NCBI GenBank assembly: GCA_026125795.1
Contig: JAHCKM010000003.1
Span: forward strand, 186,001-250,000
Source: Burkholderiaceae bacterium
GTDB taxonomy: Bacteria > Pseudomonadota > Gammaproteobacteria > Burkholderiales > Burkholderiaceae_C
DNA length: 64,000 nucleotides
Direction of reading: 5' to 3'
The notes beneath the pieces are model-generated. The model worked only from the letters and a program-made list of their open reading frames with translations, was not told the origin of the DNA and made no database searches. Below are positions 1-64,000 of the stretch, piece after piece. Position 1 is the stretch's first letter; the number at the start of each line of letters is the position of its first letter. The translations under genes were made by a program, and so were the position numbers.

Positions 1-2314
1 GGCCGCTCACCGTGTAGATGTTGCCGGTGGCCGGACGCCCGTTCTCGAAGCCGGCCACCTCGGGCACCGGGGGGATGGCGCCGGTGTTGATCAGTTGCGC
101 GCTGGCGCCGATCTGCCAGGTCTGCGTCACCGGACGCGTGACGCCGACCTGAGCCTGCGTCACATACGGCGTCGTGCGCTTGATCTGGTCGCGCAGCTCG
201 GGCACGGTCAGCGGCGGCGGCCCGGTCAGCTTGTCCTGGATGCGGTTGTAGAGCGCGCCCGTCACCGGGTCGGCGAAGGTCAGCGCATTGCCCAGTGCCA
301 GCAGCGTCAGCGCGCGCCGGTCGTACAGCACGTTGAAGACGGTGGCGTCCTCGAGCACCAGCGTGCCTTGCACGGTGGCGATGTTCAGACCCTTGATTGC
401 GGTGTCGTAGTCGAACTGCGAAAAGACCGACGCGCCGCCTTTGAAGTAGCGCATCTCGATGCCGACCGCCTGCCGATCGACCTCGCTGTCGATGCGCTGC
501 TGGATGGCGTACAGGCCGGCACCGAAATTCGGCAGCAGCCCTTCGGCGTCAAGCGACACGCCGGCGAAGCGGCGCCTGGAATCGAAATACTTGTCGGCAG
601 GCATGCCACCGACGGCGCCCAGCTTGATCTTGGGGCGCACCAGGTAGCTTGCTGCCACGCCGTCAAAACGACCCAGCACGCCGCCGCCTTGCGGCGACTG
701 CCGGCCCAGCCGTACCGCGTAGCCATCGGCCAGCGACTTGTAGTCGAAGTACAGCGAAGACAGCCGGTTCTTGCTCTTGTCGCTGCGCTCCAGATCCGTG
801 GTGTACGAGTCGCGCAGGACGAAGCGCATGTCGCGATCGCCGTTGCGCTGGCGCCAGGTGAGGTCAACGTCGTTGAGCAGCTGCCGTGCCTTGTCCGACG
901 AGAGCAGCGGGTCGCCAGCGACCTGCGGCACGCCGGCGACCGCCGAGTCCTTGAAGTCCTGGCTGCGCACCTTGCCGTTTCCGCCGTAGTAGTACATCGA
1001 CACCGAGCCGGTGGTGGTGGTCTCGGTCGGCGGCTTCGGGCGTGCATCGGGTGCCGGCGCGGCCGCGGGCAATGCGGCGAGCTCGCGCCGCACCCGCTCG
1101 CTGCCTTCGCCTCTCGGGTAGAGCTGCAGATAGGTTTCGAACTCGATGCGCGCGCGGGCCACGTCACCCATGCGCGCGCGCGTGACGCCGGCCAGCTCTT
1201 GCGCCGCGCGCGTCTGGCTGTTGGGCGGCAGGTTCAACAGCTCGTTCAGTGCATCCAGCGCGGCCGCATGCTGTCCCTGGGTGAGCGCCGCCTGCGCCGT
1301 GCTGAACAACGCGGCCGCCTTGGTCTCGACCTCGGCGCTGGACAGCACCACCGGCTCGGGTGTTGGCGCCGGCACAGCAACGGACGGCGCTTGCGGTACG
1401 GCAGGCGCCGGAGCCGGTGCTGGCGCGGGCACCGGCGCGGCCATCGGAGGCGCGGGCGGCTGCGTCGCCTGTGCCGCGGGTGCAGGCGCTGCAGCGGTGG
1501 TGGTCTGCGCCGTGGCGACGACGCGCGCCTCCGGAAACGCCGACAACTGACGCAGCGCCGCTTCGGCCTGCGTGCGTGTGGCGAAGTGCCCGAGGTGGAT
1601 CTCGTGGCGCAGCCTGCCGTCGACCACGCGCTGCGCGGTGAACACGTCGTAACTTTGCAGGCCACGCGGAATCATGGTGGTGAGCTGCAGGTTGCGATCG
1701 GCAGACGACTGCAGCACGATCACGAAGCGACGCTCGCCCTCGGGGAGCGTGGCCGGCGTCAACGGCGCCGCCGGCGCCGTTGGCACGCCTGTCGTGGGCT
1801 GCGGCGGCGGTGGTGCTGCCGGAGTCGGTTGCGGCCGCACGGGCGCCGCCCGCAGCGCCGACACGGCGGCGCCGACCCCTTCGAAGACGATCTCGATGCT
1901 GCGGTTGCCGGAGCCGGCGCGCACCGCCACACGGGTGGCGTCGGCCGTGCGCATCACCAGCTTGCGGCCGCGCTCGCCGCGCTCCGGCTCGTCGGCGATC
2001 GACAGTTCCGGCAGCCCTTGCGCACGGCCCAGGCGAAGCGTCTGCGTGGCCCGCACATCGGCATTGGTGGCGTCGACCAGGTTGTAGAAGACCAAGGTCA
2101 GGTCACCCGAGCGCGTGGACACTGCGCGCTGGAACTGCACCTGGTTGGCAAAGCGCAACTGCAGCACGGCGTCGTTGCCTTCGCGACGGATGTCGAACTG
2201 GTCGATCGATTGGGCGAACGAGTGGCTCGCGATGCAGGCGAGCGCCACGGCGCTGCCGATGGGGCGGATGAGGGCGGTTGTCGTTGTTCTCACGTGTGGT
2301 GTTCCGCTGTTCAT
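1..2314 (-). CDS. SPOR/TPR protein with barrel-like C-terminus (partial)
   Basis: The frame stays open from an ATG at 2314 through the window edge, so at least 771 residues are encoded and the C-terminus is missing. A signal peptide ends near residue 39 (SHSFA-QS). A beta-rich AMIN-like N-terminal part and a Pro/Ala linker follow. Around residues 190-255 there is a SPOR-like segment (ERRFVIVLQSS ... HFATRTQAEAAL). After a second Pro/Ala linker comes a TPR-like helical pair near 325-395 (ALFSTAQAALTQGQHAAALDAL). From about residue 430 on, alternating polar/aromatic strands (MYYYGG, LYFDYKSLADGYAVRLGRQ) look like an outer-membrane barrel. It lies 35 bp downstream of two multihaem cytochromes on the same strand, so I infer an outer-membrane partner for them. 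A GTG at 2293 is an alternative start. No specific family is recognised. Confidence 0.75.
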   Translation of the reverse strand, partial: MNSGTPHVRTTTTALIRPIGSAVALACIASHSFAQSIDQFDIRREGNDAVLQLRFANQVQFQRAVSTRSGDLTLVFYNLVDATNADVRATQTLRLGRAQGLPELSIADEPERGERGRKLVMRTADATRVAVRAGSGNRSIEIVFEGVGAAVSALRAAPVRPQPTPAAPPPPQPTTGVPTAPAAPLTPATLPEGERRFVIVLQSSADRNLQLTTMIPRGLQSYDVFTAQRVVDGRLRHEIHLGHFATRTQAEAALRQLSAFPEARVVATAQTTTAAAPAPAAQATQPPAPPMAAPVPAPAPAPAPAVPQAPSVAVPAPTPEPVVLSSAEVETKAAALFSTAQAALTQGQHAAALDALNELLNLPPNSQTRAAQELAGVTRARMGDVARARIEFETYLQLYPRGEGSERVRRELAALPAAAPAPDARPKPPTETTTTGSVSMYYYGGNGKVRSQDFKDSAVAGVPQVAGDPLLSSDKARQLLNDVDLTWRQRNGDRDMRFVLRDSYTTDLERSDKSKNRLSSLYFDYKSLADGYAVRLGRQSPQGGGVLGRFDGVAASYLVRPKIKLGAVGGMPADKYFDSRRRFAGVSLDAEGLLPNFGAGLYAIQQRIDSEVDRQAVGIEMRYFKGGASVFSQFDYDTAIKGLNIATVQGTLVLEDATVFNVLYDRRALTLLALGNALTFADPVTGALYNRIQDKLTGPPPLTVPELRDQIKRTTPYVTQAQVGVTRPVTQTWQIGASAQLINTGAIPPVPEVAGFENGRPATGNIYTVSG

Positions 2315-2349
2315 GGCGAAGCCGATGCTTCGTCGGTGACGCGCTGCGA

Positions 2350-4347
2350 TCAGTCCCAGTTGCGGTAGGCGGTGCCTTTGGTGCCGAGCGGGCGATGGCA
2401 GCCCGACTGCGAGCAGTCGGTGACGCCGGTCGAGCGTTCGTGCGTCAGCGTTTTCTTCTCCATGCTGCCGAGATAGCTGGTGCCGCTCTGGTGGCAGGCC
2501 TTGCACCAGCCGGCGCCGTTGCCCTGGCTGTTGTTGTGGTTCATCGTCACGGAGCCCCAGGACGTGGTGCCCGTGTGGCACGCGTTGCAGTCCATCGCCG
2601 CGCCGTTGAGCAGCTGGATCTCGGGGATGTGGTTGGTCGGCTTGGCCAGCGCGCCCGTGGTGCCTTGTGACACATAGGCGCCGTTGTGGCAGCCCTTGCA
2701 CGACTGCGTCGCGACCACCGTGTGGTTCATCGTCGTCGACGTCGCGAAGCTGGCCTGCGACTTGTGGCACGAGTCGCACTTGGCTGAAGCCGACGTGATC
2801 GGGATGTGCGTGGCCGGCTTGCCCTTGGCCGTGCTGCCGTTGTGGCAGGTGTCGCAGGTGCCGGTGCCCACCGCATTGGCCGGCGAGTGCGCAAACGTGG
2901 CCGAGGCCCAGCTGGTGGTCGAGCGATGGCAGCTTTCGCACGCGCCGGTGATGCCGGTGTGCGTGGCGCTGGCCGGCTTGCCCACCGCGTTGAGGTAGGT
3001 GCCGCCGGGTGTCAACGTGTGGCAGCTGACGCAGCCGGTTCCGATGCTGTGGTAGGTGTGGACCTTGCCGTTGGCCCAGGTGGTGGTGCTGCCGCGATGG
3101 CAGCTGTCGCAGTTGGCGGCGGCAGTGACCGGTACCGTCTGGTACGGCACGTGGTTGGTCGGGCGCCCGTCAGCCGGCGGATAGCCGCCGGTGTGGCAGC
3201 TGGCGCACGCGTTGCTCACGGTCACCTGCGTGTGGTTCCACTTGGTCGGCGTCCAGCCCGCCGGGCTGACGTTGTGGCAGGCGAAGCAGTTGGCCGTGGT
3301 CGGGATGTGCGTGGCCGGCTTGGGCGTGGCGCTGCTGCCGTTGTGGCAGGTGATGCAGTTGGTGGCGGCGGTGAACGTGGCGTGGTCGACGCGCGCGCCG
3401 GCCCATGTGGTGGTGGTCTTGTGACAGCCCTCGCAGTTGCCGGTGACCGTGGCATGCGTCGAGGTGGCGGGTTTGCCCACCGCGCCGAGGTAGCTGCCGC
3501 CGGCACTGCCCGTGTGGCAGCTGGCGCAACCGGTGCTGACGCTCACGTTGGCGTGGAAGCGCCCGTTGGCCCAGGTGGTGACGCTGCCCTTGTGGCAGCT
3601 GTCGCAGCGTGCCGCCGCCGCGGCCGCGACGCTGGCATAGGGCACGTGGTTCGCCGGCTTGCCGCCGGCCGGTGGGTAGGCGCCGCTGTGGCAGCTGTCG
3701 CACTGACCCGCGACCACCATCTGCGTGTGCGTCCACTTGGTCGGACGCCATCCCGCGGGGCTGACGTTGTGGCAGGCGAAACACCCGCTCGCTCCGATCG
3801 GGACGTGCATCGCCGGCCGGCCGGTCGCCGAACTGCCGTTGTGACAGCTGGTGCAGTTGGTCGACGCGTTGAAGGTGCTGTGGTCTGCGGCGATTGCCGG
3901 CGTCCATGCGCTGCTGCGGTGGCAGGTGTCGCAGGACGCCAGCGTGGCGATGTGGCCGCCCGGCTTGCCGCTCGCCGTCAGGCCGTTGTGGCAGGTCTGG
4001 CAGGTGCCCGGCACGACGCCGCTGTGGCTGAAGCGCGCACCGGCGTAGGTCCTGGTGTTGTGGCAGGTGTCGCACGCCGCCTGGGTCGGCACGTGCTGCC
4101 GCGGCCGCACCACGTTGCCGCGCGCAAAGCGGTTGCCCGCCACGTGGCACGACGCGCAGTCGCGCGGCGTGCCTTTGAAGAGCCCGTCGAGGTGGCACGA
4201 TTCGCAGCGCAGCTGCACGTGCGCGCCGGTGAGCGCATAGCCGGTCTTCAAGTGGTCGAAGGGAAGCGTCGTCGTGCCCTGCGCGAACGAGCCTGCGCTG
4301 CCGGCCAACAGGAAGGCGAGCGCGAGCCATCGCATCAGCCGCTTCAT
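2350..4347 (-). CDS. Giant periplasmic multihaem cytochrome c (23 haem motifs)
   Basis: This is a 665-residue secreted cytochrome c. The signal peptide is MKRLMRWLALAFLLAGSAGS-FAQ. I count 22 CXXCH haem motifs plus one CX4CH (CSQSGCH) near the C-terminus. They sit in a repeating pattern of Gly/Ser/Thr-rich modules, in which CHNGSS, KPATHIP, CFACHNVSPAGW and similar strings recur, typical of cytochrome c3-like or doubled-CXXCH proteins. The ATG at 4347 overlaps the stop of the upstream cytochrome gene (ATGA, 4344-4347), indicating translational coupling. I rejected a longer start at 4380 because it puts a charged stretch before the signal peptide. Each haem would be attached in the periplasm by the Ccm system. 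The role is probably long-range electron transfer; substrate and direction cannot be told from sequence. Confidence 0.9.
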   Translation of the reverse strand: MKRLMRWLALAFLLAGSAGSFAQGTTTLPFDHLKTGYALTGAHVQLRCESCHLDGLFKGTPRDCASCHVAGNRFARGNVVRPRQHVPTQAACDTCHNTRTYAGARFSHSGVVPGTCQTCHNGLTASGKPGGHIATLASCDTCHRSSAWTPAIAADHSTFNASTNCTSCHNGSSATGRPAMHVPIGASGCFACHNVSPAGWRPTKWTHTQMVVAGQCDSCHSGAYPPAGGKPANHVPYASVAAAAAARCDSCHKGSVTTWANGRFHANVSVSTGCASCHTGSAGGSYLGAVGKPATSTHATVTGNCEGCHKTTTTWAGARVDHATFTAATNCITCHNGSSATPKPATHIPTTANCFACHNVSPAGWTPTKWNHTQVTVSNACASCHTGGYPPADGRPTNHVPYQTVPVTAAANCDSCHRGSTTTWANGKVHTYHSIGTGCVSCHTLTPGGTYLNAVGKPASATHTGITGACESCHRSTTSWASATFAHSPANAVGTGTCDTCHNGSTAKGKPATHIPITSASAKCDSCHKSQASFATSTTMNHTVVATQSCKGCHNGAYVSQGTTGALAKPTNHIPEIQLLNGAAMDCNACHTGTTSWGSVTMNHNNSQGNGAGWCKACHQSGTSYLGSMEKKTLTHERSTGVTDCSQSGCHRPLGTKGTAYRNWD

Positions 4348-6287
4348 CGCGCCCCCTCGATCGCCAAGCCATCGCGCCACTGCGACAGCAGGCTCGCTTC
4401 ACCCAGCACACGCGCGATGTGCCCGGCGTGGTCAGGCATCCCATGGCCGACGCGCGTGCGCACCTGTTTCCAGCGCTCGGTGACATGGCACTTCTCGCAC
4501 GTGCTGCCAAAGGCGCCGTCGTGCGTGTCGTCGCGCCGGTGGCAGCCCACGCACGCGGTGCCCACCCCCGCCGCCAGCCGGCCGGCCGGCGCGGGCGCCG
4601 TGTGGCAGCGCGCACAGGGCACGTTGCGATGGCCACCGTCGAGCGCATAGCTCGTTCGGCGCGCGTGATCGAAGCTCCAGATGCCCCAGGCGCGCGCGTT
4701 GTGGCAGCTTTCGCAGGCGGTGCCGAAGGCACGCTGGTGCTTGTCGTCGCGCTGATGGCATGCGTAGCACTCGCGCGCGGCGTCGCGGTAGCGTGCGCTC
4801 TTGTGGCAGGCGTCGCACTTGGCGATCGTGTGCTTGCCGAGCAGCGCGAAGCGCGTGCGGGAATGGTCGAAGCGCGGCGCCTTCCAGTCGCGGTCGCCGT
4901 GGCAACTGTCGCATCGCGCGCCGAGCTGGCCCTCGTGCTTGTCATCCTTCCTGTGGCAGGACACGCACTCCATCGGCGTGTCGCGATAGTGCTTGAGATC
5001 GCTGTGGCAGTCCTTGCACTGCACCTTCTTCGCCGCATGCGCGTTGCGAAGCTGGAAGCGCGTCTTCTCGTGGTCGAAGCGCCTGACGTCCTTCCAGTTG
5101 CGTTCGACGTGGCACGAGTCGCATCTCGTTCCCAGCGACGCCTCGTGCCGGTCGTCCTTCTTGTGGCAGCCGATGCAGTCCTTCGGTGCCTCCTTGTAGC
5201 GGGTGCTCGCGTGGCAGTCGGCGCACTTCACGTCGCCGTGCCTGCCCAGCAGCGGAAACTGCGTCTTGTCGTGATCGAACCTGCCTTTCTCCTTCCAGCC
5301 GCTCTCGCTGTGGCAGGAGGCGCAATCGCGGCCCAGGCTGCCCCGGTGGCCCTTGGGACCGTCGTCGTCCTTCCTGTGGCAGTCAATGCAGGCGGTGCCC
5401 AGGTCCTGCTTGTACAGATGCCCGGTGTGGCAGTCGGCGCACTTGATCGCGCGGTGCCTGCCGCGCAACGCGTACTTGGTGTCGCTGTCGTGGTTGAACA
5501 GCGACGGCTTCCAGGCTTTGGCGCCGTGACACGAGTCGCAGCGTTCACCGTACTGGCCTTTGTGACCCTTGGGGCCGTCGTCGTCCTTCTTGTGGCAGCC
5601 GACACATTGCCGCGGTGCCTCCTTGTAGTCGGCGCTTTTGCGGTGGCAATCGGTGCACTTGGCGCCGGCGTGTTTGTCCAGCAGCGGGAAGCGCGTGCGG
5701 CCGTGGTCGAACCGGGCCTTCTCCTTCCAGTCGTTCTCCGTGTGGCAGTCGGCGCATTGAGTGCCGAGCGAGCCCTTGTGCACGTCGTCCTTGCGGTGGC
5801 AGCTGTTGCAGTCCGACGGCGCCGCGCGATGTTTCTTGGCCGGCAGGTGGCACTTGTCGCATTCGACGCGTGCGTGCCTGCCGCGCAGCGCAAAGTCGGT
5901 CATCGCATGGTCGAAGCGCATGTCGTCGAGCTCGACGATGCGCGCGTTGCGGCCCTTGTGATCGGTGTGGCAGCTGCGGCAGGTCGGCGCCTTCAGCCGT
6001 CCGTGGTAGCCGGTGCGCTCACGCACGTCTTGCCCCACTTCCTTGTGGCAGTCGGTGCACAGGCGGTCTTGCGCCGCGCGATCGAAGCGCACATGGCACT
6101 TGGAGCAGTCCTCCTCCCACTTGGCATGGCCGTGCCAAAGATCGCCCGGGCGCAGGACCGACTCGATCGTCTGGGCCGGCGTCGCCGCAAGCCACGACAG
6201 CAGCAGGCAGGCGAGCAGCCAGCGGATCGGCGCCAGGAAATACGAGGCTGCGCATGGGGTCCGTTCGCATGCGAACTCAGTACGCAT
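4344..6287 (-). CDS. Giant periplasmic multihaem cytochrome c (24 haem motifs)
   Basis: This 647-residue secreted cytochrome has 24 CXXCH motifs. They lie in tandem modules of about 75-80 residues with the pattern RFDH...T.F.L.G.H....C..CH....YK.AP..C..CH.KDD.H.G.LG..C..CH....WK, so each module carries about three haems plus extra His residues for axial ligation. The hydrophobic segment WLLACLLLSWLAATPAQ is the signal peptide. The start ATG at 6287 overlaps the end of the cytochrome b gene by 11 bp, and the stop overlaps the next cytochrome by ATGA. Its Lys/Asp/His-rich composition contrasts with the Gly/Thr-rich downstream cytochrome, so the two are distinct proteins rather than duplicates. 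I infer that it accepts electrons from the membrane cytochrome b encoded immediately upstream. Confidence 0.9.
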   Translation of the reverse strand: MRTEFACERTPCAASYFLAPIRWLLACLLLSWLAATPAQTIESVLRPGDLWHGHAKWEEDCSKCHVRFDRAAQDRLCTDCHKEVGQDVRERTGYHGRLKAPTCRSCHTDHKGRNARIVELDDMRFDHAMTDFALRGRHARVECDKCHLPAKKHRAAPSDCNSCHRKDDVHKGSLGTQCADCHTENDWKEKARFDHGRTRFPLLDKHAGAKCTDCHRKSADYKEAPRQCVGCHKKDDDGPKGHKGQYGERCDSCHGAKAWKPSLFNHDSDTKYALRGRHRAIKCADCHTGHLYKQDLGTACIDCHRKDDDGPKGHRGSLGRDCASCHSESGWKEKGRFDHDKTQFPLLGRHGDVKCADCHASTRYKEAPKDCIGCHKKDDRHEASLGTRCDSCHVERNWKDVRRFDHEKTRFQLRNAHAAKKVQCKDCHSDLKHYRDTPMECVSCHRKDDKHEGQLGARCDSCHGDRDWKAPRFDHSRTRFALLGKHTIAKCDACHKSARYRDAARECYACHQRDDKHQRAFGTACESCHNARAWGIWSFDHARRTSYALDGGHRNVPCARCHTAPAPAGRLAAGVGTACVGCHRRDDTHDGAFGSTCEKCHVTERWKQVRTRVGHGMPDHAGHIARVLGEASLLSQWRDGLAIEGAR

Positions 6288-7317
6288 GCACGGCGACCAC
6301 GTGCACCACCGCACTGATGACCAACAGGTAGATGAACGGCAGGTGCGCCATGTGCCACAGCGCGAACACACGTTCGTAGGCGCTGTACTGGGCCACGCGA
6401 ACGACCGCGTTCAAGTACTGGTCGACCAGCCGGCGCGCCCGACGCTGGCGCCGTCGCAGCTCGACCGCTTCCCAGCCGTGCTGCCGTGCCAGCTGGTGCA
6501 ACGGCTGGCGCAGGTCGCGCACGCACCGCAGGTGGGTGATCCACTGCTGAATCGGCAGCAGCGCGACATGGCTCAGGTGCGTCGTCCATTCGGGGTGCGC
6601 CTGCAGCACGCGCCGCTCGAACGTCTGGAGGCGGTCCTCAACCGCCGGACAGAAGTGCAGGCGCGAACGCGCAGTGTCTTCGACCAGGCCGGCGCGACGG
6701 CGCAGCTCGTCCAGCGACGTGCGTTCGCCGTGCAGCCCGCGATGGATGCGCACGTAGATGAAGCGGCCGACGACGCCGCTGACCACCACGATGCACATGC
6801 TGATCAGCGCGACACCGGCGTTGACCGATCCGATGCGGAACTGCGAGTGAATCAAAATCAACCAGGGCCCGCTGATGCCCAACGCCAGATGGGCCCAGAA
6901 CCAGACCTTGACCTTGCCCCAGCCCTGCATGAAGCGCGCGTACTTGCGCAGCGGGTAGACGAACAGCGCCAGCATGAACGAGCCGCCAACCACGCCGATC
7001 CAGTAGCTGGTGTCGTCGTTGCGCTGGAGCAGCCCCATTTCGCCGATCTGCCACGCGGCTCCCACCAGGGCGGCCAGCAGCAAATACAGCAGCAGGTCGC
7101 CGCGGCCGACATGGCTGTCAACCGCCTGGCGCGGCGGCACGGTCGCATCGAGCTCGGGTCCGCGCGGCGACGCCTCGTCGTGCTGCGTGCGCCGCGCATC
7201 GCGCTCGGCGCGTGGCGCTGCGGCCGAGGGTGGTGTTCGCCGGCGTGGACGGACCGTCTCGTCCAACGCGACGGCTTGCGCGGTTTCGGTCAAGGGTTGG
7301 CTGGTCATGGGAGTCAT
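6277..7317 (-). CDS. Two-haem cytochrome b-type membrane protein
   Basis: The protein has about 346 residues. A charged N-terminal tail of some 70 residues precedes five hydrophobic segments. One helix carries WAHLALGISGPWLILIH and the last carries AHLPFIYLLVISAVVH. Each contains His-X13-His, the spacing that holds two b haems between two helices in NarI/b561-like cytochromes. A cytoplasmic or periplasmic loop of roughly 110 residues lies between helices four and five. It is the first gene of the minus-strand cluster and overlaps the 24-haem cytochrome, so a quinol-oxidising (or quinone-reducing) module feeding periplasmic cytochromes is the natural reading. No flavin or Fe-S subunit is encoded here. 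The start is uncertain: a GTG at 7332 or ATGs at 7317 or 7308 are all in frame, with no clear ribosome binding site. Confidence 0.75.
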   Translation of the reverse strand: MTPMTSQPLTETAQAVALDETVRPRRRTPPSAAAPRAERDARRTQHDEASPRGPELDATVPPRQAVDSHVGRGDLLLYLLLAALVGAAWQIGEMGLLQRNDDTSYWIGVVGGSFMLALFVYPLRKYARFMQGWGKVKVWFWAHLALGISGPWLILIHSQFRIGSVNAGVALISMCIVVVSGVVGRFIYVRIHRGLHGERTSLDELRRRAGLVEDTARSRLHFCPAVEDRLQTFERRVLQAHPEWTTHLSHVALLPIQQWITHLRCVRDLRQPLHQLARQHGWEAVELRRRQRRARRLVDQYLNAVVRVAQYSAYERVFALWHMAHLPFIYLLVISAVVHVVAVHAY

Positions 7318-7871
7318 GGAGGCCGCATGCACGGTTTCGGGCCATGCCGCGGCATCAGCGGAAGGCGCCTGGTGGTCTCTGAAGCGGAGTTCCCCTTCGC
7401 GCAGTTGTTGTTTCGGGCGGCGCTTGCACTGGCGCGATCAAGCCGCTCGCTCAGCTCATGGACAGTGGTTCGAGCATTTCCCCCCAACCTGAAGCCCAGA
7501 TGAGCCGCCGTTCGCACGTTGTGACGAACTGCACTTCGCGACGGTTGCCGTGCCCGCGTGCGGGATACAGAAGGTGACGATGCTGAAGCGGCTGCTGGCT
7601 GGTTCGGTTACCGCGCCGGCAAGACGCGACCACCGCGCGCGCATGGCGCGGTTCGTGCCGACCTCACCCTGCGGCGGTCGTGTTGCTTGACTGAGCATCT
7701 GCATGCCCTCCCAACGAGTTGTGCAAGTTGCACAAGTTCAATGTAGCATCGGCACCTGAGCGGAATCCGCGCTTGTTTGTCGAGTCGTAACGGCAACGGC
7801 ACTCGAATGCGGGTTCGCGATGGATGCATGAGACCGATGGCGAAACCGATCGCCCGATTGCAGCGACGCAC
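7318..7871. other. Divergent intergenic region, no convincing gene
   Basis: About 550 bp separate the cytochrome b gene (minus) from the DUF6502 gene (plus). Short frames exist on both strands, but none has a start with a ribosome binding site or a recognisable product. The only clear structure is a perfect palindrome at 7719-7735. The stretch presumably holds promoters for both flanking units. Confidence 0.5.
7719..7735. promoter_or_regulatory. Perfect 8+1+8 inverted repeat, operator-like
   Basis: TTGTGCAA-G-TTGCACAA is a perfect dyad with 8-bp arms and a one-base centre, in the AT-richest part of the divergent region. It lies about 150 bp upstream of the chosen DUF6502 start. The size and symmetry fit a dimeric transcription factor site. 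The regulator is unknown. Confidence 0.45.
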
Positions 7872-8726
7872 ATGGCGCGAAAGAACTCCGGCACACCGAC
7901 GGAACCAATCGATACAGCGCTCGGTGACGCGCTGGAGATGCTGTTGTCGCCGGTCGCGCGCCTGTGTCTGGCGCGCGGCTTGACCTTTGCCACGGCAGTG
8001 GAGTCGCTCAAGCATGCATATGTCGGCGCTGCTCGCGAGGCTCACGCGGGTCGTCACGGCACGCGAGACATCGCGCGCGTCAGTGCCGCGACGGGCATCT
8101 CGCGGCGCGAGGTGACCCGCGTCAGCAATGAATTGGTGGCGCCCTCGGTGGTGCGCGGCTCACCGGCCACCAAGGTGTTCACGCGCTGGATCGGCAGCGC
8201 CAAGCTGCGCGATCGCAACGGGCGCCCCAAGCCGCTGCGGCGGCACGGCGCCGCACCCAGCTTCGAAGCACTGTCCTATTCGGTGACGCACGACATCCAC
8301 CCGACGGTCATCCTCGACGAGCTGTGCCGCCTGGGCTTGGCGCGCCACGACGGCGACACCGGGCTGGTCCACTTGCTGCGCGACGCCTTCGCGCCGCATG
8401 AGGACCAGGGGCGCGCGCTGGCCTTCCTCGGCAGCAACGTGGGCGATCATCTCGCCGCCGCCGTGGACAACGTGCTGGCTGACAAGCCCTCGCACCTCGA
8501 GCAGGCGATCTTCGCCGACGAACTTTCACTGGACTCCGTGGCGCAGATCCGTTCACTCGTCGCAGCCCATTGGCGTTCGATGCTGTCCGAATTCGTTCCC
8601 AAGCTCGAGGCATTGATCGAGGCCGACAAGGCGGCCGGCAGGCGCGCGCGGCAGCGCGTGCGCATCGGGCTGTACAGCTTCCACACCAACATGCCCGACA
8701 TCACCGATTCCTCCGAGAAAGACTGA
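7872..8726 (+). CDS. DUF6502 family protein
   Basis: This cytosolic protein of about 284 residues is of unknown function. The N-terminal helical segment (ALGDALEMLLSPVARLCLARGLTFATAVESLKHAYVGAA) followed by a helix-turn-helix-like stretch (RDIARVSAATGISRREVTRV) is characteristic of DUF6502 proteins and suggests a winged-helix DNA-binding fold. The C-terminal half is mostly helical. The stop is one base before the next ATG, so it is co-transcribed with the DUF5666 lipoprotein, a pairing I recall from other betaproteobacteria. An earlier in-frame ATG at 7824 would add 16 residues. Neither start has a good ribosome binding site, so the choice is tentative. Confidence 0.7.
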   Translation: MARKNSGTPTEPIDTALGDALEMLLSPVARLCLARGLTFATAVESLKHAYVGAAREAHAGRHGTRDIARVSAATGISRREVTRVSNELVAPSVVRGSPATKVFTRWIGSAKLRDRNGRPKPLRRHGAAPSFEALSYSVTHDIHPTVILDELCRLGLARHDGDTGLVHLLRDAFAPHEDQGRALAFLGSNVGDHLAAAVDNVLADKPSHLEQAIFADELSLDSVAQIRSLVAAHWRSMLSEFVPKLEALIEADKAAGRRARQRVRIGLYSFHTNMPDITDSSEKD

Positions 8727-8727
8727 C

Positions 8728-9921
8728 ATGGTTGCCGACCGGACCCTGCGCGCCGCGCGTCGAATGTTCATGGTTCTGCGGCTGCTGTTGCCGGCCGCGC
8801 TGATCGGCTGCGGCGGCGTGGACAGCGGCGGCACCGGTGCGTCGCTCGGCTACGGACCAATCACCGGGCTTGGCTCGATCATCGTCAACGGCGTGCGCTT
8901 CGACGAAAGCAACGCGACCATCACCGATGAAGACGGTCTGGCGGTGGCACGCGAGCGGCTCCAGCTGGGCGTGATGACCAGCGTCGAGGCGTCGGCCATC
9001 ACTGGGCCGGCCGGCGATCGGCGCGCTACGGCACACCGCGTGCGCCTCTTCAGCGAGCTGATCGGCCCGATCGGGGCGATCGATTCGACCGCGCAGACCA
9101 TCGAGGTGCTGCAACAGCCGGTCCGCATCACGCCGGCGACGGTGTTCGGCGACGGACTTTCTTCAGGCCTGGCAAGCCTGCAAGCCGGCATGGTGGTCGA
9201 GGTCTTCGCCCAGCTCGACAGCGAGAGCGGCCGCTATGCGGCCAGCCGCGTCGAGCTGCGCTCCGCTGCAGCGTCCTATTCGGTGCGCGGTACGGTCGGG
9301 CAGGTCGATGCCGGAGCACGAACGTTCACGCTCGGGGCGCTGGTTGTGGACTACTCGCAGGTCTCCGCAAGCGACGCCGCCCGGGCGGTGGCAGGCGCCC
9401 AAGTTCGCGTGCGGTTGCAGACGTCGCCCACCGGCGCAGGGACCTGGCGCGCCACCTCGGTGTCGTCCGGGCAGCGGTCGATCGCCGATGCCGACGAGGC
9501 ACACATCGAAGGGCGCGTCTCCGCGTTGGAGTCGGCGCAGCGCTTCAGCATCGACGGGGTCCCGATCGACGCGAGCGCCGCCGCGTTCCCCGACGGAACC
9601 GGCGCGATCGTGCTTGGCGCGCGTGTCAGCGTCGAGGGCTCGGCGCGCGGCGGCGTGGTCTTTGCCAAGGAGGTCCATGTCGAGGGCGAGGAGGACGGGT
9701 CGAACTCGACCTATGAGGTGCATGGAACCGTCCAATCGCTCGATGCAGCCGCCAGGACAATGGTCGTGCGCGGCCTTGCGATCGACTTTTCAGGCACCGT
9801 CAGGTTCGAGAACGGAACGGTCGATGACCTGCGCGTCGGGCGGTCGGTCGAGGTCGAGGCCGTTCTGCAGCCCGATGGCGTCGGCTTGATCGCACGCAAG
9901 ATATCGTTCGAGGGAAGCTGA
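8728..9921 (+). CDS. DUF5666 repeat lipoprotein
   Basis: This is a 397-residue lipoprotein. The lipobox L-I-G-C places the acylated cysteine at residue 28. The mature part consists of repeated beta modules of about 70 residues (VRGTVGQVDAGARTFTLGAL, VHGTVQSLDAAARTMVVRGL, with GM.VEV or GR.VEVEA motifs), the pattern of DUF5666 OB-like domains. It starts one base after the DUF6502 stop. Function is unknown. Location in the outer membrane, facing the periplasm or the exterior, is inferred only from the lipobox. Confidence 0.8.
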   Translation: MVADRTLRAARRMFMVLRLLLPAALIGCGGVDSGGTGASLGYGPITGLGSIIVNGVRFDESNATITDEDGLAVARERLQLGVMTSVEASAITGPAGDRRATAHRVRLFSELIGPIGAIDSTAQTIEVLQQPVRITPATVFGDGLSSGLASLQAGMVVEVFAQLDSESGRYAASRVELRSAAASYSVRGTVGQVDAGARTFTLGALVVDYSQVSASDAARAVAGAQVRVRLQTSPTGAGTWRATSVSSGQRSIADADEAHIEGRVSALESAQRFSIDGVPIDASAAAFPDGTGAIVLGARVSVEGSARGGVVFAKEVHVEGEEDGSNSTYEVHGTVQSLDAAARTMVVRGLAIDFSGTVRFENGTVDDLRVGRSVEVEAVLQPDGVGLIARKISFEGS

Positions 9922-9942
9922 GCGCCGGCGTCGAAATCGGCC

Positions 9943-10992
9943 TCAATCGCGCGACGCGCGGTGTGTGCCGAACAGGCGCTGCAGGTCCGCCGTGCTGCGG
10001 CTGCCGAAGGCCCGGCCATGCTGCGCGAGCCAATCGAGCGCGCGTTGACGACCGCCGTCGCGCAAGCGCTCGAGCAGCGGCCTGTGCGCGATGAGCCGGC
10101 TGTCGCCGTGCAGGCCGGAGAGGTGATCGTCGCCGTCGACGACATGCCAGTGCGTGCGCCGCAGGCGGCGCTCGAGCGGGCCGCGCGGCCACCAGCCATG
10201 CCGCGACCATTCAACCGCTTCGGCGATCAGCCGCATTTCGCGCAGATAGCCGGCGTTGAACGCGATCTCCAGCGATCGTTCGCGGATCTCCTCGGCGCTC
10301 TTCGGCGTGCCACCGAGCTGCCATGGACTCAGCATCACGATCATCAGATCGCGCAGAGCGCTCGCTTGCAGCAGCGGCCACACCGGCGGATTGGCGCTGA
10401 AGCCGCCGTCCCAGTACGGCTCGCCGTCTATATCGACCGACGGGTGCAGCGTCGGCAGGCAAGCCGATGCCAACACCGCGTCAAGCGACAGCTCGCGCGT
10501 GCCGAACACGCGCAGCCGGCCGGTGTTGGCGTGGGTGGCAGCGATGTGCAGCTCGATCCGGTTCTGGGCGCGCAGGCGCTCGAAGTCGACGCGGCGTGCC
10601 AGCAGTTCGCGCAGCGGGTGGATGCGCATCGGGTTGGCCTGTGCCGGTGACATCCATTGGGTCCAGCGCATCATCCACGTGGCGCCGGGCGACAGCCGCT
10701 GGCCGTCACCCGACAGCAGGCCCAGCGCCTCCCACGGCACCGAGCGACCCAGGTCCTGCCAGAAGTCGGACAGCACGGCGCGCGCCGCGTCGCGGCCGCC
10801 CTCGATCAGCCCATGGGCGAGCAGCACGGCGTTCATCGCGCCGGCACTGGCCCCGCTGACTGCCACGATCGGGTTGGGCGTGTGCTCGAGCAGCGCATCG
10901 AGCACGCCCCAGGTGAACGCGCCGTGCGCGCCGCCGCCTTGCAGCGCCAGGCCCAGCGGCGCGCGCTGCCGCAGAGGAAGCAGCCCGATCAT
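9943..10992 (-). CDS. Patatin-like phospholipase
   Basis: The 349-residue acyl hydrolase is of the patatin family. The oxyanion-hole glycine run (LQGGGAHGAF), the nucleophile elbow GASAG and the DGG of the catalytic Asp (YWDGGFSANPP) are all present and in order. The Ser-Asp dyad is therefore intact and lipid or acyl-ester hydrolysis is expected. No signal peptide is evident, so it is probably cytosolic or membrane-associated. Its ATG at 10992 overlaps the stop of the upstream secreted-protein gene (ATGA), so the two are translationally coupled. It converges on the DUF5666 gene with about 20 bp between stops. Confidence 0.9.
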   Translation of the reverse strand: MIGLLPLRQRAPLGLALQGGGAHGAFTWGVLDALLEHTPNPIVAVSGASAGAMNAVLLAHGLIEGGRDAARAVLSDFWQDLGRSVPWEALGLLSGDGQRLSPGATWMMRWTQWMSPAQANPMRIHPLRELLARRVDFERLRAQNRIELHIAATHANTGRLRVFGTRELSLDAVLASACLPTLHPSVDIDGEPYWDGGFSANPPVWPLLQASALRDLMIVMLSPWQLGGTPKSAEEIRERSLEIAFNAGYLREMRLIAEAVEWSRHGWWPRGPLERRLRRTHWHVVDGDDHLSGLHGDSRLIAHRPLLERLRDGGRQRALDWLAQHGRAFGSRSTADLQRLFGTHRASRD

Positions 10993-11660
10993 CGTGCGCA
11001 GCGCTCGCCGGCCATCGCGACGATGCGACCGTCGGCGTGTTCCACCCAGGCGCGCGCAAACAGGCGCTCGGGCTTGGCGGTCTCGGGCCAACGCATCGCC
11101 TGCACCACGCGCCACGGCTTGCCGCTGAGCCGCTCGCCCGGCTGGAACGGCCCGGCCACGGTGCGCACCAGCTGGCGCGGCACCGTCGTGCCATCGGTGC
11201 CCGACGGCACCGATTCGACCAGCGCGATCCAAACGCGGCTGCCGGCGGGCCAGCGGCCGCGGCCGTCGAGCTGCACGCCGATGTAGCCGTTGAACGCCGG
11301 CCCCGCCGCCACCGTCAGCCGTGTGCGGCCGGCCGTGCGTGCCACGTTGCGGTGCACGGCCGGACGCTTCTCGTCGATACCGGCGTTCAACGCGCGGCGC
11401 GCGCGGTCGGCCGCTTCGTCGGGCGCGGCGGCCGACAGCGGCGCGTCATCGCCGCTTGCCGAAGGCACGATCCAATCGAGCAGCCATTCGCCCGGCGATG
11501 CCCTGGTGGTCGACGCATCGGTCCAGCAATCGGCGCATTGAGCGCTGATGAAACGCTCGAGCACGGCCGCGTGCGCGGGCGGGCACGGCGCGCTGTGCAC
11601 CGCTTGCGCGTGCACGCTGCCGGCGAACACGGCAGCGACTCCTAGAATGAATGCATGCAT
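10989..11660 (-). CDS. Secreted protein of unknown function
   Basis: The 223-residue protein begins with a signal peptide (MHAFILGVAAVFAGSVHAQ). The mature region has Cys residues at CPPAH and CADCW and a C-terminal pair (GERCAR). The CADCW string resembles a thioredoxin-like CXXC, but I see no full thioredoxin fold. I recognise no family. The stop overlaps the patatin gene start. The proposed ATG at 11660 lies inside a 10-bp palindrome that also supplies the UvrD start on the other strand. Confidence 0.7.
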   Translation of the reverse strand: MHAFILGVAAVFAGSVHAQAVHSAPCPPAHAAVLERFISAQCADCWTDASTTRASPGEWLLDWIVPSASGDDAPLSAAAPDEAADRARRALNAGIDEKRPAVHRNVARTAGRTRLTVAAGPAFNGYIGVQLDGRGRWPAGSRVWIALVESVPSGTDGTTVPRQLVRTVAGPFQPGERLSGKPWRVVQAMRWPETAKPERLFARAWVEHADGRIVAMAGERCAR

Positions 11661-14054
11661 GAGGCCGATTCTCCAAGCAATTCGCACGCCCAAGCGCTTC
11701 GGCCGACATCGTCGCCCTTGCTCGCGAATCTCAATCCCGAACAGCTGGCTGCGGTCACGCTGCCGCCGCAGCCGGCGCTGATCCTGGCCGGGGCCGGTTC
11801 CGGCAAGACGCGTGTGCTGACCACGCGCATCGCGTGGCTGCTGGCCACCGGCCAGGTGTCGCCGGGCGGCGTGCTCGCCGTCACATTCACCAACAAGGCG
11901 GCCAAGGAGATGCTGACGCGACTGTCGGCGATGCTGCCGGTCCACGTGCGCGGCATGTGGATCGGCACGTTCCACGGCTTGTGCAATCGTTTCCTGCGCG
12001 CGCACTGGAAGCTGAGCTGCTTGCCGCAGTCGTTCCAGATCCTCGACTCGGGCGATCAGCAATCCGCGGTCAAGCGCGTGATCAAGGCGATGAACCTCGA
12101 TGAGGAGCGCTTCGTGCCGCGCCAGGTGAGCTGGTTCATCGCCGCCAGCAAAGAGGAGGGCTTGCGTCCGCGCGACGTCACGGCCACCGACCCGCAGACG
12201 CGCAAGATGGTCGAGATCTACCAGGCCTACGAAGACCAGTGCCAGCGCGAAGGCGTGGTGGATTTCGCCGAGCTGATGCTGCGTTCCTACGAGATCCTGC
12301 GCGACAACGACCCATTGCGCGAGCATTACCAGCGGCGCTTTCGCCACGTGCTGGTCGACGAGTTCCAGGACACCAACCGCCTGCAGTACCTGTGGCTGCA
12401 GATGTTTGCGCCGCCCGGAGCCCAGGGACAGGGGGTGTTCGCTGTCGGCGACGACGACCAGAGCATCTACGCGTTTCGCGGCGCGCAGGTCGGCAACATG
12501 GCGCTGTTCGAGCGCGAGTACGGCGTGCGCGACGTGATCAAGCTGGAGCGCAACTACCGCTCGTTCGGCAACATCCTCGATGCCGCCAACGCGCTGATCG
12601 CGCACAACGCCAAGCGCCTGGGCAAGAACCTGCGAACCGAGGCTGGCGCCGGCGAACCGGTGCGGGTGGTCGAGGCCAACAGCGACTATGCCGAGGCGCA
12701 GTGGCTGCTGGAGGAGCTGCAGCAGCTGCACCGCGCCGGCACGGCGCGCAGCGAGCTGGCGGTGCTCTACCGCAGCAACGCGCAGAGCCGTGTGCTGGAG
12801 AGCGCGCTGTTCAACGCCGGCGTGCCGTACCGCGTGTACGGCGGGCTGCGCTTCTTCGAGCGCGCCGAGGTCAAGCACGCGCTGGCCTATCTGCGGTTGA
12901 TCGAGAACCCGAACGACGACACCTCTTACCTGCGCGTGGTGAACTTCCCCACGCGCGGCATCGGTGCGCGTTCGATCGAGCAGCTGCAGGACGCCGCCCG
13001 GGTGAGCGGGCGCAGCCTGTACCAGAGCGCCGGCGCGCTGACCGGCAAGTCGGGCGGCAACCTGCGCGCCTTCAACGCGCTGCTCGATGCGATGCGCGAG
13101 GCCACGCGCGGCTCGACCTTGCGCAAGATCATCGAGCACGTGCTCCATGCCACCGGACTGATCGACTTCTACCGCACGGAGAAGGAAGGCGCCGACCGCA
13201 TCGAGAACCTGGAGGAGCTGGTCAACGCCGCCGAAGCCTTCGTCACGCAGGAAGGCTTCGGCAAGGACGCTGTGGCGCTGCCGATCGACGAAACCGCCGG
13301 CGCGATCGCGCAAGGTACGCCTGGTGCGGTGGCCGCTGTCGAGGTCACGCCCGATGCCGAGACCGGCGAGATCCAGTCGCCGCTGGCGGCGTTCCTGACG
13401 CATGCCGCGCTCGAGGCGGGCGACAACCAGGCGCAGGCGGGGCAGGATGCGGTGCAGCTGATGACGGTGCACAGCGCCAAGGGCCTGGAGTTCGACTGCG
13501 TGTTCATCACCGGGCTCGAGGAAGGCCTGTTCCCGCATGAGAACTCGCTGTCCGACGTCGATGGGCTGGAAGAAGAACGCCGCCTGATGTACGTGGCGAT
13601 CACGCGTGCGCGCAAGCGGCTGTACCTCTCGTTCAGCCAGACGCGCATGCTGCACGGCCAGACGCGCTACCACGTCAAGAGCCGTTTCTTCGACGAGCTG
13701 CCCGACGGCGCGCTCAAGTGGCTGACTCCGCGCACGCAGGGCTTCGGCTCGGGCTATGCGCGCGAGTACCAGCAGGCCTGGACACGCGGCACGGGCCTGG
13801 GCTCGGTGATCGGCGTGGGACGCATCGACGACGAAGCGGCCGCGGCGATCGATCGGCGCCGCAGCGTCGCGGCGCCGTCAGGCAACGGGCCGGCGTTTCG
13901 GGTGGGCCAGAGCGTGTTCCACACCAAGTTCGGCGAAGGCGTGGTGATCACGCTCGAAGGGCAGGGCGACGATGCTCGCGCGCAGATCAACTTTGGCCGG
14001 CACGGCGCGAAGTGGCTGGCGCTTGCGGTGGCCAAGCTGACGCCGATCACCTGA
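11655..14054 (+). CDS. uvrD: UvrD-family DNA helicase II
   Basis: This 799-residue superfamily 1A helicase contains Walker A (AGAGSGKT, residues 45-52), TFTNKAA, the Walker B motif DEFQDTN, motif III VGDDDQSIYAFRG, TVHSAKGLEFD and VAITRARKRLYL. The C-terminal Tudor-like domain (VFHTKFGEGVV ... GAKWL) is the one that contacts RNA polymerase in UvrD/PcrA. It unwinds DNA 3'-5' in nucleotide excision and mismatch repair. The length is normal, slightly longer than E. coli UvrD. The start at 11655 overlaps the divergent gene's start by six bases. A TTG at 11718 would give a more usual N-terminus for the family. Confidence 0.95.
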   Translation: MHEADSPSNSHAQALRPTSSPLLANLNPEQLAAVTLPPQPALILAGAGSGKTRVLTTRIAWLLATGQVSPGGVLAVTFTNKAAKEMLTRLSAMLPVHVRGMWIGTFHGLCNRFLRAHWKLSCLPQSFQILDSGDQQSAVKRVIKAMNLDEERFVPRQVSWFIAASKEEGLRPRDVTATDPQTRKMVEIYQAYEDQCQREGVVDFAELMLRSYEILRDNDPLREHYQRRFRHVLVDEFQDTNRLQYLWLQMFAPPGAQGQGVFAVGDDDQSIYAFRGAQVGNMALFEREYGVRDVIKLERNYRSFGNILDAANALIAHNAKRLGKNLRTEAGAGEPVRVVEANSDYAEAQWLLEELQQLHRAGTARSELAVLYRSNAQSRVLESALFNAGVPYRVYGGLRFFERAEVKHALAYLRLIENPNDDTSYLRVVNFPTRGIGARSIEQLQDAARVSGRSLYQSAGALTGKSGGNLRAFNALLDAMREATRGSTLRKIIEHVLHATGLIDFYRTEKEGADRIENLEELVNAAEAFVTQEGFGKDAVALPIDETAGAIAQGTPGAVAAVEVTPDAETGEIQSPLAAFLTHAALEAGDNQAQAGQDAVQLMTVHSAKGLEFDCVFITGLEEGLFPHENSLSDVDGLEEERRLMYVAITRARKRLYLSFSQTRMLHGQTRYHVKSRFFDELPDGALKWLTPRTQGFGSGYAREYQQAWTRGTGLGSVIGVGRIDDEAAAAIDRRRSVAAPSGNGPAFRVGQSVFHTKFGEGVVITLEGQGDDARAQINFGRHGAKWLALAVAKLTPIT

Positions 14055-14073
14055 GCCGGCGGCACTCGCGTGA

Positions 14074-14913
14074 CTACGCGCCGTCTTCGGCGCGCGCGGC
14101 CACAGGCCGCTCCCCATCCTGATCCTCGTCGGGGCTGCCGAAACAATCGACGAAGCTGAACCACAACGACACGTAGAACGCCGTCGACAGCGTGAGCGCG
14201 AGCGCCGGCACGATCAGCACGATCGACGAGCGCGCGCCCAGCGCACCGGCCAGCAGGCCCACCGTGAGGCTCAACACCGCCGATGCGGCCGCCCAGGCCA
14301 GCCCATAGAGCAGATAAGCCCCTTTGGCCCGCCACACGCCCAGCGTGCTGGAGAACAGCGACTGCCACACGCCCTGACCGCCCCACAGCACCAGCGCCGG
14401 CGCATGCCAGAACGGCACCGACAGCAGCGTGGCCAACAGGGCAAATCCCATCAGGCCGTTGGAGATGCGCGGGTCGGCGGTGGCCAGGGCCGCCTGCTCG
14501 CTCGACGGGCCATGTTCGGCGATGGCCTGGCGCAACTGCTCCATTGAATCGCCATAGATCCAACCGGTGATCATCACGATGCCGAGCGCACCCAGGCCAT
14601 ACAGGCCGCACAGCACCAGCAGGCTGCGTCGCCGCGCGGGCGCGCCGACGAGCGGCTCGACAAACTGTCCCGGATGCGCCGGCCCGCCGCGCAACACCGA
14701 CCGCGACGCCACCATGAAGCCCAGCGACAGCAACGGCAGGGCCGCGAGCGCGAGCACGCCCACCACTGGCAGCGCCATCCACACGCCGCTGACCAGCAGG
14801 AAGAGCAACAGCATCGCGCTGAACGCGATCGGCCGGCGCAGGAACAGGCGCGCGCCGTCGCGCACCCAGGTCCAGCCCTGGCGCATGGCGACGGTTTGAA
14901 GTTTCAGGCCCAT
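14074..14913 (-). CDS. BPSS1780 family membrane protein
   Basis: The 279-residue integral membrane protein has about six hydrophobic segments. The N-terminal signature (LQTVAMRQGWTWVRDGARLFLRRP) matches BPSS1780 proteins common in Burkholderiales. Function is unknown. It is last in a minus-strand group DUF2782-thrB-BPSS1780, about 80 bp after thrB. The ATG at 14913 gives the canonical N-terminus; a further upstream ATG at 14952 adds a low-complexity stretch and was rejected. Confidence 0.85.
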   Translation of the reverse strand: MGLKLQTVAMRQGWTWVRDGARLFLRRPIAFSAMLLLFLLVSGVWMALPVVGVLALAALPLLSLGFMVASRSVLRGGPAHPGQFVEPLVGAPARRRSLLVLCGLYGLGALGIVMITGWIYGDSMEQLRQAIAEHGPSSEQAALATADPRISNGLMGFALLATLLSVPFWHAPALVLWGGQGVWQSLFSSTLGVWRAKGAYLLYGLAWAAASAVLSLTVGLLAGALGARSSIVLIVPALALTLSTAFYVSLWFSFVDCFGSPDEDQDGERPVAARAEDGA

Positions 14914-14994
14914 CGGATCAATGGCCGGGCCGGCAGGGCCATGCCGGGCCACCGCGGCGGCGTGGGCGAAAAACGAACAGCGCGCAGGCCCACA

Positions 14995-15963
14995 TCATCT
15001 CGGCGGGTGCCACGGCGTCTCCACCCGGTGGCGCAGCAGGCGCTCGAAGTGATGCGGGTCCTTGGGCTGCAGCAATGCCGCGTCGCGCGGCAGGAGCAGG
15101 TCGGCCAGCCGCGACAGCCAGAAGCGCAGCGCCGCGGCGCGCAACAGCGCGGGAAACAGCCGGTGCTCGGTGGGCGTGAGCGCGCGGCGCTCGCCATAGG
15201 CGGCGAGCAAGGCGCCGGCGCGCGCGTCGTCGATGCGGCCGGTTTCATCGGCCAGGCACCAGTCGTTGACGCACACCGCAAGGTCGAACAACAGCGTGTC
15301 GACGCCTGCGAAATAGAAGTCGATGCAGCCGCTCAGGTGCTCGTGGCCATCGGGTCCCTCGAACAGCACGTTGTCGCGAAACAGATCGGCATGCACGGCG
15401 GCGCGCGGCAGCCCGTTGTAGGCCGCCGAAGCGGCCAGCTGCTGCTGGAATGCGATCTCCGCGTCGAGCAGCGCGGCCGCATCGGCGTCGAGGAACGGCC
15501 GCACCTGCGGCGCGGTGGCCTGCCACCACGCCAGGCCGCGCAGGTTGGGCTGCGTGCCCGGGAAGTCCACCGCGCCGGCGTGCAGCCCCACCAGCGCATG
15601 GCCAAGCGCCGCGCAGTGATGCGTGCCCGGCGCCTCGACGTGGCGCCCGACGAGGCGCGTGCACAGCGCCGCCGGCTTGCCGCGCAGCGTGTGCACCAGC
15701 GTGCCGTCGGCCGCCGCGCGCGGTTCGGGCACCGGCAGCTTGTGGCGTGCCAGGTGCTGCATCAGCTGCAGATAAAACGGCAGCTGCCGGTGCGTCAGGC
15801 GTTCGAACAGCGTCAGCACCCACGCGGCACTGGCGGTGGTGACGAAGTAGTTGGTGTTCTCGATGCCGGCATGCACCGGTTCAACCGAAAGCAGCTCGCC
15901 GGCCTGCAGGTGCGCGACGAACGCGCGCACCTCGTCGTCGGTCAGCTCGGTGAAGACCGCCAT
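14995..15963 (-). CDS. thrB: Homoserine kinase, ThrB type II
   Basis: The 322-residue enzyme is of the aminoglycoside-phosphotransferase-like homoserine kinase class found in Pseudomonas and Burkholderiales. MAVFTELTDDEVRAF is the typical start. The catalytic loop HADLFRDNVLF and the metal-binding stretch CIDFYFAGVDTLLFDLA are intact. It phosphorylates L-homoserine in threonine biosynthesis, in the cytosol. It lies 26 bp downstream of the DUF2782 gene and is divergent from polA, the same neighbourhood as in Pseudomonas (polA, DUF2782, thrB). Confidence 0.95.
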   Translation of the reverse strand: MAVFTELTDDEVRAFVAHLQAGELLSVEPVHAGIENTNYFVTTASAAWVLTLFERLTHRQLPFYLQLMQHLARHKLPVPEPRAAADGTLVHTLRGKPAALCTRLVGRHVEAPGTHHCAALGHALVGLHAGAVDFPGTQPNLRGLAWWQATAPQVRPFLDADAAALLDAEIAFQQQLAASAAYNGLPRAAVHADLFRDNVLFEGPDGHEHLSGCIDFYFAGVDTLLFDLAVCVNDWCLADETGRIDDARAGALLAAYGERRALTPTEHRLFPALLRAAALRFWLSRLADLLLPRDAALLQPKDPHHFERLLRHRVETPWHPPR

Positions 15964-15989
15964 GCGTGCGTGCGCTCAGCGCCGGGGGA

Positions 15990-16283
15990 TCAAAAAGAGA
16001 ACAGCTGCCACAAGCGCTGGCCGCTCAGCCCCTTGTTTTGCGACGCATCGCGACCCGCATCGGGCGGCACGATCTCGTAGGGCCGGACGCCCGAGGCCTT
16101 GGGCGACACCGTGATGCGCTGCACCTGCCCGCGCACGCGCAGCTCCTCGATGCGTACCTTGTCGTCCTCGACCACCGTGCGCTTGATCTCGGGCTCGGAG
16201 CGGATGTTGGGCGTTTGCGCGAGCGCCGGCGTCGACGCGGCCATGCCGACCGCCACACCCAGGCACCACAGACGCGCATCCAT
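15990..16283 (-). CDS. DUF2782 family periplasmic protein
   Basis: The 97-residue protein has a signal peptide (MDARLWCLGVAVGMAASTPALA) and a short mature domain (RRT/VRIEELRVRGQVQRITV ... YEIVPP). Position between polA and thrB and the size fit DUF2782. Function is unknown. It heads the minus-strand thrB unit. An upstream in-frame start at 16355 would bury the signal peptide and was rejected. Confidence 0.7.
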   Translation of the reverse strand: MDARLWCLGVAVGMAASTPALAQTPNIRSEPEIKRTVVEDDKVRIEELRVRGQVQRITVSPKASGVRPYEIVPPDAGRDASQNKGLSGQRLWQLFSF

Positions 16284-16385
16284 GCGCCTGATTCTACGGT
16301 CCCGGATCAACCCTCCCATCGACGCACAATGGCGATATGAGACCCCCACGCTCAATTCTTTGGCTGCGGCCGGCGCGTCGCGCCT

Positions 16386-16406
16386 TCACATCGCTGCGCG
16401 ATGTGA
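16386..16406. repeat. Hairpin repeat, small type
   Basis: TCACATCGC-TGC-GCGATGTGA is a perfect 9-bp stem with a three-base loop. The same core recurs, extended to 12 bp with one mismatch, at 50226-50252 and 50312-50338. It lies between the divergent DUF2782 and polA genes and is immediately followed by the larger hairpin element. Confidence 0.6.
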
Positions 16407-16420
16407 GCCTGCGCCGCAAC

Positions 16421-16484
16421 CTTCGGTTGTCGCTGCCCCCGGAGGGGGCGCGTCAGCAGCTTCGGGCGGCCGGGCGCTGCTGAC
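16421..16484. repeat. Dispersed GC-rich hairpin element, copy A
   Basis: The element has a CGCTGCCCCC/GGAGGGGGCG stem followed by GTCAGCAGC (16452-16460) pairing perfectly with GCTGCTGAC (16476-16484) around a TTCGGGCGGCCGGGC loop. The last base of the stem directly precedes the polA ATG at 16485. Related copies are at 20903-20973 and 56465-56539. In a transcript the hairpin would cover the ribosome binding site of polA. Confidence 0.7.
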
Positions 16485-19205
16485 ATGACCCATCACACGC
16501 TCGTCCTCGTCGACGGTTCCAGCTACCTGTACCGCGCCTACCACGCGCTGCCCGACCTGCGCGGCCCCGGCGGCGTGCCCACCGGCGCGATCCACGGCAT
16601 GGTCGGCATGATGCGCCTGCTGCGCGAGACCTATCCGACGCCGCATGCGGCGTGTGTGTTCGACGCCAAGGGCAAGACGTTTCGCGACGACTTGTACCCG
16701 GAGTACAAGGCGCAGCGCAAGGCGATGCCGGAAGACTTGGCGTTGCAGATCGAGCCGATCCGCGAGGTGGTGCGCCTGCTCGGCTGGCCGGTGATCGAAG
16801 TGCCGGGCATCGAGGCCGACGACGCGATCGGCACCATCGCCTGCGCAGCAGCCAAGGGCGGCCACCGCGTGATCATCTCCACCGGCGACAAGGACCTGGC
16901 GCAGTTGGTCACGGCCGAGGTGTCGCTTGTCAACACCATGGCCCGTCCGCCCGAGGTGCTCGACGTGGCCGGCGTGCTGGCCAAGTTCGGCGTGCCGCCC
17001 GAACGCATGATCGACTACCTGACGCTGATCGGCGATTCGGTCGACAACGTGCCGGGCGTCGACAAGGTCGGACCCAAGACCGCGGCCAAGTGGATCGCCG
17101 ACCACGGCTCGCTCGACGGCGTGATCGCCGCGGCGGCGTCGATCAAGGGCGTGGTGGGCGACAACCTGCGCAAGGCGCGCGATTGGCTGCCGCAGGGCAA
17201 GCGCCTCGTCACCATCCTGACCGATTGTGATCTGGCGGGCCACCTCGACGGCTGGCCCGGCCTCGATGCGCTGGTGATGCGCGAGCCCGATCGCGAAGGG
17301 CTGATGCGCTTCTACGAGCGCTACGGCTTCCGCACGTTGAAGAAGGAGCTCGAGGCCATGCCCGGCAACGCCGAGCCGGCGCCGCCCGTGTCGGCGCTGC
17401 CGCACGAGTACGAAACCGTGTTCGAACCGCAGCGGCTCCATGCGTGGATCAGTCGACTGCGCGAGGCGCCAGTCGCCGCGCTCGCCTGCGAGACCGACTC
17501 GCCCGAGCCGATGCGCGCGCGCATCGTCGGCCTGTCGTTCGCGCTGAAGCCCGGCGAGGCCGCCTATGTGCCGGTGGCGCACAACGCCCCCGGCGCGCCC
17601 GAGCAGCTGACGCTCGACGCGGTGCTGGCGGCACTGAAGCCCTGGCTCGAGGATGAGCGTGCGGCGAAGGTGGGCCACAACACCAAGACCGTCGCGCATG
17701 CGTTCGCCAACCATGGCATCGCGGTGCGCGGCTGGGCGCACGACACGCTGCTGCAGAGCTACGTGCTGGAGGCGCACCGACGCCACGATCTCGAGAACCT
17801 CGCCGAGCGGCACCTCAACCGCAAGACGCTGACCTACGAAGGCGTGTGCGGCAAGGGCGCGGGCCAGATACCGTTTGCACAGCTCGACATGCAGCGCGCC
17901 ACCGAGTACGCGGGCGAGCGCGCCGAAGTGCCGTTGCACCTGCACCATGCCTTGCATGCGCGCTTGATGCGCGAAGCCGGGTTGCTGCACGTGTACGAGC
18001 GCATCGAGATGCCGGTGTGTGCCGTGCTGGCCAAGATCGAGCGCCATGGCGTGTTGGTGGACACGCAGGCACTGGCCCGGCAGAGCAAGCAGCTGGCCGA
18101 GCGCATGCTCGCGCTCGAGCAGGAGGCCTACGCACTGGCCGGCCAGCCGTTCAACCTGGGTTCGCCAAAGCAGATCGGCGACGTGCTGTTCGGCCGGCTG
18201 GGCCTGCCGGTGAAGCGCAAGACCGCCAGCGGGGCACCGTCGACGGATGAAGACGTGCTGCAGGAGCTGGCACAGGACTATCCGCTGCCGGCCAGGATCC
18301 TCGAGCACCGGGCTTTCAGCAAGCTCAAGGGCACCTACACCGACAAGCTGCCGCTGATGGTGAACCCCGAGACCGGCCGCGTGCACACCACCTACGGGCA
18401 GGCGGTGGCGGTGACCGGCCGGCTGGCGAGCAACGACCCCAACCTGCAGAACATCCCGATCCGCACGGCGGAGGGCCGGCGCATCCGCGAGGCCTTCATC
18501 GCGCCGCCGGCGCACCACATCGTCAGCGCCGACTATTCGCAGATCGAGCTGCGCATCATGGCGCACATCAGCGGCGACGAAGGCCTGCGGCGTGCGTTCA
18601 GCGAAGGCATGGACGTGCACCGCGCCACGGCCAGCGAGGTGTTCGCGGTGCCGCCGGATCAGGTGAGTTCCGAGCAGCGCCGCTATGCCAAGGTGATCAA
18701 CTTCGGCCTCATCTACGGCATGAGCGCGTTCGGGCTGGCGCAGAACCTCGGCATCGAGCGCAGCGCGGCCACGCAGTACATCAGCCGCTACTTCCAGCGC
18801 TTTGCCGGCGTCAAGCGTTACATGGACGACACGCGCGCCAAGGCGGCGCAGCTCGGCTATGTGGAGACGATGTTCGGCCGTCGCATCGAGTTGCCCGACA
18901 TCCGCGGCGGCAGCGGCCCGCGCCGCGCCGGCGCCGAGCGCCAGGCGATCAACGCGCCGATGCAGGGCACCGCGGCCGATCTGATCAAGATGGCGATGCT
19001 CGCGGTGCAGGACGCGCTCGATGCGCAGCGCAAGCGCACCAAGATGATCATGCAGGTGCACGACGAACTCGTGTTCGAAGTGCCCGACGACGAGCTCGAT
19101 TGGACACGCGCCGAGCTGCCGAAGCTGATGTCCGGTGTGGCGCAGCTCGCCGTGCCGCTGGTGGCCGAGGTGGGCGCCGGCCTCAATTGGGACGAGGCGC
19201 ATTGA
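16485..19205 (+). CDS. polA: DNA polymerase I with degenerate proofreading site
   Basis: The 906-residue polymerase I spans a 5'-nuclease domain (about 1-290), a 3'-5' exonuclease-like domain (about 305-500) and a polymerase domain. The polymerase motifs are intact: [26 protein letters not shown] and VHDELVFE. The 5'-nuclease acidic residues ([18 protein letters not shown]) are intact too. In the exonuclease domain, by alignment with E. coli Pol I from memory, D355 is Ala334, D424 is Val403 and D501 is Arg479. Only E357 (Glu336) and Y497 remain. Proofreading is therefore predicted to be lost, as in Thermus and Bacillus Pol I. Polymerase and nick-translation roles in Okazaki processing and repair should remain. 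No ribosome binding site is visible because a hairpin element abuts the start. Confidence 0.95.
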
Positions 19206-19248
19206 AGTTCCTAGAATCGCGCCCTCGTCCACCGAAGAGGTAACCGCG

Positions 19249-20124
19249 ATGATCCAGCAGGAGGTCGACAGCCTTGCACCCAGCCGCGACTTCAGCCGGC
19301 GCGACTTCGTGCGCACGTCGATCGGCAGCGGCTTCGCGGCCGCGGCCATGCCGATCTGCGCGCAGACGGTGGTCAAGACCGACACCGGCGGCCTGACCGC
19401 GGGCGAGGTCACGATTCCGGTCGGCAGCTTCAAGATGCCGGCGTATCGCGCGGCACCGGCGGGCAAGGCCAACGCGCCGGTGGTGCTGGTGGTCAGCGAG
19501 ATCTTCGGCGTGCACGAGTACATCGCCGACGTGGCGCGCCGATTCGCCAAGGCGGGCTATTGCGCGATCGCGCCCGAGTTGTTCGTGCGCCAGGGCGACG
19601 CCGGCTCGTACGGCGAGATCGCCAAGCTGGTGGCCGAGGTGATCGCCAAGGTGCCCGACGAGCAGGTGATGGGCGATCTGGACGCCGCCGTGGCCTGGGC
19701 CAAGGGGCAGGGCGCCGACACGTCGAAGCTCGCGGTCACCGGCTTCTGCTGGGGCGGTCGCATCACCTGGCTGTACAGCGCGCACAACCCCGCCATCAAG
19801 GCCGGCGTGGCCTGGTACGGACGCCTGGTGGACGCCACCAACCGGCTGCAGCCGACCCACCCGGTGGAGATCGCGGGCAAGCTCAACGGCCCGGTGCTCG
19901 GCCTGTACGGCGGTGCGGACCCTGGCATTCCCCTGAATACAGTCGACAGGATGAAGACGGCGCTGGCCTCGGGCAGCGCGGCGGCGAAGAAGAGCGAGTT
20001 CGTCGTCTACCCCGAGGCGCCGCACGGCTTCCATGCCGACTTCAGGCCCAGCTACCGCAAGGAGGCCGCCGACGACGGCTGGAAGCGCTGCCTGGCGTGG
20101 TTCAAGAGCCACGGCGTGGCGTGA
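19249..20124 (+). CDS. Dienelactone hydrolase family protein, Tat-exported
   Basis: This 291-residue alpha/beta hydrolase has an N-terminal twin-arginine motif (SRRDFVRTS) followed by a hydrophobic stretch ending [10 protein letters not shown], so periplasmic export in folded form is expected. The dienelactone-hydrolase triad is visible: nucleophile Cys in GFCWGGR, Asp in GGADPGIP and His in PHGFHAD. AAGAGG lies eight bases upstream of the ATG, supporting this start. It follows polA by about 40 bp. The substrate is not known; annotation as carboxymethylenebutenolidase would be over-precise. Confidence 0.9.
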
Positions 20125-20128
20125 CCCG

Positions 20129-20899
20129 TTGATCCTGCTCTACATCGTGCTGGCCACCACGGCCGGCGGCGTGCTGTCGGTGCTGATCGCCGCCAGCCTC
20201 ACCGTGCAGGTGCTGGGGCGGCTGGTCAAGCACCTGGTGAGCCTGTCGACCGGCGTGCTGCTTGGCACCGCGCTGCTGCACGTGCTGCCCGAGGCCTTCG
20301 AGAGCCAGGCGACTCCGCACGCGTTGTTCGGCACGCTGCTCGCCGGCCTGCTGTTCTTCTTTCTGCTGGAAAAGGCCGAGCTGTACCGCCACGGTCACCA
20401 CCACGAGGGCGACGGCCACGAGCACCATCACCACTACGACGAAGAGCAGGCGGGACGCGGCGGCTGGTCGGTGCTGGTGGGCGACAGCATCCACAACTTC
20501 AGCGACGGCGTGATCATCGCCGCCGCATTCCTGGCCGACGTCCAACTCGGCGCGATGACCGCGCTGGCGATCGTGGCGCACGAGATCCCGCAGGAGGTCG
20601 GCGACTACATCGTGCTGCTCAACGCGGGCTTCACGCGCGCGAAGGCGCTGCTGTTCAACGCGCTGTCAGGGCTGGCCGCGGTGGTGGGCGGCGTGCTGGG
20701 TTACCTGGTGGTGGAACCGTGGCGCGAGCTGTTTCCCTACCTGCTGGTGGCGGCGGCGTCGAGCTTCGTCTACGTCGCTGTGGCCGACCTGATCCCGCAG
20801 CTGCAGCGACGGCTGCACTGGCGCGACACGCTGTCGCAGATCGGCTGGATCGCCGCGGGCCTGGCTTCGGTGGTGCTGATCGGCGGCTTGAGCCACTGA
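20129..20899 (+). CDS. ZIP family metal transporter
   Basis: The 256-residue inner-membrane protein has about eight hydrophobic segments. Conserved metal-site motifs are HNFSDG and HEIPQEVGD. A His-rich cytoplasmic loop (HGHHHEG.GHEHHHHYDEE) is typical of zinc or other divalent-cation ZIP carriers. The start appears to be TTG at 20129, four bases after the dienelactone hydrolase stop; a GTG at 20144 is the alternative. Metal specificity cannot be read from the sequence. Confidence 0.9.
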   Translation: MILLYIVLATTAGGVLSVLIAASLTVQVLGRLVKHLVSLSTGVLLGTALLHVLPEAFESQATPHALFGTLLAGLLFFFLLEKAELYRHGHHHEGDGHEHHHHYDEEQAGRGGWSVLVGDSIHNFSDGVIIAAAFLADVQLGAMTALAIVAHEIPQEVGDYIVLLNAGFTRAKALLFNALSGLAAVVGGVLGYLVVEPWRELFPYLLVAAASSFVYVAVADLIPQLQRRLHWRDTLSQIGWIAAGLASVVLIGGLSH

Positions 20900-20902
20900 T
20901 CA

Positions 20903-20973
20903 GCGCCCCACGCTCACTTCCGTTCGCTGCCCCCGAGGGGCGCGGTCGGCTTTGGAGCGGCCCGGCGCCGACC
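20903..20973. repeat. Dispersed GC-rich hairpin element, copy B
   Basis: This copy has the same layout as the elements at 16421 and 56465: CGTTCGCTGCCCCC/GAGGGGCGCG, then GGTCGGC (20944-20950) pairing with GCCGACC (20967-20973). The stem bases differ from the other copies but pairing is preserved. Here it fills the space between the convergent ZIP and UspA genes and may act as a bidirectional terminator. Confidence 0.6.
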
Positions 20974-20974
20974 C

Positions 20975-21409
20975 TCACTTCACGATGAGCACCGGCAACG
21001 GGCTGTGGATCAGCACCCGTTGCGTCTCGCTGCCGAGCAGCAGCGCGGCCACGCCGCGCCGGCCGTGCGAAGCCATCACGATCAAGTCGCAGCGCTGCTG
21101 CTTGGCGTGGTCGAGGATCGCCTCCCACGCATGCAGCGCCTCGACGGTGTGCGCCTGACAGCTCAGGCCTGCTGCGGTGGCCGCATCCTGCACCGCCTTC
21201 ACGCGGGCTGCCGCGATGCGCTCCTGGGCGTCGTAGAACTCCTGCGGCGGCACCGGCTGCATCTCGGAGATCGCGCTGTACGGAAACGGCTCCTTCACGC
21301 TGATGGTGACGAGTTGTCCGCCGGTCAGCTTGGCCATGCCGATGGCGGTCTGTACCGCCTTGGCCGTCACGTCGGATCCATCGGTTGGGACCAGGATGCG
21401 TTGATACAT
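20975..21409 (-). CDS. Universal stress protein, UspA family
   Basis: The protein has 144 residues. The N-terminus MYQRILVPTDGSD and the ATP-binding signature (MASHGRRGVAALLLGSETQRVLIHSPLPVLIVK, in the form G2XG9XG(S/T)) are complete. AAGGAGG five bases before the ATG at 21409 fixes the start against a longer frame beginning at 21472. It is a single-domain cytosolic protein and monocistronic. Its role in stress tolerance is inferred from the family only. Confidence 0.95.
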   Translation of the reverse strand: MYQRILVPTDGSDVTAKAVQTAIGMAKLTGGQLVTISVKEPFPYSAISEMQPVPPQEFYDAQERIAAARVKAVQDAATAAGLSCQAHTVEALHAWEAILDHAKQQRCDLIVMASHGRRGVAALLLGSETQRVLIHSPLPVLIVK

Positions 21410-21570
21410 GCGGACCTCCTTGCGTCGCCCACAGCGGCGGGCGGTTTTCAGTGTGTGCGCACAGGCTGGCATCAGCCTTGCCTTGCGTCAAGGCGACGGC
21501 GGTAGCGGATTACCCGTGAATCAGCTCCCAACAGCCTGCGGGCCTCCATGCCGGCAGGTGCATGCCACCC

Positions 21571-21598
21571 GTGGGACCGTCCGCCGGGACGGTCCCAC
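21571..21598 (-). terminator. Perfect 11-bp hairpin after sulfurtransferase gene
   Basis: GTGGGACCGTC and GACGGTCCCAC pair perfectly around CGCCGG, eight bases beyond the sulfurtransferase stop on the minus strand. There is no T-run, so it may be a terminator needing no long U tract or a transcript-stabilising hairpin. Confidence 0.5.
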
Positions 21599-21606
21599 AC
21601 GCGGGT

Positions 21607-22449
21607 TCAGCCGGTCGCCACCGGCCGAGACGGGTCGGCGCACCATTCGCTCCACGAGCCCGGGTACAGAGCCGAGCCCTTGAGCCCGGCATGTTCCATC
21701 GCCAGCAGGTTGTGGCATGCGGTGACGCCCGAGCCGCATTGGTGCACCACGCGCGAGGCGTCGGGTTGCAGCGCCTCGAACGCGGCGCGCAGTTCGGCCG
21801 CGGGCTTGAAGCGGCCGTCCGCAGCGAGGTTGTCCTTGTGGAAGCGGTTGCGTGCGCCGGGAATGTGGCCGGCCACCGGATCGAGCGGCTCGACCTCGCC
21901 GCGAAAGCGCTCGGCCGAACGCGCATCGACGATGGTTCGTGTCGTCTGCCCGAGCAGTTGCTCGGCCTGCACGGTCGGCATCGCCGCCGCCGGCCCCAGC
22001 AGGTAGGGCTCGGCCGCCGTGCGCAGGGCGGGCAGCGACTGCTCAAGCGCACCACCCGCGGCGCTCCAGGCCGCCTTGCCGCCATCGAGCACGGCCACCT
22101 CGTCGTGGCCGATCCAGCGCAGCATCCACCACGCGCGCGCCGCATACGCGCTGCCCTGGTCGTCGTAGCACACCACGGCCACGCCGGGCTTCACGCCCCA
22201 GCGGGCCACCGTGGCCGCGAAAGTCTCGCGCGTCGGCAGCGGATGGCGGCCGTTGCGCCCGTTCCTGGCACTGCTCAGGTCGCGGTCGAGGTCGGCATGA
22301 AAGGCTCCCGGCAGATGGCCCTGCGCGTGCGCGCGCGCACCGGCCGCGGTGTCGACGAGGTCGAAGCCGCAGTCGAGCAGCACCAGCGGCTCGCCGCTGC
22401 GCATCAGCGCGCGCAGCGCATTCACGGAGATCAGCGTGCGTTCCTGCAT
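21607..22449 (-). CDS. sseA: 3-mercaptopyruvate sulfurtransferase
   Basis: The 280-residue protein consists of two rhodanese domains. The catalytic loop HQCGSGVTACHN in the second domain carries the persulfide cysteine in the CG(S/T)GVTA form typical of mercaptopyruvate sulfurtransferase rather than thiosulfate rhodanese. The first domain (VVCYDDQGSAYAARAWW) has the usual non-catalytic Asp. It transfers sulfur from 3-mercaptopyruvate to thiols or cyanide, in the cytosol. The start at 22449 lies just downstream of the Rieske oxygenase stop, and the two are probably co-transcribed. Confidence 0.9.
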   Translation of the reverse strand: MQERTLISVNALRALMRSGEPLVLLDCGFDLVDTAAGARAHAQGHLPGAFHADLDRDLSSARNGRNGRHPLPTRETFAATVARWGVKPGVAVVCYDDQGSAYAARAWWMLRWIGHDEVAVLDGGKAAWSAAGGALEQSLPALRTAAEPYLLGPAAAMPTVQAEQLLGQTTRTIVDARSAERFRGEVEPLDPVAGHIPGARNRFHKDNLAADGRFKPAAELRAAFEALQPDASRVVHQCGSGVTACHNLLAMEHAGLKGSALYPGSWSEWCADPSRPVATG

Positions 22450-22468
22450 CGGTGCGATCCGTGCCGCG

Positions 22469-23611
22469 CTAGGGTGCCGGCGCGGGCGCCACGCTGCCTT
22501 GCATCTTGCCGCGGTACCACTCATGGAAGTGCTGCATGCCGTCTTCCATCGGACTCTGGTACGGGCCGGCCTCGTCGTCGCCGCGCTCCAGCAGCGCCTT
22601 GCGGCCGGCGTCCATGCGCAGCGCGATCTCGTCGTCTTCGTCGCAGGTCTCGGCGTAAGCGGCCTGCTCGGCTTCGACGAAGTCGCGCTCGAAGGCAGCG
22701 ATCTCCTCGGGGTAGAAGAACTCCACCACGTTGGTGGTCTTCTGCGGTCCCTTGGGGTACAGCGTCGACACCACCAGCACATGCGGGTACCACTCGAGCA
22801 TCACGGTCGGATACAGCGTGAGCCAGATCGCGCCGTGCCTGGGCGGCTCGCCGTTGCGGTAGCGCATCAGCGCCTCGTGCCAGCGCTGGTACACGGGCGA
22901 CCCGGGCTGCTTGAGCGCGTTGCGCACGCCGACGGTCTGGATCGAATGGTGTTCGCCGAACTGCCAGCGCAGGTCGTCGCAGGTGACGAAGCGCCCCAGC
23001 CCCGGATGGAACGGGCCGACGTGGTAGTCCTCGAGGTAGACCTCGATGAACGTCTTCCAGTTGTAGTCGCACTCGTGCACCAGGACCTTGTCGAGCACGT
23101 AGCCGCTGAAGTCGAGCTCGGGATGCGAGGCGTTGCCCGCGAGCTCAGCCGCGACATCGAAGCCGTTGGCCTCGAACAGCAGGCCGTTCCAGTTCTGCAG
23201 CGGGTAGTTGCGCAGGTTCAGGCATGGGTCGTGGTCGAAGTGCGGCGCGCCCACCAGGCGGCCTTGCAGATCGTAGGTCCAGCGGTGCAGCGGGCACACG
23301 ATGTGACCCTGCCCCTGTCCCGGCACCTGGCCCCGGCCGCGCAGGATCACCGCCTGGCGGTGCCGGCACACGTTGGAGATCAACTGCACGCCGGCGGGCG
23401 TGCGCACCAGCGCGCGCCCTTCGCCCTCCGGTGCCAACGCCTGGTATTGCCCGACTTCAGGCACGGCAAGCTCGTGCCCGACGTAGCGGGCACCGAACTG
23501 AAAGATCAGCTCCTGCTCCCGCCGAAAGAGGTCGGCATCGAAGTAGCTGGCTACGGGTAGTTGTGTGCGGCTGCGCGCAAGAGCTTCGAGACTGTCGCTC
23601 AGGTCGGACAT
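22469..23611 (-). CDS. Rieske aromatic-ring-hydroxylating oxygenase, alpha subunit-like
   Basis: The protein has 380 residues. The Rieske centre is CRH ... CPLHRW, but 21 residues separate the two halves where 15-17 are usual; the extra piece is Gly/Gln-rich ([10 protein letters not shown]). The catalytic domain has the mononuclear iron motif [11 protein letters not shown]. The ATG at 23611 has AAGGGGATC in front. No beta subunit, ferredoxin or reductase gene is adjacent, so the substrate and electron donor are unknown. The family includes ring-hydroxylating dioxygenases and demethylases. Confidence 0.85.
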
Positions 23612-23767
23612 GATCCCCTTTCGGAAAACCATTTCAAACCCCCGCCCGGTGGCCCCGCGGGCGGGTTGTGGAAAGAAAGCCGGCAACGTGGCCGGCTTCG
23701 CAGTTCACCTGCACGACGCAGGCGAGGCCCGAATTTTACCCTCGGCCGGTCAGTAGAATTCGCCGTC

Positions 23768-24019
23768 ATGGCCAATGCTGCGACCCCTTCAGAGCAAACC
23801 CCTACGTTGGGGCCGCCGGCCAACTACGAACAGGCATTGGCTGAACTCGAGGCCCTGGTTTCCGCGATGGAAAACGCGCAACTGCCACTCGACGATCTGC
23901 TGCGCAGCTATCGGCGAGGCGCGTTGTTGCTGCAATTTTGTCGTTCCCGTCTGCAAGACGTCGAACAGCAGGTCAAGCTGCTCGAACGCGGCGAACTCGA
24001 GCCCTGGAGCGGCAAATAG
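23768..24019 (+). CDS. xseB: Exodeoxyribonuclease VII small subunit
   Basis: The 83-residue protein has the family signature [58 protein letters not shown]. It forms the exonuclease VII complex with XseA, which is not in this window. It begins the order xseB-ispA-dxs conserved in many proteobacteria. It is divergent from the Rieske gene; the 156-bp gap between them contains two short GC-rich hairpins (around 23640-23665 and 23678-23700). Confidence 0.95.
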
Positions 24020-24083
24020 GTGCTGGTGCGCATGTATCAAGACCGAGGCAACGCACGTCGTGCGATGCGTCGAACTCGGCTCG

Positions 24084-24983
24084 ATGAATCCGTCTGAGTT
24101 CGACCTGTGGATGCGCGCCGAGCTCGACACCGTCGAGCGCGCGCTGCAGCGGTGGGTGCCGCTGACGGCACCGGCCGGGCTTGGCGAGGCCATGCGCTAC
24201 GGCGTGCTCGACGGCGGCAAGCGCCTGCGGCCGCTGCTGGTGATGGCGGCCTGCGAGGCCGCCGCGGGCGAGCGCTCGGCCGCGCTGCGAGCCGGCGTGG
24301 CGGTGGAGCTGATCCACGCCTACTCGCTGATCCATGACGACATGCCGTGCATGGACAACGACGTGCTGCGTCGAGGCAAGCCCACGGTGCACGTGCAGTT
24401 CGGCGAGGCGAAGGCCATGCTCGCGGGCGATGCGATGCAGGCGTTGGCGTTTGAGGTGCTGACGCCGGCGGCCTCCGATGCCGATGGCGTGCCGCCGCAG
24501 CTGCAGGCGCGGCTGTGCGGTCTGCTGGCGCGTGCGGCGGGCCACGAAGGCATGGCCGGCGGACAGGCGATCGATCTGGCCAGCATCGGCATGCCGCTCA
24601 CCGAAACGCAACTGCGCGACATGCACCGCCGCAAGACCGGCGCGCTGCTGCAGGCCAGCGTGTTGATGGGCGCGGCCTGCGGCGAGCTGCCCGCCAAGGC
24701 CTGGGAGGCGCTGTCGCTGTACGGCGCGGCGATCGGGCTGGCCTTTCAGGTGGTCGATGACATTCTCGATGTCACGCAGGCGTCGGAGACCCTGGGCAAG
24801 ACCGCGGGCAAGGACGTGGGATCGAACAAGCCCACCTATGTGTCGGTGCTCGGGCTCGCGGGCGCGCAGCATCAGGCACAGACGTTGCGAGAGCGTGCAC
24901 AAGACGCACTGGCGGGCAGCGGCTTGCGGCACACTGCGCGCCTGAGCCTGTTGGCCGATCTGGTGGTGGACCGGCAGAACTGA
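24084..24983 (+). CDS. ispA: Farnesyl diphosphate synthase
   Basis: The protein has 299 residues. Both aspartate-rich motifs are present, HDDMPCMDND and VVDDILD, with the GGKRLRPLL and KTG signatures. The class is that of short-chain (C15) trans-prenyl synthases. It condenses IPP with DMAPP/GPP to FPP in the cytosol, upstream of quinone and undecaprenyl synthesis. It follows xseB by 64 bp and precedes dxs by nine. An upstream GTG could extend it slightly. Confidence 0.95.
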   Translation: MNPSEFDLWMRAELDTVERALQRWVPLTAPAGLGEAMRYGVLDGGKRLRPLLVMAACEAAAGERSAALRAGVAVELIHAYSLIHDDMPCMDNDVLRRGKPTVHVQFGEAKAMLAGDAMQALAFEVLTPAASDADGVPPQLQARLCGLLARAAGHEGMAGGQAIDLASIGMPLTETQLRDMHRRKTGALLQASVLMGAACGELPAKAWEALSLYGAAIGLAFQVVDDILDVTQASETLGKTAGKDVGSNKPTYVSVLGLAGAQHQAQTLRERAQDALAGSGLRHTARLSLLADLVVDRQN

Positions 24984-24992
24984 ACAAGCACA

Positions 24993-26906
24993 ATGTCGTC
25001 TTTGCTCGAAACCATCGATTCCCCGGCCGATCTGCGCCGCCTGGCACGCGCCGAGCTGCCGCAACTGGCGCGCGAGCTGCGCGAGTTCGTGCTGCAAAGC
25101 GTCGGCAAGACCGGCGGCCATCTGTCGAGCAACCTCGGCACGGTGGAGCTGACGATCGCGCTGCACTACGTGTACGACACGCCGCACGACCGCATCGTGT
25201 GGGACGTGGGCCACCAGACCTATCCGCACAAGATCCTCACCGGGCGGCGCGAGCGCATGCACACGCTGCGCCAGCTCGGCGGCATCAGCGGTTTTCCCCG
25301 CCGCGACGAGAGCGAGTACGACACCTTCGGCACGGCGCACTCGTCGACCTCGATCTCGGCCGCGCTCGGCATGGCGCTGGCGGCCAAGCTCAAGGGCGAG
25401 CAGCGCCGCGCGGTGGCGGTGATCGGCGACGGCGCGCTCTCGGGCGGCATGGCGTTCGAGGCGCTCAACAACGCGGGCTCCAACCACGGCCTGGGCCATG
25501 CCGACATGCTGGTGATCCTGAACGACAACGACATGTCGATCAGTCCGCCGGTGGGCGCGATGAACAAGTACCTCGCGCGGCTGATGAGCGGCAAGTTCTA
25601 CACCGCGGCACGCGAGGGTGCGAAGTCGGTGCTGAAGAACACGCCGCTGTACGAGCTGGCCAAGCGCTTCGAGGAGCACACCAAGGGCATGGTGGTGCCC
25701 GGTACGATCTTCGAGGAGCTGGGCCTGACCTATGTCGGCCCGATCGACGGCCACGACCTCGATTCGCTGATCCCCACGCTGCAGAACCTGCGCGACAAGA
25801 GAGGCCCGCAGTTCCTGCACGTGGTGACCAAGAAAGGCATGGGCTACAAGCTCGCTGAGGCCGACCCCGTCAACTATCACGGCCCGGGCAAGTTCGATCC
25901 GGCGGTGGGCCTGGTAAAGCCGGCCACGCCCCCGAAGCAGACCTTCACGCAGGTGTTCGGCCAGTGGCTGTGCGACCAGGCCCAGGCCGACTCGCGCCTG
26001 ATCGGCATCACGCCGGCGATGCGCGAAGGCTCCGGCATGGTCGAGTTCGAGAAGCGCTTTCCCAAGCGCTACCACGACGTGGGCATCGCCGAGCAGCACG
26101 CGGTCACGTTCGCCGCCGGCCTGGCCTGCGAGGGCCTGAAGCCGGTGGTGGCGATCTACTCCACGTTCCTGCAGCGCGGCTACGACCAGCTGATCCACGA
26201 TGTCGCGATCCAGAACCTGCCGGTCGTCTTTGCGCTCGACCGTGCCGGCATCGTTGGTGCCGACGGTGCCACGCATTGCGGCGCGTTCGACATCGCCTAC
26301 CTGCGCTGCGTGCCCAACATCGGCCTGATCGCGCCGGCCGACGAGAACGAGTGCCGCAAGGCGCTGTCGGCGGCTTTCGCCCGCAACCATCCGGTGGCCG
26401 TGCGTTACCCGCGCGGCGCCGGCGTGGGTGCGGTGGTGGAGCCGGGGCTCGAGCCGTTGCCCTGGGGCCTGGCCGAGATCCGCCGCACCTCGACGCTGGC
26501 GCGCGGCAGCGGCCGGCGCATCGCGATCCTCGCGTTCGGCACCTTGCTGCACCCGGCGCTGCAGGCTGCCGACAGGCTCGACGCCACGGTGGCCAACATG
26601 CGCTTCGTCAAACCGCTCGACGAAGCCGCGGTGCTGCAGCTGGCGCGCGAGCACGATGCGATCGTCACCGTGGAAGAGGGCGTCGTGATGGGCGGCGCCG
26701 GCAGCGCGGTGGCCGAGTGCATCGCCGCGGCGGGCCTGGCCGTGCCGATGCTGCAACTGGGCCTGCCCGACGAGTTCGTCGAGCACGGTGACCCGGCCAA
26801 ACTGCTGTCGATGCTGGGCCTGGACGCCGCCGGCATCGAGCAGTCGATCCAGCGCCGCTTCGGAGGCGCCAAGCTGGCCGTGGTGCGCCCGGCCGTCAAC
26901 CACTGA
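24993..26906 (+). CDS. dxs: 1-deoxy-D-xylulose-5-phosphate synthase
   Basis: The 637-residue thiamine-diphosphate enzyme is full length. Visible signatures are the N-terminal [17 protein letters not shown], the ThDP/Mg motif [18 protein letters not shown] ... [29 protein letters not shown] and [18 protein letters not shown]. It makes DXP from pyruvate and glyceraldehyde 3-phosphate, the first step of the MEP isoprenoid pathway, and feeds ispA encoded just upstream. Confidence 0.98.
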
Positions 26907-26925
26907 AAACGGCCGAAGGCCGTTT
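26907..26925 (+). terminator. Hairpin directly after dxs
   Basis: AAACGGCC-GAA-GGCCGTTT starts at the base after the dxs stop codon. The stem is a perfect 8 bp and ends in TTT, as in a short rho-independent terminator. A second hairpin, ATTGGCC-GA-GGCCAAT, follows at 26975-26990. Confidence 0.6.
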
Positions 26926-27080
26926 CGGCGAAGGCTCACATCGCGCAGCGCCGGCCGCAGCCAAGGCGCGCAGCATTGGCCGAGGCCAATTCCGCCGTCG
27001 CGCAGGGTTGACGCCGGCGCGACGCGCCAGCGCCGTGCCCACAAGCGACAATGCCGGCTCGCCCACGGCATTGGCATTGC

Positions 27081-27872
27081 ATGACCAACCTCACCGACGC
27101 CCTGCACATCCCGGACACCCAGAGTGCGCGCGACAACCGCCACCTGGTGATCCAGCGGGTGGGCGTGAAGGACGTTCGTTATCCGCTGACGCTGATGGTG
27201 GCCGGCGTCGCGCAGGCCACCGCGGCGCTGTGGGACCTCGACGTCGCGCTGCCGGCCGAGGCCAAGGGCACGCACATGTCGCGCTTCGTGGCCTGGCTCG
27301 ACGCCCTCGAGGCGCCGATCGATGCCGCGTCGATGCCCTTGCACCTGCAGCGCATGCTGCAGTTGTTGGGCGCGCAAGAAGGCCGCGTCGAGGCGCGCTT
27401 TTCCTTCTTCTTGCGCAAGCGCGCGCCGGTCTCCGGCGTGCAGAGCCTACTGGACTACCAGGGACGCTGGATCGCCGAAACGCGCGATGGGAAGACCAGC
27501 GTGTGGAGCGAGGTGGGCGTGCCGGTGAAGAGCCTGTGCCCGTGCTCCAAGGAGATCTCCGACTACGGCGCGCACAACCAGCGCTCGCTGGTGACGATCC
27601 GCCTGGAGCAGTTGCAGCCGATCGAGTGGCACGAGCAGGTGCGTTTCGCCGAGGACGCCGCGTCGAGCGAGATCTGGCCGCTGCTCAAGCGGCCCGACGA
27701 GAAGTGGATCACCGAGCGCGCCTACGAGAACCCGAAGTTCGTCGAGGACCTGGTGCGCGACGTGGCGCTGCGCCTGAACGCGGACAAGCGGGTGGGGCGC
27801 TATTGCGTCGACGTGGAGAACTTCGAGTCGATACACAATCACAGCGCCTATGCGCGCATTGAGCGCGCATAA
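27081..27872 (+). CDS. folE2: GTP cyclohydrolase I type IB (FolE2)
   Basis: The protein has 263 residues. MTNLTDALHIPDTQS and the metal/catalytic stretch SLCPCSKEISDYGAHNQRS are diagnostic for FolE2, the zinc-independent form of GTP cyclohydrolase I used in folate and tetrahydropterin synthesis. C-terminal VENFESIHNHSAYA is also conserved. The start at 27081 is preceded by 174 bp containing two hairpins after dxs, so it likely has its own promoter. Confidence 0.95.
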   Translation: MTNLTDALHIPDTQSARDNRHLVIQRVGVKDVRYPLTLMVAGVAQATAALWDLDVALPAEAKGTHMSRFVAWLDALEAPIDAASMPLHLQRMLQLLGAQEGRVEARFSFFLRKRAPVSGVQSLLDYQGRWIAETRDGKTSVWSEVGVPVKSLCPCSKEISDYGAHNQRSLVTIRLEQLQPIEWHEQVRFAEDAASSEIWPLLKRPDEKWITERAYENPKFVEDLVRDVALRLNADKRVGRYCVDVENFESIHNHSAYARIERA

Positions 27873-27944
27873 GGCCCGCGCGACGCGCGGCGGACGCTAC
27901 GCGTCCGGCTGCGCTTGCGGCGACGGCTCATTTGCCGGAGGCAA

Positions 27945-29225
27945 GTGAGTGTCGCCACAATCACCGCGCACAGCCGAACTGATGTGACCCGCTCGATCTC
28001 GCCCAGCGCGGCGGCGATCCACGATCCGGTGGCGATGCGCCACGCCGGGCGCGAGTTGCTGTCGCTGGCCTTCATCGATGCGCGCAACCGCACGTTGCGC
28101 TGGCTGAGCGCGTTTGCCGGCGCCGGCATGGCCGACGTGCGCGCCGAGTTCGATCCGCCGCTGTGGCTGGTGGGCCATGTGGCCTGGTTCCAGGAGCGCG
28201 CCATCGCGCGCAACGTGCAGCGCGGGCGCGGTGCGCGCGGCACGCGGGCGGCGCCGCTGGCGTCGATCGAGCCGCGCGCCGATGCTTGGTTCGATCCGTC
28301 GGTCACCAGCCGCGAGCAGCGCTGGCGCGAGACCGACGTGTCGGACACGCACCTGCGCGACTACCTGGCGGCCACGCTCGAGACCACGCTGGAGCTGCTG
28401 GACAAGGCCGACGAGACCGATGACGGCCTGCACCTGTTCCGGCTGGCCCTGAGTTGTGAAGATCGCGTGGCCGAGATGCTCGCGGTGCTCGCCCAGGCTG
28501 CGGGCGTGGCCAACGCCGCAATCAAGGAGCTGTGGCCGATCTGGCCCTCGCGCGTGCGGCGCGAGCCGCTGTGGTTTGGCGCGCAGACCTGGGCGCTGGG
28601 CTCCGCGCCGGGTGGCTTCGTGCCCGACAACGAGCGCTGGGCGCACGACGAGCCGGTGCCGGAGTTCGAGATCGATGCCCAGCCGGTGCAATGGGCGCAG
28701 TTCGCCGAGTTCGCCGAAGACGGTGGCTACGACGAGCGCGAGTGGTGGGGCGAGGCCGGCTGGGCCTGGGTCGAGCGCAACGAGCGGCGCGCGCCGCGCT
28801 TCGTGGAGCAACTCGGCCGTGCGGTGTTGGCGCAGCGCGCCGGCCAGGTGCAACGGGTGGCGGCTGCCCAGGCCGTGGCTCATGTCAGCTGGTACGAGGC
28901 CGACGCCTGGTGCCGTTGGGCCAAACGCCGGCTGCCCACTGAAGTGGAGTGGGAAATCGCGGCCAGCGGCGGCGCCTCGCGCGGCCTGGTGTGGGGCGAC
29001 GTGCACGAGTGGGTGGCCGGCCGCGCGCGGCGCTGGCACGACGAAGCCCCGGCCACCTCGGTGCCGTCGGTGTGCGACGTGCCGCAGGCCTTGTGGGCCT
29101 CGCATCGTGTGATGCGAGGCGCGTCGGTGCTCACCGTGCCGCGCCTGAAGCACCCGAAGGCGCGGCTGTTCGCCGGCCCGGAGCACGATGCCGCCTTCGT
29201 CGGCTTTCGCAGCTGTGCCATATGA
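27945..29225 (+). CDS. EgtB/SenA-like DinB + FGE-sulfatase domain protein
   Basis: The protein has about 426 residues. The N-terminal DinB-like domain contains GHVAWFQERAIARN (His78), the first iron ligand of EgtB-type sulfoxide synthases. The C-terminal formylglycine-enzyme-like domain has WYEADAWCRWAKRRLPTEVEWEIAAS, GDVHEWVAG, VMRGAS and AFVGFRSCA. The second iron motif, normally HEDxH in this family, reads CEDRV (Cys171, Val175), so two His ligands appear to be missing. Relatives make ergothioneine or, for SenA, selenoneine, but no egtD, senB or senC is adjacent. The start GTG at 27945 follows GGAGG by three bases; a TTG at 27915 is the alternative. Catalytic function is doubtful. Confidence 0.75.
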   Translation: MSVATITAHSRTDVTRSISPSAAAIHDPVAMRHAGRELLSLAFIDARNRTLRWLSAFAGAGMADVRAEFDPPLWLVGHVAWFQERAIARNVQRGRGARGTRAAPLASIEPRADAWFDPSVTSREQRWRETDVSDTHLRDYLAATLETTLELLDKADETDDGLHLFRLALSCEDRVAEMLAVLAQAAGVANAAIKELWPIWPSRVRREPLWFGAQTWALGSAPGGFVPDNERWAHDEPVPEFEIDAQPVQWAQFAEFAEDGGYDEREWWGEAGWAWVERNERRAPRFVEQLGRAVLAQRAGQVQRVAAAQAVAHVSWYEADAWCRWAKRRLPTEVEWEIAASGGASRGLVWGDVHEWVAGRARRWHDEAPATSVPSVCDVPQALWASHRVMRGASVLTVPRLKHPKARLFAGPEHDAAFVGFRSCAI

Positions 29226-29338
29226 GAACGCAGCGACGCGGCTTCTCATGATTTTCGTTAGGTAGTAGCGACAGCTTGGCGCGAGCGTTGCGCGCCGGTC
29301 TGATGGCGCCCGCCGTCAACCGCTTGTGTCCTGCACCG

Positions 29339-31480
29339 ATGCCACCGCGCCAACGCCTCACCCCGATTGCACGCTGCGCCGCCCTGAGCTTGTGCTCGAC
29401 GATCGTGTCGCTGGCGGCGGCCCAGACCGAAGGCAGCGACAGCAGCCAGACCGTCGTCGTCACCGGTTCGCTGCGCGCACAACGTGTGCTCGATGCACCT
29501 CACGCGATCGGACTGATCGACGCGCAGACGCTGCGCCAGTCCGGGCCGATGGTCAACCTGTCGGAAGCGCTGCTGCGCGTGCCGGGCCTGACGGTGTCGA
29601 ACCGCAACAACTATGCGCAGGACCTGCAGATCAGCTCGCGCGGCTTCGGCGCGCGTGCCGGCTTCGGCGTACGCGGTCTGCGTCTGTACACCGACGGCAT
29701 TCCGGCCACGATGCCAGACGGCCAGGGGCAGGTGGCGCATTTCGATCTCGCGGGGGCGTCGCGCATCGAGGTGCTGCGCGGCCCGTTCTCCGTGCTGTAC
29801 GGCAACAGCTCGGGCGGCGTGATCGCGTTGTTCGGCGCGCCGGCGCGCACGCGCGAAGCCGAAGCCGCGCTCGATGCAGGCAGCTTCGGGCTGCGGCAGC
29901 AGCGCGTGTCGCTGGCAGTGCCGATGGACGGCGGCGCCGATCTGCGAATCAGCGGCTCGCGCTTCGAGATCGATGGTTTTCGCCCGCAGAGCGCGGCCGA
30001 GCGCAAGCTCGGCAACGCTCGCTTCGGCTGGCGAGGCAGCTCCGACACGGTGACGTTCCTGCTGTCCGATCATGCGCAGAAAGCGCAGGACCCGCTCGGC
30101 CTGACGCGCGAGCAGTTCGAGGCCGACGCCGAGTCGACCACGCCACAAGCCACGCAGTTCAACACGCGCAAGACGATCCGCCAGACGCAAGGCGGCATCC
30201 ACTGGTCGCATCGTTTCGCCGAGGGCTCTCGGCTCGTCGAGACCACGCTGATGGGCTACCAGGGCTCGCGCGGCGTCACGCAGTGGCTGGCGATCGCGCC
30301 GGGCACGCAGGGCAATCCGCGCCACGGCGGCGGCGTGATCGACTTCGATCGCGAGTACAGCGGCGCCGACGCGCGGGCGCTGTTGCGGCTCGGATCCACC
30401 GACGTCGTGCTCGGCGTCAGCCAGGAACGCCAGGTCGACGACCGCCGGGGCTTCGAGAACTTCACCGGCACGGCACCCAACCAGACGCTCGGCGTCGTCG
30501 GCGCGCTGCGGCGCGACGAGAACAACCGCGCCATCACCCGCGACGCGTACCTGCAGGTCGAGCAACCGTTGACCGGCACGGTGGCATTGATCGGCGGCGT
30601 GCGCTCGGGGCGCGTCAAGGTCGACGTGTCGGACAACTTCCTGAGCAACGGCGACGACTCGGGCGCGCTGAAGTTCAGCTACACCAATCCGGTGCTCGGC
30701 GTGCGCTGGCGCGCCGCCGACAACTGGACGCTGCATGCCAGCGCGGCACGCGGTTTCGAGTCGCCCACGCTCGGCGAGCTGGCGTACCGGCCCGACGGCA
30801 CGTCGGGCTTCAACACGGCGCTCAAGGGCCAGACCAGCCGCCAGGTCGAGCTCGGCAGCAAGTGGCGCGGCGATCGCCTGCAGGTCGATGCCGCGCTGTT
30901 CGCGATCGACACAGACAACGAGATCGGCGTGGCCACCAATGCCGGCGGCCGCTCGTCGTTCCAGAACGTCGGGCGCACCCGGCGCTACGGCATCGAGGGC
31001 GCGGCCGCCTACCGCCTGTCGGCGTCATGGCGCGCCGCGGCCAACCTCACGCTGCTGCACGCCGAGTACCGCGACGACTTCCTGATCTGCAGCGGCATCC
31101 CGTGCACCGCGCCGAACACACCGGTGCCGGCGGGCAACACCATCGCCGGCACGCAACGCGTGATCGGCATGGCCGAGGTCGGCTGGCGCCCCGGCATCGT
31201 GCCGGGCGAGCTGGCGCTCGAGGTGCGCGGCCAGGGGTCGACGCCGGTCAACGATTCGAACACCGACGCCGCCGGCGGCTTCGCGCTGATCAACCTGCGC
31301 TGGAGCGCCGACTGGGCGGTCACCGACAGCGGCACGCTGCAGACGCTGCTGCGCGTGGACAACGTGGCGGATCGCCATGTCGCCGGCAGCGTGATCGTCA
31401 ACGATGCCAACGGCCGTTTTTTCGAGCCGGCGGCGCCGCGCAGCGTGCTGCTGTCGCTGCGCTGGCTGCAGCGCTTTTGA
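29339..31480 (+). CDS. TonB-dependent outer-membrane receptor
   Basis: The protein has about 713 residues. A signal peptide (ARCAALSLCSTIVSLAAAQ) is followed by a TonB box-like QTVVVTGS, the plug domain (NLSEALLRVPGLTVSNRN ... SRGFGARAGFGVRGLRLYTDGIP ... IEVLRGPFSVLYGNSSGGVI) and a 22-strand barrel region ending in a terminal aromatic (LRWLQRF). The ligand is unknown. It converges on the next receptor gene with no base between the two stop codons (TGATCA, 31478-31483). The start is chosen for the best signal peptide; an ATG at 29303 is in frame. Confidence 0.9.
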   Translation: MPPRQRLTPIARCAALSLCSTIVSLAAAQTEGSDSSQTVVVTGSLRAQRVLDAPHAIGLIDAQTLRQSGPMVNLSEALLRVPGLTVSNRNNYAQDLQISSRGFGARAGFGVRGLRLYTDGIPATMPDGQGQVAHFDLAGASRIEVLRGPFSVLYGNSSGGVIALFGAPARTREAEAALDAGSFGLRQQRVSLAVPMDGGADLRISGSRFEIDGFRPQSAAERKLGNARFGWRGSSDTVTFLLSDHAQKAQDPLGLTREQFEADAESTTPQATQFNTRKTIRQTQGGIHWSHRFAEGSRLVETTLMGYQGSRGVTQWLAIAPGTQGNPRHGGGVIDFDREYSGADARALLRLGSTDVVLGVSQERQVDDRRGFENFTGTAPNQTLGVVGALRRDENNRAITRDAYLQVEQPLTGTVALIGGVRSGRVKVDVSDNFLSNGDDSGALKFSYTNPVLGVRWRAADNWTLHASAARGFESPTLGELAYRPDGTSGFNTALKGQTSRQVELGSKWRGDRLQVDAALFAIDTDNEIGVATNAGGRSSFQNVGRTRRYGIEGAAAYRLSASWRAAANLTLLHAEYRDDFLICSGIPCTAPNTPVPAGNTIAGTQRVIGMAEVGWRPGIVPGELALEVRGQGSTPVNDSNTDAAGGFALINLRWSADWAVTDSGTLQTLLRVDNVADRHVAGSVIVNDANGRFFEPAAPRSVLLSLRWLQRF

Positions 31481-33730
31481 TCAGAACGACAGCCGGAGCC
31501 CGATGAAAAGACTGCGCGGGGCGCCGGGCGCCACGAACAGCGCGTCGGCTTCGTCGCCGGTGTAGTTGCCTTGTGCGTCGAACACGGTCTCGGCGATCGC
31601 GCCATAGGTTGCATACCGCTTGTCGAACACGTTGCCGACACGCGCGATCAGCTCCAGGCTGCTGCTCGGGCGCCAGCTCATGCGCAGGTGCATCACGTCG
31701 TAGCCGGGCAAGCTCAGGTCGATGCGCTCGCCGCCGTCCTCGGCCAGGCCGTCCTCGTTGCCCTGCACCACGCGGCTGCCGTAGCGCTGCCAGTCGGCAC
31801 CGACCGACCACGCCGGCGTGATCTGCCAATCGGCGCCGAGCTTCAGCATGTGCCTGGGCAGGCCCGCCATGCGCGTGCCGCGCGTGACCCCGACGTTGCG
31901 CTCGCCGATGCGCAGCGTGCCGTCGGCCTCGTAAGTGGCGCGCAGCGTGCCGGCGGTGGCGTCGAGCGTCAGCGCGCCGAAGCCGGCCTGCCATGCCAGG
32001 TCGATGCCCTGGTGGCGCGTGCGCGGAAAGTTCTGGAAGTAGCCCAACTGCCCGGTCGTGCTGACGCTGCCGAACACGATGTCGTTGCGGTTGTCGGTGC
32101 GGTAGGCCGTCAGCTCGACGCGTTGGCCGGCCGCGGGGCGCCAGCGCGCGCCGGCCTCGATGCTGTTGGAGCGCACCTGCTCGAGGAACGGATCGGACTG
32201 CAGCCCCGCGGGCAGCCGGCACGGTTCGTCAGAGTCGGCGCAGCCGAGCTCAATCGCGGTGGGCACGCGCGTGTTGCGCGCGATGTTGGCGAACACGCTC
32301 CAGGCGTCGCCAATGCCCTGGGTCACGCCGATCGCCGGGTTGACGCTGGTGTAGTGAAAGGTCTCGCGCGGCTGCTCTTCCAGCTCTCCCGTGTCGTCGT
32401 CCACGCGGGTGAGCTGGTTGCTGACGCGCGAGCGGTTCACTCGCACGGTGCCCGTCACGTGCGTGCGAGACGCCACCCGCCAGGTGTCGGTGGCGTACAG
32501 GCCCAGCGTGACGGTGCGTCCTTGCACCGCGGCGCTGAGCTCGGCCTCCTCGCCTTCTTCGGCCACCGTGCCGCGCGAGGCGTCGAACACGGCTTCCTGC
32601 TCCGATTGGCGAAAGCGCACGCGGCTGGCGTCGACCGACGCACCCACCTGCCATTGATGGTCGCCGCTGCGCCGCGCCAGGCTGACGGCTGCGCCATATG
32701 CGGTCTGCCGCGTCGTGGTGGTGTTGAACGACGCGATTTCGCCAGCCTCATCGGCCACATCGCCGTTGGCCGTGGTGCGTTTCGTGCCGCGCACGTAGGC
32801 CAGCCCCTGCAGCCGCGCGTCGGTGTCGAGCTGGTGGCTCCAGTTGAAGGCCGCCTGGCCCAGCGTGTTGCGCGTGCGGTCTGGGTGGGTGAACACCGCT
32901 TCGTGGCGCGACTCCAGCAGGTCCGGCATGCGGTTGCCGTCTTCGTCGAAGGTGAACGTCGGCACCAGGCCGTTACCGGTCAGCTCGCTGCGCCCGGCCA
33001 GCAGCGAAACGTCCCATTCCGTGACACCGTCGCTGCGGCCGATCCTGGCCAGCACGTGCTGCAGGTCACCCGGCGAATGGTCGCGCCAGCCGCGCTCGTC
33101 AAACGTGCCGGCGGCCACGTACTGGTGCCAGCCGCTGGCGGCATCGCTGTGGCCGTAGCTCACATCGGCGCGCTTGCGCGCGAAGCTGCCGAAGCCGACC
33201 TCGGCGCGCAGACCCGGTGCGCTGCGGCCGTTGGCGGTGGTCAGCGCGATCGCGCCGCCCAGCGTGTTGAGGCCGAACGCCGGATTGGCGCCCGGCACCA
33301 CGCTGATCGACTGCAGCGAGAACTCCGGCAGCAAATCCCACTGCACGACGTCGCCAAACGGCTCGTTGATGCGCACGCCGTCGAGGTACACCGACAAGCC
33401 CTGCGATGCACCGAGCAGGCCCGACGCGCGATAGCCGCGGTAGGTGAGGTCGGACTGGAACGGGCTGCCCTGGATGTCGTTGACTTGCATGCCGGGCAGG
33501 CGGCGCGCCAGCAGGTCGGTGGTGGGCCCGCCCTGGGCACGATCGATGGCTCCACGACGCAACACCTGGCTGCTGTAAGGCAGCAGGTCGCGCTCGACGC
33601 CGAGGCCGGTGAGCGGCGACGTGCCGATCACCTCCACTTGTTGCGGGTCGTTCTGCGCCGCGGCTCCTGCCACCGCCACCAGCCAGGCCGCCGCAGCCGC
33701 ACAGCGCGAGCGTTTGGGGTGACTCCTCAT
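31481..33730 (-). CDS. TonB-dependent outer-membrane receptor
   Basis: The 749-residue receptor has signal peptide RCAAAAAWLVAVAGAAAQ, a plug domain (TTDLLARRLPGMQVNDIQGSPF ... LSVYLDGVRINEPFGDVVQWDLLP ... NTLGGAIAL) and a long barrel ending LFIGLRLSF. GGAGG seven bases before the ATG at 33730 supports the start. It is divergent from the two-component pair beginning at 33841, and the shared 110-bp region suggests the pair regulates it. Because a PQQ alcohol dehydrogenase locus lies beyond, uptake of a rare-earth or other metal chelate is one possibility, but nothing in the receptor proves it. Confidence 0.9.
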   Translation of the reverse strand: MRSHPKRSRCAAAAAWLVAVAGAAAQNDPQQVEVIGTSPLTGLGVERDLLPYSSQVLRRGAIDRAQGGPTTDLLARRLPGMQVNDIQGSPFQSDLTYRGYRASGLLGASQGLSVYLDGVRINEPFGDVVQWDLLPEFSLQSISVVPGANPAFGLNTLGGAIALTTANGRSAPGLRAEVGFGSFARKRADVSYGHSDAASGWHQYVAAGTFDERGWRDHSPGDLQHVLARIGRSDGVTEWDVSLLAGRSELTGNGLVPTFTFDEDGNRMPDLLESRHEAVFTHPDRTRNTLGQAAFNWSHQLDTDARLQGLAYVRGTKRTTANGDVADEAGEIASFNTTTTRQTAYGAAVSLARRSGDHQWQVGASVDASRVRFRQSEQEAVFDASRGTVAEEGEEAELSAAVQGRTVTLGLYATDTWRVASRTHVTGTVRVNRSRVSNQLTRVDDDTGELEEQPRETFHYTSVNPAIGVTQGIGDAWSVFANIARNTRVPTAIELGCADSDEPCRLPAGLQSDPFLEQVRSNSIEAGARWRPAAGQRVELTAYRTDNRNDIVFGSVSTTGQLGYFQNFPRTRHQGIDLAWQAGFGALTLDATAGTLRATYEADGTLRIGERNVGVTRGTRMAGLPRHMLKLGADWQITPAWSVGADWQRYGSRVVQGNEDGLAEDGGERIDLSLPGYDVMHLRMSWRPSSSLELIARVGNVFDKRYATYGAIAETVFDAQGNYTGDEADALFVAPGAPRSLFIGLRLSF

Positions 33731-33807
33731 TCGATAACCTCCGCCTTCTCGAACAATGTGAGTCTTGCTGTGCAGCCAGGCGCTGTCTGCCTGGGACTGT
33801 CGCGCAT

Positions 33808-33820
33808 GGGAAATCCTCCC
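33808..33820. promoter_or_regulatory. GGGA-N5-TCCC dyad before the two-component pair
   Basis: GGGAAATCCTCCC lies 20 bp before the histidine kinase ATG, in the region shared with the divergent TonB receptor. A near-identical GGGAGATCCTCCC is at 40726-40738 and GGGATTCTCCC at 40899-40909, both in the PQQ-locus divergent region. Shared sites for the encoded response regulator are possible. Confidence 0.3.
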
Positions 33821-33840
33821 GACCGTACCTGCGAGCTCCG

Positions 33841-35301
33841 ATGAAACCCGCACCGACCACCGCGATGGACCTGCCGCGCCTGGTGATGCGGCGTGCGGTG
33901 TGGGTCGCATTGGCCGCCTGGTTGTGCGTGCTGGTGCTGGGATTGAATCGTGCGGGACACGACATGAAGCAAGAGGCTGCGGCGGCCGACACGCTGGCGC
34001 GACTCGGCCGGCTGCTGACGCTTGCCTCGCACGAGCCCGACGACGCACGCGTGCTGGCCGAGATGCGGCAGCTGCTGCAGGCGGCGCCGTTGCGTCACCT
34101 GACCTTGCAGGTGCGCGGCGACCGCGCCGCACTGCTGATCGGGCCCGATCCCGATGCGGCGCTGACGCCGCCGCTGTCATGGCTGCTGCAGTGGCACCGC
34201 GCGTGGGTGCCGGCACCCGATGCCGTGCCCGTGCGCTGGTCGGTGCCGCGCGACGGAGGCCGCGCCTGGATCGTGGAGCTGACGCCGTCGTACGAAAGCG
34301 AACGAATCGAGGCGCTCGAGAACCTCGCGCAGTTGCTGCTGTTGGCCGCCGCCGGCAGCGTGGCGCTGCTGCTGGCGATGGGCTGGAACGTGCGCCGCGC
34401 GTTCCGGCCGATGCGTGGGCTGCTGCAGGCGATCGGCCGCATGCGCGGTGGCGACGTCGCTGCGATGCGGCGCCTGCCGGCGATGCCGATCGCCGAGCTG
34501 CAGTCCATCGGTGCTGCGCTCGGCGAGCTCGGCGTGGCCCTCGAGGCCGCCGAGCAGCAGCGCCGTGCCTTGAGCCGTCAGGTGCTCACGCTGCAGGAGG
34601 AGGAGAGACAGCGCATCGCACGCGACCTGCATGACGAGTTCGGCCAGCGCCTGACGGCGCTGCGCGCCAATGCCGCGTGGCTCGTGCGCCAGGTCGCATC
34701 CGACCCGAAGGCGGCGCAGGTGGTGCTGGAGATGTCAACACAGTGCGCCAGGCTGCAAGCCGAGATCCGCGCGCTGCTCGAGCGGCTGCAACCGGCCGTG
34801 CTCGATGCCGCATCGCCGGCAACGCTGCTGAGGCTGCAGCGCCTGCTCGAGCAACTGGTGCAGGCCTGGAACGCCACGCCCGCTGCAGGCGTGCGTTTCA
34901 CGCTCGAGTTGTGTGCCGTCGACGCGCACGGCACGCCCGCGCCTTGGCCCGATGCGGCGCAGGCCGACGCTGCGGCGCTGCCGCCGGCGCTGGTGCTGGC
35001 GCTGTACCGCATCAGCCAGGAGGCACTGACCAACGTGGCGCGCCACGCCCATGCCCGCAGCGCGAGCCTGCGGCTCACACTGTCGCAACGGGCTGACGAG
35101 CCGGTGCTGCAATGGCAGGTGAGCGACGACGGCGCCGGACTCGGCTCGCTGCAGGTGGCGCTGCAGCGCGGCAACGGACTGGCCGGTATCCGCCAGCGCG
35201 TGTGGGCGTTCGGCGGCGATCTGGCGTGCCAGGACGCGGCGCGCGGCCTGCGGCTCAGCGCGAGTTTTGCGATACCGCGGGCGCAGGGTGCGCTGGCATG
35301 A
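33841..35301 (+). CDS. Membrane histidine kinase, NarX/DegS-like (HisKA_3)
   Basis: The 486-residue sensor kinase has a first transmembrane helix at about 18-36, a short periplasmic domain (about 40-160), a second helix at about 165-182 and a HAMP segment. The dimerisation/phosphorylation motif EEERQRIARDLHDEFGQRL places the phosphoacceptor at His264. The HATPase part has SQEALTNVARHAHA and SDDGAGL ... GNGLAGIRQRV. The stop overlaps the regulator gene ATG (35298). The signal is unknown. Confidence 0.93.
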   Translation: MKPAPTTAMDLPRLVMRRAVWVALAAWLCVLVLGLNRAGHDMKQEAAAADTLARLGRLLTLASHEPDDARVLAEMRQLLQAAPLRHLTLQVRGDRAALLIGPDPDAALTPPLSWLLQWHRAWVPAPDAVPVRWSVPRDGGRAWIVELTPSYESERIEALENLAQLLLLAAAGSVALLLAMGWNVRRAFRPMRGLLQAIGRMRGGDVAAMRRLPAMPIAELQSIGAALGELGVALEAAEQQRRALSRQVLTLQEEERQRIARDLHDEFGQRLTALRANAAWLVRQVASDPKAAQVVLEMSTQCARLQAEIRALLERLQPAVLDAASPATLLRLQRLLEQLVQAWNATPAAGVRFTLELCAVDAHGTPAPWPDAAQADAAALPPALVLALYRISQEALTNVARHAHARSASLRLTLSQRADEPVLQWQVSDDGAGLGSLQVALQRGNGLAGIRQRVWAFGGDLACQDAARGLRLSASFAIPRAQGALA

Positions 35302-35966
35302 ATCCCCAGCGTACCTGGCCCGAAGGACGGTTCATGAGCCCACCGGTCCCGCTGCGTGTGGTGCTGGTCGACGACCACGCGGTCGTGCGCGAAGGCTATC
35401 GGCGCCTGCTCGAGCTTGACGGCAGCGTCGAGGTGATCGGCGAGCATGGCAGCGCCGATGCCGCGATCGATGCACTCGATCGCGGCGTTGCGCCCGACGT
35501 GATGGTGGTCGACCTGTCGATGCCCGGCCGCAGCGGCTTCGAGGTGTTGCGCCGCGCGGCTGTGCACACGCCGCAGGTGCCGGTGCTGGTGTTCACGATG
35601 CATGAAACGCCGGCCATGCTGGAGCAGGCACTGCGAGCCGGCGCGCACGGTTATGTCACCAAGAGCAGCGAGCCTCAGGTGCTGGTGCAGGCCGTGCGCC
35701 GTGTCGCCGCCGGCGAGCAGCGGGTCCTGTCACCCGACCTCGAGCACATGCACGCCGCCCCGCCGGCGCCGGCCCTGGCGCCGCGCGAGCTCGAGGTGCT
35801 CCAACTGCTGCTGCAAGGCAACACGGTCGACGAGATCAGCCGCCGTATGGAGCTGAGCCAGAAGACCGTGGCCAACTACCAGACCATGATCCGGCACAAG
35901 CTCGGCGCGAGCACCGGGATCGAGCTGCTGCGCGTCGCCCAGCGAAGGGGACTGGCGCCGTATTGA
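35298..35966 (+). CDS. NarL/LuxR-type response regulator
   Basis: The protein has 222 residues. The receiver domain has DDH near residue 25, phosphoacceptor Asp72 (VVDLSMPG) and Lys in YVTKSS. The C-terminal LuxR helix-turn-helix is LAPRELEVLQLLLQGNTVDEISRRMELSQKTVANYQTMIRHKLG. It is the partner of the kinase whose gene it overlaps by ATGA. An internal ATG at 35334 has a better ribosome binding site (GAAGGACGG), so two starts are possible. In Pseudomonas, related pairs control PQQ alcohol dehydrogenase genes, which fits the next locus. Confidence 0.93.
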   Translation: MNPQRTWPEGRFMSPPVPLRVVLVDDHAVVREGYRRLLELDGSVEVIGEHGSADAAIDALDRGVAPDVMVVDLSMPGRSGFEVLRRAAVHTPQVPVLVFTMHETPAMLEQALRAGAHGYVTKSSEPQVLVQAVRRVAAGEQRVLSPDLEHMHAAPPAPALAPRELEVLQLLLQGNTVDEISRRMELSQKTVANYQTMIRHKLGASTGIELLRVAQRRGLAPY

Positions 35967-35975
35967 GTTGAGTGC

Positions 35976-36974
35976 TCAGCTGGTGCGTGCCAGGCCCAGG
36001 CGCTCGACCGCCTTGCGCTCGGCCTGGTAGGCCTCGCGCATCGCCCGCGAGTAGTCCGCGGGGCCGAGGTAGGCGAGCTCCTGGTCGTACTTGGCCAGCT
36101 CGGCGATATGGGCCGCGTCGTGCATCGCCGTCTTGAATGCCTTGTGCAAGCTCTGCACCACGTCATCGGCCAGGCCGCGCGGACCGGCCAGGCCGTAGGG
36201 CGAGGTGGCGACGATGCCGTGGCCGAGCTCCTTCAGCGTGGGCACCTGCGGCCAGCGCTTGGTGCGATGCTCGCCGAAGGTCACCAGAAGCCGCAGCTTG
36301 CCGCTGTCGACGTATGGCGCGAAGCCGTTGCTGTTGACGCCCACCATCACCTGGCCGGACGAAACCGCCAGCATCTGCTCGGACGTGCCCTTGTACGGCA
36401 CGTGCAGATAGGTGGCGTGGCGCCGGCCCATCAGCTCGTCCATCACCAGGTGCGGCGTGGTGCCGACGCCGTTGGTCGCGACGGTGAGCTCGCCGGGGTG
36501 CTTCTGCGCGAACAGCAGCAGGTCTTCGAGCGACTGGAACGTGCTCGTGCTCGGCACCACCACGCCGAACGTGACGCCGCTGATCTGGATGATCGCGGTG
36601 CTGTCGCGGATCGGATCCCAGGCGACGCGCTGCACCCATGGCGCACGGAACACCGGCTGCGGCATCTGCGCGATGGTGTAGCCGTCGGGCGCGGACTGCT
36701 GCAGCACCGGCATCACCAGCGTACCGCCGGCGCCGGCGCGGTTCTCGATGATGATCTTCTGTCCCAGCTGGCGCGCCGCAAGCTCGGCCAGCACGCGCAG
36801 CGTGAGGTCGGTGGCGCCGCCGGCGGGCCACGGCACCCACATGGTGATGGGGCGGCTCGGGTAGGGCGACGGTGCCTGCGCCATCGCTGCGCCGAAAGCG
36901 GGGCCGAACGCGAGTGCCGACAGCGCGCCGACGATGCGGCGCCTTTCGCGCGATGCCCGATCGTGCGTCTTCAT
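35976..36974 (-). CDS. Bug/TctC-type solute-binding protein
   Basis: The 332-residue periplasmic binding protein is of the tripartite tricarboxylate transporter family. It has a signal peptide (RRRIVGALSALAFGPAFGAAMAQ), then YPSRPITMWVPWPAGGATDLTLRVLAELAARQLGQKIIIENRAGAGGT, the family signature. It overlaps the ABC permease stop by ATGA and is the last gene of the five-gene operon. No TctA/TctB membrane genes are present, as is usual for orphan Bug proteins. Ligand unknown, probably a carboxylate. Confidence 0.9.
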   Translation of the reverse strand: MKTHDRASRERRRIVGALSALAFGPAFGAAMAQAPSPYPSRPITMWVPWPAGGATDLTLRVLAELAARQLGQKIIIENRAGAGGTLVMPVLQQSAPDGYTIAQMPQPVFRAPWVQRVAWDPIRDSTAIIQISGVTFGVVVPSTSTFQSLEDLLLFAQKHPGELTVATNGVGTTPHLVMDELMGRRHATYLHVPYKGTSEQMLAVSSGQVMVGVNSNGFAPYVDSGKLRLLVTFGEHRTKRWPQVPTLKELGHGIVATSPYGLAGPRGLADDVVQSLHKAFKTAMHDAAHIAELAKYDQELAYLGPADYSRAMREAYQAERKAVERLGLARTS

Positions 36975-37825
36975 GGCGGACCACCGCGCTTGGTCAACGC
37001 GCCAAAGCCGCGCTGCGGGTCATATCCCCAGGCCGCGAGCGCAAAACAAACCGCCAGCGTGCCGAGCACCACATAGGGCGCGACGCCGGGATCCTTGCCA
37101 TAGAGCGCGAAACGCATCCACTCCACCGCGTGCGTGAACGGATTGAACTGCGCCACACGGTACACCCATTCGGCGCCCGACTCCTCGAGCTTCCACAAGG
37201 GATACAAGGCGGTCGACATGAAGTACATCGGGAAGATCACGAAGTTCATCGTGCCGGCAAAGTTTTCCAGCTGCTTGATGTGCACCGACAAGAGCAGGCC
37301 CAATGAGCCGAGCATCAGCGCTGCGCACACCGCCGCCAGCAGCACCATCGGCGTCTGCGGTCCGAAAACCGGCAATGCGGTGCCGAGCAACGCCGCCACG
37401 ATCACGAACGCCGCGGCCTGTGCCAGCGACAGCACCGCCGTTGCCGTGAGTTTGGCGAGCAAGATCCATGCGCGCGGCAGCGGTGCGGTGAGCAACAGGC
37501 GCATCAGGCCCATCTCGCGGTCGTACACCATCGCCAGGCTCGACTGCATGCCGTTGAACAGCAGCACCATGCCCACCAGCCCTGGGGCGATGTAGACGTC
37601 GTAGGGGATGTAGGTGTCGTACGGCTCGACGATCGCCACGCCGAAGACGTTGCGAAAGCCCGCCGCGAACACCGCCAGCCACAGCAGCGGCCGCACCAGC
37701 GCGGAGATCAGGCGGCCATACTGGCGGCTGAACTTGGCGAGCTCGCGCCAGACGATGGCGCGCAGCGCCTGCAGCGCGTGAGCCGCACCGCGACGCGGCT
37801 CCACCACCGCGGAGCTCGAACTCAC
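36971..37825 (-). CDS. ABC-2 type permease, PQQ-alcohol-dehydrogenase-associated
   Basis: The 284-residue membrane protein has six hydrophobic segments and the ABC-2 family pattern (GMQSSLAMVYDREMGLMRLLLTAPLPRAWILLAKLTA). It starts at a GTG that overlaps the upstream stop (GTGA, 37822-37825) and ends overlapping the Bug gene. Position and partners match the transporter that accompanies PQQ-dependent alcohol oxidation in Pseudomonas and others (Ped system). The cargo is unknown and export is likelier than import for ABC-2 permeases. Confidence 0.88.
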   Translation of the reverse strand: MSSSSAVVEPRRGAAHALQALRAIVWRELAKFSRQYGRLISALVRPLLWLAVFAAGFRNVFGVAIVEPYDTYIPYDVYIAPGLVGMVLLFNGMQSSLAMVYDREMGLMRLLLTAPLPRAWILLAKLTATAVLSLAQAAAFVIVAALLGTALPVFGPQTPMVLLAAVCAALMLGSLGLLLSVHIKQLENFAGTMNFVIFPMYFMSTALYPLWKLEESGAEWVYRVAQFNPFTHAVEWMRFALYGKDPGVAPYVVLGTLAVCFALAAWGYDPQRGFGALTKRGGPP

Positions 37826-38979
37826 GACCTCGCCTTGCACAGCTTCTCCGGCGCGTCGGCGCCCAGCGTGTCGAGGTTGTTCTTCGGGTGCAGCACGCCG
37901 TCGACCGGTGCCGCCGAGATCACCGCCTGTCCATCGGTCAGCAGCAGGGGCTGGCGCAGCTGGCCGTCCCAGGCGCGAAACGACATCGCGACGCCCTTGC
38001 TGCCGTCGAGCTCGCTGCCGGCCAGGGCCTTCGCGAACGCAGCGGCGGGTCCCTTCGGTGCGGCCACCGCCGCGGCCACGAGCGCCTTGCCGGCCATCCA
38101 CGCCGACCAGTCGTGCGCTTCCATGCGGCGGCCCGCATCCTTGAGTAGCCGGCGCGAGACCTGCGGCGCGCCAAAACGATCGAAGCGGCTCGACCATGCC
38201 AGCGCGGCCAGCCCGCCGTCGCCCACCACCGGGCGCGGCAGCGCGGTGCGGTAGGGCAACGATTGCGCGAATTCCCCGTCGCTGTCGACCACCCAGACGA
38301 CGTCGTAGCTGCCTTGTGTGAGCAACAGCGGGTTCGCGAGGTCGCGTTCGCGCGGATCGGCCGACAGCTTGAACGGCTTGTTCGCCACCAGCTTCAGCCC
38401 GTAGCGCTTGATCGATGCCTGGGCCGCGGCGCTGCGCTCCCGGTCGGCGTCGCCCGGTCCTGTGAGCAACAGCACCTGGGTCCATTTGCGCCACACCAGC
38501 GTCTGCGCCATGGCGTCGGCGCGCATGCGCTCGCTCGGGCCCACGTGCCACAGGTTGCGGCGGCAGTCGGCGGCGCGCAGCCGGTCGTCGGCGGTTCCGA
38601 TGTTGAGCACGGGCAGCGGCGTGCCATCGGCCGCGGCGAGCGTCCAGGCGGCGGGCAGATCGGTGATCAGGGCGGCGGCACCTGACTTGGCGGCCTGCTC
38701 GGCCGCTGCCTTGGCCGCCGCGGCGTCGGCCACCGGCACGGTCTGGAATGAAAGCGTCGCGCCGGCGGCTTCGAGCTCGACCTGGCCGTCGTCCAGCGCG
38801 ACCTTCAGCGCATCGGCCGCCGGTCCGGTGGGGTGGCCCAGCGCGGCACGCTCGAGCGCGCTGCGCTGCAGCCGCGCATCATCGGCCGGCACCAGCAGCA
38901 CGGCCTTGAACGCGGCCGCCTGTGCTGCGACCGCCGAGCTCAGCAGCGCCGCCGCCAGCACAGCGGACCGATGCGTCAT
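37822..38979 (-). CDS. Periplasmic binding protein of PQQ-associated ABC system
   Basis: The 385-residue protein has signal peptide (SAVLAAALLSSAVAAQA) and a type I periplasmic binding fold (LLVPADDARLQRSALERAALGHPTG). It ends with the ...HPKNNLDTLGADAPEKLC string typical of the PQQ-dependent alcohol-dehydrogenase-associated binding proteins. Start and stop both overlap neighbours by four bases. It probably senses or presents a ligand for the adjacent ABC-2 transporter. Ligand unknown. Confidence 0.85.
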   Translation of the reverse strand: MTHRSAVLAAALLSSAVAAQAAAFKAVLLVPADDARLQRSALERAALGHPTGPAADALKVALDDGQVELEAAGATLSFQTVPVADAAAAKAAAEQAAKSGAAALITDLPAAWTLAAADGTPLPVLNIGTADDRLRAADCRRNLWHVGPSERMRADAMAQTLVWRKWTQVLLLTGPGDADRERSAAAQASIKRYGLKLVANKPFKLSADPRERDLANPLLLTQGSYDVVWVVDSDGEFAQSLPYRTALPRPVVGDGGLAALAWSSRFDRFGAPQVSRRLLKDAGRRMEAHDWSAWMAGKALVAAAVAAPKGPAAAFAKALAGSELDGSKGVAMSFRAWDGQLRQPLLLTDGQAVISAAPVDGVLHPKNNLDTLGADAPEKLCKARS

Positions 38980-39950
38980 TCGACCACCATCACGCTGTGC
39001 GGCACGCGGCCCACCTTCACCGTCTTCAACGGTTTGGCCGAAGCCACGTCGACGATGGTCAGGTCGTCCGACAGCCCGTTGACCACATAGAGCGTCTTCT
39101 CGGCGGCGTCGAGCCCGAGGCCCCATCCGCGCTTGCCGACCAGCACCTGATCGGTCACCCTGCGCGACGCCACGTCGACGAAGGCCACGTGGTTGGCCCT
39201 GCCGAGCCCGACGAAGGCCCGCTTGCCGTCGCGTGTCATCACGATGCCGACCGGCGTGATGTCGGTCTTGCGCGCACCCTTGACCTCGAACGCGATCGTG
39301 CCGAGCACCTCGTGCTTGGCGGTGTCGATCACGGTCACGCTGGCGTCGAGCTCGTTGGTGACCCACAGTTGCGCGCCATCGGGCGTGGTGGCAAAACGCC
39401 GCGGCCGCTTGCCGGCCTTGATGTTCTTCGTCACCTTCAGCGACGCGGCATCCACCACGTGCACGACGTTGGCGACCTCCGAGGTGACGTAGATGTGCTT
39501 GCCGTCGCGCGACACCATCACGCCCTCGGGCTCCTTGCCGACTCTCACGCTGCTGGTGCGCTTGCCGCTGGCCAGGTCGATCACGCCGAGCTCGCCGTCT
39601 TCCTCGTTCGACACGTACAGCGTCTTGCCGTCGGGCGAGAGGTCGAAGATCTCGGGGTCTTCGCCCAGGTCGATCTGGCGCACCGACTTGCGCGTGGCGA
39701 GGTCGATCACGTCGGCCTTGCCCGAATCGCCGCACGCCACCAGCAGCAGCTTGCCGTCGGGCGTGCGCTGCATGTGGCGCGGCCGCTTGCAAGTGGGCAC
39801 GGTGCCGGTGACCGCCTGGGTCTTGAGGTCGAGAATGGACAGCGCGTTGTCCTTCTCGCTCGAGACATAGGCCACCTGACCCTGCGCGCCGGCGGCAACA
39901 CACAGCAGGGTTGCCGCCGCGAGTTGCGTGATCGTGGCTGTGGTGGTCAT
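38976..39950 (-). CDS. PQQ-catabolism-associated YVTN beta-propeller protein
   Basis: The 324-residue periplasmic protein has a signal peptide and seven repeated blades of the YVTN type (AYVSSEKDNALSILDLKT, LYVSNEEDGELGVIDLAS, IYVTSEVANVVHVVDAAS, LWVTNELDASVTVIDTAK, and so on). This family consistently accompanies PQQ alcohol dehydrogenases. Start overlaps the ATP-binding gene and stop overlaps the binding-protein gene, both by ATGA. Its biochemical role is not known. Confidence 0.9.
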   Translation of the reverse strand: MTTTATITQLAAATLLCVAAGAQGQVAYVSSEKDNALSILDLKTQAVTGTVPTCKRPRHMQRTPDGKLLLVACGDSGKADVIDLATRKSVRQIDLGEDPEIFDLSPDGKTLYVSNEEDGELGVIDLASGKRTSSVRVGKEPEGVMVSRDGKHIYVTSEVANVVHVVDAASLKVTKNIKAGKRPRRFATTPDGAQLWVTNELDASVTVIDTAKHEVLGTIAFEVKGARKTDITPVGIVMTRDGKRAFVGLGRANHVAFVDVASRRVTDQVLVGKRGWGLGLDAAEKTLYVVNGLSDDLTIVDVASAKPLKTVKVGRVPHSVMVVE

Positions 39951-40699
39951 GCAGGGACTCCTTGCTGGGTTTGTGTCGCGCGGATGAAAGCTTCCTCGAG
40001 CGTGCCGCCGCCGAGCGCTGCGGTGACCTCGGCCGGAGTGCCGTCGGCCAGCAACCGGCCGCGGTGCAGCACCAGCACGCGGTCGGCCTGCGTCGCTTCC
40101 TCGACCAGGTGGGTGGCCCACAACACCGTGGTGCCGCGCGCCGCGACGTCAGCGCGCACCGAAGCCACCAGGTCGCGGCGCGACTTGGGGTCGAGACCGA
40201 CCGTCGGCTCGTCCATCAACAACAACTCGGGTTCGTGCAACAGTGCGCGCACCAGTTCCACCTTGCGCCGGTTGCCGCCTGACAACTCGCGCACGCTGCG
40301 CTCGAGGTCGCCGCCCAGGCCGGCGGCCTGGCAACGTTGCACGATGCGTGCCTGCGCAGCGGCACGCGGCAGCCCGTGCAGGTCGGCGTGGAAGCGCAGG
40401 TTGGCGCGCACCGTGAGGTCGAGGTCGAGCGACATCTGCTGGAACACCACCCCGATGTGACGCAGCGCGCGTGTGGCGGCGTCGCGCATCGAGTGGCCTG
40501 CCACGTGGATCTGCCCGGCATCGGGCACGAACAGGCCGGTGAGCAGCTGGAACAGCGTGGACTTGCCGGCGCCGTTGGGTCCGAGCAGCGCCACGAAGCT
40601 GCCCGGCTGCAGCATGCACGACAACGCATCGAGCGCCACGCGCTCGCCGTAACGCTTGCTCAGACCTTCTACGCGCAGCGTCGGTGCCGTTGTGATCAT
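39947..40699 (-). CDS. ABC transporter ATP-binding protein, PQQ-associated
   Basis: The 250-residue ATPase is complete: Walker A GPNGAGKST, Q-loop VVFQQ, signature LSGGNRRKVE, Walker B LLLMDEPTVGLD and the switch His in WATHLVEE. It is the first gene of the minus-strand operon 40699-35976 and is divergent from the PQQ dehydrogenase gene at 41017. It powers the ABC-2 permease encoded three genes downstream. Confidence 0.93.
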   Translation of the reverse strand: MITTAPTLRVEGLSKRYGERVALDALSCMLQPGSFVALLGPNGAGKSTLFQLLTGLFVPDAGQIHVAGHSMRDAATRALRHIGVVFQQMSLDLDLTVRANLRFHADLHGLPRAAAQARIVQRCQAAGLGGDLERSVRELSGGNRRKVELVRALLHEPELLLMDEPTVGLDPKSRRDLVASVRADVAARGTTVLWATHLVEEATQADRVLVLHRGRLLADGTPAEVTAALGGGTLEEAFIRATQTQQGVPA

Positions 40700-41016
40700 C
40701 GGGTTGTTATAGCAGCGGGAGGCTTGGGAGATCCTCCCATGCGGGCGATCGATACGCCGCTCGAACGCATCGGGCCTTGGGCGCACCGAGCGCGGCCGAT
40801 CCGACTGCTGGGACGGCTGTGTCGCCTCGGTGCCAGTGTGGCGCACCTTGTCCCAAAGTGAGACATCGCCGGCACGCGCCGCGGGTGCGGGCACCCCCGG
40901 GATTCTCCCAGGGCGTTTCACCGCTGCGGCCGCGCATAGCATGGCGCCTGACCGGCCAAACGCTGCCAGCGAGCAGTGCGGCCGCAGAGAGGTTCGATCG
41001 ACGAGGAGACCGCTGC
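40700..41016. promoter_or_regulatory. Divergent control region of the PQQ alcohol-oxidation locus
   Basis: This 317-bp region lies between the ABC operon and the PQQ dehydrogenase gene. It holds TGTCCCA-AAG-TGAGACA (40849-40865), an inverted repeat with 7-bp arms and one mismatch. GGGAGATCCTCCC (40726-40738) and GGGATTCTCCC (40899-40909) are also here. A GG-N10-GC sigma-54-like spacing occurs in TGGCGCCTGACCGGCC near 40940 but the -12 part is poor. GAGGAG (41003-41008) is the dehydrogenase ribosome binding site. No gene is seen. Confidence 0.45.
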
Positions 41017-42678
41017 ATGATCCGGAACCACCCCCTGCTGCTGGGCGCCACGCTGTTCGCGTTGGCCGCGAGCGGCGCACAGGCGCAGAACGACCAGGCG
41101 CTGAAGAACGATGCCAAGTCCACCGGCGACGTGCTGACCTACGGCATGGGTTACAACAACCAGCGCTACAGCCCGCTCAAACAGATCAACACCGGCAACG
41201 TGAAGAAGCTGGCGCCGGTGTGGGCCTACAGCCTCAACAACACGCAGAGCCACGAGTCTCAGCCCATCGTGCACGACGGCGTCATGTACGTCACCACGCA
41301 CGACTCCACGGTGGCGATCAACCCGCTGACCGGCAAGCAGATCTGGAAGACCGCGGTCGAGCTGCCGCAGGACGTGTTCAAGTACGCCTGCTGCGGCATC
41401 CTGAACCGCGGCGCCGCCATCTACAACGGCAAGGTCTATCGCACCACGCTCGACGCGCACGTGATCGCGCTCGATGCCAAGACCGGCAAGCAGCTGTGGA
41501 AGAGCAAGGCCGCCGAATACACCGACGGCCATGCGCAGACCGCCGCGCCGCTGATCGTCAACGGCGTGGTGATGACCGGCATCGCCGGCGGCGAGTACGG
41601 CACGCGCGGCTTCATCGACGGCTGGGATGCCAATGACGGCAAGAAGCTGTGGCGGCTGTACACCACCGCAGCGCCGGGCGAGAAGGGCGGCGACACCTGG
41701 CCGGGCGACACGCACAGCAAGGGCGGCGCGCCCACCTGGCTGACCGGCGCCTACGACCCCGAGCTCGATCTGGTCTACTGGGGCACAGGCAATGCCGGAC
41801 CGTGGAACCCGCAGGTGCGGCTGGGCGACAACCTCTACGTGTGCTCGGTGCTGGCGATCCGGCCCAAGACCGGCGAGCTGGTGTGGCACTACCAGTTCAG
41901 TCCCAACGACCCGTACGACTACGATGCCACCGAGGTCGGCATGCTGGTCGAGATCAAGGGCCGCAAGGTGCTGGCGCAGGCCAACCGCAACGGCTTCTTC
42001 TACGTGCTCGACCGCACCAACGGCAAGCTGCTGGCGGCTAACCCGTACGTCAAGGTGAACTGGGCCGACAAGATCGACATGGCCACCGGCCGCCCGGTGG
42101 AAAGCGAGGCCACGAAGAAGGTGCGTGCCGGCGAAGACGTGCAGATCTGGCCGTCGGTGCTCGGTGGCAAGAACTGGACGCCGATGTCCTGGAACCCGGC
42201 CACCGGTCTGGCGTACGCGAACACGCTCAACATGAGCTGGCCATACCAGATCGTCAAGCAGGACTACAAGAAGGGCGAGTGGTACCTCGGCATGAACATG
42301 CGCGGCGTCACGATGCCCAAGGACGAGCCGCACGGCTACCTGAGCGCCATGGACCCGATGACCGGCAAGAGCAAGTGGAAGATGCCGTGGCCGGGGCAGC
42401 CGAGCATGGCCGGCACGCTGTCCACAGCCGGCGGCCTGGTGTTCACCGGCGCGGCCACCGGCGAGTTCATCGCCGTGGATGCCAACACCGGCAAGAAGCT
42501 GTGGCAGTTCCAGACCAGTTCCGGGATCATCGGCCTGCCGGTGACCTGGGAGCACAAGGGCAAGCAGTACGTCAGCATCGTCTCGGGTGCGGGCGGCGTC
42601 TGGGCATTGCTGGGCGACGAGCGCATGGCCGCCACGCCGGCCGGCGGCTCGGTGTGGACGTTCGCGCTGCAGCCGTAA
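41017..42678 (+). CDS. PQQ-dependent alcohol dehydrogenase (quinoprotein)
   Basis: The 553-residue periplasmic quinoprotein has an eight-bladed propeller. After the signal peptide (LLLGATLFALAASGAQAQ) come the vicinal disulfide of quinoprotein dehydrogenases (KYACCGILNRG), tryptophan-docking repeats (ALDAKTGKQLWK and similar) and PQQ contacts (YWGTGNAGPWN). The catalytic Asp is probably Asp301 in NDPYDYDATE. Two residues on is Asp303, where calcium enzymes usually have Ala, Ser or Thr and lanthanide enzymes (XoxF, PedH) have Asp. It oxidises alcohols and passes electrons to the cytochrome c encoded next. At 553 residues it is somewhat short for the family. Confidence 0.93.
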   Translation: MIRNHPLLLGATLFALAASGAQAQNDQALKNDAKSTGDVLTYGMGYNNQRYSPLKQINTGNVKKLAPVWAYSLNNTQSHESQPIVHDGVMYVTTHDSTVAINPLTGKQIWKTAVELPQDVFKYACCGILNRGAAIYNGKVYRTTLDAHVIALDAKTGKQLWKSKAAEYTDGHAQTAAPLIVNGVVMTGIAGGEYGTRGFIDGWDANDGKKLWRLYTTAAPGEKGGDTWPGDTHSKGGAPTWLTGAYDPELDLVYWGTGNAGPWNPQVRLGDNLYVCSVLAIRPKTGELVWHYQFSPNDPYDYDATEVGMLVEIKGRKVLAQANRNGFFYVLDRTNGKLLAANPYVKVNWADKIDMATGRPVESEATKKVRAGEDVQIWPSVLGGKNWTPMSWNPATGLAYANTLNMSWPYQIVKQDYKKGEWYLGMNMRGVTMPKDEPHGYLSAMDPMTGKSKWKMPWPGQPSMAGTLSTAGGLVFTGAATGEFIAVDANTGKKLWQFQTSSGIIGLPVTWEHKGKQYVSIVSGAGGVWALLGDERMAATPAGGSVWTFALQP

Positions 42679-43004
42679 TGCCGCTGCATGGGCTGTTGGG
42701 CGCCGCGGTCCTGTTGGCCGCGGCGTCGGTGTGCGCGGCGCAGGCGCGCTTCAGCGCCGAGGCCATCGACAAGGGGCGCGAGCAGTACAACCGCACCTGC
42801 CGGCAGTGCCACGGCCTCAACATGGTCAACGCCGGCACCACGGTGTTCGACCTGCGCAAGTTCCCGACCGACCAGCCCGATCGCTTCAAGCAGTCGGTGA
42901 TGCAGGGCAAGGGCGCGATGCCGTCGTGGCGCGAGTCGCTCACGCCCGAGCAGATCGAGTGGCTGTGGGCCTACGTGGGCAGCCGCGGCGGGAAGGAGCC
43001 ATAG
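42678..43004 (+). CDS. Cytochrome c, electron acceptor of the quinoprotein
   Basis: The 108-residue periplasmic monohaem cytochrome has a signal peptide ending SVCAAQA, haem site CRQCHG and axial Met probably in GAMPSW. Its ATG uses the last base of the dehydrogenase stop (TAATG). It is thus coupled to the dehydrogenase and very likely its electron acceptor, comparable in role to cytochrome c550 of ExaB type, though shorter. Confidence 0.9.
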   Translation: MPLHGLLGAAVLLAAASVCAAQARFSAEAIDKGREQYNRTCRQCHGLNMVNAGTTVFDLRKFPTDQPDRFKQSVMQGKGAMPSWRESLTPEQIEWLWAYVGSRGGKEP

Positions 43005-43030
43005 TGGGTCCCCCCCGAAGCGGCGCAGGG

Positions 43031-43942
43031 GTGCGCCGCGCGTTGTCGCTGCTGTCCATCGTTGTCTCATGCAGTGCGACGGCGCAGATCGAGCCGCTCA
43101 CGGTTTGCGTCGCCGAGGACAACGAGCCGCTGTCGTACCTGCGCAAGGGTCAACCCGAGGGGCTCGACGTGCGTGTGGCGCAGGCCATCGCCGCCGAGAT
43201 GGGCCGTCCGTTGCGCGTCATCCCGTTCGAGACCGAGTTCGAGCGCGAGAGCACGCTGGCGCGCGAGGTCAATGCGCTGCTGTCGGCTGGCATCTGCGAG
43301 CTGGCCAGCGGCTTTCCGCTGTTGAAGGAAGACTTTGCGGCGCCGATCGGGCGGGCGCGCACGCCCGACCATCCGGGCGCCAAGCGACGCCGCGAGCGGC
43401 CTTTCATTGAGCTGCAGCAGCTGTCGCCGAGCCGGCCTTACCAGGGCATGGCGCTGGTGGTGGTGCTGCGTCGCGAAGCGGCGCGCCCGGTCGGGCGGCT
43501 GTCGGACCTGAAGGGCTTGCGCATCGGCAACGTCGCCGGCACGCTGTCGAGCGCCTTGTTGCTGATGTACCGGCACGGCCTGCTGAAGACCGATCTGGTG
43601 TCGATGCCGCAGCGCGGCGAATCGGTGCTGCAGCTGATGCAGGCCGGCAAACTCGACGCCGGTCTGGTGGCCGCGGGCCTGTACGACGCCTGGAAGCTCG
43701 AGCATCCCGACAGCACGCTCGTGCTCACCGAGTACCGCCGGCCGCTGGGAATCAATCTCGGATTTGTCGCCGTGCCGCAAGGCAGCGAGGCGCTGCGCGC
43801 CGCCAGCCGCGTGATCGAGCGCGCGCTGGACAAGGGTGAGCTGGCGCAATGGGCGGCCGAGGAGGGCGTGAGCTGGATGAAACCCACGGCGCCTGACGTG
43901 TCGCGCGCGCCGTCATTGATCGAACTGGCGCACGACCCGTGA
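43031..43942 (+). CDS. Quinoprotein-associated periplasmic binding protein (SBP family 3)
   Basis: The protein has about 303 residues. A signal peptide (VRRALSLLSIVVSCSATAQ) leads into LTVCVAEDNEPLSYLRKGQPEGLDVRVAQAIAAEMGRPLRVIPF, the family-3 solute-binding fold. Proteins of this type sit beside methanol and alcohol dehydrogenase genes (MxaJ-like) and help dehydrogenase maturation or electron transfer rather than amino-acid uptake. A GTG overlapping the cytochrome stop at 43004 is an alternative start. It converges on the GspE-like gene with stops back to back (TGATCA). Confidence 0.82.
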   Translation: MRRALSLLSIVVSCSATAQIEPLTVCVAEDNEPLSYLRKGQPEGLDVRVAQAIAAEMGRPLRVIPFETEFERESTLAREVNALLSAGICELASGFPLLKEDFAAPIGRARTPDHPGAKRRRERPFIELQQLSPSRPYQGMALVVVLRREAARPVGRLSDLKGLRIGNVAGTLSSALLLMYRHGLLKTDLVSMPQRGESVLQLMQAGKLDAGLVAAGLYDAWKLEHPDSTLVLTEYRRPLGINLGFVAVPQGSEALRAASRVIERALDKGELAQWAAEEGVSWMKPTAPDVSRAPSLIELAHDP

Positions 43943-46459
43943 TCAGGCGTTGCTCGTCGCGCGCACTTCCTCGATGGTCGTGAGGCCCGCCAGCATCTTC
44001 TCGATGCCGTCCTGGCGCAGCGTGCGCATGCCATTGCGCAGCGCGCAGCGCAGCAGCTCCTCGGAACGCGAGTTGGTCTGGATCAGTTGCCGCAGCTCGC
44101 GGTCCACCAGCATCAGTTCGTGCAGACCGACCCGGCCCTTGAAGCCGCTTTGGTCGCAGCGCTCGCAGCCCTTGGCGGCGTAGATGTTCAGCCGGGCGCC
44201 GTCGCCGTGCGCGGTGCGCCATTGCGCCAGCAGCGCGTCGCGCGCAGGCGCACTCGACGCATCGCCGAACGCGTGCAGCCAGTCGTTGAGCAGCTCCTGC
44301 TCCTCGCCTTCGCTCGCCAGACGTACCGTGCGGCAGTGCGGGCACAGTTTCTTCACCAGCCGCTGCGCCAGCACCGCGAGCAGCGAGTCGGCGAAGTTGA
44401 ACGGGTCCATGCCCATGTCGAGCAGGCGCGTCACCGTCTCGGGCGCGCTGTTGGTGTGCAGCGTGCTCATCACCAGGTGGCCGGTCAGCGACGCTTCGAT
44501 CGCGGTGCGCGCGGTCTCCTCGTCGCGGATCTCGCCGACCATCACCACGTCGGGGTCGGCGCGCAGGAACGAGCGCAGCGCCTTGGCGAAGGTCCAGTCG
44601 ATCTTCGGATTCACCTGCACCTGACGCAGGCCCGGCTGCGTGATCTCCACCGGGTCCTCGGCGGTCCAGATCTTGCGATCGGGCGTGTTGATGTGGCCCA
44701 GCGCGGCGTGCAGCGTGGTGGTCTTGCCGCTGCCGGTGGGGCCCACGCACAGCACCATGCCGTAAGGCCTCTCGATCGCGCTCTTGAAGCGCGCCAGGTT
44801 GCTCTCGCTCAGGCCGGCGGCGTCGAGCGGCAGCGCGCGTGCCGACGCCAGCAGGCGCAGCACCGCGTCCTCCAGGCCGTTGGCGGTGGGGATGGTGACC
44901 AGCCGCAGCTCGAGCTTCTGGCCCGGCACGAAGCGGCCGAAGTTGATCTTGCCGTCCTGCGGCTTGCGGCGCTCGGAGATGTCGAGGTCGCACATGATCT
45001 TCAGGCGCGCGATCATCGCGCTGCGATAGGTGTGCGGCAGCTCCATGTAGGACTTCAGCGCGCCGTCCTTGCGAAAGCGTATGCGCAGCTTCTCGCGTCC
45101 CGGATGGGTCTCGATGTGGATGTCGCTCACGCCCTGCGCCTGTGCCTCGACGATCATCGAGTTGATCAGGCGCACCAGCGAGTTGTCGGACTGCTCCACC
45201 TGGGGGCCGTCGTCGGCGCGCAGCTCGAGGTTCGACTGCTGTTGCTCCAGGTTGGCCAGCAGCAGGCTCGCGTCGTCGGCCTCGAAGTCGATTGCCTTGG
45301 CGGCCTCGTGTGCCTGGCTCTCTGCCGCGCCCCAGGTGTCGTAGCCGAGGCGCTGGTACACCTTGTCGATCGCACCGGCCAGGGCCCCGCTGCGCGCCAG
45401 CGTGGTGACGATCTTGGCCTGCGCAACGAACTCGATCTCGTCGATCACGCCGGCCGCCGACGGGTCCTCCAGCGCCACCACGAGGCGCTCGCCGCGCATC
45501 AGCAGCGGCAGCACGTTGAGCTTGCGCGCGATGCCCAGCGGCACGCGCTGCACCGCCTCGGGCGCCACGGGGAAGGCGTCGACATCGACGAGCGGATAAC
45601 CCATCTTGCGCGCCAGCGCGGTCTGCAGGTCTTCGCGCGACACGCGCCCCTCTCGCACCAGCAACTCGCCCAGCGGGATGCTGCGGTCCTGCTTCTGCTG
45701 CTCGAGCGCACTGGCGATCTGCGCCTCGGTGACGAAACCCAGCGCCAGCAAGGCCTCGCCGATGCGCACCATCGGCATCTTGGCCTGCTGGTCGATCGCC
45801 GCCAGCAACTGCTCGGGCGACACCACCTGCTGCGTCAGCAGGATGTCGCCCAGCTTGCGCGAACGCATCTCCTTCTGCTCGTCGAGCGCCTCGGCCACCT
45901 GCGCCTCGGTGGCGGCCAGTTGCTGCACCAGCACCTCGCCGATGCGCGGGCCGATGTCGAATCCCTCCATCGCCTGGCGCGGCACAAAGTGGCGTCGCAC
46001 GCGGCCGAGCGCGTCGATCGGCGTGAAGAAGAACAGACCCGCCGGGTGCTCCACATGGCCGATCGTCTGCCCCTTGAACTCGCCGCCACCGCTGTAGCGC
46101 ACCGTCAGCTCGAGCGCTGCGCCGTGCTGCACCAGCGCGGCGTGCGGATCGTTGGGCGCCAGCGGTGTCGGCGGCAATGGGCGCGGCAGCGTGAGGCGCC
46201 GGAACTGCGAGAAGCGCAGCGGCAGGCTGCCGCGCGCCGGCGGCACCTGCACCTGCGCGATGCCGGCGTTCCAATCGATGCTCAGCAGACGTCCGTGCGT
46301 CACCTTGCCGTTGGGGCCCTCGATCTCGCAGTCCTTCGGCGACGTGATCGGGCGCGTGGGCGGGTAGGTGGCGAACGGCGGCGTGGGCCACGCATCGGAC
46401 GGGCGCACCTCGTCGTGCTTGGGCATCAGCGACAGCGCGGGCTTGGACAGGTCGGACAT
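43943..46459 (-). CDS. GspE/PilB-family secretion ATPase with several N-terminal domains
   Basis: The 838-residue ATPase has an unusually long N-terminal half. A PilZ-like beta segment (about 40-150) is followed by repeated helical units of about 45 residues (IGEVLVQQLAATEAQVAEAL, LGDILLTQQVVSPEQLLAAI, IGEALLALGFVTEAQIASAL, LGELLVREGRVSREDLQTAL) like MshEN domains. The ATPase core has Walker A GPTGSGKTT, the Asp box EDPVE, Walker B DPDVVMVGEIRDEETA, the His box TGHLVMSTLHTN and a zinc-binding CPHC ... CERC. AGGAG precedes the ATG at 46459. No other type II or type IV pilus genes are nearby. Binding of cyclic di-GMP by the N-terminal units is possible. Confidence 0.9.
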   Translation of the reverse strand: MSDLSKPALSLMPKHDEVRPSDAWPTPPFATYPPTRPITSPKDCEIEGPNGKVTHGRLLSIDWNAGIAQVQVPPARGSLPLRFSQFRRLTLPRPLPPTPLAPNDPHAALVQHGAALELTVRYSGGGEFKGQTIGHVEHPAGLFFFTPIDALGRVRRHFVPRQAMEGFDIGPRIGEVLVQQLAATEAQVAEALDEQKEMRSRKLGDILLTQQVVSPEQLLAAIDQQAKMPMVRIGEALLALGFVTEAQIASALEQQKQDRSIPLGELLVREGRVSREDLQTALARKMGYPLVDVDAFPVAPEAVQRVPLGIARKLNVLPLLMRGERLVVALEDPSAAGVIDEIEFVAQAKIVTTLARSGALAGAIDKVYQRLGYDTWGAAESQAHEAAKAIDFEADDASLLLANLEQQQSNLELRADDGPQVEQSDNSLVRLINSMIVEAQAQGVSDIHIETHPGREKLRIRFRKDGALKSYMELPHTYRSAMIARLKIMCDLDISERRKPQDGKINFGRFVPGQKLELRLVTIPTANGLEDAVLRLLASARALPLDAAGLSESNLARFKSAIERPYGMVLCVGPTGSGKTTTLHAALGHINTPDRKIWTAEDPVEITQPGLRQVQVNPKIDWTFAKALRSFLRADPDVVMVGEIRDEETARTAIEASLTGHLVMSTLHTNSAPETVTRLLDMGMDPFNFADSLLAVLAQRLVKKLCPHCRTVRLASEGEEQELLNDWLHAFGDASSAPARDALLAQWRTAHGDGARLNIYAAKGCERCDQSGFKGRVGLHELMLVDRELRQLIQTNSRSEELLRCALRNGMRTLRQDGIEKMLAGLTTIEEVRATSNA

Positions 46460-46648
46460 GACAGCTCCTGGCGGCGCGCGCGATTGCGCGCGCACGCTCG
46501 CGCAGGATCGCTGCATCACGGCCCGGCAGAGGGCGGAAAAGAACCTCGAAAGCCGGTCATTTGCGAACGGCCCGCATCGTTGCCGCGCCGCGGTGCCCGG
46601 CGGACACGGCGCCAGACGGCGTGGCCGCTGCGCCGGCGCTGGATCCGT

Positions 46649-47950
46649 CTAGCGCCGCATGTGTGCGGGCAGCGCGGTGACGATCTCGGGCACGACATAG
46701 ATCAGCCCGACCGCGGCCGCCATCAGGATGAAGAACGGCAGCGTCACGCGCGCAATCCAGCCGATGTCGCGTTGGGTCATGCCCTGCAGCACGAAAAGGT
46801 TGAAGCCCACCGGCGGCGTGATCTGCGCCATCTCCACCACCAGCACGACGAAGATGCCGAACCAGATCGGGTCGATGCCGGCTTTCTGCACGGTGGGCAG
46901 GATCACGCCCATCGTCAGCACGACCATCGAGATGCCGTCGAGGAAGCAGCCGAGCAGGATGTAGAACAGCATCAGCGCCAGCAGCAGCTCGAACTGCGTC
47001 AGGCCCAGCGACGCGATCCACTCGGCCAGGTGGCGCGGCAGTCCGATGTAGCCCATGCTGAGCGTGAGGAATGCCGCGCCGGCGAGGATCAACGCGATCA
47101 TGCAATACAGCCGCGTGCCGCCGAGCAGTGACTCCTTGAACGTGTGCCAGGTGAGCGAGCCCTGCGCAGCCGAGATGGCCAGCGCTCCCACCACGCCGAT
47201 GGCGGCGGCCTCGGTGGCGGTGGCGATGCCGCCATAGATGCTGCCGAGCACCGCGGCGATCAGCAGGATCACCGGGATCAGGTGGCGCGCTTCGCGCAGC
47301 TTGGCGCCCAACGGCAGCGGCGGATCCGGCGGCGGCACCCGCGCCGGATTGCGCCAGGCCCAAACCATCAGGTAGCCCGAGAACAGCAGCGCCAGCATCA
47401 GGCCGGGAACCACGCCGGCGATGAACAGCTGGGCGATCGACACCTCGGCGCTGACGCCGTAGACGATCATGATGATCGACGGCGGGATCAGCAGGCCCAA
47501 CGTGCCCGCGCCGGCGAGCGAACCGATCGCGATGCCGTCGGGATAGCCGCGCCGTGCCAGCTCGGGCAGGCTCATCTTGCCGATGGTGGCGCAGGTGGCG
47601 GCGCTGGAGCCCGACACCGCGGCGAAGATTGCGCAGCCGGCCACGTTCACGTGCAGCAGCCGGCCGGGCAGCGCCTGCATCCACGGCGCCAGGCCGCGGA
47701 ACATGTCCTGCGACAGGCGGGTGCGGAACAGGATCTCGCCCATCCACACGAAGAGCGGCAGCGCGGTGAGCGTCCAGCTCGACGCGCTGCCCCAGATCGT
47801 GACCGCCATCGCGTCGCCGGCCGGGCGAGAGCTGAACAGCTGCATGCCGATCCAGGCCACGCCCGACAGCGTGAGGCCGATCCACACACCGCTGCCGAGG
47901 ATCAGGAATAGCGCGACGACGAGCAGGATCGTGATGCCGATGTCGTTCAT
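46649..47950 (-). CDS. dctM: TRAP transporter large permease (DctM)
   Basis: The 433-residue integral membrane protein has about 12 helices. Family motifs include GSSAATCATIGKMSLPELARRGY, GTLGLLIPPSIIMIVYG and the ITPPVGFNLFVLQG near the C-terminus. It forms the Na+-coupled membrane part of the tripartite transporter with the DctQ and DctP encoded just upstream. It is last in the operon 49472-46649. Confidence 0.95.
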   Translation of the reverse strand: MNDIGITILLVVALFLILGSGVWIGLTLSGVAWIGMQLFSSRPAGDAMAVTIWGSASSWTLTALPLFVWMGEILFRTRLSQDMFRGLAPWMQALPGRLLHVNVAGCAIFAAVSGSSAATCATIGKMSLPELARRGYPDGIAIGSLAGAGTLGLLIPPSIIMIVYGVSAEVSIAQLFIAGVVPGLMLALLFSGYLMVWAWRNPARVPPPDPPLPLGAKLREARHLIPVILLIAAVLGSIYGGIATATEAAAIGVVGALAISAAQGSLTWHTFKESLLGGTRLYCMIALILAGAAFLTLSMGYIGLPRHLAEWIASLGLTQFELLLALMLFYILLGCFLDGISMVVLTMGVILPTVQKAGIDPIWFGIFVVLVVEMAQITPPVGFNLFVLQGMTQRDIGWIARVTLPFFILMAAAVGLIYVVPEIVTALPAHMRR

Positions 47951-47956
47951 TGAGCT

Positions 47957-48466
47957 CTATTCGTTGCGCACCGCTTCGGCGCTGGCCGGCAGCCGGCGGG
48001 CGCCGCGCCACTCGAGCACGAACTCGTCGACCAAGGCGATGACCAGGATCACGCTGCCCACCGCCATCGACAGCTGCGGGATCCACAGCGGCGTGGCGTC
48101 GTTGCTGGTGGAGATGTCGTTGAACGCGTGCGACTGCCAGGTGAGGCGGCCGCTGTAGAACGCGGCCAGCGCGGCCAGCAGGGCGGCGGCCAGCAGTGCC
48201 CACAGCTCGAGCGCACGCCGCGTGCGGCCGCTCAACGCGTTGATCACCAGCGTGACCCGGATGTGCTCGCCTCGTTTCAGCGTGTGGGCCAGCGCGAGAA
48301 AGCCGCTCGCCGCCATCAGATAGCCGGCATAGGCATCGGTGCCGGCCACGTGAAAGTGCAGCAGGCGGCTCACGATCGACAACAGCACCATCAGCAGCAG
48401 GCCGATCATGAAAAGGGCCGCCAGCCAGGCGGCCCCGTCATACAGCGCGTCGAGTGCCTTGCGCAC
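47957..48466 (-). CDS. dctQ: TRAP transporter small permease (DctQ)
   Basis: The 169-residue protein has four transmembrane segments (AAWLAALFMIGLLLMVLLSI, YLMAASGFLALAHTL, LWALLAAALLAALAAFY, MAVGSVILVIALVDEF). It is the small subunit between DctP and DctM in an operon with gaps of 6 and 25 bp. Confidence 0.92.
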   Translation of the reverse strand: MRKALDALYDGAAWLAALFMIGLLLMVLLSIVSRLLHFHVAGTDAYAGYLMAASGFLALAHTLKRGEHIRVTLVINALSGRTRRALELWALLAAALLAALAAFYSGRLTWQSHAFNDISTSNDATPLWIPQLSMAVGSVILVIALVDEFVLEWRGARRLPASAEAVRNE

Positions 48467-48491
48467 GGATGGGTCTCGGATCCGGCGCGGG

Positions 48492-49472
48492 CTACTTCTT
48501 GAACGCGTCGATCAGCTGCTTGCCTTCCGCGCCGGCCTTGTCGAGCCACTCCTTCAGCATGGTGTCGCCGACCTTCTTCATGTCGGCAGTCAGCGCGGCC
48601 GGCGGTGGCAGGATCTGCATGCCGCCGCCCTTGAGCTTCTCGAGCGACTCGGTGTTGGCCTTCTTGCTCGCCGCGAGGCCGCGCTCCTCGGCATCGGCGG
48701 CGGCCTTGCTGATGGCATCTTGTGTGGTCTTGTCGAGCGCGTTGAATGCGGCGAGATTGACGATCACCGCGTTCTTCGGCAGCCAGGCCTGCGTGTCGTA
48801 CCAGTACTTCACGTGCTCGTGCAGCTTGGCATCCCAGCCGGTGGAGCCGCTGCTCATCATGCTCTCGGCCACGCCGGTGGCGAAAGCCTGGCTCACCTCG
48901 GCCGCCTGCACCGTGACCGGCTGCGCGCCCACCAGCTCGGCGATGCGGCTGGTGGCGGGGCTGTAGGCGCGCCACTTGATGCCCTTGAGGTCGGCCGCCG
49001 AACTGAGCGGCTTCTTCGAGTAGATGCCCTGCGGCGGCCACGGCACGGCATACAGCACCGCCATCCCTTGCTCGCGCAGCTTCTTGTCGAGCATGGGTTT
49101 CTGCACCTTCCACAGCTTGACGGCGGCGTCATAACTGTCGGCCAGGAAGGGCAGGCCATCGGCGCCGTAGATCGGCCACTCGTTCTGGAAGTTCACCAGC
49201 AGGATCTCGCCGATCTGCGCCTGGCCGCCTTGCACCGCGCGCTTGATCTCGGGCGCCTTGAACAAAGAGGCGTTCGGGTGCACCGTGATCTTGAGCTTGC
49301 CGCCGGTGGACTTGTCGATGTCGTTGGCGAACTGCACCAGATTCTCGGTGTGGAAGTTGGTGGCTGGGTAGGCGGCAGGCAGGTCCCACTTGGTCTGGGC
49401 CTGCGCGGCCAGGGGCAGCGCGAGCGCGAACAGCGCAGCGGCGCTGAGCGAGGTACGGCGGGTGATCGACAT
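48492..49472 (-). CDS. dctP: TRAP transporter solute-binding protein (DctP)
   Basis: The 326-residue periplasmic protein has signal peptide (SLSAAALFALALPLAAQAQ) and family features: NASLFKAPEIKRAVQGGQAQIGEILLVNF, LKGIKWRAYSPATSRIAELVGAQPVTVQAAEVSQAFATGVAE with the carboxylate-binding Arg, and a W..KLHEHVKYWYDTQ segment. AGGAG upstream of the ATG at 49472 fixes the start. It is the first gene of the operon. The ligand is likely an organic acid. The operon is divergent from a MarR-like regulator gene. Confidence 0.92.
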   Translation of the reverse strand: MSITRRTSLSAAALFALALPLAAQAQTKWDLPAAYPATNFHTENLVQFANDIDKSTGGKLKITVHPNASLFKAPEIKRAVQGGQAQIGEILLVNFQNEWPIYGADGLPFLADSYDAAVKLWKVQKPMLDKKLREQGMAVLYAVPWPPQGIYSKKPLSSAADLKGIKWRAYSPATSRIAELVGAQPVTVQAAEVSQAFATGVAESMMSSGSTGWDAKLHEHVKYWYDTQAWLPKNAVIVNLAAFNALDKTTQDAISKAAADAEERGLAASKKANTESLEKLKGGGMQILPPPAALTADMKKVGDTMLKEWLDKAGAEGKQLIDAFKK

Positions 49473-49580
49473 CGGCACTCCTGAAAAGATGAAGGCGGAA
49501 GGCTTCGGTGCCGCAAGCATGGGGCGTGCCACCGGCTCAGCGGATGCGGATTTGCCCCGACAGCGCGCTCGCGAGCTTGC

Positions 49581-49610
49581 AGTCTAGGAATCTGTTCGAT
49601 AAATTGTCAA
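49581..49610 (-). promoter_or_regulatory. Sigma-70-like promoter for the TRAP operon
   Basis: On the minus strand TTGACA (49610-49605) is followed after 18 bases by TAGACT (49586-49581), a perfect -35 and a 4/6 match to -10. It would start transcription about 100 bp before dctP. Confidence 0.5.
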
Positions 49611-49619
49611 TAAATTGTC
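49599..49619. promoter_or_regulatory. Tandem operator-like direct repeat
   Basis: ATAAATTGTC occurs twice with an 11-bp period (49599-49608, 49610-49619), one helical turn apart, in a strikingly AT-rich patch. It overlaps the -35 box of the TRAP promoter and lies 22 bp before the MarR-like gene. Binding by that regulator would repress the TRAP operon. Confidence 0.45.
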
Positions 49620-49641
49620 TGAAAGTTGAGTGAAAACCCCG

Positions 49642-50175
49642 ATGAGCCAACGCACCGCGGCCCGGCGCGCCTCGCGCCAAAGCGCTCCGATCGTCTCGTC
49701 GTCGCATCTGGTGAGCCCGCGCAGCCGCGAGCTGTCCGAGCTGGAGTTCGGGCTGATCGTGGCCTGGAACGCGTTCTCGCGCTGGGCCGTGCGCTGCATG
49801 GCGGCCGCCGGCTGCCCGGATCTGACGATCACCGACGTGCTGCTGCTGCATCATGTGCAACACCGCGCGCGCAACAAGAAGCTGGCCGACATCTGCTTCG
49901 TGCTGAACTACGAAGACACGCACGTGGTCGCCTATTCGTTGAAGAAGCTGGTGTCGGCGGGCCTGGTGCAGACCGAGAAGCAGGGCAAGGAGGTGTTCTA
50001 CAGCCCCACGCCGCAGGGCGAGGCGTTCGTCCAGCAATATCGCACCGTGCGCGAGGAGTGCCTGATCAAGAGCCTGGACACCGAGCTCAACGCCGACATC
50101 GGCGAGCTGGCGCGCTTTCTGCGCACGATGTCGGGGCTATACGACCAGGCGGCGCGGTCGGCGTCGGCGATGTGA
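49642..50175 (+). CDS. MarR-like winged-helix regulator
   Basis: The 177-residue protein has a winged-helix core: LTITDVLLLHHVQHRARNKKLADICFVLNYEDTHVVAYSLKKLVSAGLVQTEKQGKEVFYSPTPQGEAFV. Helical ends on both sides serve for dimerisation. It is divergent from the TRAP operon and probably its ligand-sensing regulator. A GTG at 49630 would add four residues. Confidence 0.8.
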   Translation: MSQRTAARRASRQSAPIVSSSHLVSPRSRELSELEFGLIVAWNAFSRWAVRCMAAAGCPDLTITDVLLLHHVQHRARNKKLADICFVLNYEDTHVVAYSLKKLVSAGLVQTEKQGKEVFYSPTPQGEAFVQQYRTVREECLIKSLDTELNADIGELARFLRTMSGLYDQAARSASAM

Positions 50176-50180
50176 GGACG

Positions 50181-50249
50181 ATGGCATTCCTCGGCGTACT
50201 GATGCTCGACACCCGCTTTGGTTGCGACTCACATCGCTGCGCGATATGA
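50181..50249 (+). pseudogene. Displaced 5' end of the racemase gene (22-codon mini-ORF)
   Basis: ATGGCATTCCTCGGC at 50181, preceded by GAGGA, begins MAFLGVLMLDTRF, the canonical racemase N-terminus. It then runs into repeat sequence and stops at 50247-50249. This looks like the original start of the racemase now cut off by the 86-bp repeats. Its stop overlaps the next ATG (ATGA at 50246-50249). Confidence 0.6.
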
Positions 50250-50393
50250 GTCTTTACCCAAGCTCGGCGGGCTTTTTGGGCATCTTGATGCTCGACACCC
50301 GCTTTGGTTGCGACTCACATCGCTGCGCGATATGAGTCTTCACCCAAGCTCGGCGGGCTTTTTGGGCATCTTGATGCTCGATACACGCTTTCC
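50201..50393. repeat. 86-bp tandem direct repeat, about 2.2 copies
   Basis: Units start at 50201, 50287 and (partial) 50373 with GATGCTCGACACC. The two full units differ at only one base (TCTTTACCC versus TCTTCACCC). Each contains the hairpin GACTCACATCGC-TGC-GCGATATGAGTC and an ATGAGTCTT start codon. The duplication lies inside the 5' end of the racemase coding sequence. Confidence 0.9.
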
Positions 50394-51018
50394 TCGCGTG
50401 GTGGGCGACATCGGCAATCCGGCGAGCTTTGTGATGCCGGTGAAACACCGCGTCGTCGCCGGCGCGTCGCCGCAGCGCGTGGTGCGCGATGGCGATCCGG
50501 CGCTGCTGCAGCCGTTCATCGACGCGGCGCGCGTGCTGGTCGACGAGGGCGCAGCCGCCATCACCACGAGCTGTGGCTTTCTGGTGCAGTTCCAGCAGGC
50601 GATGCAGGCCGCGCTGCCGGTGCCGGTGTGGACCTCGAGCCTGCTGAAGCTGCCGGAGCTGGGTGCGCCCGGCGTGGTCACCGTCGACGTGCTGGCGCTC
50701 GGCACGGCGCACCTGCACGCAGCCGGCGCCGACGCCTCCGTGCCGGTGACGGGGCTGGCCGCCGGTTGTCATCTGCAGCGTGCGCTGCTTGAGGACCTGC
50801 CCGAGCTCGACGCCGCACGCGCCGAGGCCGACGTGGTCGACGCCGCCCAGCGCCTGGTGGCGCGCTGGCCCGCCGTGCGCGAGGTCGTGCTCGAGTGCAC
50901 CAACATGCCGCCGTACGCCAAGGCGGTGGCGCGCGCCACGCGGCGCCCGGTGCACCACATCATCAGCCTGCTGCACGAGCGCTGGAATGCGCTCGGCCCT
51001 TCGGCCACGGCGCGATGA
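50332..51018 (+). CDS. Aspartate/glutamate racemase family protein, rebuilt start
   Basis: The protein has 228 residues from an ATG supplied by the second repeat unit. After [29 protein letters not shown] come both catalytic cysteines (TTSCGF and [10 protein letters not shown]) of the Asp/Glu/hydantoin racemase family. An internal ATG at 50374 is another possible start. Reaction: racemisation of an acidic amino acid or related amide. It is coupled by ATGA both to the preceding mini-ORF and to the LysR gene (51015). Context suggests a D-/L-glutamate or 5-oxoproline pathway. Confidence 0.82.
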
Positions 51019-51935
51019 ACCTGCGCTTCGTCGAAGCCTTCTTCTGGGTCGTCACGCTCGAGAGCGTGACGCGCGCGGCCGACAAGCTGCACCTGACGCA
51101 ATCGGCCGTGTCGAGCCGCATTGCGGCGCTGGAAAGCGAGCTCGGCACGCCGCTGATCGACCGGCGCGATCGCAAGGGCTTTCGCGTCACCGTGGCCGGG
51201 CGCCGCTTCTTCGTCTATGCCGAGCAACTGCTCAACCTGCAGCGCGAGGTCAAGGCCGAGCTCGGCAGCGGCGCGGCGCGGCCGGTGGTGCTGCGCGTCG
51301 GCGCGATCGAGTCGGTGCTGCATTCGTGGTTGATGGAGGGGGTGCACCGCCTGCGCGAGTCGCACCCCGCGCTGGCGCTGGAGCTCACCGTGGAGACTTC
51401 GCCGGTGCTGGTGGACCAGCTCGCGCGCGGCGCGCTCGACGTGGCGCTCGCCGCGCTGCCGGGCGCCGGCGCCGGCGTGCGCACGCGCACCCTGCAGCCG
51501 ATGCCGATGGTGTTCGCCGGCCATGCGCGGCGCCATCGCAAGCGCGGACGCTGGGGCGCGGCGGAGCTGGCCGCGCAAGAGCTGATCACGTTCCAGCGCG
51601 GCTCGCAGCCGCACCTGGCGCTGCTCGATTGGCTCAACCGGGCGGGCGTGCAGCCGCTGCGCGTGCACAGCCTGTCGTCGATCAGCGCGATGGCGCAGCT
51701 GGTGGAAGACGGGCTCGGCGTGGCGACGCTGCCGCGTGCGGTGGTGCAGCGGCTGGCGCGGCGCGCGCCGCTGAAGCTGCTCGGCTGCGAACCCGCGCTG
51801 CCGCCGCTGCCGATCCACCTGTCGTGGCGCGACGACCCCGCGTCGCCGGCCCATCCGGCGCTGGTGGAGCAACTCGTGGCGCCGTCGGCGCCGGCACCGC
51901 GCACGGCGCCGGGTCGAAGAAGCGCATCGAAATAA
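51015..51935 (+). CDS. LysR family transcriptional regulator
   Basis: The 306-residue protein has an N-terminal helix-turn-helix ([46 protein letters not shown]) and a C-terminal effector-binding domain. It overlaps the racemase stop by ATGA and is encoded in the same direction, unlike the common divergent arrangement. It probably controls the racemase-cyclase-TRAP-oxoprolinase island. Confidence 0.93.
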
Positions 51936-52000
51936 TCGATGATCTGAGCGAGAAACTTTCTGCTTGCCCGTTTGCGCGGCGGCCGCGAAGAATGCGCCCC

Positions 52001-52816
52001 ATGCTCAACGCCCGGGCTTTCACGATCGATGCCGACGCGGCGGCGCGCGGCGCGGCGCAGCGGCGCGCCGCCCGCGAGGGCTTTGCGGGCGCCACCTGCG
52101 GCACCGAAGCGCTCGACCTGGTCCAGGCCAACCTGGTGGTGCTGCCGGCCGCCGATGCGCACGACTTTCTGCTGTTCTGCCAGCGCAACCCGCGGCCGTG
52201 CCCGCTGCTCGCGGTGGCCGAAGCCGGCGCGTTCAACGTGCCGGCGCTGGGGGCAGGCATCGACCTGCGCACCGACCTGCCGCGCTATCGCGTGTGGCGC
52301 CGCGGCGAGTTGGCCGACGAGCCGGCCGACGTGCGCGCGCTGTGGCGCGACGACCTCGTGTCCTTCGTGATCGGCTGTTCGTTCTCGTTCGAGTGGGCGC
52401 TGCTCGCCGAGGGCATCCCGCTGCGCCACGTGGCGCAGGGTCGCAACGTATCGATGTACCGCACCAGCCTGCCCACCGAGCCGGCAGGGCGATTCGCCGG
52501 ACCGCTGGTGGTCACGATGCGGCCGCTGAAGGCGGCCGACGCGATCCGCGCGGTGCAGATCACGTCGCGCTTCCCGGCCGTGCACGGCGCGCCGGTGCAC
52601 CTGGGCGATCCCAAGCTGATCGGCATCCACGACCTCGCGCGCCCCGACTACGGCGACGCGGTCGACGTGATGCCCGACGAGATCCCGGTGTTCTGGGCCT
52701 GCGGTGTCACGCCGCAGGCCGCACTCGAGGTGGCCAGGCCGGCGTTGTGCATCACGCATGCGCCGGGCTCGATGCTGGTCACCGACCTGCGCAACCATCA
52801 ACTCGCCACGCTCTAG
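52001..52816 (+). CDS. DUF1445 putative hydro-lyase / D-glutamate cyclase-like
   Basis: The 271-residue protein has [76 protein letters not shown] and FWACGVTPQ, all hallmark stretches of DUF1445. The human member (DGLUCY) converts D-glutamate to 5-oxo-D-proline; bacterial members are annotated as hydro-lyases. Beside a racemase and a 5-oxoprolinase, the cyclase reading is attractive but inferred. An ATG at 51992 is an alternative start. Confidence 0.88.
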
Positions 52817-52828
52817 GAGGGGCTCGAA

Positions 52829-53875
52829 ATGAAGGTGTCACGACTGCTGCTCGCCGTGTCTGCTGCGCTCGCGATGGGCGTGGCGCTGGCCCAACCGTTG
52901 CCCAAGACACATCTGCGCGTGGTGGGCTCGATCTCGAGCCTGCCGCAGTACAAGGACTACGAGGTCCCGTTCTGGACCAAGCAGCTCGCGCAGAAGTCCG
53001 GCGGCGCGGTCACCGCCGAGATCAAGGGCTTCAACGAGATGGGCCTGAAAGGTCCCGAAGTGCTGCGCCTGATGGGCCAGGGCGTGATGGAGATCGGCTC
53101 CACGGTGATCGCGTATCTTGCGGCCGACGACCCGGCCAACGAGATGCTCGACATGGCCGGCCTGCTGCCCGACTTGGCCACGGCGCGCAAGGTCACCGAC
53201 GCGCTGCGTCCGGTGTACGAAAAGCTCTACCGCGACAAGTTCGGCGTCGAGCTGCTCGGCTTCGGCACTTACCCGGCGCAGGTGCTGTACTGCAACGGCG
53301 AGATCAAGGGCCTAGCCGACGTCAAAGGCAAGAAGGTGCGCGCCGCGGGGCGCTCGCAGTCGGAGCTGATCACCGCGCTCGGCGGCACGCCGGTCACGCT
53401 GGCCTTCGGCGAGGTGGTGCCGGCGCTGCAGAACAAGACGGTCGACTGCGGCATCACCGGGACGCTCTCGGGCAACCTGGCCAAGTGGAACGAGGTCACC
53501 ACGCACCTGCTGGCGCTGCCGCTGTCGTGGGGCCAGATCGGCTACGCCGCCAACGCCAAGACCTGGGCTGGCTTCGATCCCAAGCTGCGCACCTTTCTTG
53601 ACGGCGAGATCAAGACGATGGAGAAGGCCGTGTGGGACGCGGCCGACCAGTTCACGCAGCAGGGCTACGAGTGCAACGCCGGCACCGATGCCTGCAAGCT
53701 CGGCAGCAAGGGCAAGATGAAGATCGTGCAGCCGAGCGCAGCCGACAAGGAGCTGCTGAAGAAGGTGCTGGCTGAAGTCATGGTCCCCAAGTGGGCCGAG
53801 CGCTGCAGCGCGGCCTGCGTGGCCGACTTCAACGCCACCGTCGGCAAGGTGGTCGGCCTGACGGCGAAGAAGTAG
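52829..53875 (+). CDS. TRAP transporter solute-binding protein (DctP), second system
   Basis: The 348-residue protein has a signal peptide (RLLLAVSAALAMGVALAQ) and AGGAGGGG before the ATG. The mature part (FWTKQLAQKSGGAVTAEIKGFNEMGLKGPEVLRLMGQGVMEIGS; VKGKKVRAAGRSQSELITALGGTPVTLAFGEVVPALQNKTVDCGITG) is a DctP-like fold. It is divergent in sequence from the first DctP here. It starts 12 bp after the DUF1445 stop, so transport and catabolism are co-expressed. Confidence 0.92.
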   Translation: MKVSRLLLAVSAALAMGVALAQPLPKTHLRVVGSISSLPQYKDYEVPFWTKQLAQKSGGAVTAEIKGFNEMGLKGPEVLRLMGQGVMEIGSTVIAYLAADDPANEMLDMAGLLPDLATARKVTDALRPVYEKLYRDKFGVELLGFGTYPAQVLYCNGEIKGLADVKGKKVRAAGRSQSELITALGGTPVTLAFGEVVPALQNKTVDCGITGTLSGNLAKWNEVTTHLLALPLSWGQIGYAANAKTWAGFDPKLRTFLDGEIKTMEKAVWDAADQFTQQGYECNAGTDACKLGSKGKMKIVQPSAADKELLKKVLAEVMVPKWAERCSAACVADFNATVGKVVGLTAKK

Positions 53876-53878
53876 GCG

Positions 53879-54487
53879 GTGGTCAGGCTGCTGGACAGCG
53901 CGCTCGGGGCGGCGCGCCGGCTCGCACACGCCGGAGCGCTCGCCGGCGGCCTGCTGATCCTGGCGGCGGCGCTGCTGGTGTCGGTGGACGTGACGCTGCG
54001 CAAGCTCGCCAACACCACGCTCGGCGGCGCCGACGAGCTCTCGGGCTACGCGCTGGCGATCGGCTCGACCTGGAGTTTTGCCTTCGTGCTGCTGGCGCGC
54101 GGCCATGTGCGCATCGACGCGCTGGTCCAGCACCTGCCGCGCCGGCTCGCCGCCGCTTGCGACCTGCTCGCGCTGGCCGGCCTGCTTGCGTTCGCATCGT
54201 TGATCGCATGGCACGGCGCCGGCGTGCTGGCGCAATCGTGGTCGCTGGGCGCGCGCTCCAACTCGTCGCTCGCGGTGCCGCTGGCGCTGCCGCAGGCGCT
54301 GTGGTGGATCGGCTATGCGGGCTTCGTGGTCTGCGCGGCACTGCTGTTGCTGCGCGCGGCCGCCTCGATGCTGGCCGGCGACCTGTCCGCGGCCAACCGG
54401 CTGATCGGTGCGCGCAGCGTCCAAGAAGAAGCGGCCGACGAGCTGGCCAACGCGATGGCGGCACGCAAGGCCGGTGCGACCCCATGA
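53879..54487 (+). CDS. TRAP transporter small permease (DctQ), second system
   Basis: The 202-residue protein starts with GTG three bases after dctP. It has four transmembrane helices, the second followed by the typical ARGHVRIDALVQHLP. The stop overlaps the large permease ATG by four bases (54484-54487). Confidence 0.9.
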   Translation: MVRLLDSALGAARRLAHAGALAGGLLILAAALLVSVDVTLRKLANTTLGGADELSGYALAIGSTWSFAFVLLARGHVRIDALVQHLPRRLAAACDLLALAGLLAFASLIAWHGAGVLAQSWSLGARSNSSLAVPLALPQALWWIGYAGFVVCAALLLLRAAASMLAGDLSAANRLIGARSVQEEAADELANAMAARKAGATP

Positions 54488-55770
54488 TTGCCACGGCGCT
54501 GCTCACGCTGCTCGCGCTGATGGCGCTGGCCATTCCGGTGGCCGCGTCGATGGGCCTGCTCGGCATGATCCTGGCGCAGCTCTATGCGTTCCTGCCGGTC
54601 AGCAAGGTGGCCGGCGAGATCGCCTGGAACTCCAGCAACGAGTTCCTGCTCGTCGCGCTGCCGCTGTTCATCCTGCTCGGCGAGCTGCTGCTGCGCTCGG
54701 GGCTGGCCGAGCGCATGTACGATGCACTCGCCAAGTGGCTGTCGTGGTTGCCGGGCGGGCTGATGCACTCCAACATCGCGGCGTGCGCGTTGTTCGCCGC
54801 CACGTCGGGCTCCAGTGTGGCCACCGCGGCCACCGTCGGCACCGTGGCATTGCCGCAGGCGCGGCGCCACGGCTACTCGGAACGTCTGTTCCTTGGCACG
54901 CTGGCCGCCGGCGGCACGCTCGGCATCCTGATCCCGCCGTCGATCAACATGATCATCTACGCGGTGCTCACCAACACGTCGGTGCCCAAGCTGTACCTGG
55001 CCGGCATCGTGCCCGGGCTCCTGCTGAGCCTCGGCTTCATGGTGGTGGTGCTGGTCGCCTGCCTGATCCAGCCCCGCTGGGGCGGCCAGCGCCTGCGCGC
55101 ATCGCTGGCCTCGTGCATGTTCTCGCTGGTGCACCTGGTGCCGCCGCTGGGCATCTTTCTGGTCGTGGTGGGCTCGATCTATGCCGGCATCGCCACGCCG
55201 ACGGAAGCAGCGTCGCTCGGCGTGGTGGCCGGCCTCGGGCTGGCGGCGGCGAACCGCGCCCTCAACTGGCCGATGCTGCGCGAGGCGCTGCTCGGCACCA
55301 TGAAGTCCACCGCGATGATCATGTTCATCGTGGTCGCCGCGTACTTTCTGAACTTCGTGATGTCGTCGATCGGGCTGACGACCAGGCTCACCGACTTCAT
55401 GCAAGGGCTGGGGCTGAGCAAGTGGCAGATGCTGTTCGCGGTGGTCGTGTTCTACCTGGTGCTCGGCTGCTTCATGGAGACGCTGTCGATGATGATCACG
55501 ACGATCCCGATCATCGCGCCGGTGATGCAGGCGCTCGGCTTTGACATGGTGTGGTTCGGCATCCTGGTCATCGTGCTGGTCGAGGCTGCGCTGATCACGC
55601 CGCCGGTCGGCCTCAACCTGTTCGTGGTGCACAACCTGCGCAAGAAGGGCTCGATGAACGACGTGATCGTCGGCACCTTGCCGTTCGTGGCGTCGATGTT
55701 CGCGCTGCTGTGGTTGCTGGCGCTGTTCCCGGGACTTGCGCTGTGGCTGCCGTCGGTGATCGGGTCATGA
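54484..55770 (+). CDS. TRAP transporter large permease (DctM), second system
   Basis: The 428-residue membrane protein has about 12 helices. Family motifs: NEFLLVALPLFILLGELLLRSG, TSGSSVATAATVGTVALPQARRHGY, GTLGILIPPSINMIIYAVLT and LITPPVGLNLFVVHN. It overlaps both neighbours by ATGA. Confidence 0.95.
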   Translation: MIATALLTLLALMALAIPVAASMGLLGMILAQLYAFLPVSKVAGEIAWNSSNEFLLVALPLFILLGELLLRSGLAERMYDALAKWLSWLPGGLMHSNIAACALFAATSGSSVATAATVGTVALPQARRHGYSERLFLGTLAAGGTLGILIPPSINMIIYAVLTNTSVPKLYLAGIVPGLLLSLGFMVVVLVACLIQPRWGGQRLRASLASCMFSLVHLVPPLGIFLVVVGSIYAGIATPTEAASLGVVAGLGLAAANRALNWPMLREALLGTMKSTAMIMFIVVAAYFLNFVMSSIGLTTRLTDFMQGLGLSKWQMLFAVVVFYLVLGCFMETLSMMITTIPIIAPVMQALGFDMVWFGILVIVLVEAALITPPVGLNLFVVHNLRKKGSMNDVIVGTLPFVASMFALLWLLALFPGLALWLPSVIGS

Positions 55771-56450
55771 GCGTTGGCTTCGACGTCTCGGGTCCGGAGC
55801 GCATCGAGCTCGAGCCGAGGCAGCTCGTGATCGCGGGCTGGACCGGCCGCGACCGGGCGGCGATCGATCACCACATCGAGGAGCTCGCCGCCATCGGCGT
55901 GCCGCGTCCGTCGAGCGTGCCGCTGTACTACCGCGTGGCCGTGTCGCTGCTGACGCAGTCTCGGCACATCGAGGTGCTGGGCCCCGGCAGCTCCGGCGAG
56001 GTCGAGCCGGTGCTGGTGCGCGCACGCGGCCGCTGGTGGCTCACCGTGGGCTCCGACCATACCGACCGCGACGCCGAGCGCAACGGCGTCGCGCTGTCCA
56101 AGCAGCTCTGTGCCAAGCCGGTCGCCACGGCGGCCTGGGCCTGGGACGCCGTGGCGGCGCACGCCGACACCATCGTGCTGCGCTCGGAGATCCTCGAACA
56201 CGGCCGCTGGGTGCGCTACCAGGACGGCACGCTGGCGAGCATCCGGCCGCTCGCGCAATTGATCGCCGGCCTGCCGGCGGACGCGCCGGTGGCCGACGGC
56301 CTGGTGCTGTTCTGCGGCACGCTGGGCGCGCTGCCCGATGCGAGCGGCCGGGGTGTGCGCCCGGCAGCACGCATGCGGCTGCTGCTGATCGACGGCGACC
56401 GAACACTGGAGCATGACTACGCGACGACCGCGCTGCCGCAGGTGGCCTAA
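55767..56450 (+). CDS. DUF2848 family protein
   Basis: The 227-residue cytosolic protein matches DUF2848: LVIAGWTGRDRAAIDHHIEELAAIGVPRPSSVPLYYRVAVSLLTQ and VGSDHTDRDAERNGVALSKQLCAKPVA. Some relatives resemble fumarylacetoacetate-hydrolase-like proteins. It is coupled to dctM by ATGA and precedes the oxoprolinase, so a step in the same degradative route is likely. Confidence 0.85.
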   Translation: MSVGFDVSGPERIELEPRQLVIAGWTGRDRAAIDHHIEELAAIGVPRPSSVPLYYRVAVSLLTQSRHIEVLGPGSSGEVEPVLVRARGRWWLTVGSDHTDRDAERNGVALSKQLCAKPVATAAWAWDAVAAHADTIVLRSEILEHGRWVRYQDGTLASIRPLAQLIAGLPADAPVADGLVLFCGTLGALPDASGRGVRPAARMRLLLIDGDRTLEHDYATTALPQVA

Positions 56451-56464
56451 AGTCGCAATGAACG

Positions 56465-56539
56465 CGCCCCCACGCTCGCTTCGCTCGCTGCCCCCCGCGG
56501 GGACGCGTCAGCGGCTTCGGGCGGCCGGGCGCCGCTGAC
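56465..56539. repeat. Dispersed GC-rich hairpin element, copy C
   Basis: CGCTCGCTGCCCCCC/GCGGGG is followed by GTCAGCGGC (56507-56515) pairing with GCCGCTGAC (56531-56539) around TTCGGGCGGCCGGGC. Compared with copy A, the changed stem bases are compensated on both arms. It ends three bases before the oxoprolinase ATG at 56543. Confidence 0.7.
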
Positions 56540-56542
56540 AAC

Positions 56543-60157
<3,615 letters not shown>

Positions 60158-60249
60158 GGCCCAACGTGCGCTGCCCCGGGGTTTCCGCGGGTGCGCGTGG
60201 CTTCGGGTGGCGTGGCTCGACGCGCGAAGCGTGATGAGGGACTGACTGG

Positions 60250-61014
60250 ATGCTGTTCGCGCTGAAGCTGGCGCTGGTGGCCGTGTCGATCGTCGCCGCC
60301 ACCGCAGCGGCGCGCCGCTGGGGCCATGCGGTGAGCGGCCTGATGGCCGGGCTGCCGATGATCATCGGGCCGATCACCGCGATCCTGCTGGTCGATCAGA
60401 GCGCCGAGCGTGTGCGCGCCATCCTGCTGGCCACGTTGCAGTGCCAGCCGGCGATGCTGCTGCATGTGTGGCTGTTCGCGCATGCGGCGCGGCGCTTGCC
60501 GTGGCCGCTGTGCCTGCTGATCGCCAACGCGCTGTACCTGCTGCTGGCCTGGGTGCTGACGCGGCTCGACCTCGGGCTCGTGTGGGCCACGGCGCTGGTG
60601 GGCGCCACCTGGCTCGCCAGCGTGCGCGCCTGGCCGCACACCGGCGGCGCGCACACCGGCCGCGTGACGGTCCCGCGCAGCGAGTTGTGGTGGCGCGTGG
60701 GCACCGCACTGGCCGTGGCGGGCGCCGTGATACAGGGCGCGGCCACCATGCCAGCCGCATGGGGCGGTGTGTTGCTCGCACTGCCGATCGCCGGCAACGT
60801 GCTGCCGGCGTTCACGCTGCCGCGCCATGGGCCGCAGGCCACCGCGCTGCTGCTGCGCGGCTTTGCGCATGGACAGATCGGCTTCACGGCGTTCGTTGCG
60901 TCGATGGTGCTGATGCTGCCCTGGCTGCACACGGCGGCGGCCTTCGTTCTGGCGCTGGCCGCGGCGCTGCTGGCGCCGTGGTTGCTCCGGCGCAGGCACG
61001 GGGTCTCGACCTGA
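60250..61014 (+). CDS. Integral membrane protein of unknown function
   Basis: The 254-residue protein has about eight hydrophobic segments and short charged loops (MLFALKLALVAVSIVAATAAARRWGH; VSGLMAGLPMIIGPITAILLVDQSAERV). The first half and last part repeat a similar GLPMIIGP / LPIAGNVLPAF arrangement, suggesting an internal duplication. I do not recognise the family. It is separated from the oxoprolinase by 92 bp and is not clearly part of that operon. Confidence 0.75.
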   Translation: MLFALKLALVAVSIVAATAAARRWGHAVSGLMAGLPMIIGPITAILLVDQSAERVRAILLATLQCQPAMLLHVWLFAHAARRLPWPLCLLIANALYLLLAWVLTRLDLGLVWATALVGATWLASVRAWPHTGGAHTGRVTVPRSELWWRVGTALAVAGAVIQGAATMPAAWGGVLLALPIAGNVLPAFTLPRHGPQATALLLRGFAHGQIGFTAFVASMVLMLPWLHTAAAFVLALAAALLAPWLLRRRHGVST

Positions 61015-61064
61015 CGCACGAACTCGGTCATGCTAGAAAGGTCCCTGGTTGCGGCCTTCTCCCA

Positions 61065-61091
61065 TGTAAGGTATCCGGCGCGCCGCTCGAC
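61065..61091 (+). promoter_or_regulatory. ECF sigma-type promoter candidate for the buf operon
   Basis: TGTAAGG (61065-61071) and CGAC (61088-61091) are separated by 16 bases, resembling the GTAA ... CG(A/T)C promoters of ECF sigma factors that often drive DUF2282/DUF692 operons. It lies about 58 bp before the bufA1 ATG, which has CCAGGAG upstream. Confidence 0.4.
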
Positions 61092-61148
61092 TGAACGCGC
61101 GTCCACGGCAACCCACCGGCGACGAACCATCCACCCAGGAGTGTTTCC

Positions 61149-61421
61149 ATGAATCAACGTCTGATCGTCTCTTCTGCATTGGCCTCGGTGCTGGCGCTCG
61201 GCCTCGGGGGCCAGGCGGCCGCTCAGAGCAAGGACAAGGAAAAGTGCTACGGCATTGCCAAGGCCGGGCAGAACGATTGCGCCAACATCGCGGGCACGCA
61301 TTCATGCGCCGGCCAGGCCAAGGTCGACAACGATCCCGGCGAGTGGAAGTACGTGGCCAAGGGCACGTGCAAGAGCATGAAAGGCATGACCGAAGCCGAA
61401 GTCAAGGCCAAGAAGGGGTGA
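61149..61421 (+). CDS. bufA1: Bufferin precursor BufA1 (DUF2282)
   Basis: The 90-residue precursor has a Sec signal peptide ([19 protein letters not shown]) and a short mature part with four cysteines (Cys33, 44, 53, 74) in the family spacing [15 protein letters not shown] ... [11 protein letters not shown] ... GTCKSM. In the bufferin family described in Caulobacter, cysteines are modified by the BufB/BufC pair and the exported peptide binds copper. AGGAG precedes the ATG. It heads a bufA1-bufB-bufC-doxX operon. Confidence 0.92.
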
Positions 61422-61456
61422 TGCCGTCAAGCTGACGCGCTGAAGCTTCAAGCGCC

Positions 61457-62305
61457 ATGAACCAGGCCGGCATCGGATGGCGACAGCCGCACTATGGCGT
61501 GCTGCTCGAACGCCGGCCCGGCGTGGGTTTCATCGAGGTCCACTCGGAGAACTTCTTCGGCGACGGCGGCGCCGCGCTGGCCGTGCTGGAACGCGGCCGC
61601 GAACACTACCCTGTCAGCCTGCACGGCGTGGGCCTGGCGCTGGGCTCCGCCGTCGGGCTCGATCGGTGGCACCTCGAGCGACTGCAGCGCCTGGTGCAGC
61701 GCATCGACCCGGTGCGCGTCAGCGATCATGCGTGCTTCGCGCGCGCGCCGCTGCAGTCGGGACAGCCGGCGGTGCACGGCTCGGATCTGCTGCCGATCGC
61801 CTTCACGGACGCGGCGCTCGACATCATGGTGCGCAACGTGCAGCAGGTGCAGGAGACCTTGCGCCGCACGATCGCGGTGGAAAACCTGTCGGCCTATCTG
61901 CGCTGGGCCGACGATTCGATCGACGAGGCGCAGTTCTTCAACCGGCTCGCGCAGCGCAGCGGCTGCAGCCTGCTGCTCGATCTGAACAACCTCGTGGTCA
62001 ACGCCATCAACCAGGGAGCGGATCCGGTCGCCGCCGCGTGCCGCTTTGTCGATGCGATCGATCCGAGCCACGTGGCCGAGATCCATCTGGCGGGCTTCAG
62101 CGCCCAGGGACCGATGGTGATCGATGACCATGGCAGTCGCGTGCATGACCCGGTGTGGCAGGTGTACCGCCACACGATGCAGCGCCTCGGCCGGGTGCCG
62201 ACGCTGATCGAATGGGACACCGACATCCCGGCCCTCGACGTGCTGCTTGACGAAGCGCGGCATGCCGATGCGGTGATGGCTGAGGCCTCGGAGGTGATGG
62301 CGTGA
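61457..62305 (+). CDS. bufB: Bufferin maturase BufB, MNIO family (DUF692)
   Basis: The 282-residue enzyme is of the multinuclear non-haem iron oxidase family with a TIM-barrel fold. Metal-ligand motifs in order are [51 protein letters not shown] and IEWDTDIP, and all appear intact. It oxidises precursor cysteines with BufC. The ATG lies 35 bp after bufA1, and the stop overlaps bufC by GTGA. Confidence 0.93.
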
Positions 62306-63102
62306 ACGCCCCGGCGCCGCAACGCGAAGCGCTGCGACAGCAGCAGCTGCTGCGCAGCCTGTGGCGGCGCGGTTCGGAGGCATCGCTCAACCTCTGGCTG
62401 CGCGAGTCGCCCGAGCGCGCGTTGCACGGACTGGCGGCCTATCGGGGCAACGCCGGCGCGATCGCCGAGCGCGCGCTGGCCGCTGCCTATCCCACCGTGC
62501 AGCAGCTGGTTGGCGAAGAATCGTTCGCGCAGCTCGCGCGCGCCGTGTGGCAGCGATTTCCGCCGCAGCGTGGCGACCTGGCGCAGTATGGCGATGCGCT
62601 GCCGGCGTGGATCGAGATCGACCCGCAGCTCGCGAGCGAACCGTACCTGGCCGACGTGGCGCGCGTCGATTGGGCCGTGCATGCGATCGAACAGGCGGCC
62701 GATGTGGAACAGCCGCCGGCAGGACTCGCGTTGCTCGCTGCAATCGATCCATCGCGGTTGCGCGTGCGGCTGCGCCCGGGGTTGGTGATCGTGGCATCGA
62801 ACTGGCCGGTGGTCACGATCTGGCAGGCGCATCGCCGTGACGGCGAAGACCGGTTCGCCCCGGTGCGCGCCGCGTTGGCGGCGCGGGCGCGCGAGACCGC
62901 GCTGGTCGCGCGCAACGCCTGGCGCGCCGAGGTCGAGGCGGTGGATCCCGCGACGGCCGCATTCACGCTGGCCTTGCAGCGCGGCGCCGATCTGGGCCGT
63001 GCATTGGACGACGCGGGAGACGCGCTGGCATTCGACCAGTGGCTTCAGCGCGCATTGACGAACCATTGGCTGCAGGCCATCGAACCTGTGTCCGACATTT
63101 GA
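62302..63102 (+). CDS. bufC: Bufferin maturation partner BufC (DUF2063)
   Basis: The 266-residue protein starts with a GTG overlapping bufB. The N-terminal DUF2063 segment ([70 protein letters not shown]) is characteristic. The C-terminal part is a variable winged helix-like region. It is thought to bind the precursor and deliver it to BufB. Confidence 0.9.
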
Positions 63103-63115
63103 GGGAGTTCTCACC

Positions 63116-63580
63116 GTGACGTCACTCACCGGCCACATCAACCTGCAGATCGATCGTGCCATCCGCGCGCTCGAGGCTGCGCAGCCGGCGGCGCAAGCGC
63201 TGGCGCGCCTTTACCTGGCGAAGGTGTTCTTCCTCGCCGGGCTGACCAAGGTGCGCGATTGGGACATCACGCTGACCCTGTTTGCCGACGAGTACCGCGT
63301 GCCGCTGCTGTCGCCCACGCTGGCAGCGTGGCTGGGCACCGGCGCCGAGCTGTTGCTGCCGGTGCTGCTGGTGCTCGGTCTGGGTGGGCGCATGGCGGCG
63401 CTCGGACTGTTCGTGTTGAACGCCGTGGCCGTGATCAGCCTCGGCGAGGTTGCCGAGCCCGCACTGCAGCAGCATGTGTTCTGGGGCAGTCTGCTGCTAG
63501 CGCTGGTGTTGTGGGGCCCCGGGCGCTGGTCGGTCGACGCGTGGTGGCTGGGGCGCAGCGCGCAGCGGCTGCACACCTGA
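63116..63580 (+). CDS. DoxX family membrane protein
   Basis: The 154-residue protein has four transmembrane segments with the DoxX signature ARLYLAKVFFLAGLTKVRDW and GTGAELLLPVLLVLGLGGRMAALGLF. It starts with GTG after GGGAG. It closes the bufferin operon, as is common, and may supply membrane redox equivalents; its role in bufferin export or maturation is not established. Confidence 0.88.
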   Translation: MTSLTGHINLQIDRAIRALEAAQPAAQALARLYLAKVFFLAGLTKVRDWDITLTLFADEYRVPLLSPTLAAWLGTGAELLLPVLLVLGLGGRMAALGLFVLNAVAVISLGEVAEPALQQHVFWGSLLLALVLWGPGRWSVDAWWLGRSAQRLHT

Positions 63581-63593
63581 AGCAAGCCGGGGC

Positions 63594-64000
63594 ATGCTCG
63601 ACCGCGCGGCGATCGCGCTGTTGCGGCCGGTGCTGGAGCGCGGTGCTCGCGGCCTGCTGCGTCTGGGTTTCAGTGCCAATGCAGTCACTGGCATCGGGTT
63701 TCTGATCGGCGTGGGCGCGGCGATGGCGATTGCGCAGCGCCGCTACGGGCTCGGCCTGGCACTGCTGCTGGCGAGCCGCCTGTGCGATGGGCTCGATGGC
63801 GCGCTGGCGCGGTTGACGCGGCCCACCGACCGCGGCGCGTTCCTCGACATCGTGCTGGACTTTTTGTTCTACGCCAGCATCCCACTGGCGTTTGCGATCT
63901 CCAGCCCGGCCGAACGAGCGCTACCGGCTGCGGTGCTGCTGGCCGCATTCGTCGGCACCGGGTCGAGCTTCCTGGCCTATGCGGCGCTGGCCGAGCGGCG
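63594..64000 (+). CDS. CDP-alcohol phosphatidyltransferase family protein (partial)
   Basis: The frame is open to the window end (about 135 residues). The family motif DG-x2-AR ... G-x3-D-x3-D is visible as DGALARLTRPTDRGAFLDIVLD, with seven rather than the usual eight residues between AR and G. Hydrophobic helices flank it. It transfers a phosphoalcohol from a CDP-linked donor in the inner membrane; the specific lipid cannot be assigned. It lies 13 bp after doxX and may be a separate unit. Confidence 0.8.
   Translation, partial: MLDRAAIALLRPVLERGARGLLRLGFSANAVTGIGFLIGVGAAMAIAQRRYGLGLALLLASRLCDGLDGALARLTRPTDRGAFLDIVLDFLFYASIPLAFAISSPAERALPAAVLLAAFVGTGSSFLAYAALAER

Follow-up and report, generated by a model that had tools for sequence, protein, structure and literature searches.

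A four-gene cluster at one edge of the window (the whole stretch of 64,000 nucleotides of Burkholderiaceae DNA analyzed here) probably encodes a PCC3-type trans-envelope electron conduit, and the operon for cytochrome c maturation (ccm) comes directly after it. In gene order, motifs, and haem density, the four genes match PCC3, a predicted conduit that was named in 2017 (He et al. 2017, PMC5566968) and is not itself new. The new point is that PCC3 often lies directly in front of haem-attachment (ccm) genes. The conduit reading draws on gene order and content as in PCC3, invariant haem-b histidines and SGXXG, haem density, and a barrel prediction, as well as on the constant haem number of the first multihaem cytochrome (MHC1), the ccm linkage, and the co-occurrence with CcmF. 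The features are as follows:

6277..7317, minus strand: IMP, a helical inner-membrane protein of 346 aa with two WX3HX13H motifs and SGXXG
4344..6287, minus strand: MHC1, 647 aa, 24 CXXCH, signal-peptide-like start, eight tri-haem units
2350..4347, minus strand: MHC2, 665 aa, 22 CXXCH plus a terminal CX4CH (23 haems)
1..2314, minus strand: porin, N-terminal 771 of 897 aa inside the window
1859..2215, minus strand: porin N-terminal beta domain, without credible Pfam match, from the AlphaFold2 model of the homologue L098
1511..1741, minus strand: porin SPOR segment of the peptidoglycan-binding type, found in 19 of 26 aligned porins
1079..1324, minus strand: porin TPR region (aa 331-412), from Pfam and the L098 model
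7824..8726, plus strand: DUF6502 gene, divergent from IMP with 506 bp between
8728..9921, plus strand: DUF5666 gene, lipobox-like start (read by eye)

The four minus-strand genes (IMP, MHC1, MHC2, porin) are tightly spaced, much as the sequence-only reading had described them: the reading frames of IMP and MHC1 share 11 bp, those of MHC1 and MHC2 share 4 bp, and a gap of 35 bp separates MHC2 from the porin start (2314). The porin gene leaves the window. Extension past position 1, which that reading had proposed, completes it from the genome to 897 aa, with its end at G000:C3:185621, 380 bp past the edge, and its last 38 bp within the ccmA reading frame as listed. The PCC3 gene set (IMP, periplasmic-type MHC, extracellular-type MHC, porin) is complete here, and the order matches that of Slit_1446-1449 in Sideroxydans ES-1 (IMP, 24 haems, 28 haems, porin), as given in the portion of the literature covered. 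The parts covered of the PCC3 descriptions (PMC5566968; for Gallionellaceae, PMC10734462) share with our locus the IMP and its motifs, two MHCs, a porin, and the haem density.

Relatives were compared in three sets. A single scan for IMP relatives yielded 470 coding stretches, of which 80 were fetched (the named loci); 77 of these 80 have an MHC1-like gene with at least 12 haem motifs. The published PCC3 members of ES-1 and L. cholodnii do not figure among the 80. The order and family sets comprise 16 and 15 loci. Because the sets share contigs (L108/L139, L066/L147, L059/L150, and others), their counts are not additive. Weaker IMP matches were not taken as PCC3 (three family genomes at E ~1e-13; 22 order genomes at E 7e-11 to 8e-4). 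Of the 80 named loci, 17 also carry a homologue of the DUF6502 gene and 10 carry one of the DUF5666 gene, these 10 all being among the 17. In two congeners the island is missing at the corresponding site, and the missing stretch includes both of these genes.

The IMP of PCC3 was defined as a protein of ~300 aa with five TM helices, SGXXG on TM4, and WX3HX13H on TM3 and TM5 (PMC5566968). The window copy has 346 aa, both motifs, and five hydrophobic regions (hydropathy windows, merged by hand), and the two helices with His-X13-His noted earlier stand, with HX13H at aa 143 and aa 325. The haem-b His and SGXXG columns are invariant in 17 of 17 aligned sequences, including the window copy; in a 20-row alignment the last His is conserved in at least 90%, and the remaining motif positions are invariant. 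The predicted structure is all-helical, and the protein probably binds two haems b and exchanges electrons with quinone. Its assignment as NarI/b561-type was dropped because no NarI, cytochrome b561, or ferric reductase domain family matched (Pfam E<=1, NCBIfam E<=0.1); the motifs agree with the published definition of the PCC3 IMP, a protein that its authors compared with the ferric reductase domain (PMC5566968). The model gave no convincing match among known folds, nor the alignment a credible one by sequence among solved structures. PCC4 has an IMP with identical two HX13H motifs, plus a porin, but unlike PCC3 its MHCs number three (with 4, 5, and 10 haems), and none of them is extracellular (PMC5566968).

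The 24 and 23 haem-binding motifs originally counted proved to be far beyond chance: shuffled sequences have on average 0.3 (MHC1, 2000 shuffles) and 0.2 (MHC2), and at most 3 in either case. Both proteins have signal-peptide-like starts, and MHC1 matches Pfam Cytochrome_C7 (1.3e-26). At 27.0 (MHC1) and 28.9 (MHC2, 665/23) residues per haem, both fall within the range of 22-39 given for PCC3 cytochromes, which have large haem numbers (PMC5566968). By homology to PCC3, MHC1 is predicted to be periplasmic and MHC2 extracellular.

The two cytochromes vary in very different ways. MHC1 is quantized in tri-haem units (haem spacings ~33-17-18): complete frames in the named set carry 24 haems in 68 of 73 cases, 27 in two, and 21 in one, and across all sets 24 in 96 of 105, 27 in five, and 21 in one. 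Two frames with 13 haems (one split gene present in two sets) and one with three look like fragments. Periplasmic MHCs of 21, 24, or 27 haems also appear in the parts covered of the PCC3 papers (PMC5566968, PMC10734462). For MHC2, the haem number ranges from 11 to 71 across relatives (58 frames; one 4-haem frame was excluded as a fragment, and other low counts possibly reflect split or masked genes), with a conserved di-haem head, a usually conserved tail, and a variable middle.

The porin had been described as having a signal peptide, SPOR-like and TPR-like parts, and a barrel-like C-terminus, and each of these can be recognized. It has a signal-peptide-like start, and its final residue is Phe. 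The best Pfam TPR match is TPR_9 (7.9e-6, 26.2 bits, below the cut-off of 35). SPOR did not match at E<=1 in Pfam when the whole protein was searched; the segment alone from the window copy matches PF05036 at 0.0096 (16.7 bits against a cut-off of 21). Of the 19 segments aligned, 15 reach E<=1, the best of them 2.5e-6. The suggested structure prediction was made through L098, a full-length homologue that is 59% identical. In its AlphaFold2 model, an N-terminal beta domain is followed by SPOR, TPR, and 22 strands of 8-20 residues, and among the 50 PDB matches listed for the model, 49 are named outer-membrane barrel proteins and one is an artificial metalloprotein. The porin C-terminus is thus predicted to be an outer-membrane beta-barrel, as in PCC3. 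Sequence comparison with solved structures found mainly TPR proteins for the porin alignment, nothing credible for the N-terminal domain, and, for the SPOR segments, SPOR proteins (1x60, E 0.43; 2lfv, E 0.69) behind unrelated chains.

Both the anatomy of the locus and its conservation speak for the proposed path between quinol and the outside (in either direction) unlike MtrCAB, but its composition was already known as PCC3. A periplasmic cytochrome, a barrel, and an outer cytochrome are common to MtrCAB/MtoAB and our locus. The differences are 24 + 23 haems instead of 10 + 10, a cytochrome b of its own where MtrCAB uses CymA, a barrel without MtrB family match, and an MHC2 signal region in which we found no lipobox Cys. 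It could be argued that the locus is a divergent MtrCAB, with the barrel an MtrB and MHC2 an MtrA by descent. MHC2 does match the DmsE-family decahaem model TIGR03508 (2.9e-21) and PDB chain 6r2q_A (2.7e-7), which we take to be MtrA of the solved MtrCAB complex (the match table gives another molecule name). However, the TIGR03508 scores (76 bits for MHC2, 28 for MHC1) are far below the cut-off of 192, the haem numbers are not those of a decahaem MtrA-type cytochrome, and MtrB_PioB did not match the porin at E<=1 (Pfam). In addition, the source genome has a separate MtrB-family gene (1.7e-154) with cytochrome neighbors elsewhere. We consider this descent very improbable. MHC1 matched no solved structure by sequence at 0.001.

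A second alternative is that the cytochromes store electrons in the periplasm and at the surface, buffering the quinone pool like a capacitor, with the barrel serving for export or anchoring. Haem density is indeed very high, and a store was also suggested for PCC3 in the part covered of PMC10734462. A store alone, however, needs neither a fixed MHC1 length and a variable MHC2 nor a barrel, and of the 16 order-sample loci, 13 have a barrel gene beside the cytochromes, two break off at a contig end before one could appear, and in one (L047) no porin was found. We therefore regard a store as improbable.

Compared with PCC3 as published, what differs here is a porin with SPOR and TPR parts whose gene overlaps ccmA. 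The words ccm, maturation, biogenesis, TPR, and tetratricopeptide are absent from the text covered of PMC5566968, where "spor" occurs only within an author name. The ccmA in question begins a ccmABCDEFGHI operon that holds the genome's sole CcmF; with no ResB found at E<=1e-20, this operon must also serve the genome's other cytochromes c, and the idea that it is dedicated to PCC3 was dropped for the source genome. Once loci with an incomplete porin or less than 400 bp beyond it are set aside (53 of 80 named, 3 of 16 order-sample, and 7 of 15 family-sample loci), a ccm gene is found next to the porin in 21 of the remaining 27 named loci, in 8 of 13 from the order sample, and in 8 of 8 from the family sample. 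The calls use bit thresholds that we set, and CcmI was confirmed by Pfam in seven linked genes. A chance of 9e-44 for 21 of 27, which assumes nine ccm genes in 5500, three following genes, and independence, is not relied on. The linkage takes several forms, starting at ccmA, starting at ccmF, or consisting of CcmI alone. It is not required, given that the porin lacks a ccm neighbor in 6 of the 27 named loci and in 5 of the 13 from the order sample; in L098 and L104 the next gene encodes an Fe-S/FAD pyridine-nucleotide oxidoreductase (Pfam), and in L121 it looks alike (by eye).

CcmF also co-occurs with PCC3 at the genome level. It is present in 15 of 15 PCC3-positive versus 79 of 205 PCC3-negative genomes of the family (220 genomes; Fisher p 1.4e-6, ignoring shared ancestry) and in 17 of 17 versus 167 of 283 in the order sample (p 1.8e-4, likewise ignoring shared ancestry); a weak match in G216 (3e-8) was counted. 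Neither the porin-ccm adjacency and CcmF co-occurrence, nor MHC1 tri-haem quantization with an MHC2 range of 11-71, nor the absence of the island at this site in two congeners was found in open-licence papers.

The linkage might nevertheless be mere neighborhood, an island that lies beside a resident housekeeping operon without a functional tie to it, a reading compatible with the conduit itself. The operon looks resident, as it holds the sole CcmF and its region is 73-84% identical in DNA to the ccm of two congeners without PCC3 at the corresponding site; within the window's family, the CcmI tree mixes linked with operon copies, and for this family the idea of one clade specific to PCC3 was given up. 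However, the linkage recurs in several forms, and in three genomes (G405, G435, G451) CcmF is linked to PCC3 although System II is also present, the linked copy being the only CcmF in G405 and G451. (In G504, ccmABC alone is linked and CcmF is distant.) Outside the window's family, moreover, linked and operon CcmI fall on separate branches in 7 of 7 same-genome pairs, with the caveat that shortness and a TPR-only makeup may draw several of the linked copies together. On balance, we find mere neighborhood unlikely, but less so than the other two alternatives.

There are partial precedents, in the parts of the papers covered. The mtrCAB genes are adjoined by complete ccmA-I in six genomes and partial sets in two (PMC8805035). 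The SirG/SirE pair of Shewanella likewise places a second CcmI-type chaperone gene beside its cytochrome; SirA has an atypical haem site, whereas PCC3 has ordinary motifs in unusual number (PMC6976685).

In the conduit as we picture it, the IMP would exchange electrons between the quinone pool and its two haems b, and MHC1, a fixed chain of eight tri-haem units, would carry them across the periplasm. The porin would form a 22-strand sheath in the outer membrane, tethered to peptidoglycan via SPOR, and its TPR perhaps docks a cytochrome. MHC2 would begin in or at the barrel and extend outside, to a species-dependent length. Flow could run either way. The downstream ccm genes would attach the 47 haems of MHC1 and MHC2, and where a lone CcmI-like gene comes after the porin, its product probably serves these long cytochromes as an apocytochrome chaperone. 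We found no demonstration of electron flow for PCC3 in the portions of the papers covered. In Sideroxydans ES-1, both PCC3 clusters are downregulated on Fe(II) (PMC8788666), and in a proteome one extracellular PCC3 cytochrome was undetected and the periplasmic one low (PMC12016527), so that, from the parts of these papers covered, a PCC3 role in Fe(II) oxidation is unsupported there.

IMP relatives occur in 470 stretches, yet PCC3 function is a prediction in the parts of the papers covered. The fixed 24-haem wire raises the question of whether a periplasmic cytochrome can act as a length ruler, the ccm linkage that of whether System II can mature proteins of 20 to 70 haems, and the linked CcmI paralogue that of specificity for long PCC3 cytochromes. 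The linked ccm and CcmI genes are natural partners for producing these cytochromes in a laboratory host. Tentatively, and with somewhat less than even confidence, we suggest that PCC3 may be a portable ruler-and-sheath machine with a haem supply of its own, either brought along or captured: The 24-haem wire would match the periplasm, the SPOR-tethered barrel would be the exit, and the elastic outer wire would set the reach, with System I, be it entire, partial, or represented by a CcmI chaperone lineage specific to PCC3, required for such long cytochromes, such that PCC3 would not persist in cells with System II only.

The four genes that open the window on the minus strand form the tight row described in the sequence-only reading, with two overlaps (11 and 4 bp) and one 35-bp gap at their junctions. 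Extending the sequence past position 1, the check proposed there, located the end of the last gene 380 bp outside the window. In the source genome (6.57 Mb, six contigs), the window spans G000:C3:186001-250000, and window position w corresponds to position w+10000 of locus L003. The features are as follows.

7317-6277, minus strand: predicted inner-membrane protein (IMP), WX3HX13H twice and SGXXG
6287-4344, minus strand: cytochrome c MHC1, 24 haem motifs
4347-2350, minus strand: cytochrome c MHC2, 22 CXXCH and one CX4CH
2314 to 380 bp past the window edge, minus strand: outer-membrane barrel protein (porin)
3' of the porin, minus strand: ccmA, B, C, D, E, F, G, H and I (CcmD and CcmH assigned from position and sequence appearance only)
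9943 to about 10983: patatin-like phospholipase gene, direct neighbor of ccmA in congeners G392 and G491

The haem counts of 24 and 23 held up (shuffled MHC1 and MHC2 sequences gave at most three CXXCH-type motifs), as did the two His-X13-His helices of the cytochrome b, which are the two WX3HX13H copies of the IMP and, like SGXXG, are invariant in 17/17 aligned sequences. The same four genes, IMP motifs and haem density appear in the PCC3 definition of He et al. (2017; PMC5566968, text available in part), and it is close to certain that this cluster is PCC3. Of the proposal of a conduit unlike MtrCAB, the quinone-linked conduit stands as likely, but the composition was already published. Sections of PMC8788666 and PMC12016527 give Slit_1446-1449 of ES-1 as IMP, 24 haems, 28 haems and porin, and in the portions available PMC10734462, PMC12442390 and PMC13386937 still treat PCC3 as a predicted complex. 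Expression data excerpted from PMC8788666 argue against PCC3 taking part in Fe(II) oxidation in ES-1. Sideroxydans CL21 shows above-mean expression of its two copies (PMC12442390, in part).

MHC1 is built from tri-haem units (CXXCH spacings ~33-17-18), and among 105 complete reading frames it has 24 haems in 96, 27 in five and 21 in one, the other three being probable fragments (68/73 frames have 24 haems in the named set of 80 IMP-related loci alone). These counts agree with the 21, 24 and 27 haems given for Gallionellaceae PCC3 in the available part of PMC10734462. MHC2 ranges from 11 to 71 haems over 57 complete frames (13 to 53 in 33 named-set frames), with, by pattern, the di-haem head kept in 54 and the tail with its terminal CX4CH motif in 40. 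The simplest reading is that MHC1 is a fixed inner wire and MHC2 an elastic outer one.

Behind the porin, whose stop codon falls within the ccmA frame, lies a ccm operon with the only CcmF of the source genome, in which a search for ResB at E≤1e-20 gave no match. Among relatives, 27 of the 80 named loci could be evaluated (porin complete, with 400 bp or more past it); a ccm gene comes next in 21 of these (from ccmA in 14, from ccmF in two, CcmI alone in five) and none does in six. The same adjacency occurs in 8/13 order-sample loci (one of the five unlinked, L035, has CcmI divergently upstream) and in all eight evaluable loci of 15 in the family sample; these samples share contigs, so the counts are not additive. 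At two loci without ccm, the gene directly 3' of the porin (L098:17806-19098; L104:17277-18578) encodes a 4Fe-4S/FAD pyridine-nucleotide oxidoreductase whose N-terminus is hydrophobic and which may connect the conduit with NAD(P)H.

Across 220 family genomes, a strong IMP match (E below 1e-80) defined 15 as PCC3 positive, including the source genome. CcmF, the System I marker, is in 15/15 of these versus 79/205 of the others, and ResB, the System II marker, in 6/15 versus 165/205; in the order sample, CcmF is in 17/17 PCC3 genomes versus 167/283 others (all uncorrected for shared ancestry). Three genomes (G405, G435 and G451) carry CcmF inside the PCC3 cluster despite having System II, and in three others with ResB (G306, G422 and G447) CcmF is distant or on another contig. 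At one further locus (L142, genome G504), ccmABC alone is linked to PCC3 and CcmF is megabases away.

Placement of ccm genes next to an electron conduit has been described before: the accessible part of PMC8805035 reports ccmA-I adjoining mtrCAB (complete in six genomes, partial in two), with System II elsewhere in four of those genomes. The PCC3 case, for which no published report was found in the open-licence literature covered, extends that pattern. The pattern that ties PCC3 to ccm has good support, but its functional meaning is unproved.

Seven linked CcmI genes were confirmed by Pfam, four of them lacking the C-terminal Ig-like domain. In a tree, linked and ccm-operon copies fall on different branches in seven genomes having both (after the porin in G243, G182, G236, G028 and G023; divergently upstream in G135 and G295). 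The linked copies of six unite at a node with support 0.90; that of G023 groups with the linked copy of G070 (support 1.00). SirG, as described in part of PMC6976685, is a precedent for a CcmI-type chaperone serving one cytochrome.

G392 and G491, where ccmA adjoins the patatin gene, lack the segment between about -385 and about 9970 (G392) or 10130 (G491) and have 167 and 372 bp, respectively, in its place; the DNA on either side aligns in blocks of 67-86%. A search at E≤1e-10 detected no IMP in these two genomes (the G491 assembly is 85% complete). The missing stretch comprises porin, MHC2, MHC1, IMP and divergent DUF6502 and DUF5666 genes, and the comparison is compatible with either gain or loss of an island at this site, without distinguishing them. 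The divergent DUF pair (7824-9921) recurs in PCC3 loci, with DUF6502 homologues in 17/80 and DUF5666 homologues in 10/80 named loci; our guess is a regulator and a lipoprotein. In the literature searched, four papers mention DUF5666, and no mention of DUF6502 was found there.

The window cluster is ordinary in kind and useful in detail, and PCC3 may carry electrons in either direction. Elsewhere, the source genome (G000) encodes a second conduit (L155, G000:C1:1586000-1597500), an MtrB-family gene with neighbors read from translations only as CymA-, MtrC- and MtrA-like, and a RuBisCO large-subunit family match (G000:C4:812532-813455, outside the window) that also fits RuBisCO-like proteins. 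Because of these two loci, it is plausible that this organism exchanges electrons with the outside.
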